This document shows positions 1-53,901 of a stretch of DNA of 53,901 nt, in pieces. The DNA lies in assembly GCA_016927285.1 (NCBI GenBank), contig JAFGMZ010000023.1:1-53901 (forward strand), read 5' to 3'. Positions within the stretch are counted from its first letter, which is position 1, and the number at the start of each line of letters is the position of its first letter. Under the pieces are notes generated by a model, which saw only the letters and a program-made list of their open reading frames with translations, was not told where the DNA came from and did not search any database. The DNA comes from Chlorobiaceae bacterium (GTDB taxonomy: Bacteria; Bacteroidota; Chlorobiia; Chlorobiales; Chlorobiaceae). The position numbers and the translations under genes are program-made.

Positions 1-1158
1 AAAACCGACGAGAGGAATGACGCCCATCATTGAAAATGATGCGAGAAGGGCTGTCGCCATGGTAATGGGCATCGCCTTACCCAATCCGCCCAGCATATCG
101 GCATCTCTGGTACCCGCAGCATGATCGATCGTGCCTGCAACCAGAAAAAGAGTGCCTTTGTAGAGCGAATGCGCAACCAGGTAAATGAAAAATGCTTTTA
201 TGGCAAGCTCTGAACCTATGCCGATCATCATGGTCAGGGTACCGAGAACGCTGAGGGTCGAATAGGCAAGAAGTTTTTTCAGATCCGTCTGGGTAAAGGA
301 GAGCGCAGCGGAAAATATCATGGTGATCGCTCCGATTATGAGCAGCGTATCCTGCCAGAGCGCCGTTCCGCCAATCAGGTGATTCATCCTTGCAAGCAGG
401 TAAATGCCGGCTTTGACCATGGTTGCGGAATGGAGATACGCGCTTACCGGCGTCGGGGCAGCCATGGCATTGGGAAGCCAGAAATGAAAAGGAAACTGTG
501 CGGATTTGGTGAACGCCCCGAGCATGACAAGGATGGCTACGGCGGGATAGAGGGGCGAATTAACGATAAGGTCATGCTGCAGATAGAGTTCTGAAAATTC
601 CAGCGTACCGGAAATGCCGAAAAGCAGGATCATGCCGGCAAGAAGGGCCAATCCCCCTCCGCCGGTTACAAGCAGCGCCTGTGTGGCGGATTTTCTTGAC
701 TGCTCCTTATGATGGCTGAATCCGATAAGAAGAAAAGAACTTATGCTGGTAAGTTCCCAGAAAACGAACATGGCCGCCATGTTGCCGGAAAGCACGAGCC
801 CAAGCATAGAGGTCATGAACAGGGAGATCAGGAAGAAAAATCTCGAAGCCTGATCATAGTGCTTCATATAGGTGCCGGCATAGAGAAAAACTGCCGCACC
901 GATGAGGCTTATGATCAATGCGAAGGTAAAGCTCAGTCCGTCGAGAACAAACGAAAGATTAATACCAAGTGAAGGTACCCATGCATATGTTTCCCGTATA
1001 ACCTCTCCTGCGGCGATATTCGGATAATACGAGGCAATGCTGAAAACAAGATAGAGCGGCAGCAACACCGCAAGCCCACCGAAATACCTGTTAAACCTCC
1101 TGTAGAGAAGCGGCATCGCAGCAGAAACGATAAAACCTGTCAGAATAAAATAAAACAC
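1..1158 (-). CDS. mrpA: Mrp-type Na+/H+ antiporter subunit A, N-terminal part (runs off window)
   Basis: Polytopic membrane protein of the proton-translocating NuoL/MrpA family; as MrpA it would be the large ion-translocating subunit of a multisubunit Na+(K+)/H+ antiporter. Reverse translation gives about 386 residues with no stop to the left edge. The N-terminal segment (residues 35-200) carries WVPSLGINLSFVLDGLSF, FVFWELTSISSFLLIG and a GGLALLAGM stretch, all typical of MrpA rather than NuoL. Further on come the family's FHFWLPNAM and SAYLHSATMVKAG motifs, with the conserved Lys and His of the translocation path. An ATG lies at 1173, but a perfect GGAGG (1171-1167) overlaps it and sits 8 nt before an in-frame GTG at 1158, so I chose GTG. 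The remaining subunits should lie to the left. Confidence 0.85.
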   Translation of the reverse strand, partial: MFYFILTGFIVSAAMPLLYRRFNRYFGGLAVLLPLYLVFSIASYYPNIAAGEVIRETYAWVPSLGINLSFVLDGLSFTFALIISLIGAAVFLYAGTYMKHYDQASRFFFLISLFMTSMLGLVLSGNMAAMFVFWELTSISSFLLIGFSHHKEQSRKSATQALLVTGGGGLALLAGMILLFGISGTLEFSELYLQHDLIVNSPLYPAVAILVMLGAFTKSAQFPFHFWLPNAMAAPTPVSAYLHSATMVKAGIYLLARMNHLIGGTALWQDTLLIIGAITMIFSAALSFTQTDLKKLLAYSTLSVLGTLTMMIGIGSELAIKAFFIYLVAHSLYKGTLFLVAGTIDHAAGTRDADMLGGLGKAMPITMATALLASFSMMGVIPLVGF

Positions 1159-1166
1159 TGCAGTAT

Positions 1167-1171
1167 CCTCC
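1167..1171 (-). promoter_or_regulatory. Ribosome binding site deciding the mrpA start
   Basis: GGAGG on the minus strand with 8-nt spacing to the GTG at 1158. The competing ATG at 1173 overlaps this site and has no Shine-Dalgarno sequence of its own. Confidence 0.6.
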
Positions 1172-1352
1172 ATAAAATCAGAACGTCCCGGACTCTCCCT
1201 GTCAATCCTGTTATACAGGATATCGCAACATCGGAAACATATAAAAACCTGCTGTATACTTACGAACTTGTATCACTATAAGAACATAGGTACAATTCGC
1301 ATTGAAACCGCAAGGAGAGCTCGATTTTTTATTATTTTCGAAACCATACGGC

Positions 1353-2417
1353 ATGGCAACCAAAAACCCTGTACGCATGTTTACCTTTTCAAGACGTATC
1401 CCTGTACTTTTCGCCCTATTCCTGACGCTTTTTGGCTGTGGATCTTCAGACTCGGAACATCGAATCTACGAGCAGGAAAAAGTACTGATGGGCACGGTGA
1501 TGAAAATAAAGGCCGAAGGGCCTGCGCACGACGAGCAACAAACACGCTCAGCATTCGATGCCGCATTCAGACTTATCGCATCACTGGAGTCTGACCTGAG
1601 CGAATGGCAGGAGGCAAGTCCGGTTTCTCAGGCAAACAGGGCCGCCGGTCTGGAAAAAATCGCTGTTCCCGAACCCGTCATTACCGTAACCCGTAAATCA
1701 CTCGATATAGGTCGAATCACAGATGGAGCTTTTGATGTCACCTTCCGCCCTCTCGGCAGACTGTGGAATATCAAAAACCGAAAGACTCCACCCCCTGCCG
1801 ACAGTATCGCCATTGCCGGCAGACTGGTCGATTACCGGCAGATCGAACTCGATACGCTTGAAAAAACCATCTTTCTGAAAAAAACGGGCATGGAAATCGG
1901 TTTCGGCGGCATTGCAAAAGGCTACGCGGCGTGGAGGGCGGGCGAACTGCTGAAATCTCGCGGCATCAACAACTTCATCATCAATGCAGGCGGCGACCTC
2001 TATGTTCACGGAAAAAAAAACCGGCAGTACTGGACTTCCGGAATTACAGATCCAGACAATAAAACCAGCAAAAAACCGGTTATCGCTTTCCAGATACTGA
2101 AACCCTGCGGCATTGCCACAAGCGGAGAGTATGAGAACTTCTTTCTCTGGCAGGGTAAACGCTATCACCATATCATCGACCCGGAAACCGGCTATCCTGC
2201 AGAAGGGATGAAAAGCGTGACCGTATTTTCTGAGGATCCCGCCAAAGCAGATGCGTATGCAACGGCGTTCTTCATTCTTGGCTACGAAAAGTCCCTTGAA
2301 ATTATCGGGCAGGACCCCTCAGCTGCGTTCATCATGATCGACATGAACGGGCGCATGCTGCGGAGTCCCAACCTTGACCGCTACATCCTCGTCCTGAAAA
2401 ATCAGGATAACTTCTGA
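1353..2417 (+). CDS. apbE: FAD:protein FMN transferase, lipoprotein
   Basis: ApbE attaches FMN from FAD to Thr/Ser of target proteins such as NqrB/C and RnfD/G subunits, acting outside the inner membrane. From ATG 1353 the protein has 354 residues. A lipoprotein signal peptide is followed by a lipobox ending LTLFGC (Cys29). Family motifs follow in order: [53 protein letters not shown] and a [11 protein letters not shown] segment, so the fold is complete. The reading frame is open back to TTG 1302; ATG 1377 is another possible start, and no site has an ideal ribosome binding site. The 3' end overlaps the convergent pgi stop by 16 nt, so no terminator separates them. No target flavoprotein gene is visible nearby. 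Confidence 0.9.
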
Positions 2418-4051
2418 CGGCTCTGCCTGTAACGATTGATCAGCGCATTGGTAGAACTGTCGTGCCCTGCCGCATCGACATCACCCTGCAGTTCAGAAAG
2501 AATAGCTTTAGCCAGCTGCTTACCAAGCTCTACGCCCCACTGATCGAAAGAGTTGATCTGCCAGATCGCGCCCTGCACAAAAACCTTGTGCTCGTAAAGC
2601 GCAATCAGAGCGCCAAGCGTAAAGGGGTTCAACTCGTCGAACACCAGCGTATTTGTCGGGCGGTTTCCGGGAAAAACCTTGTGCGGCACAAGCATGGCAA
2701 GCGTCTCGGGGTCACAGCCGGCAGACACAAGCTCCTGACGAGCCTCTTCAGCTGTCTTGCCCTTCATCAGCGCCTCAGTCTGGGCAAAGCAGTTCGCTAC
2801 AAGCATGTCATGGTGCTCACCCAGCGGATTCTGGCTCTTCAGCGGCACGATGAAGTCCGCCGGAATAACACCGGGACCCTGATGCAACAGCTGGAAAAAC
2901 GCATGCTGGGAATTTGTTCCCGGTTCGCCCCAGATCACCGGCCCGGTAGCATATCCAACGGTTTCGCCACCGCAGGTTACCCTTTTGCCGTTGCTCTCCA
3001 TGTCAAGCTGCTGAAGATAGGCCGGAAAACGGTGGAGATACTGATCGTAAGGAATAACCGCATGAGAGGCGGTATTGAAAAAATTATTGTACCAGACTCC
3101 AAGCAGGGCCATGATCACCGGTAGATTCTCTTCGAGAGGAGCCTGCCGGAAATGTGCGTCCATGGCATGTGCGCCGCCAAGAAGTTCCGAAAACCTGTCG
3201 AAACCGAGAAAAAGGGCGATGGAAAGCCCGATTGACGACCAGAGCGAGTACCTTCCGCCAACCCAGTCCCAGAAACGAAACATGTTCGACTCGTCGATAC
3301 CGAACTCCACGACCTTTTTGCGATTTGTTGACACCGCTGCGAAATGCCTGGCGATATGTCGTTCTTCGCCGGCATAATCGAGAAACCACGCTCTTGCGCT
3401 CAGGGCATTGGTAAGCGTTTCCTGCGTGGTAAAAGTTTTCGAGGCCACAATGAACAGCGTCGTTTCCGGATCGAGTTTTTTAAGCGTTTCGCTGATATGC
3501 GTACCGTCGATATTGGAAACGAAATGCACATCGATAGCTCCATGCGCAAAAGGCCTGAGCGCTTCAGTAACCATATACGGCCCAAGATCAGATCCACCGA
3601 TGCCTATATTGACCACATCGGTAACAGCTTTTCCGGTAAACCCTGTCCAGCTTCCCGACAGTACTTTTCCGGCAAAGGATTTCATCTGCTCGAGCACCGC
3701 TGCCACTTCTGAAGAAGCATCGAGACCATCAATAATAAAGGGACGACCAGGAGGGGTTCGCAAGGCCGCATGCAGAACCGCACGCTTTTCCGTAACATTG
3801 ATCGGATCGCCCCCAAACATCCTCTCCCGCTTCTCTTCGACTCCTGCAGTTCGTGCCAGCTCGACAAGCAGCTCCATTGTCCTGACCGTAATCCTGTTTT
3901 TCGAATAATCGAGCATGATGCCGGCAGCCTCCGACGAAAACCGTGTACACCGCTCTGAGTCATCCTCGAAAAGCTGGCGCATTATCCGGGATCCTGTCTC
4001 CTCTTTATGCTTCTGGAGTGAGACCCATGCTGTACTTTTCGAAATATCCAT
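2402..4051 (-). CDS. pgi: Glucose-6-phosphate isomerase
   Basis: Cytoplasmic enzyme interconverting glucose-6-phosphate and fructose-6-phosphate; in an autotroph it links the gluconeogenic flow to glycogen and sugar nucleotides. The 549-residue product has the normal length for the bacterial PGI family. Visible motifs are [14 protein letters not shown] (phosphate-binding loop), [25 protein letters not shown] (PGI signature 1), [11 protein letters not shown] containing the catalytic Glu/His region, and [12 protein letters not shown] (signature 2). It starts at ATG 4051. It converges on apbE with a 16-nt overlap. Nothing unusual is seen. Confidence 0.97.
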
Positions 4052-4085
4052 ATTTTATACGCTACCAGTTTAAATGATATAAAAA

Positions 4086-4499
4086 TCAGTACGGAGAACA
4101 GCGAAAGGAAAAGGTAAAACCGGAATCGTTTCTTCGGGCTTCGACGATTTCAGCATGGCTCCGGATAAGATAAACTCCCCTGCCCGAGGTTTTCATAAGC
4201 CGACAGGCTTCTGACGGATCGGGAAGGTCTTCGGGACTGAACCCGATTCCGCAATCGCTCACGCTGACCAGAAGACCTCTGCCCCCTGCATCTTTATCAA
4301 AGGTCACCGTAACCGGGAGATCCTCCTGTTCGCGGTTCCCGTGAATAATTGCATTGACGAAAGCTTCTTTGACGGTAAGCTCCAGTATTGCCCCGAATTC
4401 CGGACTGTACCCCGATGTACGGCATATATCAAGAATCACGCAGCGCAGTGCGGCATACTCGTTCCACCGGCTTTTCAGCACAATACTGCGGCTTCTCAT
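4086..4499 (-). CDS. RsbW/SpoIIAB-like ATP-binding protein (anti-sigma factor or serine kinase)
   Basis: Single-domain GHKL (HATPase_c_2) protein of 137 residues, the size of RsbW-type anti-sigma kinases. The N-box is ELTVKEAFVNAIIHGN, the G1 box is DCGIGF and the G2 box is GRGVYLIRS, so nucleotide binding looks intact. Members of this family bind a sigma factor or phosphorylate a STAS-domain antagonist. No sigma factor or STAS gene is adjacent; the nearest STAS protein in the window is at 22613-23194. It lies 34 nt upstream of pgi on the same strand and could share its transcript. The partner is unknown. Confidence 0.75.
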   Translation of the reverse strand: MRSRSIVLKSRWNEYAALRCVILDICRTSGYSPEFGAILELTVKEAFVNAIIHGNREQEDLPVTVTFDKDAGGRGLLVSVSDCGIGFSPEDLPDPSEACRLMKTSGRGVYLIRSHAEIVEARRNDSGFTFSFRCSPY

Positions 4500-4745
4500 T
4501 TATCTGTAGAGGCAAATGAATAATACTCACGGCAACCCGTGAATTTACCATTATGCCGGCGTCTTCACAACCAGTCCGCAGTCAATAAAAATTGACTTAA
4601 TTTTTTAAGTATATTGAGATCATGAATCTTATTTTTTATTACGTATTTGTATTTTTATATTAAATTTTTATATTTCTGTCAGAATATCGACAAGATTTTC
4701 TCAACAAACAACAATCGCCTTATCAAACAGTAAACCGCTATCAGT

Positions 4746-6071
4746 ATGAAACGTCTCAACATGAAACCGGGAATGCTCCTGCCGGGAGTACTGCTCGGGG
4801 CCGCAATGTTCAGCCCGCCGCTTTTCGGCGCAGAACCAGCAGCCGATGCCGTCAACGCTTATGCGATTGACAATTTCTTTCTCTTTATCTGCGCTGTGCT
4901 CGTCCTGTTCATGCAGGCAGGCTTCGCTCTGGTGGAAACAGGCCTTAACGCTGCAAAGAACACGGTCAATATCCTGTTCAAGAATCTCATGGACCTCTCG
5001 ATTGGAGCAATCCTCTTCTACTTCGTCGGCTATGGCCTGATGTATCCCGGTGAAGCCTTCAGCGGAGGATGGTTCGGTTTCGGAGGTTTCGGGATCGGTA
5101 CCGATGCGCCTGAAATCGCCGGCGGCAATCTTCATCCTGCCGTTGACTTCCTCTTTCAGGTAGCCTTTGCCGCAACTGCGGCAACTATCGTATCCGGCGC
5201 AGTGGCTGGCCGGATGCAGTTCAAGTCGTACCTGATCTATTCTGCGGTACTGACCTCACTGGTCTATCCTATCAGCGGATTCTGGAAATGGGGCGGCGGA
5301 TGGCTGAACGCGCTTGGATTCTATGATTTTGCCGGATCTCTCGTTGTACACGCACTGGGCGGATTTGCAGGCCTTGCAGGAGCTATCGTGCTCGGACCGC
5401 GCATCGGAAGGTTCAACGCGGACGGCTCACCCAACGCAATGCCCGGCCACAACCTCGCGCTCAGCACGCTTGGCGTCTTCATTCTTCTGATAGGATGGTA
5501 CGGCTTCAACCCGGGCAGCCAGCTTGCAGTAGTCGGCGGCGACAACACCAATGCCGTTATGCTCATCGCCACAAACACCACTCTTGCAGCTTGCGCAGGC
5601 GCATTCATAGCCATGATGTTCGCATGGATACTCTTCAAGAAGCCCGACCTTACCATGGCGCTCAACGGCATGCTTGGAGGCCTTGTCGGCATTACAGCCA
5701 ACTGCGACTCGGTTACCTATAACGAAGCACTGATCATCGGTTCCGTTGCCGGTATCCTTGTCGTACTGGGTATCAAACTGCTCGATATGCTGAAAATCGA
5801 CGACCCTGTAGGCGCATGGCCGGTCCATGGCCTCAACGGCATCTGGGGCGGGATAGCTACCGGTATCTTCGGAGGCCATCCGATCATGGCACAGATAATC
5901 GGCTCGACCGTCATACCTCTGTGGGGATTCGCAACCATGCTGATACTGTTTTTCATCCTGAAAGCAGCTGGCATCCTTCGCGTCACGAAAGAAGAAGAGA
6001 TGAAAGGTCTCGATATCTCGGAACACGAAGAGGAAGCCTACTATGGATTTGAAATCTTCACAACACAGTAA
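4746..6071 (+). CDS. amtB: Ammonium transporter (Amt family)
   Basis: Inner-membrane trimeric ammonium channel. The 441-residue product begins with a cleavable-looking signal segment (residues 6-29, ending FGAEPAADA), as in E. coli AmtB, followed by about 11 membrane helices. The pore twin histidines are visible as VVHALGG (His202) and WPVHGLNGIWGG (His361). AFVETG-type (ALVETGLNAAKN) and GWYGFNPGS motifs are also present. The C-terminal tail is short and acidic. A P-II gene follows after 21 nt, the classic amtB-glnK pairing in which P-II blocks the channel when nitrogen is plentiful. The 246-nt upstream gap (4500-4745) is very AT-rich near 4600-4680 and presumably holds the promoter; I could not identify a sigma-54 site. 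Confidence 0.96.
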   Translation: MKRLNMKPGMLLPGVLLGAAMFSPPLFGAEPAADAVNAYAIDNFFLFICAVLVLFMQAGFALVETGLNAAKNTVNILFKNLMDLSIGAILFYFVGYGLMYPGEAFSGGWFGFGGFGIGTDAPEIAGGNLHPAVDFLFQVAFAATAATIVSGAVAGRMQFKSYLIYSAVLTSLVYPISGFWKWGGGWLNALGFYDFAGSLVVHALGGFAGLAGAIVLGPRIGRFNADGSPNAMPGHNLALSTLGVFILLIGWYGFNPGSQLAVVGGDNTNAVMLIATNTTLAACAGAFIAMMFAWILFKKPDLTMALNGMLGGLVGITANCDSVTYNEALIIGSVAGILVVLGIKLLDMLKIDDPVGAWPVHGLNGIWGGIATGIFGGHPIMAQIIGSTVIPLWGFATMLILFFILKAAGILRVTKEEEMKGLDISEHEEEAYYGFEIFTTQ

Positions 6072-6092
6072 CGATAAAACCGGAGCTTACGC

Positions 6093-6434
6093 ATGAAATA
6101 CATTGTTGCAATGATACAGCCCCACAAGCTGACTGACGTCAAAGCTGCGCTGGCAGAGGTGGGGGTCAGAAAAATGACGGTGACCAACGCTCTCGGCTGC
6201 GGCGCTCAGGGAGGCTACACCGAGGTCTACCGCGGCGTACCGAGCGAGGTCAACCTGCTGAAGAAGATCAAGGTCGAGATTGGAGTCAATGACGACTATG
6301 CCGATAAAACCGTGAAGGCAATCGTCAAAGGTGCAAAAACAGGCGAAATCGGAGATGGCAAGATCTTCGTCTTCGATCTTCCCCAGTGCATCCGCATCAG
6401 GACCGAGGAAACCGGCAATGATGCTATAGGCTGA
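6093..6434 (+). CDS. glnK: Nitrogen regulatory P-II protein with Ser at position 51
   Basis: Small trimeric signal protein sensing ATP/ADP and 2-oxoglutarate; next to amtB it most likely gates the ammonium channel. The 113-residue length aligns without gaps to E. coli GlnB at the N-terminus. Tyr46 of the T-loop is present (GYTEVYRG). Residue 51, the tyrosine uridylylated in proteobacteria, is Ser here ([10 protein letters not shown]). The B- and C-loop signatures [12 protein letters not shown] and [13 protein letters not shown] are intact. A GGAGC ribosome binding site precedes ATG 6093. Control by GlnD uridylylation at position 51 is therefore not possible, and regulation by ligand binding alone is the likely mode. 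Confidence 0.95.
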
Positions 6435-6460
6435 GATGATTTTTTTTATTAACTAACGAC

Positions 6461-6486
6461 GGGCATCTCGTATAGACGAGATGCCC
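6461..6486. repeat. Perfect 11-bp inverted repeat between P-II gene and porin gene
   Basis: GGGCATCTCGT (6461-6471), loop ATAG, then ACGAGATGCCC (6476-6486). The stem is perfect, but no T-run follows it in the plus direction; a T-run (6440-6448) precedes it. It is therefore not a standard intrinsic terminator. It may act as an RNA stabiliser or processing hairpin that sets different transcript levels for glnK and the porin gene. This role is inference. Confidence 0.7.
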
Positions 6487-6520
6487 GAAACCACACAACA
6501 AACGAAACAGGAGTACATTG

Positions 6521-7183
6521 ATGAAAAAAACAATTACTATCGCCTCGCTTGCCGTAGCGCTTTTCGCCGGAATGGGCAGCACCGCGCAGGCAGAAGGATT
6601 CAAAATAGGCGCTGACGTCGTCAGCAGCTATGTGTTCAGAGGCAGCGAATTCGGCAACTCGGCAGCTATTCAGCCAAACCTTTCGTATACCTTTCCCGGC
6701 ATCGGAATCGTAGTGGGTGCATGGGGTTCTTATGCCATTGCCGAGGATAACGGGGATCGTTACAAGGAAATCGATCTCTATGTCACCGTTCCGGTCGGTC
6801 CGTTCACCTTCACCATAACCGATTATAATTATCCGGATCTCGGAGATACTTTTGATTTCAGCGATGACGGCCCTAACATTGTTGAAGCGAGCATCGGGTA
6901 CAGCTATGAAAACCTGGGTCTCCTTGCGGCTATGAACATTGCTGGCCTTGATACCGATAATGCGAAATACTTCGAAGCAAACTACAAGTTCTACGACAAG
7001 GACGGCTTCAGTGCAAAAGGATTCGTCGGTGCAGGCGATGAAGATTTCTACGGTGATTTTGAAGGCGATAACTTTGCGCTCGTCAACACCGGTATATCGG
7101 TCTCCAAAGACCGCTTTACCGCATCGTATATCTACAATCCCGATACCGAGAAGTCTCACCTCGTATTCATGGCTTCGTTCTGA
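6521..7183 (+). CDS. Small outer-membrane beta-barrel protein (TorF/Gcw_chp-like porin)
   Basis: 220-residue exported protein. The Sec signal peptide (residues 1-22) ends in AQA. The rest alternates polar and hydrophobic residues, is rich in Gly, Tyr and Asp, and ends in Phe, as expected of a beta-barrel. The opening FKIGADVVSSYVFRGSEF matches the start of the TorF family of putative porins (PF09694). The ATG at 6521 follows a CAGGAG ribosome binding site with 6-nt spacing; the frame opens 3 nt earlier at a TTG. Its place after amtB-glnK suggests a role in the nitrogen-limitation response, perhaps as a diffusion pore for ammonium or small nitrogen compounds. The substrate is not known. Confidence 0.75.
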   Translation: MKKTITIASLAVALFAGMGSTAQAEGFKIGADVVSSYVFRGSEFGNSAAIQPNLSYTFPGIGIVVGAWGSYAIAEDNGDRYKEIDLYVTVPVGPFTFTITDYNYPDLGDTFDFSDDGPNIVEASIGYSYENLGLLAAMNIAGLDTDNAKYFEANYKFYDKDGFSAKGFVGAGDEDFYGDFEGDNFALVNTGISVSKDRFTASYIYNPDTEKSHLVFMASF

Positions 7184-7220
7184 TCGCAGTTCGACAGTGT
7201 TCTTTTTTCTCCGTGTGTGT

Positions 7221-7260
7221 AAAACAGAAAAGGAGCCGCTTGCGGCTCCTTTTCTGTTTT
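7221..7260. terminator. Strong bidirectional intrinsic terminator
   Basis: A 19-bp perfect stem (7221-7239 with 7242-7260) around a 2-nt loop, with a GC-rich core AGGAGCCGC/GCGGCTCCT and A/T flanks giving a T-run in both directions. It ends the rightward amtB-glnK-porin unit and the leftward acetyltransferase gene. Confidence 0.92.
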
Positions 7261-7288
7261 GTAATCATTATGTTTATCAGTCCTTACC

Positions 7289-8422
7289 TCAGATATCCTT
7301 CTCATAAATAACATATTCCTTGTAGGGTCTGCCGCCTATAACTTTGGCAAGCTTGCTCATGGCTTCGTTGGATTTCAGCACCCAACTCATTTCGCTGGCG
7401 AAGACACCATGCTTGCCGCCGTAATCGGCAATATGGGTATTGAGAATGCTGTCGATCCCCTTGTTGCGGTATTCCGGAAGGACGCCCATCGTGATGGTCC
7501 TGACCATGGTGATTTTCCGTCTGTACCAGAGAAATTTCAGGAGGCCGAGAGGCGAAAAAGGATTGCCGTTAACATGCTTCAGCGCCTGATTCACATCCGG
7601 CAACGAGAGAGAAAAACCAATAGTTCGATTGTCGCGGTCTTCTACAAAATAGATATAATGCGGATTGGCAAGAGGCTTGAGACTTTTTGCCATAAAATCG
7701 AACTCTCTATTGGTCATGGGTACGAAACCCCAGTTCTTCTCCCAGGCTTTATTGTAGATATCTCTGACCCGTTCGATCTCGCAGTCAAAGTTCTTCATGT
7801 TCATGATCCTTATTGAGAGCCCTTCGCGCTTCATGACATGGGCGGCAATCTTTCGCAACCGAGCAATATCGATAATGCTCTGATCGATATACCAGGCCAG
7901 TAACTCCTGTCCGATATGGTGCCCTGATTTGAGTACGAGATCGTTGTAATAGGGCGGATTGTAGAGCATGAGAAAGACCGGGGAACTGTCAAACCCTTTG
8001 ACAAGCATTCCGCACTGATCGTTCATCGAAGGACTAACCGGACCTCGCATGGCATCGAGACCCTTTATCTTCAGCCAGCCGGCGGCGGCATCAAAGAGCG
8101 CATCAGCAACCTCCTGATCATTGATGCATTCGAAAAAACCCCAGAAACCCACGCGGTCCTGATGAACCTCATTATGGCGCCTGTTTTCTACAGCTGCGAT
8201 GGTACCGGACAATTTCCCGTCCTTCCATGCCGTGAACATCGCAAGATCGGCATGTTCGTAGAGCGGAAAAACCTCGATATCAAGGGTTTTCATGTAATCG
8301 GAGATCACCGGAGGCACCCAGTATTGCTTCAGTTCGGGATCGTTACGATAGACCTGCCAGGCGAAGGTAATGAACTGCCGGCGCTCTTTCTTTGTCCTGA
8401 CCTGCCTGATTTCAAGCGTCAT
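7289..8422 (-). CDS. GNAT-fold N-acetyltransferase-like protein (YghO-like)
   Basis: 377-residue cytoplasmic protein. The C-terminal half holds a GNAT-type acyl-CoA site, TITMGVLPEYRNKGIDS, around residues 310-326. The N-terminal half contains conserved-looking GPVSPSMNDQCGMLV and FLMLYNPPYYNDLV segments found in large two-domain acetyltransferase-like proteins similar to E. coli YghO. The substrate is unknown. ATG 8422 is the start used. It is read leftward into the shared terminator at 7221-7260. The DUF2892 gene upstream is separated by its own hairpin, so this is probably a single-gene unit. Confidence 0.7.
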   Translation of the reverse strand: MTLEIRQVRTKKERRQFITFAWQVYRNDPELKQYWVPPVISDYMKTLDIEVFPLYEHADLAMFTAWKDGKLSGTIAAVENRRHNEVHQDRVGFWGFFECINDQEVADALFDAAAGWLKIKGLDAMRGPVSPSMNDQCGMLVKGFDSSPVFLMLYNPPYYNDLVLKSGHHIGQELLAWYIDQSIIDIARLRKIAAHVMKREGLSIRIMNMKNFDCEIERVRDIYNKAWEKNWGFVPMTNREFDFMAKSLKPLANPHYIYFVEDRDNRTIGFSLSLPDVNQALKHVNGNPFSPLGLLKFLWYRRKITMVRTITMGVLPEYRNKGIDSILNTHIADYGGKHGVFASEMSWVLKSNEAMSKLAKVIGGRPYKEYVIYEKDI

Positions 8423-8452
8423 GATGCTTCAGAAGAAAGGATTAAAGTAAAA

Positions 8453-8473
8453 ATCCCCCTCGAAAAGGGGGAT
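8453..8473 (-). terminator. Intrinsic terminator downstream of the DUF2892 gene
   Basis: 8-bp stem ATCCCCCT/AGGGGGAT around a 5-nt loop. On the minus strand it is followed by TTTTTAC, the expected U-tract, and it lies 30 nt after the DUF2892 stop codon. Confidence 0.75.
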
Positions 8474-8502
8474 AATCAATCACAGAGGGCATATACAACC
8501 CT

Positions 8503-8709
8503 TTATTTGAAAGCTTCTCCGGGAGGCACCCCTGCTGCTTTAAGAATTTTTGCCATAGGACAGAAGCCGGTGAATGCTGCCTGAAAGAGGTTCAAACCGA
8601 CAAACCCGGTAAACCAGAGCCAGTTCTGGTTTTGATAGAAGATTGAAAGAAGTACGCTGGCGAGCACAAAAAAGCCGGCAACAGCAAAAACAAGACGGTC
8701 GATATTCAT
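8503..8709 (-). CDS. Small two-helix membrane protein (DUF2892 family)
   Basis: 68 residues with two hydrophobic segments (about residues 5-22 and 29-50), then [14 protein letters not shown]. The FTGFCPMA pattern with its Cys-Pro is typical of DUF2892, the C-terminal membrane domain also found on YgaP-type rhodaneses. The function of stand-alone members is unknown; several lie near sulfur or thiosulfate genes, but none are seen here. Start ATG 8709. DAHP synthase lies 27 nt upstream on the same strand, so the two may be cotranscribed, ending at the hairpin 8453-8473. Confidence 0.75.
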
Positions 8710-8736
8710 GTTGGTATAGTGTTTATTAATCGGTTC

Positions 8737-9795
8737 TTATGTTTCAGAAATGATTTTTTCCATAACTTCGGCACCCTGCCGAAGCATGCGTTCGGTTTCT
8801 TCCCAGGATATGCACTCGTCGGTTATCGAGACGCCGTATCGTAGCTTCTCAGGATCTTCAGGAAACGGCTGATTGCCTGAACAGATATTGCTCTCGATCA
8901 TAACGCCGGCGATGCTCCTGTTGCCTGCCGCTTTCTGTGAAAGGATATTCTCCCACACTTTAAGCTGCTGCGAATGTTTCTTGCCGGAATTAGCGTGACT
9001 GCAATCCACAAGAAGGAACTGTGTGAGACCGGCTTTTTCAAGCAGAACCTCAGCCTCGGCGATACTCTTTGCATCATAGTTCGGCGTAACTCCTCCTCTG
9101 AGCACCAGATGACCGCAGGGATTCCCTTTTGTTGTGATGACGCTGCTGAATCCATCCTGATCGATACCCAGAAAGCTGTGCGGGTGCATCGCCGAGCGTA
9201 TGGCATCGACTGCGACTCCAAGACGCCCGTCCGTTGAATTCTTGAATCCGACAGGCATTGAAAGTCCGCTGGCCATCTGACGGTGCGTCTGTGATTCGAT
9301 GGTTCTCGCTCCTATAGCAGCCCAGCTCAGCACATCTGCAACATACTGCGGCGTTATGGGGTCGAGAAACTCGGTAGCCGCAGGAATGCCCATCTTGTTG
9401 ATGTCGATCAACAGTTTGCGGGCATAATACAACCCGTGCTCAATATCGTACGAATCATCGAGATGAGGATCATTGATAAACCCTTTCCAGCCAACCGTCG
9501 TTCGGGGTTTTTCGAAATACACCCGCATCATGATGCACAGTTCCTGCTGTAATGCAGTCCGCAAAACCGAAAGCCTTTTTGCGTAATCGAGTGCCGAATC
9601 CACATTATGAATCGAGCATGGGCCTACGATAACCAGCAAGCGCCGATCGGTGCCATTCATTATATTTTCTATCTCACGACGCCCCGAACTTACCGTCGAG
9701 GCGACTGGATCATCTACCGGAAGCTGCTCTTTAAGCGTCCTTGGCGATGACAGCCTTTTTATGCGCGAGACTCGTAAATCATGTAATTGTTCCAT
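8737..9795 (-). CDS. aroG: 3-deoxy-7-phosphoheptulonate synthase, class I alpha
   Basis: First enzyme of the shikimate pathway, condensing phosphoenolpyruvate and erythrose-4-phosphate. From ATG 9795 it has 352 residues, matching E. coli AroG/F/H. Motifs: [67 protein letters not shown] and GVMIESN, which include the metal-binding Cys/His/Glu residues. The frame extends to a TTG at 9813 preceded by AGGA, but the ATG start aligns better with the family N-terminus. Feedback specificity (Phe, Tyr or Trp) cannot be told by eye. It is divergent from serA across 283 nt. Confidence 0.93.
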
Positions 9796-10078
9796 TCCAA
9801 ATACCGAAACCAATCTTATTCCTGTTATGTAATTGCTTTGGAAGATAAAAAAAAGAAGAATATATAATCGGGAAACAGCGCAATAAATTCCAAACAGGAA
9901 GTGCCGCTACTACTTATGCCGTCAAAAAAAGAGCCGATACCTTTCATCCTCGATTTACTGTGATGCATACCCGCAAAAAGCCTATATTAACAATCATGGC
10001 ACAAGCACTCGCGACAATTCATAACCGAATCAGGTATAAAGCCTTACAGCGTTCCGTGAAATCCCAATCAGAAACAAC
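9796..10078. other. Divergent promoter region between DAHP synthase and serA
   Basis: 283 nt with no convincing gene. AT-rich around 9840-9870 (purine-rich AAAAAAAAGAAGAA) and 9980-10010. Both flanking genes are transcribed away from it, so it must hold two promoters, but I see no clear consensus boxes or operators. Confidence 0.5.
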
Positions 10079-11659
10079 ATGAAAGTACTGATTACTGATG
10101 GTGTCGATCCGCAATGCGCGGAAATTCTTGCACGCAACGGTTTCGAGGTTACCGAAAAACCGAAAATCTGCAAGGAAGAGCTTAAAGAGATCATCGGAAA
10201 GTTCGACAAGCTGATCGTCCGAAGTGCGACAAAAGTAACATCGGAAATTATCGAATGCGGCAAAAACCTGAAACTGATAGGTCGGGCCGGTGCCGGAGTA
10301 GACAATATCGACATCGAAGCCGCTACCCGCCACGGAATTATTGTCATGAACACGCCAGGCGGTAACACGGTATCGGCCGCTGAACATGCCTGCGGGATGC
10401 TTATGGCCGCTGCGCGCATGATCCCCCAGGCGACCGCGGAACTCAAAGCCGGACTCTGGAACAAGAAAAAATTTACCGGTATCGAACTCGAGGGTAAAAC
10501 CATCTCCATCATCGGACTTGGCAAAATCGGACGAGAGGTAGCATCCCGCATGCAGGCGTTCGGTATGAAAACCATCGCCTACGACCCGATGATTCCTGAC
10601 GAGTATGCCGCACATCTGAATATTGAATTGCTGCCGCTGCATGAGAATTTCAGCCGGGCGGACGTCATCACCATCCACTCCTCGCTTAACGAATCGACCC
10701 GAAACCTTATCTCCAATGAAACCTTCGCCCTTATGAAAACGGGCGTCATCATCGTCAATTGCGCCAGAGGCGGCATCGTTAATGAAGAGGATCTTGCCGA
10801 CGCTGTAACCTCAGGAAAGGTCGCTGCTGCAGCGCTCGACGTCTTTGAATCCGAACCGGTCAATGCCGACAATCCCCTGCTCAAACTCGAACGGATTGTC
10901 GTCACGCCGCACATCGCCGCATCCACCAACGAAGCTCAGCAGAAAGTAGCCGTGCAGATTGCCGTGCAGATTGTCGAATGGAAACAAAAAGGCCGGCTTG
11001 AAGGGGCTGTAAACGCTTCGGCGGTAGAGCTTGCGCAGGCTCCGGGTGTCAGTTCATATCTTACGCTGGCTGAAAAGCTCGGATCCACGCTTGCCCAGAT
11101 CACAACGCTCGAGGCCCACACCATGACGATCAGAACTTCAGGAGAATATCTTCAGAAGTACGGCGAAGTTATTGCCGCTGCGGCACTCAAAGGGTTTCTC
11201 GACGTGCGTCAGTCAAACGATACCAACTATATCAATGTTTTCACAATGGCTGCCGAAATGGGCATTAGCCTCGAGCAGAAATTCGAGAAGGAAAATCCCG
11301 ATTACACCAATCTCATCCGTGTGGAACTTGAAAACGGCACGAAAAAACGGATGATAGGGGGAACGGTGTTCGGCGACAAGGCGATCAGGATCGTCATGAT
11401 CGACCAGTTCCTGGTAGAGTTCAAACCGGAAGGCACCATTATCATCTACAACAACATCGACAAGCCGGGCGTTATTGCCAATGTAACCCAGCACCTGCTG
11501 CAGCACAACCTCAACGTCGCCTATGTAGCGCTTTCGCGGGATGAGGAAAAACTGCTCGCCATGACTGCCATCGTTGTGGATGGTACTGTCGAAGACACCC
11601 TTCTCAATGAAATTAAACTGGTTGACGGCGTCTCGGAAGCCGCGGTTATCTCTATCTGA
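10079..11659 (+). CDS. serA: D-3-phosphoglycerate dehydrogenase, long form
   Basis: First step of phosphorylated serine synthesis: NAD-dependent oxidation of 3-phosphoglycerate. The 526-residue length marks the long, type I form. Domains are substrate/NAD domains (1-310) with GRAGAGVDNID, GLGKIGREVASRM, NCARGGIVNEEDL (active-site Arg region) and TPHIAAST (catalytic His); an allosteric substrate-binding domain (about 320-450); and a C-terminal ACT domain (IIYNNIDKPGVIANV onward). The ACT domain normally mediates serine feedback. A 12-bp tandem repeat at 10949-10972 encodes VAVQIAVQI. ATG 10079 starts the gene and a strong hairpin ends it. Confidence 0.97.
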   Translation: MKVLITDGVDPQCAEILARNGFEVTEKPKICKEELKEIIGKFDKLIVRSATKVTSEIIECGKNLKLIGRAGAGVDNIDIEAATRHGIIVMNTPGGNTVSAAEHACGMLMAAARMIPQATAELKAGLWNKKKFTGIELEGKTISIIGLGKIGREVASRMQAFGMKTIAYDPMIPDEYAAHLNIELLPLHENFSRADVITIHSSLNESTRNLISNETFALMKTGVIIVNCARGGIVNEEDLADAVTSGKVAAAALDVFESEPVNADNPLLKLERIVVTPHIAASTNEAQQKVAVQIAVQIVEWKQKGRLEGAVNASAVELAQAPGVSSYLTLAEKLGSTLAQITTLEAHTMTIRTSGEYLQKYGEVIAAAALKGFLDVRQSNDTNYINVFTMAAEMGISLEQKFEKENPDYTNLIRVELENGTKKRMIGGTVFGDKAIRIVMIDQFLVEFKPEGTIIIYNNIDKPGVIANVTQHLLQHNLNVAYVALSRDEEKLLAMTAIVVDGTVEDTLLNEIKLVDGVSEAAVISI

Positions 11660-11678
11660 AGAGTTCTTCCCTACTGAC

Positions 11679-11711
11679 AAAAAAAACCTGCCTTTCGGGG
11701 CAGGTTTTTTT
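11679..11711. terminator. Bidirectional intrinsic terminator between serA and the ArsA-like gene
   Basis: AAAAAACCTGCC/GGCAGGTTTTTT stem with a 6-nt loop (TTTCGG), flanked by A8 and T7 tracts. It serves the converging serA and ArsA-like genes. Confidence 0.93.
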
Positions 11712-11730
11712 ACTGGAACAAAAACAACTA

Positions 11731-12918
11731 CTACTGTTTGGCAAAGTCGATATTGAGCCATTTATCTTCAAATGAAGCTCCGGTGGATTCCATGCCGGCA
11801 AGAAAAATCGGCAGAGCCACGATTTTCTGATAATCGCCGATACGGATAGTAAGATCGTCGCCCATTTTGAGAATTTTTGGCTCCATGCCCATATTTTCCA
11901 TGAAAGGCAGCCTTACGCGAACCTTGTAGTGACCTTCAGACACCTTTGTGATATTGATTGGATCCTCCTTGAAGAAAATATCAAGAGGATTCTTGTCAGG
12001 ATAAACCTTTGCACCAACTTTGCGAAGCATCTCGAGACCGACAACCTCATTTTCGAACAATGGTACTTCCGCAATCGGAATGGGTGCGAAAGCATCCTGA
12101 ATCTGCTCGATATACTTCTGCTGAATACCGCGCCATCTCTGGAAATAGGGATCGCTGCTCTGGTCGGGCATAACCCTGTTGATGGTAATGCTGTCAACAG
12201 TAATACCGTAGAGGTTCAGGTAAGTCAATGCACGCATCGACTCCTTGATAACCATTTTTTCCGGGTTCATGACCAGACGCACCGTCGATTTCGAACCGTC
12301 GGCAAGCAGATCGATAATGCCCTCGGTTGAAGAAAACAGATTATCAACTTTTTCGTATACCTCTTCAGGGGCCACAAAATCATCGATTTTTCTGATCTTC
12401 TTCGAAAGAGGCCTGATAACCGGCTTGACCATATATTTCTCGACATTGCGGATAAATTTGATAAACCATCCGAATGTTTCAGGCAACGAAAGCAGACGAA
12501 GCGTTTCGCCTGTAGGGGCGCAGTCGACAACAAGCAGATCGTAGTCTTTCTGTTCCTCATTATACCTCTTGATGTAGGAAAGCGAGAAAAGTTCTTCCAT
12601 GCCCGGGAGCACACCCATTTCTTCGGCATAGACGCCTTCAATCCCGCGAGATGCCATCAGATGAGCGAAGTGCTCCCTGACAACGTCCCAGTTCAGATTG
12701 AGGTCGCCGAAAACACTGACTTCCTGAGCCCAGAGGTTTTCCGCAACCTTGACAGGTGAAGGCCCTAACTGAACATCAAGCGAGTCACCCAGACTGTGAG
12801 CCGGATCGGTAGACATGATGAGGGTTTTGTAACCCATGTCTGCAGCCTTCAGTGCCGTAGCTGCTGCGACAGAGGTCTTACCTACGCCGCCCTTTCCGGT
12901 AAAGATGATATTACGCAT
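11731..12918 (-). CDS. ArsA/Get3-family ATPase (anion-transporting ATPase homologue)
   Basis: 395-residue single-unit ArsA-type P-loop ATPase. The deviant Walker [14 protein letters not shown] is at residues 8-20, [12 protein letters not shown] forms switch I, and [17 protein letters not shown] forms switch II. The C-terminal 90 residues form an extra domain ending in [11 protein letters not shown]. Family members either drive arsenite export with ArsB or handle tail-anchored proteins like Get3. The paired cysteines of arsenite-binding ArsA are not evident and no arsB or arsR is adjacent, so arsenite export is unlikely; the real client is unknown. The start is ATG 12918. A 199-nt gap separates it from mltD upstream. 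Confidence 0.82.
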
Positions 12919-13117
12919 ACGTTTTTAAATCTCTTTTTGAAGAATTGATAAATCTTTTCCGACCAACCATTGTTCTCCATCTGTTGAGCAAGCTGAAAAG
13001 GCTCAAGATAATAAAAATTATCGGTTATTGTAACAGGACAAAGGAAACAATTAACACCCCGAAACAGACACGCTTCCACGACGGTATCAGTCGGTTTTTC
13101 AAGACGTAAATAACAAG

Positions 13118-14947
13118 TCAGCGGGAAGCTACCTTTAGTTTCTGACCAGGCTTTATCGGCTTCTTTACGCCGATATTGTTCCATCGGGTAAGCTCACCTA
13201 TGCTCACCCCATAGCGATCGGCTATCGATATCAGGGTATCCCCTTTTTTTACTTTATGATATTTTACCATTGCAGATCTGCTCTTTCTCGAAGATGCGTT
13301 TTTCACGGAACTGCCGATGGTAATCTTCTGACCCGGCTGTATGGACATTCGTCCCGTCAATCCGTTCCGTTCCGCTATATCGCGGATGCTCACCCCATAC
13401 TCTCTGGAAATCGACGCGATGGTCTCGCCCCGTTTAACCGTATGAAGATCGAGCCTCTCCTTTTTTTTCGCTGCCGCTGCAGTATTGGGCCTCGATTCCT
13501 CCTGCGATGAAACCGGAACAGTCGCCGACACGGCGGTATTGGCTGAAACCTGATCGTCCCCGTCAAAAACAATCAACTGCTGGCCGGGCGTAAGCGAAGT
13601 GCTCTGCAGGTTGTTCCAGCGAACAATTTCGCTCGGTTCGCATCGATAATAACGGGCGATCATGCCGATATCCTGCCCTTTCCGCACAAAATGAACCTTG
13701 CGCACCGCTCCTGATGAGCTGACGATACTCGCCGGCGGGGGCGCATCTGCCTCGAAACTCTGAACACGAGTCAGAAGCTGCTCGCGCTCAAGCACACTTT
13801 TCGACTTATATGCGTAGATCTCCTGCTCCCTGCGCTGAAACTGCCCGATAAAACGACGGGGGAGTCTGATGACATTCGAAGAATAGCCGGCAGCAGGAAT
13901 AATGCCAAGTTTGTACTGCGGATTGAGAAACTGGAGATCCTGCATGGAAACGCCTATCGTCTCGTTTATCTGCTCGAAAGATAGCATCCTCGATACCCGG
14001 AGCGTATCGATGTCATGATAGAGATAACCGGGTTCGACGGGAATGATATTATGCTCTTTGTAATAGTTCATGATGTAGTTCACGGCAATGAATGCGGGAA
14101 CATAACCACGGGTTTCGGCGGGCAGATAATCCCATATCGCCCAGTAATCCTTTACCCCTCCGGCACGCCGAATAGCCTTGTTGACATTGCCTGGGCCGGA
14201 ATTGTATGCCGCAAGAGCAAGAAACCAGTCACCGTAGATTTTATAGAGATCGCGAAGATGACGGCTTGCGGCAAGCGTGGCTTTATAGGGATCGTAACGA
14301 TCCTCTACGAAAGATGACGATTCAAGACCGTACATTTTTCCGGTACCGTACATGAACTGCCATAAACCCCTCGCTCCGGCTCTGGATACAGCTGTAGGAT
14401 TGAGCGCCGATTCGACGATTGCCAGATACTTCATCTCCAAGGGAACATTGTATCGGTCCAAGTGTTCTTCAAAGAGCGGAAAGTACACCTTGCTAAGACC
14501 GAGAATCTTCGCAGTGCTGTTCCGCTTGTCAACAGCATAAACCCTGATAAATCCTCTGACATGCGAGTTGAAAACAAGATTGAACGGCGTTTTGCGGTCA
14601 AGTGCGGCTATACGAGCCGCATAGACAGAATCGCTGTACTGCGGAACGAAGTGCGAGGGAAAACCTGGTCTACCCTGCTCTTTCGAAGATGTTGAAAAAT
14701 ATTCGTCTTTGAAATAGGTGGCATAAACAAGGCTGTCAAGTATTTCGGCTACCGAGGATTTATCGCTGTCATCCCTTCTGGATTCTTTTGCGAAACCGGA
14801 AGAGATTGCATTATGGACAAAGAGGAGTAAAAAACATACGGTACATACTCTATAAAAGAAACTGATGTTCACAGGAAATCCAGTATTAAAGGGGGGATTG
14901 GAAAAAACTCTCTTGCAAATGATAAAGTGCTCCTTAGTATGTAACAT
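13118..14947 (-). CDS. mltD: Membrane-bound lytic murein transglycosylase D with three LysM domains
   Basis: Periplasmic peptidoglycan lyase that cuts the MurNAc-GlcNAc bond. The order is: hydrophobic export signal ([18 protein letters not shown]), a SLT transglycosylase domain with [19 protein letters not shown] (catalytic Glu), [19 protein letters not shown] and a [11 protein letters not shown] segment, then three LysM repeats beginning [18 protein letters not shown] and HKVKKGDTL. Each LysM repeat ends in a PGQ motif. The frame opens at ATG 14947, giving 609 residues, but that leaves a long N-terminal extension before the signal; a GTG at 14872 is a plausible shorter start, though neither has a well-placed ribosome binding site. 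The family usually has a lipobox; none is clear here. Confidence 0.92.
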
Positions 14948-15372
14948 AAAAACAGTATGTGATTATTACAAGAGCACCTCTAAAAAGTGTGGCAAGCTAT
15001 CGATGCGCAAGCGCCATCAATGAACGCAAGTATAGTGGCGCAAACGGAGCGGAGAATCCGGAGTTCCTGATGGCCACCACTACACAACTATTGCAAGCCC
15101 AAAATGCTCTGCGTTTGTCGGTGCTCGAAATCCTTATCTGCCACGTGTACACTCCGGTTTCTCCGCTCCGTTCGCCTTGCACTTTCAGCGCTCATCATAC
15201 GTGTATACGAGGCGCCCCGATGCTTTAGGGATGAGAATTTCCATCCCGATTCATCGGAACAATGCAGCAATCCGGTTACGCAATAACAGTTGCAGAAGTA
15301 CGATTAAGCAGAGCGATAATATAACTTATCCTGATAACGCCACATCGGCGTTCAATGATAGTATATCGAAGG
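14948..15372. other. 425-nt intergenic region holding a repeat relic
   Basis: No credible gene. It contains the long inverted repeat at 15043-15172, and a short hairpin AACGCC/GGCGTT at 15336-15352 just downstream of truA on the minus strand. Open frames here are short, Cys/Arg-rich and without ribosome binding sites. Confidence 0.6.
15043..15172. repeat. Long inverted repeat, MITE-like or relic element
   Basis: Arms 15043-15064 and 15151-15172 are 22 nt long and complementary except for one position (AACGGAGCGGAGAA core). They enclose 86 nt. Weaker complementarity continues outside the arms (ATGAACGC near 15020 against GCGCTCAT near 15187), suggesting an older, longer palindrome. The interior is not obviously coding. 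The arrangement fits a small non-autonomous repeat or a folded RNA; copy number elsewhere in the genome cannot be seen from this window. Confidence 0.6.
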
Positions 15373-16104
15373 TCAATACCTTACCTCCCATAAGAAAAGG
15401 CCTCCGGGTGCTGCCGGTACAAGAGGAAATGAGGGTTTGCCGGTTTCAAGAACCATACCGAAATCTTCCGCCCTACGTTCGCCTCTGCCGATGGCAATCA
15501 TGGCACTGACCAGATATCGTACCATGGAACGAAGAAATCTGTTTGCTGTAATACTTAAAACAAACTGATCATCTTCACCGGTCCATATGCATGATGTCAC
15601 ATTGCAGAAAAGACCTGTGTGACCGGATGGTTCTTTTGAAAAGACCGAAAAATCATGTACACCGACAACAAATCCTGCAGCATGCTGCATGGCTGAAAGA
15701 TCGAGAGGAACTCCTGAACAGCCTGTAAACCGCTGCCGGAGCGCGGAAGGCCGTTCAATCAGAAAATAGCGATACTCGCGTTCTTTTGCGCTGAACCGTG
15801 CATGGAAATCAGCGGTTTCTACCTTTGAGCCGGAAACCCTTATAGTCGCAGGAAGAAGCCTGTTAAGCGCATAAACCATCCTGTGGAGATCCATTTTCGA
15901 TGCGGTCATGAAGTTCACGACCTGTCCACGCGCATGCACTCCCTTATCAGTCCTTCCTGCCGCCATCAATTCGACTTGCTCCTGAAGAATCAGCCTCAGA
16001 ATGGATTCAAGTTTCCCCTGAACGGTCGGAATGGAGCCTTGCTGACGCTGCCAGCCGCAATAGTCGGTACCGTCGTACTCAACATGCAGGCATATGTTTC
16101 TCAT
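15373..16104 (-). CDS. truA: tRNA pseudouridine(38-40) synthase
   Basis: Makes pseudouridine at positions 38-40 of the tRNA anticodon arm. 243 residues, normal for TruA. The start [14 protein letters not shown], the catalytic-Asp motif [18 protein letters not shown] (Asp in GRTD), and the late [19 protein letters not shown] motif are all present. Start ATG 16104. Its 5' end is divergent from the GH13 gene, whose open frame extends back over it on the opposite strand. Confidence 0.96.
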
Positions 16105-16182
16105 AAAAAGGAAATCGCTATCTTGTGCTGGATATTTTTCAATAATGATAAGAGATTAAACCTGAACAACACAACATCAATC

Positions 16183-18099
16183 GTGCAACATACCCATATT
16201 GAATCCCTTCTGCATCGCCTCCTGCAGTTACCGAAGTTACCTGACGGACAGCTGTACCATGTACCTGCGATCTGGACAGACAACAGTACCGGCGTCGTAT
16301 CCGTTCAGCCCGGCACCTATTATGCGGAAATCGTCCGGAATATTCTTGATCACCCATGTACCGATTCAGTAGACGTAAATCGAAACCACTCATGGAGCGA
16401 ACATGCTGTCGTCTACAATCTTTTCGTAAGGCTTACCACGGCTTTCGACCACGACATGGATGGCGATCTCTGCGAGACATCCCTCTCAATAGGGTTCAGG
16501 GAAACCGGAACCCTTCTGAAGGCAATCGCGCTGCTGCCTTACATCGCTTCGCTTGGAGCGAATACGGTCTATCTGCTGCCGCTCACCTCCATCGGTATGG
16601 CTAATAGAAAAGGAAATCTCGGTTCGCCCTATGCTGTCAAAGATCCTTTTTCAATCGATCCGATGCTTGACGAACCTGCCCTCGGGCTTACATCCGAGTT
16701 CCTCCTCAAAGCCTTTATCGAAGCTGCGCATCTGCTTGGCATGAGGGTCGTATTCGAATTCGTCTTTCGAACAGCTGCCATCGACAGCTGCTGGATAACA
16801 GAACATCCTTCATGGTTCTACTGGATATCGGGGAAAAAAGGAATGAAACCTTACGGCCCGCCGGCTTTCGACTCCTCAACCCTGAACGTCATCTACGAAA
16901 AGGTTGACAAGCATGACCTCAACAATCTTCCGGTGCCACCTCGTGAGTATACCGATATGTTCGTAACGGCTCCCGGCACCATCGAACTAAAGCATGAAGC
17001 CTACTCCGGTATCAGCAAAAACGGAGAGCCTTGCCACATAGCAGGCGCATTTTCCGACTGGCCACCCGACGACCGCCAACCCCCATGGAGCGACGTTACC
17101 TACCTGAAGATGCATAACCATCCCGACTTTAACTACATTGCCTACAACACCATCAGGATGTACGATGCTGCCCTTGATGATCCTGAAACGTTCAACAATG
17201 AGCTCTGGAACACCATTGAATCGATTATTCCCTGGTACCAGAAAACATACGGTATCGATGGAGCCATGATTGATATGGGTCATGCGCTTCCTGAACAGCT
17301 TAAACGCCGGATTGTAACGACCGCTCGTCAGCAGAGACCGGACTTTGCTTTCTGGGACGAAAATTTCGATCCGGCTGCGAAAGTACGCGAAGAAGGGTTC
17401 GATGCGGTATTCGGTTCGCTTCCATTCGTCATTCACGACACCATCTTCATCAAAGGACTCCTGAACCATCTCAACAAAACCGGTGTGGCGTTGCCATTTT
17501 TCGGTACCGGCGAAAACCATAACACGCCAAGGATCTGCCACCGCTGGCCCGGCATGGAAACCGGACGGAACCGCGCGGCATTTATCTTCACGCTCACGTC
17601 GGTACTTCCTGCCATACCATTCATTCATTCAGGAATGGAACTTTGTGAGTGGCATCCGGTCAACCTCGGCCTGAACTTCGACGATAACGACCGGGCTATG
17701 TTTCCGGCTGACAAACTCCCGCTTTTCAGTTCATGCAGTTACGACTGGAAAAACACAAACAACCAGGAACCGCTGCATGACCATATAAGAAATATCCTCT
17801 CGATTCGAAGCCGTTATACCGAACTTATCCTTTGCGGAGATCAGGGCTCGATTATCCTGCCCTATGTGACCGAACCGGACCTGTTTGCCGTTCTGCGCAA
17901 AAACGACAAACAATCGCTTCTCTTTATCGGTAACAGTAACGGAGAAGAAGCAAAAACCGGCACTATCGAATTTTCGTTCGGCAATGCCGTCCTTCACGAC
18001 CTTGTCGCACAACTGAACCATGCGGTGTCGAACCACAAACTTACGATAACCTGCATGCCGGGACAGTGCATGCTTTTTGATATCCCTAAACAAAACTGA
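16183..18099 (+). CDS. Divergent GH13 alpha-amylase-family protein with altered catalytic-site residues
   Basis: About 638 residues from GTG 16183. The frame is open much further upstream, over truA, and ATG 16084 is the other main start candidate; no start has a good ribosome binding site. A (beta/alpha)8 GH13 layout is visible: [21 protein letters not shown] and a [14 protein letters not shown] strand-3 region, [12 protein letters not shown] (nucleophile-position Asp, about residue 364), FWDENFDP (acid/base Glu, about 393) and [10 protein letters not shown]. The last motif is normally NHD; here the Asp is Asn (about 447). The invariant Arg two residues before the nucleophile is Met. A later [10 protein letters not shown] resembles GlgE-type maltosyltransferases. 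Hydrolytic activity is doubtful. It precedes a sugar kinase gene by 57 nt. Confidence 0.75.
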
Positions 18100-18156
18100 A
18101 TTCTGAAATCATTATCTTGGAATTTTCCCTTTAACCCAAAATAAAATAATACCATC

Positions 18157-19068
18157 ATGTCAATTCTCGTCGTTGGATCCCTTGCATTTGATGATATCGA
18201 AACCCCCTTCGGCAACTCCCCCGATACCCTTGGAGGGTCATCAACCTACATCGCTCTTTCGGCAAGCTACTTCACCGATGACATCAATATGGTGGGTGTA
18301 GTTGGTGCCGATTTCACCGATGAGCACTTCGACCTGCTCCACTCCAGAAATATCGATACCAAGGGCATCCAGCGAATCGATAACGGCAAAACTTTCCGCT
18401 GGGCCGGTCGCTACCACTACGATATGAACTCCCGTGATACGCTCGATACTCAACTCAACGTCTTCGCGGATTTCGATCCCCATGTACCGGAACAGTACCG
18501 GAAATCGGAGTTTGTCTGCCTCGGAAACATCGATCCGGAACTGCAGGTCAAGGTGCTCGACCAGATCACGGCTCCGAAAATGGTTATCTGTGATACCATG
18601 AACTTCTGGATCGAGGGCAAGCCCGAAGAACTGAAAAAAACTCTTGAGCGCGTCGATATCTTCATTATCAACGACAGTGAGGCCCGCATTCTCAGCGGTG
18701 ATCCGAATCTTGTAAAATCGGCAAGAATCATTCGCGCGATGGGCCCGAAAATCCTGATCATCAAAAAAGGTGAGCACGGAGCACTGCTCTTTACCGACAA
18801 CGGCATCTTCGCAGCACCCGCATACCCGCTCGAATCCATCTACGATCCGACCGGAGCCGGCGACACCTTTGCGGGGGGCTTTATCGGCCACCTCTCTCGC
18901 TGCAAATCCGTCACCGACCTCGATTTGCGCAAAAGCGTACTCTACGGCAGCGCTATGGCGAGCTTCTGCGTCGAAAAATTCGGTACCGAGCGCCTTAATG
19001 CTCTCGACCTTCTGGAAATCGAGGACCGCTACCAGAGCTTTCTCGATCTATCGAGAATCGAGGCGTAA
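18157..19068 (+). CDS. PfkB-family carbohydrate kinase
   Basis: 303-residue ribokinase-fold kinase, cytoplasmic. N-terminal ILVVGSLAFDDIETPFG with the substrate-side GGSSTYIALSASYF (di-Gly hinge), and the C-terminal ATP/anion-hole signature DPTGAGDTFAGGFIGHL with the catalytic Asp. The family phosphorylates sugars or nucleosides, and the sequence alone does not name the substrate. It is the middle gene of a rightward set (GH13 protein, kinase, symporter), which suggests uptake and phosphorylation of a sugar or nucleoside; that is inference. Start ATG 18157; 57 nt after the GH13 stop. Confidence 0.88.
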   Translation: MSILVVGSLAFDDIETPFGNSPDTLGGSSTYIALSASYFTDDINMVGVVGADFTDEHFDLLHSRNIDTKGIQRIDNGKTFRWAGRYHYDMNSRDTLDTQLNVFADFDPHVPEQYRKSEFVCLGNIDPELQVKVLDQITAPKMVICDTMNFWIEGKPEELKKTLERVDIFIINDSEARILSGDPNLVKSARIIRAMGPKILIIKKGEHGALLFTDNGIFAAPAYPLESIYDPTGAGDTFAGGFIGHLSRCKSVTDLDLRKSVLYGSAMASFCVEKFGTERLNALDLLEIEDRYQSFLDLSRIEA

Positions 19069-19146
19069 TCTTTCCCTATGAAGCGATGACAACGGCAGGC
19101 GGCAGGCGTCTATGCCGTCATGCAGAATAAAACCGCAGAAAGACCT

Positions 19147-20913
19147 ATGGAACAGTTCTCCGTTCTTGATTATTCGTTCATTGTCGGCTACCTGATTCTG
19201 ACGCTGGCAATCGGCCTGCTGTTTTCATCGCGAGCATCGAAAAACGTAGGAGAGTTCTTTCTCTCCGGACGCAAGCTTCCATGGTGGCTTGCCGGAACCG
19301 GGATGGTGGCAACCACGTTTGCCGCCGACACCCCCCTGGCCGTAGCCGGATTTGTGGCTAAAAACGGCATTGCTGGAAACTGGATCTGGTGGACCTTCGT
19401 CTCTGGTGGAATGCTTACCGTTTTTTTCTTCGCACGACTCTGGCGGCGGGCTAACATACTGACCGACCTGGAATTCATAGAATTGCGATACAGCGGCAAA
19501 GCGGCATCGTTTCTGCGAGGTTTCAAAGCTGTCTATTTTGGTCTTTTCATCAATGCGATCATTATCGGCTGGGTCAACCTCGCCATGTTCAAGATCATTC
19601 GGATCATGATGCCGGAACTGAATCCGGAACTCACCATCGTCATGCTGGTCATTCTGACGACGGTCTATTCCGGCCTCTCAGGCCTCTGGGGCGTTACGAT
19701 CACCGATGCCATTCAGTTTGTCATCGCCATGACCGGATGCATCATCCTTGCGGTACTGGCTATGCAGCATCCTTCCGTCATCGCAGCAGGAGGACTGAAA
19801 GGCGCGCTGCCCGCATGGATGTTCGATTTTTTTCCCGCCATCTCGACAACGCCTTCATCGACAACCGCTCAGCATGGCGCATTCGCCATGCCTTTCGCAT
19901 CGTTTGCCGCTATGGCATTCGTTCAATGGTGGGCATCCTGGTATCCGGGCGCAGAACCAGGCGGCGGAGGTTACGTAGCCCAACGAATGATGAGCGCCAA
20001 AGATGAAAAACACTCTCTTCTTGCCACGCTCTGGTTCACCATCGCCCATTATGCCGTCAGGCCATGGCCATGGATTATCGTAGGTCTTGTAAGTCTCGTC
20101 ATGTTTCCGGACCTTCCTGCCGCAGAAAAAGAAGACGGGTTCGTCTATGTCATGAAAGCTGTTCTTCCTCCCGGCCTGAGAGGGCTCCTGGTTGCGGCAT
20201 TCCTTGCTGCATATATGTCTACGCTGGCAACGCATCTGAACTGGGGCACGAGCTACCTGATCAACGACTTTTACAAACGCTTCATCAGAACCGAAGGTGA
20301 CAGCCGGCACTATGTGCTGGTATCGAAAGCCGTCACGGCACTCACGGCACTCTTCGCTCTCTATATCACATTTTTCGTGCTCGACACCATCACTGGAGCC
20401 TGGGAATTCATCATCCAGTGCGGAGCCGGAACCGGCTTTGTGCTCATCATGCGCTGGTTCTGGTGGCGTCTGAACGCATGGAGCGAAATCACCTCCATGG
20501 TTGCCCCGTTCGTTGCCTACAGCTGGCTGGCATCCATAACAGACATTGTCTTTCCGGTCTCGCTCTTCATCATCGTACTCTTCACCATATCGGTCACGCT
20601 CATGGTCACCTTTCTTACTCCTCCCACCGAAAAAGAGACGCTCCGCTCTTTTTATCGTACGACAAGAGTCGGAGGGGTACTCTGGAAAAAAATTGCGGCA
20701 ACCATGCCCGATGTAGAATCGGACAAGGGATTCGCAAGACTTTTTCTCGACTGGCTGCTCGGCATCATTCTGGTATACTCGGCTCTGTTCGGAACCGGAA
20801 AACTCATATTCGGAGAACCCGTAACCGCAGCGCTCTATTTCTCGGCCGCAGCTTTTTCGGGATGGCTGATTTATTCCGATCTTAACCGAAGAGGCTGGAA
20901 CAACCTGCAATAG
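19147..20913 (+). CDS. Sodium/solute symporter (SSS family)
   Basis: Integral membrane Na+-coupled transporter of about 588 residues with roughly 13-14 hydrophobic helices. The SSS opening LDYSFIVGYLILTLAIG, the DFFLSGR-like GEFFLSGRKLPWWLAGTGM and the adjacent TTFAADTPLAVAGF are clear. A late TWGTSYLINDFYKR-like segment (reads NWGTSYLINDFYKR) is another family mark. The solute may be a sugar, amino acid or other organic compound and cannot be assigned. ATG 19147 matches the family N-terminus; ATG 19120 is an alternative. The stop is 1 nt from the maf ATG, implying translational coupling. Confidence 0.88.
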   Translation: MEQFSVLDYSFIVGYLILTLAIGLLFSSRASKNVGEFFLSGRKLPWWLAGTGMVATTFAADTPLAVAGFVAKNGIAGNWIWWTFVSGGMLTVFFFARLWRRANILTDLEFIELRYSGKAASFLRGFKAVYFGLFINAIIIGWVNLAMFKIIRIMMPELNPELTIVMLVILTTVYSGLSGLWGVTITDAIQFVIAMTGCIILAVLAMQHPSVIAAGGLKGALPAWMFDFFPAISTTPSSTTAQHGAFAMPFASFAAMAFVQWWASWYPGAEPGGGGYVAQRMMSAKDEKHSLLATLWFTIAHYAVRPWPWIIVGLVSLVMFPDLPAAEKEDGFVYVMKAVLPPGLRGLLVAAFLAAYMSTLATHLNWGTSYLINDFYKRFIRTEGDSRHYVLVSKAVTALTALFALYITFFVLDTITGAWEFIIQCGAGTGFVLIMRWFWWRLNAWSEITSMVAPFVAYSWLASITDIVFPVSLFIIVLFTISVTLMVTFLTPPTEKETLRSFYRTTRVGGVLWKKIAATMPDVESDKGFARLFLDWLLGIILVYSALFGTGKLIFGEPVTAALYFSAAAFSGWLIYSDLNRRGWNNLQ

Positions 20914-20914
20914 C

Positions 20915-21505
20915 ATGCCAATGATAACTCCGCATCTTATCCTCGCTTCGCAATCGCCAAGAAGACGAGAACTGCTGTCGCTGCTGGGCCTGCCCTTCAC
21001 CACCCTGTCGGTCGGTGCTGACGAAACGTTCGACCCGATAAATAGCATTGAAGAAAACGTGCAGGAAATTGCCATTCATAAAGCGAAAGCCGCTAAAGCA
21101 GCCTATAGAGGAACCGTGCCGGCCGTAATTATAGGTGCTGACACTATCGTCGATCACGGGCACTCCGTTCTCGGCAAACCGTCAGGATACGAAGACGCTT
21201 TCCGAATGCTGCATAATCTGCAGAACAATACTCACAAGGTCCATACCGGTTTTTCCGTAATCTCGGATTCTCATCAGCACTGCGAATGCGTAACGACCGA
21301 AGTAACCTTCGAACCGATTGACGACAGGGAAATCAGGCGCTACATTGAACAAATAAAGCCGTTTGATAAGGCCGGTTCCTATGGCATACAGGACCCTATC
21401 ATGGCCTGTTACGTCCGGCGCATCAAGGGTTGCTACTACAATGTTGTGGGGCTGCCGGTCTCAAGACTCTATCTTGCTTTGAAAAGCTTCATCCCTGGCC
21501 TGTGA
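20915..21505 (+). CDS. maf: Maf-like nucleoside triphosphate pyrophosphatase
   Basis: House-cleaning enzyme that hydrolyses dTTP/UTP or modified nucleotides to monophosphates, implicated in septum control. 196 residues. The start LILASQSPRRRELLSLLG is the Maf signature. ADTIVDHGHSVLGKP holds the catalytic Asp, and DKAGSYGIQDP is the late motif. GIQDP is of the YhdE (dTTP/UTP) type. It is tightly placed between the symporter (1 nt) and miaA (2 nt), so it is part of one transcript. Confidence 0.94.
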   Translation: MPMITPHLILASQSPRRRELLSLLGLPFTTLSVGADETFDPINSIEENVQEIAIHKAKAAKAAYRGTVPAVIIGADTIVDHGHSVLGKPSGYEDAFRMLHNLQNNTHKVHTGFSVISDSHQHCECVTTEVTFEPIDDREIRRYIEQIKPFDKAGSYGIQDPIMACYVRRIKGCYYNVVGLPVSRLYLALKSFIPGL

Positions 21506-21507
21506 TC

Positions 21508-22470
21508 ATGGCCACCAATGAATCCGGAATCCCGGAAAAACAGGTACTTGTTATTACCGGCCCCACAGCATCAGGAAAAAGCGCCCTTGCCCTGAATATC
21601 GCCAGAACGGTTGATGGCGAAATCGTCTCAGCCGACTCCCGGCAGATTTACCGCGAAATCACAATAGGATCGGCAAAACCTTCCGAAGAGGAACTCTGCG
21701 AGATAAGGCATCATTTCATCAACGAAAAATCGATCGGAGAAACATTCACTGCCGGCGAATTCGCATCGGAAGCCTCCGAAAGAATTAGAGCTATTCAACG
21801 AAGGGGAAAATATGCCGTTGTTGTCGGAGGCTCGACCCTCTATATTGAAGGACTGCTTAAAGGCTTTGCTGACCTTCCTCCCGGCGATCCCGAAATACGC
21901 CGTCGGCTTACAGCCGAACTCGACCGGTATGGCAGCGACAAACTCTATGAAAACCTCAGAAAACTTGATCCCGACCAGGCCGAAAAACTTGATGCATCCA
22001 AAACTCACCGGCTTATCCGCAGCCTTGAAATCATAGCCATCACGGGAAAAACCGTAACCGAGCTGCAGCTGAACCAAAATATTCCTTTTCTGAAATTCCG
22101 TACCATCGGACTCAACATGCCCAGAACTCGCCTTTACGAGCGTATCAATATGAGAGTAAATTCAATGATTGATGCCGGACTCTGCAAGGAAGCCGCTTAT
22201 TTATATGAAACATATTATTGCAATAACAGCTCAGGTGATATGAGCGCTCTGAATACTGTAGGTTATAAGGAACTGTTTCATTTCTTTGATGGCCGGACAA
22301 GCTTTGCTGCTGCGGTTACGCTCATTAAACAGCATACCCGCAATTATGCAAAACGCCAGTTGACTTTTTTTAAAAATAGGCTTAATGTTAACTGGGTAGA
22401 CGTTCCTGATGATTCTGCAGCTATGGGAGCATTGATTGCCGAATGTTGCCGTGCTCTGCATGAAGCATAA
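21508..22470 (+). CDS. miaA: tRNA dimethylallyltransferase
   Basis: Transfers dimethylallyl to N6 of A37 in tRNAs reading UNN codons. From ATG 21508 it has 320 residues. GPTASGKSALA (P-loop), SADSRQIYREITIGSAKPS (catalytic Asp/Thr region), VVGGSTLYIEGLLKG, and the late QHTRNYAKRQLTFFK signature are all visible. The open frame begins at 21430 inside maf, but ATG 21508 fits the family. It ends the rightward operon. Confidence 0.96.
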   Translation: MATNESGIPEKQVLVITGPTASGKSALALNIARTVDGEIVSADSRQIYREITIGSAKPSEEELCEIRHHFINEKSIGETFTAGEFASEASERIRAIQRRGKYAVVVGGSTLYIEGLLKGFADLPPGDPEIRRRLTAELDRYGSDKLYENLRKLDPDQAEKLDASKTHRLIRSLEIIAITGKTVTELQLNQNIPFLKFRTIGLNMPRTRLYERINMRVNSMIDAGLCKEAAYLYETYYCNNSSGDMSALNTVGYKELFHFFDGRTSFAAAVTLIKQHTRNYAKRQLTFFKNRLNVNWVDVPDDSAAMGALIAECCRALHEA

Positions 22471-22612
22471 CGCCGCCCGGCCGCCTGGAAATGTTCTGCG
22501 TTCACATAATTACAGAAATAAACGCAGACAAAGCGACGGTTAAAAACTCACTGCCCGGTGAAAGCCGCAGAGAGATATCCGCACTCTTCAAGAGCTAACA
22601 GGAAGTAATGCC

Positions 22613-23194
22613 ATGAAAAACTCGGTATCGTCCCGCAAAGAGTTGACCATTTTAAAACTTGAAGAGGAGGTTTTCGATTTTCGGCACTCGGCCTGTTTCC
22701 GGCAAACAATCGAAAATCTTCTGCAACAGGAAAACAGCAGAAATCTCATCATCGACTTTACTCAGGTAAAAGCCATTGATTCGAGCGGAATCAGTGCCAT
22801 GCTCTTAGCCCACCAGCTTTCCAATCAGTGCAGAGGACTTGCCATTTTCGTCTCGCTCTGCCAGCAAATAAAGGATATTCTCAAACTCACCAATCTCGAC
22901 AAACAACTCTATATATTTTCTTCCATTAACGAAGTCATGACCCTCATCGAACCCGCAATGAAAAACAAGCGCGGAGGAAGGGGAAAAGCCACCGCAGAAA
23001 TCACCGATGAAACTGCCGATGAGATCTGCGACGAGATACTCGTCATCGACGAAACGATCATCCACGATCTCAGCCTGGATGAAGAGATGACTGACGAAAA
23101 CCCGGAGATCGAAACAGATCCGGAAACCAGTTCATCTGACAAGAACGGCGGACTCCAGAAAAAACGCGGTCGTCCGAAAAAAAACAGCAAGTGA
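22613..23194 (+). CDS. STAS-domain anti-sigma antagonist with acidic linker and AT-hook-like tail
   Basis: 193 residues. Residues 8-115 form a STAS domain with the phosphorylatable motif VKAIDSSGISAML (Ser57/58), as in RsbV/SpoIIAA, which release a sigma factor from an RsbW-type kinase. Residues 116-180 are a charged, mostly acidic linker rich in Asp/Glu/Thr. The C-terminus reads QKKRGRPKKNSK, with the GRP core of an AT-hook DNA-binding motif; a second basic patch, KNKRGGRGK, is at 117-125. A STAS domain with such a tail is unusual. It is a lone gene with 142 nt upstream. The kinase partner could be the protein at 4086-4499. ATG 22613 follows an AGGAAGT site. Confidence 0.82.
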   Translation: MKNSVSSRKELTILKLEEEVFDFRHSACFRQTIENLLQQENSRNLIIDFTQVKAIDSSGISAMLLAHQLSNQCRGLAIFVSLCQQIKDILKLTNLDKQLYIFSSINEVMTLIEPAMKNKRGGRGKATAEITDETADEICDEILVIDETIIHDLSLDEEMTDENPEIETDPETSSSDKNGGLQKKRGRPKKNSK

Positions 23195-23264
23195 CCACCC
23201 CCCTCCCCCCACCACCCACTTCTCGGTTTTGCCAGACAGAATGGTCAAACTGCTCGACTGTCTG
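23195..23264. repeat. C-rich tract and hairpin after the STAS gene
   Basis: 23195-23217 is an almost pure C run (C6 T C6 A pattern with CACC steps), a strong strand asymmetry. It is followed by an inverted repeat CAGACAG/CTGTCTG (23233-23239 with 23258-23264) and, 9 nt later, a CTTTTTT run. The hairpin may be a weak terminator of the STAS gene. Confidence 0.45.
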
Positions 23265-23411
23265 ACTCATCTCTTTTTTATCCTTGAAAACTTTGCCGAA
23301 AACGCACCATCTCTCCACCGGAAGTGAACTATTTAAAAGGCTTTATTTGTTAAAGCAAAATAGAGTACAGAAAGTCGGTTTTACAGCCTTCATAAACCAT
23401 GTCGTCTACAT

Positions 23412-24569
23412 ATGGCTGCCTTTATTTTCAAACGGAAACTGCAGCTCCTTCTTGAAAATGCCGGTATAACCGTTGACGGCAAGGAACCTTGGGATATTCA
23501 GGTGCATGATGACCGTTTTTTCAAACGGGTGCTGACCGAAGCCCATCTTGGTACCGGTGAATCATATATGGACGGGTGGTGGGATTGCGAAGCTCTCGAC
23601 GATTTTTTCTATCGGGTGCTCCGCAATAGACTGGATAAACAGGTCTCCGGACTCCCCCGCTTCTTAGGTTCGATTGTCGGCAGTATCGTGAACCTGCAGA
23701 ATCCAGGAAGATCGTTCACTGTTGGAGAAACGCATTACAATATCGGTAACGACCTCTACCAGACAATGCTTGACAAGCGCATGATCTACAGTTGCGGATA
23801 CTGGGAAAACGCCCGTAATCTCGATCAGGCACAGGAAAGAAAATTACAGCTGGTTTTCCAAAAACTCAAGCTCGAACCAGGCATGCACATCCTCGATATC
23901 GGCTGCGGTTGGGGAGGGGCGGCCAGATTCGCGGCCGAGCGCTATGGAGCCAAGGTAACCGGGATAACCATATCGACCGAACAGGAACAACTGGCCAGAG
24001 AACGCTGCGCAGGTCTTCCCATCGACATACAACTCATGGACTACCGGGCTCTCTCCGGAACATATGACCGCATATACTCGATCGGCATGTTCGAGCATGT
24101 CGGGCATAAAAACTACCGAGCCTACTTTCAGATGGTCCGCAACTCGCTGAAGCCTGACGGACTCTTTCTCCTGCATACCATCGGAAGCAACCGAACCGGC
24201 ACGAATACCGACAAATGGACAAACCGCTACATCTTTCCCAATTCAATGCTTCCGTCCGCAGACCATATAACCCGATCATCGGAAAGCAAGCTGGTAATTG
24301 AAGACTGGCAATCATTCGGACACGACTACTTTCTTACCCTGAAAGCCTGGAATGACAATATCGAAACGCATCGCACAGCTTTCGGAAGCAGATACAGCGA
24401 TCGCTTTTTCAGGATGTGGCGCTACTATCTGCTCAGCGCTGCTGGTTCATTTCGGGCCCGACATGTCCAACTCTGGCAGGTGCTCTTTTCTCCGTCAGGA
24501 GTAGAAGGCATGTTCAGGGTACCGAGAACCTTATCGGATACGTGCGTTAACAACCCGACAAATCCTTGA
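23412..24569 (+). CDS. cfa: Cyclopropane-fatty-acyl-phospholipid synthase, copy 1
   Basis: Methylates cis double bonds of membrane phospholipid acyl chains using S-adenosylmethionine. 385 residues, the E. coli Cfa length. N-terminal lipid-binding domain with LGTGESYMDGWWDCE, then NIGNDLYQTMLDKRMIYSCGYW (active-site Cys, about residue 128), the SAM motif LDIGCGWGGAARFAAERYGA, and IGMFEHVGHKNY with the catalytic Glu/His and bicarbonate-binding residues. The first of two tandem paralogues, only 10 nt apart. ATG 23412 lacks a clear ribosome binding site. The C-terminal tail after RVPR is a unique 12-residue extension. Confidence 0.95.
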   Translation: MAAFIFKRKLQLLLENAGITVDGKEPWDIQVHDDRFFKRVLTEAHLGTGESYMDGWWDCEALDDFFYRVLRNRLDKQVSGLPRFLGSIVGSIVNLQNPGRSFTVGETHYNIGNDLYQTMLDKRMIYSCGYWENARNLDQAQERKLQLVFQKLKLEPGMHILDIGCGWGGAARFAAERYGAKVTGITISTEQEQLARERCAGLPIDIQLMDYRALSGTYDRIYSIGMFEHVGHKNYRAYFQMVRNSLKPDGLFLLHTIGSNRTGTNTDKWTNRYIFPNSMLPSADHITRSSESKLVIEDWQSFGHDYFLTLKAWNDNIETHRTAFGSRYSDRFFRMWRYYLLSAAGSFRARHVQLWQVLFSPSGVEGMFRVPRTLSDTCVNNPTNP

Positions 24570-24579
24570 AATTCATGCC

Positions 24580-25698
24580 ATGCCGAATAATCGCTTCAAA
24601 AAGCAGCTTGAAACGATATTCAACGCTGCCGGAATCTCCATAGGAGGAAAAGAAAAACATGACGTCCATATATATAACCCTGAAGTCTTTCGCAGAGCGA
24701 TAACTCAAGGAAACCTTGGTCTCGGGGAATCTTATATGAACGGATGGTGGGAGTGTGACGCGATCGACGAATTATTTTACCGGCTCCTCCGTTCACGTGC
24801 CAACGAAAAAGTACAGCCAATTGAAAACATTGCAGGCAAAATTGCCGGACGGCTCTTCAACCTGCAGACAAAGTCCAGATCATTTGTCGTTGGTGAAAAA
24901 CACTACGATACCGGCAACGATCTTTTCAGGGCTATGCTCGACAAACGCATGATATACAGCTGCGGATACTGGAAGGACGTCAATAACCTCGATGACGCTC
25001 AGGAATGTAAACTCAGGCTGATTTTCGACAAGCTCATGCTTGAACCCGGCATGCACCTGCTGGATATTGGTTGTGGTTGGGGAGGTGCCGCCAGATTCGC
25101 CGCTGAACGTTATGGCGTCAAGGTAACCGCCGTAACCATATCGAATGAACAGGCAGTTGAAGCCCGGCAAGCGTGCAAAAACCTGCCGATAACCATTGCG
25201 CTAACGGACTACCGGAACATCGAAGGCTCCTATGACCGCATCTACTCAATCGGCATGTTCGAGCATGTCGGACATAAAAACTACGGCGAATATTTTACCA
25301 CGATAAAACGATGCCTGAAACCAGGAGGACTGAGCCTTCTGCACACTATCGGTGGCAACGAGCCCTGCGTAAATGTCGATCCATGGATATGCCGCTACAT
25401 TTTTCCAAACTCCATGATACCATCTGCAAGCCAGATCACCCGTGCTGCGGAAGGGCTTTTCATATTGGAAGACTGGCACGCTTTCGCATTTGACTACTAT
25501 CTTACGCTTACAGCTTGGCATAAAAATTTCGAAACACATTGGAATACGATAAAAGAACGCCATTCAGAATCCTTCCGCCGCATGTGGAACTATTATCTGC
25601 TGAGCTGCGCAGGAGCATTCAAGGCACGGTCGCTGCAACTCTGGCAGATCCTCTTTTCTGCAGAAGGGCTGACTGGTTCATATCGGGCACCCAGGTAG
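24580..25698 (+). CDS. cfa: Cyclopropane-fatty-acyl-phospholipid synthase, copy 2
   Basis: 372-residue paralogue of the preceding gene, with the same layout and no visible damage: LGLGESYMNGWWECD, GNDLFRAMLDKRMIYSCGYW with the active-site Cys, LDIGCGWGGAARFAAERYGV and SIGMFEHVGHKNYGEYF. Long blocks are identical between the copies, while the N-terminal 30 residues and the region after the EHVGHKNY motif differ more. Both look functional, so the pair is not a recent unselected duplication. They could act on different double-bond positions or transfer different alkyl groups, or be differently expressed. The stop is 6 nt from the convergent NamZ gene. Confidence 0.94.
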   Translation: MPNNRFKKQLETIFNAAGISIGGKEKHDVHIYNPEVFRRAITQGNLGLGESYMNGWWECDAIDELFYRLLRSRANEKVQPIENIAGKIAGRLFNLQTKSRSFVVGEKHYDTGNDLFRAMLDKRMIYSCGYWKDVNNLDDAQECKLRLIFDKLMLEPGMHLLDIGCGWGGAARFAAERYGVKVTAVTISNEQAVEARQACKNLPITIALTDYRNIEGSYDRIYSIGMFEHVGHKNYGEYFTTIKRCLKPGGLSLLHTIGGNEPCVNVDPWICRYIFPNSMIPSASQITRAAEGLFILEDWHAFAFDYYLTLTAWHKNFETHWNTIKERHSESFRRMWNYYLLSCAGAFKARSLQLWQILFSAEGLTGSYRAPR

Positions 25699-25704
25699 AC
25701 CTGA

Positions 25705-26922
25705 TCAAGGATATAGCCTTACGTCCCGATTGTTCAGGATGAACGCCTCTACATTACTGTTGGCGGCATCGACGATGCGCGACAATGGTTCATCTGCGGC
25801 AATCATACGTCTGAACCGGGAAGTCCCCGCAAGTTTATCAAAAAAGTCCGTACCTTTGTCAAGTCCGAGCATCTCCGGATAGTTGCGATGCAGCGATAGC
25901 ATGATAGCAGCCGAAGTCGCAAACGGATGGAATCGCTTTCGATCGGTAACGGAAATCCGCACCCCGCCGCATCGCTCGCCCTTGAACTTACCCGAAACGG
26001 GAGTGAAATCGGCAGGACGGAAAACAACCCCCGGAAGTTCATATAAGGCAAGTTGTCTTACAAGCTCACCTGTCCTGATAAAAGGGGCGCCAAACTGCAG
26101 GAACGGCAAATCGGTTCCCCGACCCTCACTTACCGCAGTTGCCTCAAGCATTACTGTAGCTGGATACACAATTGCCGTTTCGACATTCCTGATGTTTGGC
26201 GATGGGCTCCTGAAGGTAAATCCCGGCAATTCATCACCGAAAAGCCTTCTGTCGTAACCCTCCATGGGAATAACCTGCAAACGCAGTGTCCTGAAACGGC
26301 TTTTCTGCAGGAACAGCGCGATTTCGCCGATAGTCATGCCGTGTAAGAACGGCACATCGACAGCGCTTACAAATGACTCATAGCCTTTTTCGAGCATAAA
26401 ACCCGAAGGAGCAAGCGGTGAAACCGGATTTGGACGATCAAGCACCATAAAAGTCCTGCCGGCTTTTTCGCACGCTTCCATGGCAAGCATCATGGTGGAT
26501 ATATAGGTATAACAGCGAGCGCCGACATCCTGAAGGTCGAACGCAACTACATCAACGGATTTCAGCAGGCTTTCATCAGGTATCTTCGATGCGCCATACA
26601 GAGAATAAACGCGAAGGGCATCGCCAATCACAGTTCCGGGCACACTCTTTCCGGCCTCAACACTGACGGAGAAACCATGCTCCGGAGCCATGAGAAATCG
26701 CAAATCCACTCCGTTCCGAAGCAACACGGCATAACCTGGCTCTCCTTTAAACGTCAACGCTGCGGCATTGGTAATGAACGCGACCTTTTTTCCGCGCATT
26801 ACTCCACACCGATCGGCATCGAGCACATCGATGCCGGTTCTGAAAACTGCGGCATGAGCCGGAAAAACGGTGCCAATACAATAAAGCAACAGCAAAAAAA
26901 ACAACCTCAATCTATTCGTCAT
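25705..26922 (-). CDS. Exo-beta-N-acetylmuramidase NamZ-like protein (DUF1343, GH171)
   Basis: Exported protein of about 405 residues (ATG 26922; the frame opens 12 nt earlier at 26934). The signal peptide RLRLFFLLLLYCIGTVFPAHA is followed by the DUF1343 fold with FLMAPEHGFSVSVEAGKSV, VVAFDLQDVGARCYTYIS, VLDRPNPVSP and the late EGRGTDLPFLQFGAP motif. Characterised members (Bacillus, Tannerella NamZ, family GH171) release terminal MurNAc from peptidoglycan fragments. With MltD elsewhere in the window it fits cell-wall turnover; no MurNAc uptake or kinase gene is adjacent. Confidence 0.87.
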   Translation of the reverse strand: MTNRLRLFFLLLLYCIGTVFPAHAAVFRTGIDVLDADRCGVMRGKKVAFITNAAALTFKGEPGYAVLLRNGVDLRFLMAPEHGFSVSVEAGKSVPGTVIGDALRVYSLYGASKIPDESLLKSVDVVAFDLQDVGARCYTYISTMMLAMEACEKAGRTFMVLDRPNPVSPLAPSGFMLEKGYESFVSAVDVPFLHGMTIGEIALFLQKSRFRTLRLQVIPMEGYDRRLFGDELPGFTFRSPSPNIRNVETAIVYPATVMLEATAVSEGRGTDLPFLQFGAPFIRTGELVRQLALYELPGVVFRPADFTPVSGKFKGERCGGVRISVTDRKRFHPFATSAAIMLSLHRNYPEMLGLDKGTDFFDKLAGTSRFRRMIAADEPLSRIVDAANSNVEAFILNNRDVRLYP

Positions 26923-27068
26923 AGCATAAATCATTACAGCAATAGCCCTGCATCCTGCCTGAATAAAAACAGGAATAACTCCTTACAAAAAAAAAGACAG
27001 CACTACAACAAAGGTAATGCCGTCCCTGTAAACAAAAAAATATACTCTTAAAGATCTTTCGCCAGCCT

Positions 27069-27224
27069 TTACTGCACTATACCTGAAAGGATCATAAAAG
27101 TAATGATGCCGACACCGGAAAAATCAGCAACTACCGCAATCTTTGATCTCATGCCTCTGTTATAAAAATTCTGTACCCCGGCAATAAAAATGTACACCAG
27201 CAATGAAGAAAGAAGGTAGATCAT
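27069..27224 (-). CDS. Possible small membrane protein (51 residues)
   Basis: ATG 27224 to TAA 27069 encodes 51 residues with two hydrophobic segments, LLSSLLVYIFIAGVQNF (5-21) and VADFSGVGIITFMILSGIV (32-50), separated by a short basic loop (YNRGMRSK). A membrane hairpin of this kind seldom arises by chance, and the surrounding DNA otherwise has no gene. The ribosome binding site is weak (ACGAAG, 6 nt upstream). No family is recognised. Confidence 0.4.
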   Translation of the reverse strand: MIYLLSSLLVYIFIAGVQNFYNRGMRSKIAVVADFSGVGIITFMILSGIVQ

Positions 27225-27590
27225 AATAATCTTCGTTTTTATTGTGGATACTGTGCTTTACACTTTTAAAGCAAATACCATACCTGAACGTCAAAAAGCA
27301 TCAAAAACAATATTTTTTAAGCATTATCCTGAATTATCGTCTCTCCTTGCAAGAGAAATTGGGACAATTTGTCTCGAAACAATACACACAAAAAGACGCT
27401 ATCGACGTCTTCGAGTATTCTTGTCTTCCGGAAAACAGAGCCCTTGCACATTATCTCAGTCGATTTTTTTTGCATGATATCGTAAAAAATGCCATCATCA
27501 TCCACCAGACTTCTGAAACAAATCCGTCCGCTGCAGTTCCCGGAACGCATTACCCAGGAACCCAGCCATGAATTTTTTCCGGGTACATGC
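27225..27590. other. 366-nt stretch without a convincing gene
   Basis: AT-rich at its left end. A plus-strand frame of 77 residues (27244-27477) and an overlapping one of 109 residues (27242-27571) exist, but neither resembles a known family nor has a ribosome binding site. It presumably holds promoters for the small membrane ORF (leftward) and the YdcF-type gene (rightward). Confidence 0.4.
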
Positions 27591-28184
27591 ATGATTAAAT
27601 CCTTCTTCACCTTTCTTGCCGTATCCATATTCTCTGCCGCCGTCTTTGCCGGTATCATATTCCTGAGTCTTGGGCTTGTCGTTTCCTTCCCTGCCCAGAA
27701 GCCACAGAAAGCCGATGTGATCATCGTACTCGGCGGCGATAACGGATTAAGAGTTGAAAAAGGAGCGGAGCTCTACAACGCAGGCTATGCCCCCAACGTG
27801 CTCCTTACGGGGATCGACGGGAAGTTCTACCGTCCGGGACAACCTAACTGGCGTGAAAAACGCATGAGGGCGCTTGGAGTACCCAAAAAAGCCATAAAAG
27901 TAGATACCGAATCTGAAACAACCTGGGAAGAAGCTATCAACGCTGCGGAAACCTTGCAGAAAAAAGAGTGGAGCAGAGCCATTGTTGTCAGCGATCCCCC
28001 CCATATGCTCAGAATTCACCAAACATGGAGCAGGGTCTTCGAAGGATCATCGAAACAAATCATCCTTGTCGCCACCGAACCTGACTGGTGGAACACCGTG
28101 TTCTGGTGGAAAAGCAAAATCGGCTACCGCTTCGTGATCAGCGAGATCAAAAAAAATATCTATTATTTCGCTGTCTACCTGTAA
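27591..28184 (+). CDS. YdcF/SanA-like membrane protein (DUF218)
   Basis: 197 residues from ATG 27591; the frame is open back to 27489. One N-terminal membrane helix (FFTFLAVSIFSAAVFAGIIFLSLGLV) anchors a DUF218 domain: KADVIIVLGGDNGLRVEKGAELY, VLLTGID, TESETTWEEAINAAETL and SRAIVVSDPPHMLRIHQTW. These are the family's conserved acidic and His/Arg residues. Members such as ElyC and SanA affect envelope integrity or lipid-carrier metabolism; the biochemical role is not settled. It converges on a possible small ORF with 1 nt between stops. Confidence 0.82.
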   Translation: MIKSFFTFLAVSIFSAAVFAGIIFLSLGLVVSFPAQKPQKADVIIVLGGDNGLRVEKGAELYNAGYAPNVLLTGIDGKFYRPGQPNWREKRMRALGVPKKAIKVDTESETTWEEAINAAETLQKKEWSRAIVVSDPPHMLRIHQTWSRVFEGSSKQIILVATEPDWWNTVFWWKSKIGYRFVISEIKKNIYYFAVYL

Positions 28185-28185
28185 A

Positions 28186-28389
28186 TCAAAACGACACTTC
28201 GGCCACCCGTTTCACCTGGAAGCCTGATTGCAGAGGCTCATCTTCCGGAGGGCACTGGTTTCGATCGCAGCATGCTGTATGAGACAACATCGAATAACGC
28301 TCCCTGGCGAGAAAACTCAGGCCAATAATAGCGCAATCCACGACATATATGATGCCGCCATTGGTATCTTCCGATAATCCGATATGCAA
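28186..28389 (-). CDS. Possible small cytoplasmic protein (67 residues)
   Basis: TTG 28389 is the only start before an in-frame stop upstream. The product begins with [19 protein letters not shown], is mixed alpha/beta in character and contains four Cys (one early, a CC pair, one in NQCPPEDEP). Codon choice looks gene-like with frequent G/C third positions, and the ORF fills the gap between the ends of the YdcF-type gene and bciB exactly. There is no good ribosome binding site and no recognised family, so this may be chance. Confidence 0.3.
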
Positions 28390-28484
28390 TTCAGGGCATT
28401 ATCTTTTCAGTTGCTGAGAATGGAACTTTCAGGAATAGAAATGGCCGCCAACAATATCTCTATCATTTCACAAACCCTTTACGG

Positions 28485-29684
28485 ATGGGAAAAGGAATTT
28501 GCAGCGCATGCGGACTTTGCTCAATTCAGGAGTGGCCGGCGCACGAAAGCATCCAGAGCTGTGTCTTCAAAAACGGCTGGCTTGGAGATCTTGAAAAACG
28601 GCTGTTCGGACGTGAAAGAACCCTTGAAGATCCGGTTGAAATGCGTTTTGGGATTACAATCGAACGATTTACCGCCCGGATGAAACAACGGATACCTGAT
28701 GCCCAGTGGAGCGGAATTATCACGGCGATGGCAACAAAGGCTTTCGAGAGAAAACTTGTCGATGGCATTGTAACCCTTCACCGAAATCCGGAACAACATT
28801 TTTTTTCCGTTCCGGTGCTTGCCTGCAGCAGCGAGGAGATTTACGAGTCGAGAGGCAACAAGCCGGTACTCTCTCCGGTGCTTCGCTCTCTGCAGACGGC
28901 ATATTGTCAGGGATTGAAAAAAATTCTGGTCATCGGTGCGGCATGCCATCTGCACATACTTCGCGATTTCCGCGAACGGTTCCCTTATCTGCAGGAGATG
29001 GAAATCTACACCATCGGCATACCTTGTGTCGATAACATCGACCGGAGCCGATGGCCCTGGGTGCTTGAACGGATATCGGCATCTCCCGCAACAGCCCTCC
29101 ACATGGAGTTCATGCAGGATTTTCGGATTCACATCCGCCACAATGACGGTTCGACGGAAAAAATACCCTATTTCAGCCTGCCTCAGGAGCTCTCCAACCC
29201 CAATATCTTTCCGCAGGCCTGCATGTGCTGTTTCGATTACCTGAACAGCCTTTCGGACATCACAATCGGATACCTTGCTGCCGAACTGACTCCGCAACAG
29301 GATCGGCAATGGGTGCTGGTACGCACAGAGAAAGGCAGAGAGCTGCTCGAGCTCATCAACGACGAACTCGAGCGGTTTTCCGAATGGGGGGAGTGGAAAT
29401 GCGACGGGTTTATCCGGCAGGTTGCCGGAGGCATTATCGAACAGATGCAAAACACCGATAAAACCTATTCAGCCGATCCGCTCATACCTCAATGGATAGG
29501 AGACCTGCTCAGCACCGCCATGGGATTCATCGGGCCGAAAGGCATCGGCTTTGCGCATTATTCTGCCGACTACCACATAATCCGCCACTACTACTATGTC
29601 AAATACCGGCTTCCGGATCATCTGAAAAAACTGGTTCCCGTCCACGTACCGGCCATTCTGGAAGAGTATGGGCTGCCCTTATGA
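28485..29684 (+). CDS. bciB: Ferredoxin-dependent 3,8-divinyl chlorophyllide 8-vinyl reductase, BciB type
   Basis: 399-residue flavo-iron-sulfur protein of the FrhB/HCAR family. BciB reduces the 8-vinyl group of divinyl (proto)chlorophyllide in (bacterio)chlorophyll synthesis. The N-terminal ICSACGLC (Cys6, 9, 12) plus Cys26 form a 4Fe-4S ligand set. Later cysteines GIPCVDN (181) and [11 protein letters not shown] (246, 249) match the second cluster region. The central [18 protein letters not shown] followed by TEKIPYF is nearly the same as in cyanobacterial Slr1923-type BciB. ATG 28485 is the best start, although no ribosome binding site is visible. Plant 7-hydroxymethyl chlorophyll a reductase belongs to the same family, so that activity is the alternative. 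The 3' end overlaps the convergent SDR gene by 6 nt. Confidence 0.9.
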
Positions 29685-30488
29685 ACTTGCGCTGTCATGC
29701 TGCGAAAAGAAATCCCGTTTTCTGAACAGCGCAAGCAGCAGTTTGCCGAGCATTCTTGGTTTCGTCAACCATCTGATTTCAGGCGAAGGTTCGCGTGCGG
29801 CAAGTATCCGATCCGCAAGAAATGCCGATACGGTCTCTACATCGTCTGCCATAACATTGAAAAACTTCCTTTTTTTCAAGCTTTCCGGCGAACCGTCTCC
29901 AACCGTCATGCGCAGCAGATCGGTCACAACCATCCCCGGACTGAGCGTGCCGACCTGCACTCCCGATAAACGTGCCTCACGCGAAAAAGATCTGGTAAAA
30001 TAAGTCAGGGCCCGTTTCGTGGTCCCGTAAAGGGTCATCCCCTCGAGCATGAATCCGTCGCTTCCGAACCCCTCCATATTGAAGATCTTCCCCTCTCCCC
30101 GCTTCCGCATTTCAAGAAAAGGAATAATGGTACCCTGCACCACCCCGTCCAAATTGCAGTGAAGCACCCGGTCTACGGTTCCGGCATCGAGCTCCCATGC
30201 AGGTCTTGTCTCATGGCTGAGTCCTGCATTGTTAATCCAGATATCAACGACTCCGAAGCGGAAAAGCGCCTCTCGATGCAGCAGAAGCAACCCTTCTCGG
30301 CAGCTCACATCCGCTGCGACGCCCCGAACCCGATCTCCGTACCGGGCAAGCCGTTCGAGAGCCACGTCAGTGGTAACGCTTGTGCTCCCGTTCACCATAA
30401 CCCGGCATCCCTGCTGAAGAAACTGCTCTGCAAGCCCGAAACCTATGCCTCGGGAACTGCCGGTAATTACGACACTGGTTTCGGTCAT
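29679..30488 (-). CDS. Short-chain dehydrogenase resembling NOL/NYC1 chlorophyll b reductase
   Basis: 269 residues from ATG 30488 (ATG 30509 also possible; the frame is open further upstream). Classical SDR elements are all present: [14 protein letters not shown] (cofactor loop, 7-20), [10 protein letters not shown] (82-91), Ser143 within [10 protein letters not shown], and the Tyr154-xxx-Lys158 pair in LYGTTKRAL. Beyond the general fold, the combination IFN-x-x-G-x-GSDG, YG-x-[14 protein letters not shown] and [21 protein letters not shown] closely follows plant NOL/NYC1, which reduces the C7-formyl of chlorophyll b to hydroxymethyl with NADPH. It is tail-to-tail with bciB, and 46 nt downstream of the UPF0149 gene. 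The substrate here is unproven; a general SDR role remains possible. Confidence 0.75.
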
Positions 30489-30534
30489 GCCGGCAGGGTT
30501 TTCTATCATTAAATCAATACGATCACTTGTATAC

Positions 30535-31215
30535 TTACTGCCTGTCCCGACGGCATTGACACTCCTGACGGAAATCGTCGTCCAGCCAGTCATCCGAATC
30601 ATGCGTTGAAAGGCGCTCGATTTTTCCGGTTTTCCCGCGGAACGGGGTCCAGAAGCGCTGTATCGCCCTGACTGAGTCAGCAACAGCATTCCGACACTGG
30701 AGCCACTGCACATCATCGATATTGCGTTCATCCCCGATATCAGCAAGAAGAAACAACGGTGCCAAGGCGGAAAACTCCGTATCCTCCTCGAACAGCGGCT
30801 GCCAGGTTTCCCGTAGCGGCTCGATGCCCAGCAAAAACCCCTTGGCCCAATTCTCGACAGCGGCCCTCTCCTCCGACGTGTCGCTGAACGAACAGCGACT
30901 GAACAGCGGCAGATAACTTTCGGGGTCGACCGAAAGCACGGTTTCTACAACCTGCTTGTATCGCACCATCAGCGCCAGGACTTTCTGCATCTCGTCTATC
31001 GAAGCGAAATCAGGAGCTGATTCGGCTTCAGGGCCCCATACCAGAGGAAGCCACCGTTCCGGTTCAAGCGATTCCGGTCCGGAAGCAAGCGCGGTAAAAA
31101 AACCGTCGAGCATATCGAGATCCATAGCGCTTTTCGGCGCCGAAGCGGAAAGAAGGAAGGACTCAAGTTCGCCAAGTTCTGCACCGGTTACCGGTGAGTT
31201 CGTTTTGTCATGCAT
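30535..31215 (-). CDS. UPF0149 (YecA/YgfB-like) protein
   Basis: 226-residue acidic cytoplasmic protein. The N-terminal pattern LGELESFLLSASAPKSAMDL followed by DMLDGFFTALASGPE, then EPERWLPLVWG, is the UPF0149 helical domain. Residues 110-165 continue with NWAKGFLLGIEP and ALAPLFLLADIGDE, also typical. The Cys-rich SEC-C zinc motif found at the C-terminus of YecA is absent; only a short CQCRR tail is seen. Function is unknown across the family. It lies upstream of the NOL-like SDR on the same strand. Confidence 0.8.
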   Translation of the reverse strand: MHDKTNSPVTGAELGELESFLLSASAPKSAMDLDMLDGFFTALASGPESLEPERWLPLVWGPEAESAPDFASIDEMQKVLALMVRYKQVVETVLSVDPESYLPLFSRCSFSDTSEERAAVENWAKGFLLGIEPLRETWQPLFEEDTEFSALAPLFLLADIGDERNIDDVQWLQCRNAVADSVRAIQRFWTPFRGKTGKIERLSTHDSDDWLDDDFRQECQCRRDRQ

Positions 31216-31297
31216 AACGAATAGCTCAGCAAATTGTTATAAAAAAAGCAAAGAAAAAAGCAATAATCATATCCATAACTGAAAACCGAAAAACACT

Positions 31298-31798
31298 TTA
31301 CTTGACCTTTCGGGTAATCAGATATTCATTCCTGATCTCATGAATACGATCAATGATAAAAACCTTGAAAGAATCCGAAACAGCAACTGGAATGGAAATA
31401 TGATCATCGCTTTTGTAGGTGTCCGATCCAGAATACTTGACCTTTTTGTGATTTCCTTTTGTTCTGTATAACTCCTGGCCGGAAATATCGCTCACGACAA
31501 CTGTCCAACTCTCGGGATTTGCTGCTTTAAGCGATTTACCGGCCAGCCTTAGCACAATAAAGCCTCCCTCAGGAACTGAAGCAAGCATCGAATCTTTATC
31601 GGCTGGCGAAAGCATCAGGATATCAGCTTTTTGTTCTGCCCTTTGCATTGCCGTTTCACGGGATTCATAAGCTATTTTGCGAACATCGGCATGATCTTCG
31701 ATCTCCTTGACTTTCCATCTGGATTCACCCCCTTCAGCTGGCACTGCTGTAACACATGAAACTAACAGTATCAACGGAAGAAAACCTTTATACCTCAT
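31298..31798 (-). CDS. Putative lipoprotein of unknown function
   Basis: From ATG 31798 the product has 166 residues. GGAGAGGGG lies 8 nt upstream, deciding this start over the earlier ones in the open frame (to 31891). A short hydrophobic signal ends in LLVSC (Cys15), a fair lipobox. The mature part is mixed alpha/beta with EGGFIVLRLAGKSL, ESWTVVVSDISGQELYRTKG and SDSFKVFIIDR, suggesting a small beta-sandwich. No family is recognised. It lies 82 nt after the glutamine amidotransferase stop. Confidence 0.65.
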   Translation of the reverse strand: MRYKGFLPLILLVSCVTAVPAEGGESRWKVKEIEDHADVRKIAYESRETAMQRAEQKADILMLSPADKDSMLASVPEGGFIVLRLAGKSLKAANPESWTVVVSDISGQELYRTKGNHKKVKYSGSDTYKSDDHISIPVAVSDSFKVFIIDRIHEIRNEYLITRKVK

Positions 31799-31880
31799 AA
31801 GAAATACCCCTCTCCGGTTGATGTTGATTTTTTTGTAATGTATAAAAAAACAAATGCAATTCCTGACCGGAACATCGCTA

Positions 31881-32594
31881 TTATCGATCATCGAAAAGCT
31901 CAGCTATTCGGGCAAAATCCTGCAGAATCTTGCCGGATTCCGGAGTTTCACTAACAGCCCGCAGCAACTCATTGCAGTCGGCAACACAACACACTTCTTT
32001 CCTGATATACTCCCGCATGATCTGAAGCGTATATTCGGGATGGAACTGCACGCCCCACGCGCATTCACCGATACGGAATGCGTGATTCCTTTCATGAGCA
32101 TTGCCTGCAAGGCAAACCGCTCCAGGAGGCAGCTCAAGCACCGACTGCTCATGGATGGTATGAGCTTGAAAAACAGGATTAATCTTCCGGAATAGCGGAT
32201 CCTCCCCGGCTGCCGGTTTCAGGAGTACTTGAACCGTACCGACCTCACGGCCCAGCGGGTTGTAACCTACCCTTCCGCCGAGAGCCCTGGCAAGCAGTTG
32301 ATGACCGTAACAGATCCCGAGCAACGGGATGCCGCTTTCAACCAGATCAGGAATCCACGTTTCAATCGCCCTGCTCCATGGCAGGTTCTCGGTCACCATG
32401 GCGTGGGAACCAGTGATGAGCACACCGAAACATGCCTCAGGCTTCGGTAACGGCGCCCCCGCGACAGCATCGACAACAATAACCGGAAGCCGACATTGGC
32501 TGATCCCCTGCTTAATCCAATCCTCGAAATCTCCGAATGCATGCAGAGCGGAACTGCAGGTTGTACCCGCCTTTATGATCAAAAGTTTTTTCAC
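31881..32594 (-). CDS. Class I glutamine amidotransferase-like protein
   Basis: 237 residues from a GTG at 32594. The GATase1 fold resembles stand-alone GMP-synthase-type amidotransferases: VLITGSHAMVTENLPW, the nucleophile elbow LLGICYGHQLLARALGG (Cys in GICYGH), FQAHTIHEQSVLELPPGA and WGVQFHPEYT (catalytic His/Glu). All three triad residues are present. The acceptor domain is missing, so it may hydrolyse gamma-glutamyl compounds or pair with an unknown partner. No purine gene is nearby. Divergent from recD2. Confidence 0.85.
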   Translation of the reverse strand: MKKLLIIKAGTTCSSALHAFGDFEDWIKQGISQCRLPVIVVDAVAGAPLPKPEACFGVLITGSHAMVTENLPWSRAIETWIPDLVESGIPLLGICYGHQLLARALGGRVGYNPLGREVGTVQVLLKPAAGEDPLFRKINPVFQAHTIHEQSVLELPPGAVCLAGNAHERNHAFRIGECAWGVQFHPEYTLQIMREYIRKEVCCVADCNELLRAVSETPESGKILQDFARIAELFDDR

Positions 32595-32672
32595 GGAAAT
32601 AGTTGATTCATAACTGATGTCGATGATAAACTGAACGGCTGGAAACTATGATTTTTCGAGAGGATGAACAAG

Positions 32673-34967
32673 ATGGTAATACAACGGCAGATTATTTTGT
32701 ACAATAAGAAAACAGGAACACCTACAGAGACCCTGCCCATGGACCAACACCCTTCAGACCCGCAGGTTGGCGACCACTCCGCAAACCCGGATGACCGTCT
32801 GACCGGAACAGTTGAACGGATAACCTACCATAACGAAGAAAACGGTTTTTCAGTCTTGCGCGTCAGGACGAGTGAAAGCCGTGAGCCCGTAACGGTCGTA
32901 GGTATCATACCTGCAGTTTCTTCCGGTGAGATCGTGGAGTGTAAGGGAAGCTGGCAAAACAATCGAACTCACGGCCTGCAGTTCAAGGCCGATGAGATCG
33001 CCGTTATACCGCCGAACACGGCTGCCGGTATCGAAAAATACCTCGCATCCGGCATGGTCAGGGGAATAGGCGCTTTCTATGCAAAAAAATTTGTCAGAAA
33101 ATTCGGCACCGGCGTACTCGACATACTTGATAAAGACCCGGAAAAACTGCTCGAGGTGCCCGGAATCGGAAGGAAACGACTTGACATCATAACAACGTCA
33201 TGGAACGAGCAGAAAGCCGTCAGAGATATCATGGTTTTCCTGCAATCGTACGGAGTTGGTATAGCAAGAGCTTCCCGAATCTACAAAACCTACCGTGAAG
33301 AAGCTATCAGCAAGGTTTCCGAAAACCCTTACCGTCTCTCAATCGATATCGACGGTATCGGTTTTCTCACCGCCGACACGATAGCATCGAAACTCGGTAT
33401 CGCACACGACTCGCTGATCCGGGCAGAGGCTGGCGTACGGCACGTTCTTCAGGAACTTGCCACCAGCGGCCACTGCGCAATCCCCAAACCGCGACTTGTC
33501 GCCGAAGCCTCTGCGATCCTTGCAATTGCCGAGCCAATCATCGAAGAAGCCATAGCTCTTGAAACGGGAGCCTGCAATCTTGCCCGCGAACTTATCGGCG
33601 AAGATGAGATATTCTATCTGGCTCCTCTACACCGAGCTGAAGAACGCACGGCAGCCGCAATTGCTGCCTTGGCGCAAGGAAGTCCTCCATGGAAAGGTAT
33701 CGAACGGGAAACAGCAATCCGGCAGGTAGAGGAGGAAACCGGACTTGAGCTCTCATCGTCTCAAAAGGAAGCCCTTGCGATCGTACTCACGAACAAAGTC
33801 GCAGTCATCACCGGCGGACCTGGCGTAGGCAAAACGACTCTGGTCAACGCAATTCTCAGAGTCATCCGGAAAAAAGCCTCGCATATTGCGCTCTGCGCAC
33901 CAACGGGACGTGCGGCTAAACGATTATCTGAATCGACAGGCCTGGAAGCTAAAACAATCCACCGTCTGCTTGAATTCGACCCGATATCGGGAGGATTTAA
34001 ACATGGACCCGGGAATATGCTCAAAGCCGATCTGGTAGTTGTGGATGAAACCTCCATGGTCGATATTGTGTTAATGAGCCGACTGCTCTCCGCTCTGTCA
34101 CCGAAAACCGGCCTGCTGCTTGTCGGCGATGCCGACCAGCTCCCATCTGTTGGACCGGGAGCGGTACTGACCGACATCATCTCGTCAGGCTTCATTCCGG
34201 TCATCACCCTGACGGAAATTTTCCGGCAGGCTGCCGAATCACAGATTATTGTCAACGCACACCGCATTAACAGGGGAGAGCTTCCCTTTAACACAGAAAT
34301 CGACGGCCTCTCGGACTTTTACATAGTGCAGGCATCGACGCCTGAAGAAATTCACCGAAAACTGATGCAGCTGGTCACAAGCCGCATCCCTGAGCGCTTC
34401 GGCCTTCACCCGGTCAGGGAGATCCAGGTTCTCACGCCGATGAACCGTGGAGGACTTGGTTCACGGGCGTTGAATGCTGAATTGCAAAAAGCCCTGAACG
34501 GCAGTGCTGAACCAAAAATCTCCCGATTCGGCACCGTTTTTTCGCCGGGCGACAAAGTAATACAGATGATCAACAACTATGACAAAGAAATTTTCAATGG
34601 CGATATCGGCTCCATCATCTCTATAGATATGGAGGAAAGCGTACTGATGGTTGATTTCGATCGACATCCGGTACGCTACGAGTTCGGAGAACTCGACGAA
34701 CTTGCTCTTGCCTACGCCACAAGTATTCACAAAAGCCAGGGATCCGAATATCAGGCCGTGGTTATACCGCTTGGCCTCCAACATTTCACCCTGCTTGAAA
34801 GAAACCTTATTTACACAGCAGTCACCAGAGGAAAAAAGCTTGTTGTGATTGTGGCACAGCCTAAAGCCCTGGCAATCGCCGTAAAAAACAGAAAAGCCGG
34901 CAGCAGAATGACGACGCTGACCGCTAAAATAGCAGAAGCATTCCGTCATACAGCCTGCAAACGATAA
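32673..34967 (+). CDS. recD2: RecD2-type ATP-dependent 5'-3' DNA helicase
   Basis: SF1B helicase of about 764 residues. RecD2 occurs outside RecBCD and functions in replication-fork and mismatch-related repair. An N-terminal OB-like region (RLTGTVERITYHNEENGFSV) is followed by helix-hairpin-helix repeats (VPGIGRKRLD), then helicase motifs: ITGGPGVGKTTLVNA (I), CAPTGRAAKRLSE (Ia), VVDETSMVD (II), VGDADQLPSVGPG (III), EIFRQ (IV), YATSIHKSQGSEYQ (V) and YTAVTRGKK (VI). ATG 32673 has GAGAGGA 8 nt upstream; ATG 32664 overlaps that site and is less likely. No recB or recC is in the window. Confidence 0.94.
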   Translation: MVIQRQIILYNKKTGTPTETLPMDQHPSDPQVGDHSANPDDRLTGTVERITYHNEENGFSVLRVRTSESREPVTVVGIIPAVSSGEIVECKGSWQNNRTHGLQFKADEIAVIPPNTAAGIEKYLASGMVRGIGAFYAKKFVRKFGTGVLDILDKDPEKLLEVPGIGRKRLDIITTSWNEQKAVRDIMVFLQSYGVGIARASRIYKTYREEAISKVSENPYRLSIDIDGIGFLTADTIASKLGIAHDSLIRAEAGVRHVLQELATSGHCAIPKPRLVAEASAILAIAEPIIEEAIALETGACNLARELIGEDEIFYLAPLHRAEERTAAAIAALAQGSPPWKGIERETAIRQVEEETGLELSSSQKEALAIVLTNKVAVITGGPGVGKTTLVNAILRVIRKKASHIALCAPTGRAAKRLSESTGLEAKTIHRLLEFDPISGGFKHGPGNMLKADLVVVDETSMVDIVLMSRLLSALSPKTGLLLVGDADQLPSVGPGAVLTDIISSGFIPVITLTEIFRQAAESQIIVNAHRINRGELPFNTEIDGLSDFYIVQASTPEEIHRKLMQLVTSRIPERFGLHPVREIQVLTPMNRGGLGSRALNAELQKALNGSAEPKISRFGTVFSPGDKVIQMINNYDKEIFNGDIGSIISIDMEESVLMVDFDRHPVRYEFGELDELALAYATSIHKSQGSEYQAVVIPLGLQHFTLLERNLIYTAVTRGKKLVVIVAQPKALAIAVKNRKAGSRMTTLTAKIAEAFRHTACKR

Positions 34968-34969
34968 AT

Positions 34970-34989
34970 CCGCAATCCCGGTATTGCGG
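34970..34989. repeat. Short hairpin after recD2
   Basis: CCGCAAT/ATTGCGG, a 7-bp perfect stem with a 6-nt loop 2 nt after the recD2 stop, with no T-run. A second hairpin GAGAGC/GCTCTC lies at 35004-35025, followed by TTC. Together they may form a weak terminator. Confidence 0.4.
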
Positions 34990-35089
34990 TCTGCGAACCT
35001 CTGGAGAGCACTGTTTTGCGCTCTCTTCTATGAACATATTGCATGACAGATGCCTTAAGGCTTTTCCTTTTTTACTATATTCTGCGCAT

Positions 35090-35182
35090 ATGAACAGTTT
35101 TACACTCTTTTTCAGGACGCATGCGGCAAAAGCCGGGCTGAAGCCACAAAACCGCATTATCCGTTGCAGGCAGGAGTCATGA
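35090..35182 (+). CDS. Possible leader ORF overlapping the aroK start
   Basis: A 30-codon frame from ATG 35090 whose TGA overlaps the aroK ATG (ATGA at 35179-35182), an arrangement that favours translational coupling. The peptide begins MNSFTLFFR, with three Phe in its first eight residues. No ribosome binding site precedes it, but a TATATT box ends 8 nt upstream, so a leaderless mRNA is conceivable. It may be chance. Confidence 0.25.
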   Translation: MNSFTLFFRTHAAKAGLKPQNRIIRCRQES

Positions 35183-35775
35183 AACAAAACTCTCTTATTT
35201 TTCTCACCGGGTTCAGCGGTTCCGGAAAATCAACCATAGGACCGTTGCTGGCCAATTCCCTCGGCTTCGAATTCATCGATCTCGATCTTGCTATCGAGCA
35301 ATCCGCGGGGAAACCCATCACAAGAATTTTTGCAGAAGAAGGAGAACCTGCATTCAGGCTGCTTGAACTTTCTGCTCTTCGGCAACTTGCCGGAAACAGC
35401 GACATGGTGGTTTCGCTGGGCGGAGGAGTACTCGAACACGACGAATGCTTCCGGTTTATCCGGGAAAACGGAACCCTTATCTATCTGAAATCAAACCCGA
35501 AAGCGCTATCTAAACGGCTGTGCAATAAAACCGACCGACCGCTTCTTCTTGGTAGAAACGGCATGCGACTTTCTCGTGAAGAGATTGAAAATAAAATAAC
35601 CGCGATTCTTAAAAAGCGAGAAACCCGTTACGCAATTGCGGACATCACCGTCCAGACTGATACAAAAAGAATCGGATCTACCGTTGAGGAACTGACAAGA
35701 AAAATCAACAGGTTTATCCGTCAGACTGAACAGTGCCATCACAACAATCAATCAGTGAACAATGCAGACCAATAG
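35179..35775 (+). CDS. aroK: Shikimate kinase
   Basis: ATP-dependent phosphorylation of shikimate, fifth step of the shikimate pathway. 198 residues from ATG 35179, directly preceded by AGGAGTC. Motifs: LTGFSGSGKSTIGPLLA (Walker A), FIDLDLAIEQ (shikimate-binding Asp), FAEEGEPAFRLLE, VSLGGGVLE (Walker B-like) and a LID segment with TDRPLLLG (Arg). The family average is about 170; extra residues are in a polar C-terminal tail. The end overlaps the aroB start by 14 nt. Confidence 0.94.
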   Translation: MKQNSLIFLTGFSGSGKSTIGPLLANSLGFEFIDLDLAIEQSAGKPITRIFAEEGEPAFRLLELSALRQLAGNSDMVVSLGGGVLEHDECFRFIRENGTLIYLKSNPKALSKRLCNKTDRPLLLGRNGMRLSREEIENKITAILKKRETRYAIADITVQTDTKRIGSTVEELTRKINRFIRQTEQCHHNNQSVNNADQ

Positions 35776-36877
35776 CGGGAGCAGCACCATCGTCGTAAAA
35801 ACTCCTGTGCTTTCAGGGGTAGGAACACTATATCGGAAACATGGGCTTACGGCAAAAACAGTGGTTATTTTTGACGATAACACAAAAAAACTTTTCAGGG
35901 ATCAGGTTATTTCCACCCTTGAATCCGAGGGCTTCCGCCTTCTCGAACTGACCGTTCCGGCCAGAGAGACCTCGAAAAGCCTCAATGCAGCCTACCGACT
36001 CTATGCAACCATGATCGAGGCGGGAGTCGACCGGAGCTGGAACCTTCTTGCGGTCGGCGGGGGCGTCGTGGGCGATCTTGGCGGATTCATTGCGGCAAGC
36101 TACTATCGGGGCATTCCGGTCGTTCAGTGCCCCACCACCCTGCTGGCCATGACCGACAGCGCCATAGGCGGCAAGGTTGCCATCAACCACCCGCTCGGTA
36201 AAAATCTTATCGGCTTTTTCCATATACCCGAGCTTGTACTGATCGATCCGTCGTTCCTGAGAACCCTGCCGGAACGGGAAATTTATGCCGGCATGGCCGA
36301 GGTCGTCAAATACGGATTCATTGCTGACCGCACGTTTCTCGATTGGCTGGGTGAGCACTTCGACCGTATTACGGCCCTGGAAGAGCCCTTTCTCACCGAA
36401 GCCGTAAAGCGAAGCGCGTCGATCAAAGCCGATGTCGTCGAAAAAGATTTCAGGGAGACTACCGGACTGCGCGCCACCCTCAATTTCGGCCACACGTTTG
36501 CGCACGGCCTGGAAAAAATTGCCGAGTACCGGTATCTGCGCCACGGCGAAGCAGTCACTCTGGGAATGATCTGCGCGCTCTGGCTATCGCATAACCTTGG
36601 ATATCTTGCCAAAGAAGATCTCCGGAACGGCCTCGACCTGCTTGCCCGGTTCCGCTTTCCCAAAGGAGTGGTTAAACGCAGATTTCTTGCTCACAGCAGC
36701 GAAACACTGCTTGAAAATATGTTTTCCGACAAAAAAAAGCTTGACAGCAAACTGCGTTTCGTGTTGCTGAAAAAACCCGGCGAGGCGTTTCTTCTTGAAG
36801 AGAATGTGGACGATCGCGAAGTTCTGAAGGCGATAGAGCGGGCTCGTGCGTTCGTCGCTACTGCCGCGAAGCATTAA
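35762..36877 (+). CDS. aroB: 3-dehydroquinate synthase
   Basis: Second step of the shikimate pathway, an NAD- and metal-dependent cyclisation of DAHP. 371 residues, usual for AroB. Visible: VGGGVVGDLGGFIAASYYRG, CPTTLLAMTDSAIGGKVAINHPLGKNL is spread over 36128-36209 with substrate-binding Lys/Asn, GMAEVVKYG with the metal-ligand Glu, and NFGHTFAHGLEK with the metal-ligand His. ATG 35762 lies inside the aroK 3' end, implying translational coupling. The 3' end overlaps coaX by 20 nt on the opposite strand. Confidence 0.96.
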   Translation: MQTNSGSSTIVVKTPVLSGVGTLYRKHGLTAKTVVIFDDNTKKLFRDQVISTLESEGFRLLELTVPARETSKSLNAAYRLYATMIEAGVDRSWNLLAVGGGVVGDLGGFIAASYYRGIPVVQCPTTLLAMTDSAIGGKVAINHPLGKNLIGFFHIPELVLIDPSFLRTLPEREIYAGMAEVVKYGFIADRTFLDWLGEHFDRITALEEPFLTEAVKRSASIKADVVEKDFRETTGLRATLNFGHTFAHGLEKIAEYRYLRHGEAVTLGMICALWLSHNLGYLAKEDLRNGLDLLARFRFPKGVVKRRFLAHSSETLLENMFSDKKKLDSKLRFVLLKKPGEAFLLEENVDDREVLKAIERARAFVATAAKH

Positions 36878-37658
36878 GCTCGTAAAGATAACAGGCCCCC
36901 TTGGCTACGGCGTGTTCGACAAGCTGCGGCCGTGCAGCCAGAAGCCCGGCAACTGCCGTGGCATTGCCTCCGGTAACCATAAAGGCCGGATCATTTTCCC
37001 GCTGCTTTTGAAGCTCACAGATGATCCTGGCTACAAGACCATCGATCTGAGCTACACATCCCCAGAAAACACCGTTTCTGATACATGAAACGGTCGAACG
37101 GCCAAGCAGTTCTGAGGGACGCTCGATGGTAACGAAAGGAAGTTGGGCGGTTTTCTCATGCAGTGCCGCCGCCATAAGATCGAGCCCCGGAATGATAAAA
37201 CCTCCAAGATACTGTCCGTCTGCACTCAGTACGTCGATCGTGATTGCCGTCCCGATATCAAGTGCAATCAAGGGCTTTCCTGGATACAGTTTTCTGCCTG
37301 CTGCACAGAGGGCTATCCTGTCGACGCCGAATGAGGAAGGAGTATCGTAGCTCAGTGAAAAAGGCAGCTTTATATCGAACGACACCTGGAATATCTGCCC
37401 ACCAAGAACGCCTGAAAGGTAATCCTTTACAGGGCCGCTGACAGCTGGCACCACGCTGCAGAGCATGGCATTCTGAACGAAAGGATTTACACTGGCAAGC
37501 GGATGAAATGCAGCGGGAAGCATATCCGGCTCAGTAAGGGTATCTGTGGGAAATCCGAACAGTTCGACTACGGCATCCTTTACAAAAACGGCACAGGTTA
37601 CCGTAGTGTTTCCGATGTCAACAACAAGAAGAGAATTTTCTTTTCCGGAAGGCAGCAT
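36858..37658 (-). CDS. coaX: Type III pantothenate kinase
   Basis: First step of coenzyme A synthesis, of the CoaX (ASKHA-fold) type. 266 residues. LLVVDIGNTTVTCAVF (phosphate 1 loop with catalytic Asp), GVDRIALCAAGRKL (pantothenate-side GVDR), ALDIGTAITIDV (the DxGTA motif), YLGGFIIPGLDLM, and VTGGNATAV are the family signatures in order. Start ATG 37658. Converges on aroB with a 20-nt overlap; the membrane-protein gene upstream ends 26 nt away on the same strand. Confidence 0.95.
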   Translation of the reverse strand: MLPSGKENSLLVVDIGNTTVTCAVFVKDAVVELFGFPTDTLTEPDMLPAAFHPLASVNPFVQNAMLCSVVPAVSGPVKDYLSGVLGGQIFQVSFDIKLPFSLSYDTPSSFGVDRIALCAAGRKLYPGKPLIALDIGTAITIDVLSADGQYLGGFIIPGLDLMAAALHEKTAQLPFVTIERPSELLGRSTVSCIRNGVFWGCVAQIDGLVARIICELQKQRENDPAFMVTGGNATAVAGLLAARPQLVEHAVAKGACYLYELNASRQ

Positions 37659-37684
37659 AACCGATACTCTCCTGCAATCTGAAA

Positions 37685-38191
37685 TCAGGGACGTTTGACA
37701 GGAATTCCTGTTCTGGTGGATAAGGATATTAGAAAAGTTTCGAAACCACCGAGGTTTCTGGTCACAAACAGTGAATCTTTCTCCTTGCCTTTGCCTGCGA
37801 CAATATAAATTTTCGGTGGCGGATTATAGGTAATCTGCTCCTGATAAATCGCTGTAATATCGTCAATGCTGATTTTCTTTTCATTACCCCTCCGGTCCAT
37901 ATAGCGCAGTTCTTCACCGTCAATCTTGATAGAATCGCCATCCTGTCCATGCTCGCCTACAAAGCGGGTGTTATAATAATTGGGCCCGCCAAGCGCAATG
38001 GTCGTCAGTATGATCAGCAGTGTGGTTTTCCACAGACATCCAAGATCGACACCATAGGAAAACTTTCCGTACCTGAAAAAAAACGCCCATCCTGCGGCAA
38101 GAAAAAGCATACCAAGAACCCATGTGACAGTAAAGTAGGAATCCATCCACCAGGAAGGGTAGATCGTGGGATACTGGAAAACCTCAGGCAT
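37685..38191 (-). CDS. Two-helix membrane protein of unknown function
   Basis: 168 residues. Two membrane segments in the N-terminal half (YFTVTWVLGMLFLAAGWAFF, about 18-39, and LWKTTLLIILTTIALG, about 53-68) are followed by a soluble beta-rich domain of about 100 residues with a repeated acidic/basic pattern (EELRYMDRRGNEKKISIDD and PPKIYIVAGKGKEKDSLFV). No family is recognised. Its 26-nt spacing to coaX suggests cotranscription. The soluble part resembles a PH-like small beta domain in spacing only; this is a guess. Confidence 0.6.
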   Translation of the reverse strand: MPEVFQYPTIYPSWWMDSYFTVTWVLGMLFLAAGWAFFFRYGKFSYGVDLGCLWKTTLLIILTTIALGGPNYYNTRFVGEHGQDGDSIKIDGEELRYMDRRGNEKKISIDDITAIYQEQITYNPPPKIYIVAGKGKEKDSLFVTRNLGGFETFLISLSTRTGIPVKRP

Positions 38192-38299
38192 AGGATCGTG
38201 CTTTGTTTTTTACGATAGGCTTGACCGGATTATAAAAATAAGCCTTAAGTTTACCAATACAAGAGAAAATTTCCATGAACGACGATTCAACCTACCGCG

Positions 38300-38719
38300 A
38301 TGAAATCATACTACAAGGAACTCTGGATGCAGGCACCTGCCAGAATGGACTTCGTCAACATTACCGGCGATGTGGAAAAAGCTCTTCGGGAAAGCGACAT
38401 TCATGAAGGGCTCTGTTTGGTAAACGCCATGCATATAACGGCTTCGGTGTTCATTAACGACAATGAACCCGGTCTGCATGCCGACTATAAACGGTGGCTT
38501 GAAGAGCTGGCGCCTCACGAGCCGATAAGCCGCTATCGCCATAATATGACCGGCGAGGATAATGGCGATGCGCACCACAAGCGTCAGATCATGGGGCGAG
38601 AGGTTGTTATTGCCGTAACGAAAGGCAAGCTGCATTTCGGGGCATGGGAACAGATCTTCTATGGAGAGTTCGACGGAAAGCGCAAGAAACGTGTACTTGT
38701 GAAAATCATAGGCGAATAA
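38300..38719 (+). CDS. YjbQ/UPF0047 family protein
   Basis: 139 residues, the usual length of the secondary thiamine-phosphate synthase-like family (UPF0047). Key features: [23 protein letters not shown], with the conserved His/Asn/Glu run, then [21 protein letters not shown] carrying the metal-binding His cluster, and [18 protein letters not shown] near the end. E. coli YjbQ has weak thiamine-phosphate synthase activity; the natural role is uncertain. A strong terminator follows 9 nt after the stop. It is divergent from the membrane-protein gene. Confidence 0.9.
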
Positions 38720-38728
38720 GCTGATAAA

Positions 38729-38760
38729 CCAAAAGGGCCTGCTGATGCAGGCCCTTTTGG
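38729..38760. terminator. Bidirectional intrinsic terminator between yjbQ and glnN
   Basis: Perfect 14-bp stem CCAAAAGGGCCTGC/GCAGGCCCTTTTGG with loop TGAT. T-rich right arm in both directions; lies between two convergent genes. Confidence 0.85.
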
Positions 38761-38782
38761 CTTGTAAACATGAAGCGTACCC

Positions 38783-40921
38783 TTAGTGCTCGAAAAGCAT
38801 TTCCGAGTATGTCGGCAGCTGCCAACGGCTACGGTCTACCATAAGCTCGAGCATGTCTGAAACAGCGCGAACCTTGTTCATGAGCGGAAGCAGTTCTTCT
38901 GCACAGAAATCTGCTTTGCCGAACTCGCTTTCAATGGTTTCGATCTTCTCGACAGCTTCATCAAGTTCAGCGGTAAGATCGATCAGCAACGACAGGTTTT
39001 CGGCAAGATTCCTCAGATGCTTTGCCTGGCTGGCAATAGCGGCGTCGGAAAGACAGATAGCCTCGGCAGCGGCAAGCAGGTTGTTGAACGAGCTGCCGAT
39101 ATCACCCTGGTACTCGGAAACATCCGGAATAACGAGAGTTTTCAGCATAAGCTGCAGCGTACGGGCTTCGATATCGATGCCTTTCACATAACGCTCAAGG
39201 CGGATGTTCAGACGGGATTCGATCTCCTGCTCGGTCAGTACGCCGTATTTGACAAACATAGCCTTGACATCGGCTTTCTCAAGAGTACGAAGCGCCTGCG
39301 GAGTGTTTTTCAGATTAGGCAAGCCTCTTTCCCTTGCGGCCGCCTGCAACGACTCGCTGTAATTATCTCCCGGATAGCGAATCGCTCTCGTTGCGGTGAT
39401 GCCTTCGCGAATGGTTTCGAGTATTGCGGAATCACGATCCTTACCCCCGGCTATTTTAGCCTCGATAGCATCGGACAGCTCATCAAGAGCCTCGGCCATC
39501 AGGGTGTTAAGCACCATGTTTGGTACGGAAGCCGCCTGCGACGAACCGACAGCGCGAAACTCGAACTTGTTGCCGGTGAAAGCGAACGGCGATGTACGGT
39601 TACGATCGGTATAATCCTTGTTGAGCAACGGCACCTGTGAAAGGCCGAGATTGAGTACCTGCTTTTCAGTTTTCAGATCCACCTTGCCGCTTTCGATGGC
39701 GTCGAGAACGGTCTCGAGCAGCTCACCAAGGAAGACGGTAACGACGGCCGGAGGTGCCTCGTTGGCTCCGAGACGGTGGTCGTTTCCGATGCTGGCAATG
39801 GACATACGCAGCACATCGGACCTCTTGTAAACGCCCTTGAGTACAGCGACGAGGAAAACGAGAAAATTGATATTCTCGGTCGGGGTATCACCCGGATCGA
39901 GAAGATTGATACCTGTGTCGGTACCAATAGACCAGTTATTGTGCTTGCCCGAGCCATTGATACCTGCAAAAGGCTTCTCCATCAGCAGCATGGCGAACCC
40001 TTTCTTGTCGGCAACCTTGCGCATGACTTCCATGACCAGCAGGTTGTGGTCGACAGCAATGTTGGCCTCTTCGAAAATAGGGGCTATTTCGAACTGATGC
40101 GGAGCAACCTCGTTATGACGGGTCTTGGCAGGAATACCCAGCAGATAGAGTTCGTGCTCGACATCCTGCATAAACTCCAGCACGCGATCGGGAATAGACC
40201 CAAAGTAGTGATCTTCAAGCTGCTGACCTTTGGGCGGAAGAGCACCAAGAAGCGTACGACCGCACATAATCAGATCAGGGCGCTCGGAATAGAACTTTTT
40301 GTCGATAAGAAAATACTCCTGCTCGCAGCCCGCAAATGTTTTCACTCGCGAAACGCCGTTCACGCCAAGCAGGTCAAGAAGCCTCATGGCGGAATTGCTA
40401 ACGGCGTCCATGGAACGAAGAAGCGGCGTTTTTGCATCAAGCGCCTCGCCATGATAGGATATAAAAACCGTGGGAATACAAAGCGTAAGACCATTACCGC
40501 CTTTCATGAGAAATGCCGGGCTCGAAGGATCCCAGGCTGTATACCCGCGAGCTTCAAAAGTTGTTCTCATGCCTCCGGAAGGGAAACTCGATGCATCGGG
40601 CTCACCCTGAATCAACTGCTCGCCGGAAAACCTCTCGATCGGAGTGCCGTCACGATCGATCGAAAGAAACGCGTCGTGCTTCTCCGCGGTTGAACCCGTC
40701 ATGGGCTGGAACCAATGCGTATAATGGGTTGCACCTTTTTCCATGGCCCACTCCTTCATACCGTGCGCCACAACACCGGCAATCTCTTCGGTGATTTTCT
40801 TGCCGGCCCTTATAGTCCCCTGCAATGCCTGAAACACTTCTTTCGGAAGTCTCGCACGCATGGCCTTCTGATCGAAGGTCATCGCCCCAAAATAGCTGGA
40901 AACCGGAACTTTACTATCCAT
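38783..40921 (-). CDS. glnN: Glutamine synthetase type III
   Basis: ATP-dependent amidation of glutamate. The 712-residue length and sequence mark the GSIII class known from Bacteroidetes and some cyanobacteria, not the 470-residue GSI. N-terminal VSSYFGAMTFDQKAMRARL is a GSIII hallmark. The catalytic region shows EKPFAGINGSGKHNNWS (ATP/glutamate site), GNDHRLGANEAPPA and FRAVGSSQAASVPN. A strong AAGGAGGA precedes ATG 40921. The Lrp-type regulator gene lies 67 nt upstream on the same strand. Together with amtB-glnK this is the window's second ammonium-assimilation locus. Confidence 0.96.
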   Translation of the reverse strand: MDSKVPVSSYFGAMTFDQKAMRARLPKEVFQALQGTIRAGKKITEEIAGVVAHGMKEWAMEKGATHYTHWFQPMTGSTAEKHDAFLSIDRDGTPIERFSGEQLIQGEPDASSFPSGGMRTTFEARGYTAWDPSSPAFLMKGGNGLTLCIPTVFISYHGEALDAKTPLLRSMDAVSNSAMRLLDLLGVNGVSRVKTFAGCEQEYFLIDKKFYSERPDLIMCGRTLLGALPPKGQQLEDHYFGSIPDRVLEFMQDVEHELYLLGIPAKTRHNEVAPHQFEIAPIFEEANIAVDHNLLVMEVMRKVADKKGFAMLLMEKPFAGINGSGKHNNWSIGTDTGINLLDPGDTPTENINFLVFLVAVLKGVYKRSDVLRMSIASIGNDHRLGANEAPPAVVTVFLGELLETVLDAIESGKVDLKTEKQVLNLGLSQVPLLNKDYTDRNRTSPFAFTGNKFEFRAVGSSQAASVPNMVLNTLMAEALDELSDAIEAKIAGGKDRDSAILETIREGITATRAIRYPGDNYSESLQAAARERGLPNLKNTPQALRTLEKADVKAMFVKYGVLTEQEIESRLNIRLERYVKGIDIEARTLQLMLKTLVIPDVSEYQGDIGSSFNNLLAAAEAICLSDAAIASQAKHLRNLAENLSLLIDLTAELDEAVEKIETIESEFGKADFCAEELLPLMNKVRAVSDMLELMVDRSRWQLPTYSEMLFEH

Positions 40922-40988
40922 ACTTAAAAGATCCTCCTTGTTTTATTTTGCCTTTTACTTTTTATCCCTAATTAATAAATATATAATA

Positions 40989-41516
40989 TTAGGTTTTTCT
41001 TGATTTTTTTTCATCAAATGTGATCAGAACCTGCCTGTCCTGAAGATTTCTCCTCACTATTTCCGCACTGATTTTCCTGTTCCGCTTCAGTTGCGACAAC
41101 ACAAAACTGGTATTGGTTTCGAGAACGCCTGGCCAGCTCTGGATTCGCGAAAGAAACTTTTCAAGCGACCCTGTATTGTGAGTCATAACCTTGATGATAT
41201 GCGAGCCCTCACCTGTCACGGAAAAACACTCCATGATCTCGTCCTCTTTCATCACATGCTCCATAAACGATTTGTAGTGCTTGGAAGAATCGATCCTGAC
41301 CCTTACGAAGGCCTGTATATCGAAACCCAGCGTACGCTCGTCCACCTCCATAGTGAACCCTTTAATGATGCCGTTTTTTTGAAGCTTGTCAAGCCGCTCA
41401 CTGACTGAAGGGATAGAAAGACCTACCACTTCGGCAAGTTCGCTCAACCGGACTCGGCCATTTTCTCCAAGCGCTTCAATAAGTTTAAGATCGATCAGAT
41501 CAAGATGTCCGGACAT
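40989..41516 (-). CDS. Lrp/AsnC-family transcriptional regulator
   Basis: 175-residue DNA-binding regulator responsive to amino acids. N-terminal winged helix: DLIDLKLIEALGENGRVRLS, then ELAEVVGLSIPSVSERLDKL (recognition helix), followed by GIIKGFTMEVD. The C-terminal RAM/ligand domain covers residues 62-140 (IQAFVRVRID, CFSVTGEGSHIIKV). About 25 residues of basic tail (KRNRKISAEIVRRN) extend beyond the usual 150-residue length. Being directly upstream of glnN and on the same strand, it probably controls glnN according to amino-acid status. That is inference from position. Confidence 0.93.
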   Translation of the reverse strand: MSGHLDLIDLKLIEALGENGRVRLSELAEVVGLSIPSVSERLDKLQKNGIIKGFTMEVDERTLGFDIQAFVRVRIDSSKHYKSFMEHVMKEDEIMECFSVTGEGSHIIKVMTHNTGSLEKFLSRIQSWPGVLETNTSFVLSQLKRNRKISAEIVRRNLQDRQVLITFDEKKSRKT

Positions 41517-41751
41517 AACAGAACTGTATATTTATTTCGATTATGTAAGAAACTACACAAAAACAGGAAGGAAAAAAAACTTTATTCTAAAAAAATCACA
41601 TTTATCGAAGATTTTTCCTAAATAAATTAGGGGTTAAGGGCTTGTTCGAGAAAGAAAAGGATATCCGGATGCGCAATTTCATCTTCTGATCCTAATTTAT
41701 TACAATATACGGTGCAACGGCCAACTCTCTTGAAGTAATTTTTTTTCGGTC

Positions 41752-41946
41752 ATGAGTGAAGAACAAAACACTACGGGACATTGCCCGGAAAACAAACAAT
41801 CAAAACCGGTTAATAAAAACGGCTTTCCTCCCGATCCGCCAAAAGCGGCCATGGAAGACCTGCGATTCATTGTAAGGGAATCAATCAAACTTGGAGGAAA
41901 GGCGATAACCGAACTCGACAGGCTGCTATCAGCAATCAGAAAATGA
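41752..41946 (+). CDS. Small hypothetical protein (64 residues)
   Basis: Polar, Pro/Asn-rich N-terminal half (about 1-33) then an amphipathic helix, AAMEDLRFIVRESIKLGGKA onward to the C-terminus. The helix looks under selection, but there is no recognised family and the ribosome binding site is poor. It lies between the regulator and the carotenoid desaturase, with 132 nt to the latter. Confidence 0.45.
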   Translation: MSEEQNTTGHCPENKQSKPVNKNGFPPDPPKAAMEDLRFIVRESIKLGGKAITELDRLLSAIRK

Positions 41947-42078
41947 GTTTTTTATCAGGCTCCGCTACTGCTGGGGCACCGCTTTTTCCTATCCCAGAAC
42001 TAATTTTCTATATTTGGCCATAGAATCCATAATAGCCCCCCATTATTTCTTCTTAACGACATAACAATAAAAAATAAG

Positions 42079-43440
42079 GTGAAAATAGCAATCTTTGGTG
42101 CTGGAGTAGCAGGTTTGAGCGCAGCTATTGAACTGGTAGACCGCGGTCATACCGTAGAACTCTACGAAAAGCGTAAGGTTCTCGGTGGAAAAGTCTCTGT
42201 ATGGAAAGACAGCGACGGCGATTCTATCGAGTCCGGGCTTCACATTGTGTTCGGTGGTTATGATCAGCTTCAGCAATATCTTAAAAAAGTAGGAGCCGAG
42301 GACAACTACCTCTGGAAAGAACACTCGCTGATCTATGCGGAACCAGATGGAAAACAGTCGTTCTTCAAGAAAGCCAATCTGCCCAGCCCATGGGCAGAGG
42401 TCGTGGGAGGCATGCAGGCTGACTTTCTGACCATGTGGGATAAACTCTCGCTCATTAAAGGGCTCTACCCTGCGCTGGCAGGCAACGAGGAGTATTTCCG
42501 CAGCCAGGACCATATGACATACTCGGAATGGCATCGACTGAGAGGAGCATCAGAACACTCGTTGGAGAAACTCTGGAGAGCTATCGCTCTTGCTATGAAC
42601 TTCATCGAGCCCAATGTCATCAGTGCCCGTCCGATGATCACCATCTTCAAATACTTCGGAACCGATTACGCTGCCACAAAATTCGCATTTTTCCGCAAAA
42701 ACCCCGGAGATTCGATGATCGAGCCCATGCGTCAGTATATCCAGAGCAAGGGCGGAAAAATATTTATCGATGCAAAACTGAACCGTTTCGAACTTAACAG
42801 TGACGAAACTGTCAATTGTGCTGTACTGCAGGATGGCCACAAAATTGAAGCTGATGCATACATCTCAGCACTGCCTGTCCATAATATCAAAAACATCGTG
42901 CCGAACGAATGGCTTGATCACTCTTACTTCCGCAACCTGCACGAGTTCATCGGCAGTCCTGTGGCCAACTGTCAGCTCTGGTTCGACCGCAAAATCACAG
43001 CTACCGATAACCTCATGTTCTCGCAGGGCACCACCTTCGCAACCTTTGCCGACGTCTCGATCACCTGTCCCGACGATTTCCAGAAAGGCATGGGTTCGGC
43101 CAGCGGAGGCAGCGTCATGAGTCTTGTGCTTGCGCCGGCTCACCAGCTGATGGACCTGCCTAACGAGGTAATCACGAAACTCGTCATGAAGGACATACAT
43201 GACAGATTCCCGCTATCGAGGGATGCGAAACTTCTGAAATCAACCATGGTAAAAATTCCTCAGTCGGTATACAAAGCCGTACCTGACGTCGACAAATTCC
43301 GCCCCGACCAGATCAGCCCTGTCAAGAATTTCTTCCTTGCCGGCGACTATACTTACCAACGATACCTTGCCTCTATGGAAGGCGCTGCGCTAAGCGGCCG
43401 GCAGGTTGCCGAAAAAATTCACTCCCGCCTCGGTGCATGA
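42079..43440 (+). CDS. crtP: Plant/cyanobacterial-type carotene desaturase, CrtP-like
   Basis: FAD-dependent desaturase of carotenoid synthesis, 453 residues. The dinucleotide-binding start IAIFGAGVAGLSAAIEL is followed by LGGKVSVWKDSDGDSIESGL, WKEHSLIYAEPDGK, a NFIEPNVISARPM region, and the C-terminal FAD motif FFLAGDYTYQRYLASMEGAA. GDYT-x-Q-x-YLASMEGA and WKD-x-DGD match phytoene desaturase (CrtP) better than zeta-carotene desaturase (CrtQ, which has GSYTKQDYIDSMEGA). Green sulfur bacteria carry both paralogues, so CrtQ is the alternative. The start is GTG 42079. In green sulfur bacteria this leads to chlorobactene or isorenieratene for chlorosomes. Confidence 0.85.
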   Translation: MKIAIFGAGVAGLSAAIELVDRGHTVELYEKRKVLGGKVSVWKDSDGDSIESGLHIVFGGYDQLQQYLKKVGAEDNYLWKEHSLIYAEPDGKQSFFKKANLPSPWAEVVGGMQADFLTMWDKLSLIKGLYPALAGNEEYFRSQDHMTYSEWHRLRGASEHSLEKLWRAIALAMNFIEPNVISARPMITIFKYFGTDYAATKFAFFRKNPGDSMIEPMRQYIQSKGGKIFIDAKLNRFELNSDETVNCAVLQDGHKIEADAYISALPVHNIKNIVPNEWLDHSYFRNLHEFIGSPVANCQLWFDRKITATDNLMFSQGTTFATFADVSITCPDDFQKGMGSASGGSVMSLVLAPAHQLMDLPNEVITKLVMKDIHDRFPLSRDAKLLKSTMVKIPQSVYKAVPDVDKFRPDQISPVKNFFLAGDYTYQRYLASMEGAALSGRQVAEKIHSRLGA

Positions 43441-43825
43441 ACACACAGGTCCTGCAAAGTCTTTTTTTTAGGCTTTGCAGCGCCCATTTGCAGCTTAACC
43501 CCGGTGTGCACTCCCCTCTATTGTCAACTTTTCGAGCCTGAAAAAACTTCCGGCATGCCATTTCCAATAAGACTGGCACAGAGGAGCTCGGACCTTTACT
43601 GACTTTCAACGACAGAATCCCCCCTCACTCTCCACACTCTTTTACCCTGTCTCCTTTTCTCACGACTCCTGAACGTTTTCGCGCACTTACAGCGTTAGAA
43701 AACAAACGACAAAAGGTCGATCATTGAACACTCGCCGTCTCTCCAGTAATCCCGAAAGCATGTTTGCAGAATGAACCAAACGCACAGCCAGACAACTTTA
43801 TGGTATAGGTGCATGGGAGTACGCT
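43441..43825. other. 385-nt intergenic region after the desaturase
   Basis: No credible gene. Near its left end CTGCAAAG (43452-43459) and CTTTGCAG (43472-43479) form an 8-bp stem around a T-rich 12-nt loop. This is a possible, weak terminator of the desaturase gene. The rest is C/T-rich on the plus strand (43620-43670) and shows no recognisable motif. Confidence 0.45.
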
Positions 43826-44458
43826 GTGACGCATAACGTATCTTCCTGCCGGCTGCTCGCTGTGCTGACCCGCAACCCCGTATCTGGCAAAGTCAAAACC
43901 CGTCTCGCTGCGGCTATAGGCAATGATGCCGCGCTTATGGTTTACGAGACGCTGCGGGAATACACCGCCGAAGTAACAAATGCTTGCAATGCCGGAAAAG
44001 CAATATTTTACTCGGACGAAATCCCCAAAAAAGACGCCTTTCTGCATAACGGCACACTAACGTTCATGCAGGTGGGCGAAGATTTCGGAGCACGGATGCA
44101 TCACACATTTGCAACCGGGTTCTCCCTCGGCTTTCGCCAAGTGGTGCTCATCGGCACAGACTGCCCTGATATCAATGCCGGTATTATCGACAGAGCTTTC
44201 TCGGTGCTCGAAAACAACGACGCCGTTCTTGGTCCGGCAAAAGACGGGGGCTTCTATCTTATCGGCCTCACACAAGATCTGCCCAAGCTGTTCGCCGACC
44301 GCACCTGGAGCCACGAGCATGTGCTGCAGGAAACTATCGACATACTCAATGCGCAACGTATCGCGTTCGAACTCCTTCCCGAGCTGCAGGATATCGACAC
44401 CTTTGATGACCTTAAAAGAAGCCGGTTATGGCACACAAAAGAGGGGGGTGGCCGGTAA
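43826..44458 (+). CDS. DUF2064/TIGR04282 nucleotide-sugar-like transferase
   Basis: 210 residues, GT-A/nucleotidyltransferase-like fold. N-terminal LLAVLTRNPVSGKVKTRLAA is the TIGR04282 signature; VLIGTDCPDI and LGPAKDGGFYLIGLTQD complete it. The family is named for proteins found near arsenosugar biosynthesis genes, but many members occur without them, and no arsM or arsS is in this window. The start used is GTG 43826. It is followed by a TIGR04283 glycosyltransferase, its usual partner, so the two likely act together on one glycan. Confidence 0.88.
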   Translation: MTHNVSSCRLLAVLTRNPVSGKVKTRLAAAIGNDAALMVYETLREYTAEVTNACNAGKAIFYSDEIPKKDAFLHNGTLTFMQVGEDFGARMHHTFATGFSLGFRQVVLIGTDCPDINAGIIDRAFSVLENNDAVLGPAKDGGFYLIGLTQDLPKLFADRTWSHEHVLQETIDILNAQRIAFELLPELQDIDTFDDLKRSRLWHTKEGGGR

Positions 44459-44505
44459 GGACGGTATATTGCGCGCCCGCACAGGAAAAACGAAAACAAA
44501 CGATT

Positions 44506-45204
44506 ATGAAGTCGGATTCAGGAATAAGCATCGTCATTCCTACCTGTAACGAAGAAAATTGCATTGACGAAACGCTGCAAAAGCTGCTTGCAATAACGGT
44601 AAACTATTCCAACGTGGAAATCATCGTCGCGGATGCAAGCACCGACCGCACTGCAGAGATAGTCTCGGATTATCCCGTCAAGCTCTGCCGACCGGAAAAA
44701 GGGCGATCCCGGCAGATGAACGCCGGTGCACAGCTCGCCGAACACCGGACGCTCTATTTTCTGCATGCGGACACGCTGCCGCCCGAACGGTTTATCGATG
44801 ACATTCTTGAGGCCGTTGAGAACGGAAAAAAGGCGGGATGCTTTCAGATGCAGTTCGACGACCCTCACCCTATCATGGGACTTTACGGATGGTTCACCAG
44901 AGTACCCCTCTCCATCTGCCGTGGCGGCGATCAGTCGCTTTTCATATCAAAAGATCTGTTCTGCACAATCGGCGGATTCGATGAAAATATGCTGGTAATG
45001 GAAGATATCGACATCATCCAGCGCATCGAGCGCCAGAGCTCTTTTCACATCCTCGACAGCCACGTCGTCACCTCGGCAAGGAAATACCATAAAAACGGCA
45101 TTCTGCGCCTGCAGGCGATATTCGGCACCATCCATCTCATGTATGCGCTGGGGTATGATCAGAAAACCATGCTGCGTTACTATCAGGAGAGCATAGAATC
45201 GTAA
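44506..45204 (+). CDS. TIGR04283-type family 2 glycosyltransferase
   Basis: 232-residue GT2 enzyme from ATG 44506 (the frame opens at 44428 inside the preceding gene). SIVIPTCNEENCIDETLQ is the GT2 start; EIIVADASTDRT supplies the nucleotide-sugar Asp residues; KGRSRQMNAGAQLA, FLHADTLPP and CRGGDQSLFISK, then GGFDENMLVMEDID, match TIGR04283. No membrane helix is evident. The acceptor is unknown. It is 47 nt after the TIGR04282 gene, and the two are often adjacent or fused. Confidence 0.88.
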   Translation: MKSDSGISIVIPTCNEENCIDETLQKLLAITVNYSNVEIIVADASTDRTAEIVSDYPVKLCRPEKGRSRQMNAGAQLAEHRTLYFLHADTLPPERFIDDILEAVENGKKAGCFQMQFDDPHPIMGLYGWFTRVPLSICRGGDQSLFISKDLFCTIGGFDENMLVMEDIDIIQRIERQSSFHILDSHVVTSARKYHKNGILRLQAIFGTIHLMYALGYDQKTMLRYYQESIES

Positions 45205-45420
45205 AATCCAATGGCAATGCGAAACGGAAAATACGGAAAACAAAAAGCTCCGTCATTTGCGGGGCCCTTAATGCACAAGAGATATCTCCTTTTTCATGTC
45301 GGTTATCAAGATATCTGCCACCCGGCTTATCGAGTGCAAGAAGCACATTCAAGAGCCGCCGCGCCCTTGCAGAACTTTTTTCGGAGATGCCGACCAGCTG
45401 CATCAGTTTTGCCGACAGCC

Positions 45421-45711
45421 TCAATCTTTAAACTTCTCTGCAGTCTTGCGAACAGCTTCGCGTAATGTACCCAGAGCACTCTCCATCCCCTCCTTCACCT
45501 TATCCCAGGCATCCTCCCCGGCCTCACCAAGCTCCTGCATCTTCGACTTTGCGGTATCAATCCCATGTTCAAGCTCATCAACATGCCTGGCATATTTAAG
45601 ACGGGTATCGTCAGTAAAGCTTTTCGCTTTCGCCTTGAACTCGACAAGTCTGGCATGCGCAAGCTCAAGCTCAGCTTCGACCTTCTGTTTGTATGCTTCT
45701 TTCAGGCTCAT
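45421..45711 (-). CDS. Small coiled-coil protein
   Basis: 96 residues, almost all helical and charged, with heptad-like spacing: KQKVEAELELAHARLVEFKA, ARHVDELEHGIDTAKSKMQE and a C-terminal ALGTLREAVRKTAEKF. No Cys and no membrane segment. Similar small coiled-coil proteins are found near stress genes in many bacteria, but there is no assigned function. AGGAGAT lies 7 nt before ATG 45711. Confidence 0.75.
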   Translation of the reverse strand: MSLKEAYKQKVEAELELAHARLVEFKAKAKSFTDDTRLKYARHVDELEHGIDTAKSKMQELGEAGEDAWDKVKEGMESALGTLREAVRKTAEKFKD

Positions 45712-45858
45712 GGTTCATCTCCTTTGATCACTGAATTGTTTGTTCTGAATACTTTCAGAAACGGAATGTTTCACCGTTCTTATAAATTCATTCCGCTGAT
45801 TCCGGTTATTATCATGCATCATTTCATCAAATAACCATCGATACGATCTGCCTCCGGA

Positions 45859-46986
45859 TCAGCGGAAAACGGTTGCTCTCTTCTGCTGTAACGGAATAGA
45901 ATTGCGTTGCAACTCTTTATCGCGCGTTTTTTCGGAAAAAGCGTAAAAGGTCTTCTGGAGCAGGCTGTAATAAAGATCTTCGTAGTTACTCACCATCGTA
46001 TCAGCGGAAAATCGCCGTTCGAATTCCTCCCGGCAGGTTTTTCGCGACAGCTCTCCTACGTTTCGAATGGCATTGATAAAATCGAGCCTTGTTTCACAGA
46101 TAAAACCCGTTTTACCATGTGTAATTACTTCAGGAGCCGAGCCGCATCCTCTGACAATCACAGGAGTACCGCAGGCAAGTGCTTCAATCATCACCAATCC
46201 GAATGGTTCCGGCCAGTCGATAGTATTGAGAAGCGCTTTTGCGTTTTTCAGCAACGCTACTTTCCGGACATCATCCACTTCGCCCACATAGTCGATAAGA
46301 GGATGATCGAGCAATGGCCTGATTTTCCTGTCAAAATAGCCCTGATCGGCAGGATCTATTTTAGCTGCTATTTTCAGCGGAATGTTGCATGCCCGGGCAA
46401 GCATGATTGCCTGTTCCGGTTTTTTCTCCTCAGAAAAACGGCCCAGATAGAGAAAATAGTCTCCTGGCTTATCGTTAAACTCAAAACCGGAAGGAGGATA
46501 TCCGTGATAAATGGTTTTCACCCAGTTGATACCCCCAACAGGACGCCGTTGCGAATCGCTGATCGAGACATACGCCATATTCGGATATATACCAAGCATT
46601 TTGCCGTAGTCTTCGATATCAAGACGACCATGCATCGTCAGAACGGTGGGAACCCTTACTTTTTGTGCGTAGGGCAGTGTCAGGTATTCGAGATGCGAAT
46701 GAATGATGTCGAACTCTTTAAACATGTGCTCATATACCTTGCTGAGCATCATCATCGTAACGATAGTCGGCGAATGCCCTTTTCTTCCGAGACGAAGACT
46801 TTCGCTGATCGGAGCAATAAGCTTGGCGCTGGTTATTGAATCGCCCGAGGCGAAAAGAGTGACATCATGCCCTTTTTCCACAAGTCCTTCTGTCAAATGA
46901 TAGACAACCCGTTCAGTTCCTCCATATTTTTTTGGCGGAACGCGCTCAACCAAAGGCGCAATCTGAGCTATTCTGAGTTTTTTCAT
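45859..46986 (-). CDS. Family 4 glycosyltransferase
   Basis: 375-residue GT-B enzyme. N-terminal acceptor domain: IAQIAPLVERVPPKKYGGTE, DIIHSHLEYL and VPTVLTMHGRL. C-terminal donor domain: YFLYLGRFSEEKKPEQAI and the EX7E region EPFGLVMIEALACGTPVI, with both Glu residues, then GSAPEVITHGKTGF. The substrate cannot be deduced. ATG 46986 is preceded by AAGGAA. The sigma-like gene ends 34 nt upstream on the same strand, so the pair may form an operon. Confidence 0.9.
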   Translation of the reverse strand: MKKLRIAQIAPLVERVPPKKYGGTERVVYHLTEGLVEKGHDVTLFASGDSITSAKLIAPISESLRLGRKGHSPTIVTMMMLSKVYEHMFKEFDIIHSHLEYLTLPYAQKVRVPTVLTMHGRLDIEDYGKMLGIYPNMAYVSISDSQRRPVGGINWVKTIYHGYPPSGFEFNDKPGDYFLYLGRFSEEKKPEQAIMLARACNIPLKIAAKIDPADQGYFDRKIRPLLDHPLIDYVGEVDDVRKVALLKNAKALLNTIDWPEPFGLVMIEALACGTPVIVRGCGSAPEVITHGKTGFICETRLDFINAIRNVGELSRKTCREEFERRFSADTMVSNYEDLYYSLLQKTFYAFSEKTRDKELQRNSIPLQQKRATVFR

Positions 46987-47020
46987 AAAACACCGTTCCT
47001 TTACCCTGTAGCCGAGGGCG

Positions 47021-47428
47021 TTAACATTGTGGCTGTAAAAAACAATTTTTGCCCCGAGGATAGCAACAGGCTAAAGCATCAAGCGAGGTTCCGGTTATTT
47101 CGGATATATCCCGATGATTGAGTCCGCTGATTTCGTATAGCAATACCAATAATTTCATATCGATAACCCGCTGCCGAAGTGAAACTCCAGAGCTATACGT
47201 CAGTTGAGAGTATGAATCGGAAACGCAAAAAGAGGAAGTGACGCGACAACGGTCCTGATAACAAGCCCTGAACGTTATGAACAACTCATGCGCAGAGGCG
47301 TTCAGACCCGTATACCAGTAAGTACTGCTTACCAGTTCATGGGCGCTGATCTCTGCTCCAGTCATCCAATACGCGAGTGTATAAAGATCGTCGATAATCT
47401 CAAGCATAGAATGTATTTCCCTGGTCAT
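47021..47428 (-). CDS. Short sigma-factor-like protein (ECF regions 2 and 4 remnants)
   Basis: 135 residues. Residues 9-40 (LEIIDDLYTLAYWMTGAEIS and after) resemble the start of sigma-70 region 2 of ECF factors. Residues 84-122 resemble region 4: LRQRVIDMKLLVLLYEISGL, then NHRDISEITGTSLDAL with a helix-turn-helix pattern. The protein is shorter than a normal ECF factor (about 170-200), lacks the usual DNA-melting segment, and has an unusual number of Cys and Tyr. GAGAG lies 6 nt before ATG 47428. It could be a degenerate ECF factor, a decoy or an adaptor. It precedes the GT4 gene. Confidence 0.5.
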   Translation of the reverse strand: MTREIHSMLEIIDDLYTLAYWMTGAEISAHELVSSTYWYTGLNASAHELFITFRACYQDRCRVTSSFCVSDSYSQLTYSSGVSLRQRVIDMKLLVLLYEISGLNHRDISEITGTSLDALACCYPRGKNCFLQPQC

Positions 47429-48317
47429 AACATCTCTCGTTTGAAACTGTTAACAGCTTTGCAGCAATCCTTTCCCGGACATTTCAAATACTCTCCCCTA
47501 CCTCACCAGGCACATCTCTTTCAAACAAATATCAAAACGGTGAGAAAGCTATCCTTATCGACCTTCCCCTTTTCCGTTTCAGAAATCCGTCATTTTTTCT
47601 CCCGCTGTCATTTCCGCGACTATCCTGCATCATCGGATAATAATCCCGGAGATATTTACCGATACCAAATAGCATACTGCTGCTGCATGCAGGAAGATAC
47701 ATCTGGCCATAAAACATGAAAAACAGTATCGGCGACTGACTGTAAGGAGACTGTAGCGGTTATCATAGCGTAATAAACCGTCCCCTGATACAGAAGACAA
47801 CAACACCTACGAGCCAATGGATCAATAAAATAATCGCAATGGCTCTGAGCTTCCTGATTCTTCTTCCGCAATTACTTGAACGTCACTTATTACTGCCGCA
47901 ACTTTAACAACTCCCTTCCGAAGAAGCTTTTATTTTTCGTTTGCTTTATTCAACAAAGCACAACAAGTAAACGTTCACCTACAGAACTTGAACGCCATAA
48001 CCTGCTTGATACAACCCCTGTAACACTGAAAAAAAAACATCGAACAGCTTCACTGCTCGATATGCAATATCGCGGTTAATCAGTATGAGTTGTCTCCCGA
48101 CGGATCCGCCGGCGATAAAAGCACTGCACTGTTTATGGGGTAAAGTGTAATGGTGAGGTATCGGAAACCAATTCCCCCCCTCAGTCCGCGAATACGTTAT
48201 AACCAGCATGAACGCAAATAATCCAACCAATCGGCGTTTTTTTGAAAAACCGGACAGAAGAGATTGTTATATTACAGCAAAAACTGATGACACAACACTC
48301 TAAACACCTGAAGCACT
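47429..48317. other. 889-nt gene-poor region
   Basis: The largest gap in the window. Open frames of 61-143 codons exist on both strands but have no ribosome binding sites, no family resemblance and irregular composition. Small hairpins occur at 48039-48061 (ATCGAACAG/CTGCTCGAT, one mismatch) and just after (CGATAT/ATATCG). It could hide a non-coding RNA or be decayed sequence. The right end presumably holds the promoter of the helical repeat gene. Confidence 0.45.
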
Positions 48318-48923
48318 ATGGCAGCTGAAGAATTAAACAAACCTGCAACGAAACCTGCAGCACAACAGGACACCGGAAGCAATGTTGGTAACGGCGATAT
48401 GGCGAATCTGATCGGTAATATGGGGATCCTGATCGATTCCACCATAGAATCGGTACAGGGCATGATCAGCTCAGTCAGTTCTGCTACCGGGCAGATAATC
48501 GAAGGGGTAAATTCCACCATAAATTCGGAACCGGTCAAAAAGATATTCGACAATGTAAACTCGGTTTCAGGGCAGTTGATCGAAGGTGTAACGGCTACAC
48601 TGAAATCCGAACAGGTACAGACTTCCGTTCAGGAAATCGGCAAACTTTGGAAGAATCTTCTTGAAAGCCTGAATAATACGGTCAGTTCCGTAAATGAGAC
48701 GGTCAGTTCCGGGCAGGTACAGAACCTTTTCGAGAATGTCAGCGCAGGACTTGGCCAGCTGGCAGGCAACATCTTTTCTCCCGGCATGGGCATGATGTAT
48801 TCGGGTGGCGAAGATAAGCCAAAAAAAGAAGTCAAAGAGATTCCATTCTCTCAGAAGGCCGTCAGCGCCTCGGTAACAGAGCCAAAAGCGGCTGAAACCC
48901 CAAAAGTGTCTGCCAAGCCTTAG
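48318..48923 (+). CDS. Helical internal-repeat protein of unknown function
   Basis: 201 residues without signal peptide. Ala/Pro/Gln-rich start (1-25), then amphipathic Ser/Val/Asn-rich helical repeats: ATGQIIEGVNSTINSEPVKK (56-75) and VSGQLIEGVTATLKSEQVQT (83-102) are 27 residues apart, with a third, diverged unit at 122-141 (NETVSSGQVQNLFENV). At DNA level ACGGTCAGTTCCG recurs at 48678 and 48699 with a 21-nt period, so the gene grows by small duplications. The C-terminal 35 residues are Lys/Pro/Ala-rich. Phasin- or amphipathic-surface-like behaviour is possible; a role on an inclusion or chlorosome surface would be speculation. Strong terminator after it. Confidence 0.65.
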   Translation: MAAEELNKPATKPAAQQDTGSNVGNGDMANLIGNMGILIDSTIESVQGMISSVSSATGQIIEGVNSTINSEPVKKIFDNVNSVSGQLIEGVTATLKSEQVQTSVQEIGKLWKNLLESLNNTVSSVNETVSSGQVQNLFENVSAGLGQLAGNIFSPGMGMMYSGGEDKPKKEVKEIPFSQKAVSASVTEPKAAETPKVSAKP

Positions 48924-48951
48924 TCGCGGCAGCCTTGATTGACAGAACTTT

Positions 48952-48991
48952 TTAAAATCCCTGATTGTTTACGACTTATCAGGGATTTTAA
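48952..48991. terminator. Intrinsic terminator after the helical repeat gene
   Basis: 14-bp perfect stem TTAAAATCCCTGAT/ATCAGGGATTTTAA with a 12-nt loop and an A/T-rich right arm, 28 nt after the stop codon. Confidence 0.8.
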
Positions 48992-49087
48992 TTCCCGCAT
49001 CTTGTAAAAGTCGTAAAATAAACTCCCCAACACCCCATAAATCGGATTTTTGTGCAGACCATTGAAAGAAGCGGCAGTCTTTCCGGT

Positions 49088-50506
49088 ATGAAAACATCCG
49101 GAACAAAGAAATGTCATATCCTTATCGCAGACGACGAGGAAACATCAAGAAGAGTAATGAGCCATTTCGTCAGTAAAATGGGTTACATCCCCCATACGGC
49201 TGACGACGGAGAGGATTGTATCAGGGTACTCGAAGAGTCCGATGATGAAATGCACGTTCTCCTGCTTGACATCTCCATGCCGGGAAAAGACGGCTTCGAA
49301 GTCATGAACTATCTCAAGACAAATCACTACCAGTTTCCGGTCATCATGGTAACGGCTTCAAACGAAATTCCGTTAGCCGTCAAATGTATCAAGATGGGTG
49401 CATTTGAATATCTCACAAAGCCTGTGAGTATGGATCGGCTGGAAATCGTTCTGAGAAATGCACTCGCAGAATCCAATCTGCAGAATGAAGTTATAAAACT
49501 GCAAAAAGAACTTAAAAGCAAGGAAATTTTTCAGAATATCATCGGAAAAAGTACAGCATTACGAGATACGATGGAACAGGCGATGATGGTTATGGAAACA
49601 GATCTGAACGTCCTGATTCTTGGTGAAAGCGGCACAGGAAAAGAACTGTTCGCACAATCAATCCATAAAGGAAGCAAAAGAAAAAAAGGCCCTTTCGTAT
49701 CGGTAAATTGCGCTGCCATATCGAATGATCTGGCAGACAGTCTGCTCTTCGGTCATATTAAAGGATCATTTACCGGAGCGAACAACGACCATATCGGGTT
49801 TTTCGAACAGGCCGACAGGGGTACCATTTTCCTCGATGAAATCGGCGACATGAATGCCGATATACAGGCAAAGGTTCTTCGAGCCCTTCAGGAAAGAAAA
49901 ATCCGCAAGGTTGGTGAAAAAACAGAAAGATCTGTTGATTTCAGAGTCATATCCGCAACAAACAGGGATTTCTCTCAAGCCATAATGGACAACCAGTTCC
50001 GTGAAGATCTGTATTTCAGGCTTGAAGAATTCCCGCTTTGCATACCCCCGCTTCGCGACAGAGGCGATGATATATGGCTGCTTGCAAAACATTTTCTTGA
50101 CGAGTTCGCCAGCGCGAATAACCTCGATTCACTGCAGTTCAGCGATGAAGCGCTTGCTTCTCTCCTTGACTATACCTGGCCTGGAAACATCCGCGAATTG
50201 AAAAACGCCGTGCAGCGAGCTGCCGTAACGAGAAAAAGCACGATCATCGAGATGCTTCCGACCCCTCGCATACACGGCAAAACACCTTCGATGCCGGCTT
50301 TACACCAACAGGAGTCAAACGGAATGGCCGTTACCCAGCCATCATCAGCCTTCTCTCTTGAAGACCATGAACGCGAAGCAATTATCAAAGCTTACGGTTT
50401 ATCGCGTGGAAATCTAACCAGAACCGCAAAAATGCTTGGAATAGGAAGGGCAACGCTTTACCGGAAACTCGATAAATTCAGCCTGCAGCACTTAAAAAAC
50501 GGATAA
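49088..50506 (+). CDS. Sigma-54-dependent response regulator (NtrC family)
   Basis: About 472 residues from ATG 49088 (GTG 49052 is an alternative). Receiver domain 8-125: ILIADDEETS, phospho-acceptor Asp61 in LLLDISMPGKDG, VTAS and YLTKP. AAA+ domain: LGESGTGKELFAQSIH (Walker A), GSFTGA sigma-54 contact loop (usual form GAFTGA), GTIFLDEIGDM (Walker B), and TWPGNIRELKNAVQRA. C-terminal Fis-type helix-turn-helix: NLTRTAKMLGIGRATLYRKL. No histidine kinase is adjacent, so its input is unknown. The Ala to Ser change in GAFTGA is compatible with sigma-54 binding in other proteins. Confidence 0.94.
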   Translation: MKTSGTKKCHILIADDEETSRRVMSHFVSKMGYIPHTADDGEDCIRVLEESDDEMHVLLLDISMPGKDGFEVMNYLKTNHYQFPVIMVTASNEIPLAVKCIKMGAFEYLTKPVSMDRLEIVLRNALAESNLQNEVIKLQKELKSKEIFQNIIGKSTALRDTMEQAMMVMETDLNVLILGESGTGKELFAQSIHKGSKRKKGPFVSVNCAAISNDLADSLLFGHIKGSFTGANNDHIGFFEQADRGTIFLDEIGDMNADIQAKVLRALQERKIRKVGEKTERSVDFRVISATNRDFSQAIMDNQFREDLYFRLEEFPLCIPPLRDRGDDIWLLAKHFLDEFASANNLDSLQFSDEALASLLDYTWPGNIRELKNAVQRAAVTRKSTIIEMLPTPRIHGKTPSMPALHQQESNGMAVTQPSSAFSLEDHEREAIIKAYGLSRGNLTRTAKMLGIGRATLYRKLDKFSLQHLKNG

Positions 50507-50536
50507 TCAGGCTCACAGCAGATCCCGATCTGTCGC

Positions 50537-50986
50537 TTATGAGCAGGAAGCGATTCCTGTATGTCCGAATCCACCTTCGCCCCGAAGCGAGGGCGTAAGT
50601 AGTTCTACTTCCGAAAACACCACACGTTCTACTTTTGCAACAACCATCTGAGCTATCCTGTCTCCATGAGCGATACGATACGGTTCCCTGCCATAGTTGA
50701 CAAGAATGACCTTCACTTCACCCCGATAATCGGCATCTATGGTTGCCGGTGTATTCGGCAGTGAAATCATATGCCTGAGTGCCAAACCGCTGCGCGGCCT
50801 TAATTGCGCTTCATAACCAGGGGGAATCTCGATAGAAAAACCCGTCGGTATCAGGGTCGTCGAAAAAGGTTCGAGCAATACCGGACTATCCAGACATGCA
50901 GCAACATCCATCCCTGCCGCATGCTCGGTTGCATATACGGGAAGAAACGCGTTTTTGTTTTTTCTGACAATTTTTACCTTTATCAT
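50537..50986 (-). CDS. dut: Deoxyuridine 5'-triphosphate nucleotidohydrolase
   Basis: Hydrolyses dUTP to dUMP, protecting DNA from uracil and feeding dTMP synthesis. 149 residues, normal trimeric dUTPase. The five motifs appear in order: [10 protein letters not shown] (I), PRSGLAL (II), [20 protein letters not shown] (III, catalytic Asp), GDRIAQMV (IV) and [11 protein letters not shown] (V). ATG 50986. It converges on the response regulator gene, with a small CAGATC/GATCTG hairpin (50519-50532) between them. Confidence 0.97.
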
Positions 50987-51101
50987 CTATAGGATTGTTT
51001 CATTGTTGCAATGCACCTCTGCCTGTGGGGGAAAATATGTTGTAATTACATATTAGCCATATCAACAGAAAAGTAATCTGACACTTAAACAAGATAGTCT
51101 T

Positions 51102-51836
51102 TTGGAGCATTCATCCGAACACGTGTATGCGCTGGCCTTCGGCGCTCATCCGGACGACGTCGAACTCGCCTGTGGCGCAACTCTTCTTAAAATCATGCAG
51201 GAGGGTAACCGTGTGGCTGTCTGCGATTTGACGAAAGGAGAGCTCGGCACCCTCGGCTCTGTTGAAACGAGAAACAAGGAGGCCGATAAGGCCTGTGCTG
51301 TGATGGGATATGCCCACCGCGTCAGACTCGACCTTGGCGACGGGAAACTCTGGTACAATGACGAAAACCTGCACTCCGTAATCAGTATAATCCGTCGATT
51401 CAGGCCGCAGGTAGTGTTTGCGAACCCTCCTGACGAGCGTCATCCTGACCATATAAAAGCCTCGAAACTGATTGCTGACGCTGTTTACTACGCAGGACTG
51501 AAGCAGTTGATTACGCACGATGATACTCGAACAGCTCAGAAACCCCACCGCCCATCGCACCTTTTTCATTATCTGCAGTTCAAACATATAGACCCAGACA
51601 TCATCATCGATATCAGCGACACCTTCGAAAGGTCGAGAGCTGGCATTCTCGCATTTGGATCACAGTTTTACAGGGAGGGTTCAGAACCCGAAACCCTGAT
51701 CAACCGCAAGGAATTCCTGACCGGCCTTGAAGCAAGAGCCCGCTATTTAGGGGAACAGATCGGCACGATGTACGGTGAAGGTCTGCTGACAACAAAAATA
51801 CCTGCTATCAGAAACTTCAGCGCATTGTTCGAATAG
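51102..51836 (+). CDS. bshB1: Bacillithiol biosynthesis deacetylase BshB1
   Basis: LmbE/PIG-L zinc hydrolase that removes acetyl from GlcNAc-malate, the second step of bacillithiol synthesis. 244 residues. FGAHPDDVELACGATL holds the zinc-binding HPDD; DLTKGELGTLGSVETRN and DERHPDHIKASKLI (zinc His in HPDH), then HLFHYLQFKH, are BshB1 signatures. Green sulfur bacteria are known to use N-methyl-bacillithiol, which fits. The start is a TTG at 51102; an in-frame GTG at 51123 is the alternative. Divergent from dut. No bshA or bshC is in the window. Confidence 0.92.
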   Translation: MEHSSEHVYALAFGAHPDDVELACGATLLKIMQEGNRVAVCDLTKGELGTLGSVETRNKEADKACAVMGYAHRVRLDLGDGKLWYNDENLHSVISIIRRFRPQVVFANPPDERHPDHIKASKLIADAVYYAGLKQLITHDDTRTAQKPHRPSHLFHYLQFKHIDPDIIIDISDTFERSRAGILAFGSQFYREGSEPETLINRKEFLTGLEARARYLGEQIGTMYGEGLLTTKIPAIRNFSALFE

Positions 51837-52206
51837 GTCGATTCCGGTTTCGCGCCGCTCCGAAAACACCTGGAAAAGAGGCATAGAACACTCAATCGAC
51901 CTCCCGGCATCCGCAATACGGGAAGACGATACTTCTATCGATAAAACGCCCCATCCCGATCTATCTGCCGACGACGAAGAAGCCGCCGACCAGCAGCCAA
52001 TGACGATATGCATGCTCCATCTGGTTTTGAATGAATAATAGTTTCTCTAAATTCTTTCTTTAACTGGTCATCTTGAGAGCATGTCTGAAAATTTTCATGC
52101 GCGATACATGAGGATTTCGAACACCGACCAACGACGTGCTTCAGGAGCGTCATAACTTGTTTGATATACCCTTGAGCGGCGTACAACCCTTTAGCTGGCG
52201 GAAACT
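51837..52206. other. 370-nt intergenic region before the ABC binding-protein gene
   Basis: No credible gene. Minus-strand frames of 83-88 codons are Cys/Arg/Ser-rich and without ribosome binding sites. A T/A-rich segment at 52030-52065 could hold a promoter for the gene to the right. Confidence 0.4.
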
Positions 52207-53892
52207 ATGCGAAATTTTTTTATTTCGGTTTTTTTTACTCTGTTTTGCCTAACGGTAATGACCGGATGCCGTCAGAATAGTGCAAATCCCCGCGTCAACC
52301 ACATCGTAACCGCCATTTCCGCCGACCTTGATTATCTCAATCCCCTGCTTATACAACTTTCCCTTTCGCGGGAAGTCTGTACGCTCCTCTACCCGTCACT
52401 GGTAAAACCGGAATACAACGACGATCAGGGCTCTATAGCTTATAAACCATCCGCAGCAAAAAGCTGGGATTTTTCTGCTGACGGAAAAAAAATCGTGTTC
52501 CATCTTCGTACTGATGCGGCATGGGAAGACGGGAAAAAAGTCACATCTCATGACTTTAAATTTTCCTACGAACTATACAAGAACCCGAAAATCGCCAGTT
52601 CACGCCAGGACTATCTCAACGATCTCCTGCTGCTGGCTGACGGAACCGCCGATGTCGAACGGGCCGTCGAAACTCCCGACGACTCAACCCTTGTGCTGCA
52701 TTTCAACAAACCACTGGCAAAAGAGATCGTTCTCGACCATTTCAACGACCTGATGCCAGTCGCAAAACATATTTTTTCAGCTATACCCGCAGATGAAATC
52801 CGCAGCAGGGCCTCCGAACTTCCCGTTATCGGTGCAGGTCCGTTCAGACTCAAGGAATGGAAGCGTCAGGAAAAAATCGTTCTGCTCTCCAATCCCTCCT
52901 CGGTGCTGCCCCATCCGGCAGTAACCGAAACCATGACGTTTCTCGTGGTGCCGGAGTATACGACAAGGTTGGCGATGCTGAAATCAGGACAAATTGATGC
53001 ACTTATTTCAGCTGGAGGCGTTACCCCAAAGGATGCCACCGAACTGAAAACCACAAATCCCGATATCATCATCAAACCAGTACGTAACAGATACTTCGAT
53101 AGTATTGTCTGGCTTAACATCGACGGCGAAAAATACCAGCACTCCCGATCCGTCGCTCCAAACAGGTTCTTCGGAGATCGAATTGTTCGCCGCGCCATGA
53201 CATACGCCATCGATAGAGAATCGATCATCGACGGGTTCATGGGGCCGGATCACGCTGTTATCGTCAACACCTCGCTGTCGCCGGCATATCGAGCCATAAT
53301 GAACGGATCGCTGGAACCCTACACATACAATCCCGACAAAGCCCGTAAACTGCTCAAATCTGCAGGCTGGACTTCCGGGCCGGATGGTATTCTGCAAAAA
53401 AACGGCGTGCGATTTTCTTTCGAACTTGCCGCCCCGGTCGGCAATCCCCGCAGAAATTATGCGGCCACAATCATCCAGCAGAACCTCCGCGATATCGGTA
53501 TCGACTGTCGTCTGCGATTCGATGAAAGTCTCATTTTCAATAAAAACCAAAATGAGTACCGTTACGATGCTGCGCTCTCAGGCCTTGCGGCGGAAACCCT
53601 GCCATTTCAGCTGATCATCTGGGGCAGTGATTTTACCAACAGGTCGTTCAACTCCTCGGCATTCCGTAACGCCGAACTCGACCGGGTAATCGCAGAACTC
53701 AGTAGTCCACTGGACAACAATAGGCAAGCTGTTCTCTGGAAAACCTACCAGAAAATACTGAACGACGAACAGCCAAGAACCTTCCTCTATTATTACGATG
53801 AACTCGAAGGATTCGGCAACCGGCTCGAAAATATAGAGGTCAACCTGATCTCCACACTCAACAACGCTTATGCATGGAAACTGAAACCCTGA
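52207..53892 (+). CDS. ABC transporter substrate-binding lipoprotein, peptide/oligopeptide type (SBP family 5)
   Basis: 561-residue extracytoplasmic lipoprotein. The signal peptide FFISVFFTLFCLTVMTGC ends in a lipobox with Cys21. The mature part follows the DppA/OppA pattern: DLDYLNPLLIQ, YKPSAAKSWDFSADGKKIVF and HLRTDAAWEDGKKVTSHDFK (family 5 signature), GAGPFRLKEWKRQEKIVL, RRAMTYAIDRESII and YNPDKARKLLKSAGW. The substrate may be peptides, nickel or another solute. The permease and ATPase genes would be expected to the right, beyond the window edge 9 nt after the stop. GGCGGAAAC precedes ATG 52207. Confidence 0.92.
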   Translation: MRNFFISVFFTLFCLTVMTGCRQNSANPRVNHIVTAISADLDYLNPLLIQLSLSREVCTLLYPSLVKPEYNDDQGSIAYKPSAAKSWDFSADGKKIVFHLRTDAAWEDGKKVTSHDFKFSYELYKNPKIASSRQDYLNDLLLLADGTADVERAVETPDDSTLVLHFNKPLAKEIVLDHFNDLMPVAKHIFSAIPADEIRSRASELPVIGAGPFRLKEWKRQEKIVLLSNPSSVLPHPAVTETMTFLVVPEYTTRLAMLKSGQIDALISAGGVTPKDATELKTTNPDIIIKPVRNRYFDSIVWLNIDGEKYQHSRSVAPNRFFGDRIVRRAMTYAIDRESIIDGFMGPDHAVIVNTSLSPAYRAIMNGSLEPYTYNPDKARKLLKSAGWTSGPDGILQKNGVRFSFELAAPVGNPRRNYAATIIQQNLRDIGIDCRLRFDESLIFNKNQNEYRYDAALSGLAAETLPFQLIIWGSDFTNRSFNSSAFRNAELDRVIAELSSPLDNNRQAVLWKTYQKILNDEQPRTFLYYYDELEGFGNRLENIEVNLISTLNNAYAWKLKP

Positions 53893-53901
53893 ACGGCTGA
53901 T

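Follow-up and report, generated by a model that had tools for sequence, protein, structure and literature searches.

A SpoIIAA-like STAS protein of Chlorobiales with an AT-hook-like or H1-like tail that may tether it to DNA

Gene 22613..23194 (forward strand, ATG start) of the window, i.e. the whole stretch of 53,901 nucleotides analysed here, codes for a protein of 193 residues in which a STAS domain is followed by a basic patch, an acidic linker and an AT-hook motif. Our best reading, held with slightly more confidence than doubt, is that of a kinase-controlled STAS regulator which its HMGA/H1-like tail would tether to DNA and which is chromosomally encoded throughout the order. Several points appear to count for it: a hook identity of 0.954, the location of all K-RGRP-KK matches in this gene, the exchange of tails between families, an invariant S57 and the precedent of CapS. 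Counting against it are the sub-threshold score of the Pfam AT_hook model and the missing kinase relative in three genomes (G031, G043 and G063).

Organization and predicted fold

The N-terminal part (residues 1-115, 22613..22957, forward strand) corresponds to a STAS domain with a predicted SpoIIAA-like fold. In a Pfam profile search, PF01740 covered residues 9-107 with 50.2 bits for a cut-off of 22.6, and a scan of the whole protein with E values up to 10 displayed neither a CarD domain (CarD_CdnL_TRCF) nor a wHTH. The NCBIfam antagonist models remained under threshold (TIGR02886, 41.4 of 114.75 bits; TIGR00377, 41.0 of 53.45). An AlphaFold2 model was built on an alignment of 37 sequences and reached a mean pLDDT of 74.9 and a pTM of 0.59 as a whole. 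Averaged per ten-residue block, pLDDT was 89-96 for residues 1-110, 68 for residues 111-120 and 41-55 thereafter; residues 1-110 are thus modelled as a SpoIIAA-like STAS domain and the tail as disordered. The closest PDB neighbours of this model (4xs5, TM1442 (1vc1), 1tid, 1til and 1th8) were free-standing STAS domains and SpoIIAA, and the TM-scores by target of the top eight matches ranged from 0.80 to 0.86. STAS domains of SulP/SLC26 transporters also matched, at lower ranks.

The first serine of the DSSG motif (S57, codon 22781..22783, forward strand) is the predicted phospho-acceptor. It aligned with DSSG of SpoIIAA in 1th8_B and with DASG in 1tid_B, which has an alanine at this position; the available part of PMC13373217 likewise gives Ser58 of 1TID as alanine. 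According to the accessible text of PMC3517971, SpoIIAA is phosphorylated on Ser58 in B. subtilis and on Ser57 in B. sphaericus. S57 was invariant in all copies from the window's family (84/84) and in all orthologues from other families (12/12), i.e. in 96/96. The PF01740 score and the alignment of S57 with the SpoIIAA phospho-serine agree with the first-pass annotation, which had described a STAS core with a normal phosphorylation motif (IDSSG).

The segment beyond the STAS domain is 78 residues long and is composed, on the forward strand, of the basic patch MKNKRGGRGK (residues 116-125, 22958..22987), a disordered linker of 57 residues (126-182, 22988..23158), the AT-hook motif KKRGRPKK (183-190, 23159..23182) and a terminal NSK. 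The acidic character of the linker, claimed earlier, was recovered, but the "about 65 acidic residues" of that claim are in fact 20 D/E, accompanied by one K/R, within these 57 positions. KKRGRPKK displays a GRP core with K/R flanks inside a region of low pLDDT (41-55), as is the case for AT-hook/HMGA-like motifs. The Pfam AT_hook model scored 13.5 bits on residues 183-192, a single ten-residue match under the cut-off of 17.4.

Examination by eye further suggested that a short acidic-hydrophobic motif recurs inside the variable linker (residues 126-150 in the window's protein; L034-L045). It reads DEIIDELLCDDLDLI in several members of the window's genus and is LLSEIPEI-like in other families, and it is perhaps a short binding motif.

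Distribution and conservation of the hook

The survey covered 98 genomes of Chlorobiales, and the class comprises the same 98 genomes. The protein was matched in 96 of them and strongly in 95, the weak match (E 1.1e-5) occurring in G009 (88% complete); the two genomes devoid of a match are 85% and 77% complete. Extension to stop codons yielded 107 proteins, distributed over the window's family (84), other families (12) and a set of diverged paralogues (11). The 84 copies originated from 83 genomes, two of them being cut at the N-terminus, and a second copy in G095 was left out.

The first-pass annotation had proposed a search for the same architecture in relatives, and had named an absent or non-basic tail in close orthologues as the observation that would speak against it. 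No such tail was encountered within the window's family: the RGRP of the KKRGRPKK motif that the annotation had recognized was kept in 83/84 copies, and the exception (L107) retained a basic C-terminal stretch. Mean pairwise identity in this family was 0.954 for the hook, 0.805 for the STAS domain and 0.355 for the linker. The 83 hook copies were encoded by 65 different DNA 24-mers, and 73 of them read exactly KKRGRPKK. Judging from these sequences, the hook is under strong selection at the protein level. Residues K117 and R120 of the basic patch were conserved in 84/84 copies of the window's family; other families mostly displayed acidic or other residues there.

A degenerate DNA pattern for K-RGRP-KK gave 80 matches in 79 of the 98 genomes, all of them inside the STAS match or at most 130 bases from it. 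The reversed control pattern gave 15 scattered matches in 13 genomes (counted from the table). The architecture with an RGRP hook is far beyond chance.

Two alternative origins were considered and rejected. Chance or artefact as the source of the hook was ruled out by its conservation together with its codon variation. A fragment of a SulP transporter was ruled out by the standalone STAS domain with its own start, by the SpoIIAA-type structural neighbours and by the presence of SulP-sized proteins at other loci. The single-contig genomes G016 and G020 contained just two PF01740 matches each, namely the hook protein and a SulP-sized open frame of 630-637 residues.

Tail exchange, ancestry and paralogues

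RGRP was found in none of the orthologues from other families (0/12). These proteins retained the acidic linker and ended in a K/A/S-rich stretch; the net charge of their last 30 residues ranged from +4 to +14, the median being +12.5. By sequence resemblance, these 12 genomes carry a lysine-rich, histone H1-like tail in place of the AT-hook. A tree of the STAS part was computed with 13 of the 84 hook copies, the 12 sequences of other families, the 11 paralogues and 20 sequences from the phylum, and was rooted at its midpoint. Hook copies and paralogues formed a single clade (100/100) at the end of a long branch, within a grade of H1-like-tailed sequences, and some forks beside the midpoint root had support below 95/80. 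Since the hook clade is nested in this grade, the H1-like tail looks ancestral.

The 11 paralogues (L054-L064, from 11 genomes of the window's genus) nested inside the hook clade (100/100). They had lost the phospho-serine in 10/11 cases, the following glycine in 11/11 and RGRP in 9/11. No miaA-like gene was present in the examined flanks of any of them, and the four paralogue neighbourhoods that were listed differed in part and gave no functional clue. The paralogues are possibly a constitutive or decoy form.

Outside the class, 20 loci of the phylum were picked from the search matches with a preference for longer open reading frames, and are therefore not a random sample; the STAS protein was tailless in 15 of them and had an acidic tail in the other 5. 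In family f5 (L201-L204) this acidic tail ended in PRKRK or TRRR. In family f35 (L205), the acidic tail was very long and lacked a basic end. Acidic tails may thus predate the hook, or may have several origins.

Candidate kinase and genomic context

The candidate kinase partner is an RsbW-like GHKL protein encoded at 4086..4499 on the reverse strand of the window (PF13581, 69.4 bits). Relatives were matched in 95/98 genomes and strongly (E 5e-11 or better) in 93, of which 90 also contained a counted STAS copy; the match in other families may be a different paralogue. The GHKL E..N box occurred in 30/30 RsbW loci examined. The spacing between both genes was computed initially on 34 hand-picked genomes, and subsequently on all 93 genomes in which the kinase match was strong. 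Wherever genomes of the window's family had both on one contig, the kinase lay 14-37 kb upstream of the STAS gene on the opposite strand (31/31), a spacing that may reflect general gene-order conservation only. The two genes were on different contigs in 58 genomes and 387 kb apart in G086.

No relative of this kinase was found in G031, G043 and G063, and matches were weak in G008 and G051; all five genomes keep the STAS protein. The broader PF13581 model, which matched in 98/98 genomes (96 over cut-off) and also in control genomes such as E. coli, gave a strong match in G043 and weak ones in G031 and G063. In the 20 kb upstream of the STAS gene of G031, none of the window genes from the first 28 kb was matched, and in the upstream region of G043 matches were limited to the genes nearest the STAS gene (from a 738-residue gene to miaA). 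It remains plausible that the STAS protein pairs with the RsbW encoded at 4086-4499.

The neighbours of the STAS gene are presumably SSS, maf, miaA, cfa and DUF1343-like genes. The gene that we take to be miaA-like (21430..22470, forward strand) recurred upstream of the STAS gene across loci: in 12/12 loci of other families (non-adjacent in L036) and, within the examined flanks, in 54/84 loci of the window's family. Just downstream of the STAS gene stands a tandem methyltransferase-like pair (23412-24569 and 24580-25698), which we take to resemble cyclopropane-fatty-acid synthase. At least one relative of this pair was located near the STAS gene in 71/84 loci of the window's family (counted from the listing). 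A function deduced from the neighbours was considered and abandoned: relatives of these genes recur, and no mechanism follows from them.

Sigma factors and phosphatases

The role of anti-sigma antagonist attributed to the protein by the first-pass annotation was not supported as stated, in view of the sigma factor and phosphatase content of these genomes. Sigma-70 region 3 was displayed by exactly one protein in 94/98 genomes, that of the window included, in a count of region-3 matches that leaves ECF sigma factors outside and that a diverged region 3 could escape. It was absent in three genomes (77-87% complete) and occurred twice in G042. The second region-3 sigma factor of G042 (G042:C65:624-854, 110 bits) was recorded in this single genome and is possibly a contamination. 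Since 94 of the 98 genomes have exactly one region-3 sigma factor, a target of the sigma-B/F type was not seen.

A SpoIIE-type PP2C phosphatase was found in 66/98 genomes. It was not found in the other 32, among which are the window's genome (85.6% complete) and the single-contig genomes G002, G016 and G020. PF13672 occurred in 1 of 21 hand-picked genomes and in none of these four; the PP2C searches consisted of the SpoIIE-type and PF13672, with PF00481 outside their scope. All 12 genomes of other families possess the SpoIIE-type phosphatase, so a canonical phosphorylation cycle is possible there.

Comparison with known systems

In the accessible parts of two sources (PMC4374960, PMC9304148), CarD of Myxococcus xanthus is described as a folded protein-binding domain followed by an acidic segment and by RGRP AT-hooks in a disordered tail, and some of its orthologues as carrying an H1-like tail instead of AT-hooks. 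As far as these texts go, the protein described here has the same order of parts (folded domain, acidic segment, RGRP hook) and the same AT-hook/H1 exchange. Yet CarD has its own RNA polymerase-binding domain (CarD_CdnL_TRCF), its partner CarG and three or four hooks, in contrast to a STAS domain and one hook here. By analogy, the 193-residue protein would work like CarD in its tail, and it is not a member of the CarD group. Because AT-hook and H1-like tails are exchanged here as in CarD, it is presumably DNA contact that is kept, and not contact with one specific protein.

CapS is the closest precedent for the control of such a protein. The available portion of PMC13373217 presents it as a protein in which a STAS domain is joined to a DNA-binding part, a GHKL kinase phosphorylates a conserved serine, and the STAS protein is itself the repressor; phosphorylation splits the dimer and frees the DNA. 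Both proteins, as far as that portion tells, associate a STAS domain and a conserved serine with a DNA-binding part (putative here) and a GHKL kinase (a candidate here). CapS differs, within the same portion, by its C-terminal winged helix and its location beside immune operons, and CapK by its HTH-STAS-GHKL organization, whereas we found a disordered HMGA/H1-like tail, an order-wide gene and a candidate kinase consisting of a bare GHKL domain. CapS is a direct precedent in which a GHKL kinase controls a STAS-DNA-binding protein (PMC13373217, in the part available).

With SpoIIAA/RsbV, the protein shares the STAS fold and the position of the phospho-serine. SpoIIAA-type antagonists consist, in the part of PMC13373217 at hand, of a single STAS domain. 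A further difference is that neither a SpoIIE-type phosphatase nor a target of the sigma-B/F type was found in the 85.6%-complete genome of the window.

Proposed mechanism and competing explanations

In the mechanism that we favour, the RsbW-like GHKL kinase (4086-4499 in the window) would most likely phosphorylate S57 and thereby switch the SpoIIAA/RsbV-like STAS domain, and this phosphorylation would change the partner or the dimer state of the protein while it is on DNA. The parts of this scheme differ in strength. Judging from its motifs, the basic tail quite probably binds DNA. That RsbW is the kinase of S57 is also likely, to a lesser degree. More tentatively, and with a probability that we would place under one half, phosphorylation of S57 could alter recruitment or release of partners by the DNA-bound protein or else decide, by analogy with CapS, if a two-hook STAS dimer remains on DNA. 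The acidic linker is probably a flexible spacer and would rival DNA as a ligand of the basic end. Two points weigh against the scheme: each chain has a single hook, and an AT-hook on its own is a weak binder; moreover, the ligand of the basic tail could instead be RNA, RNA polymerase or the acidic linker.

The rival with the strongest claim, although an unlikely one in our estimation, is an ordinary anti-anti-sigma factor acting through an RsbW anti-sigma factor on a sigma factor, with a tail that tunes solubility, stability or position only. The fold, closest to free-standing STAS, TM1442 and SpoIIAA structures, would suit such a factor, as would the invariant phospho-serine S57, the strong RsbW relative in 93/98 genomes and the SpoIIE-type phosphatase in 66/98, all 12 genomes of other families included. 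It fits poorly with the single region-3 sigma factor of 94/98 genomes (ECF sigma factors being outside this count), with genomes in which SpoIIE-type phosphatases (32/98) or PF13672 (20/21 hand-picked) were not found, and with the fact that the hook is the best-conserved segment of the protein.

Two other explanations keep a function for the basic end but dispense with DNA. Binding of RNA, or of the transcription or translation machinery, is improbable in our view. RNA is a conceivable ligand for H1-like and RGRP tails, which are polybasic, and the miaA-like gene upstream (12/12 loci in other families, 54/84 in the window's family) would fit; yet a housekeeping neighbour is weak evidence of a shared mechanism, and 83/84 copies conserve an exact RGRP core, suited to the AT minor groove, instead of just any polybasic run. 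Still less is to be expected of an intramolecular switch in which the basic end folds onto the acidic linker or the STAS phospho-site without any nucleic acid, a reading to which we give very little credence. An acidic linker and a K/R-containing end do co-occur in the orthologues examined, but the hook is almost invariant next to a variable linker (35.5% identity), and RGRP is unnecessary for charge pairing alone.

The DNA-tethered regulator being retained as the preferred reading, a more specific version can be sketched for the PP2C-free genomes, that of the window included, although we consider it rather unlikely in its full detail. A reduced partner switch, devoid of sigma-B/F and of phosphatase, would consist of the RsbW-like kinase and of one nucleoid-bound, HMGA/H1-tailed STAS protein, order-wide. 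In this chromatin-style phospho-switch, phosphorylation of S57 would decide whether the STAS dimer offers two hooks or one, and hence how firmly it grips AT-rich promoters or the nucleoid.

Conclusion

Partner-switching proteins have mostly been described via anti-sigma factors; here, an HMGA/H1-type tail accompanies a STAS protein order-wide. Among the open-access papers searched, none was found on a STAS domain together with an AT-hook, nor on a bacterial AT-hook in Chlorobium, nor on anti-sigma factor antagonists of Chlorobium or Chlorobaculum tepidum. AT-hook together with anti-sigma factor antagonist led, among these papers, to one on WhiB7 of Mycobacterium abscessus. Each part has a precedent, and the order-wide combination of STAS and an HMGA/H1-like tail was not found among the open-access papers searched. 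This study provides a testable function for a green sulfur bacterial gene for which no paper was found there.

If the tail binds DNA, the protein would represent, together with CapS, a second independent route by which SpoIIAA-SpoIIAB logic is wired straight to DNA and, together with CarD, a second AT-hook/H1 exchange on a bacterial regulator. The tailed STAS protein is kept across the order, while no target of the sigma-B/F type was found and about a third of the genomes lack a SpoIIE-type phosphatase. Its long disordered tail, with a DNA-grip motif of the chromatin type, suggests that a SpoIIAA-type switch may act directly on the chromosome and not only on sigma factors.
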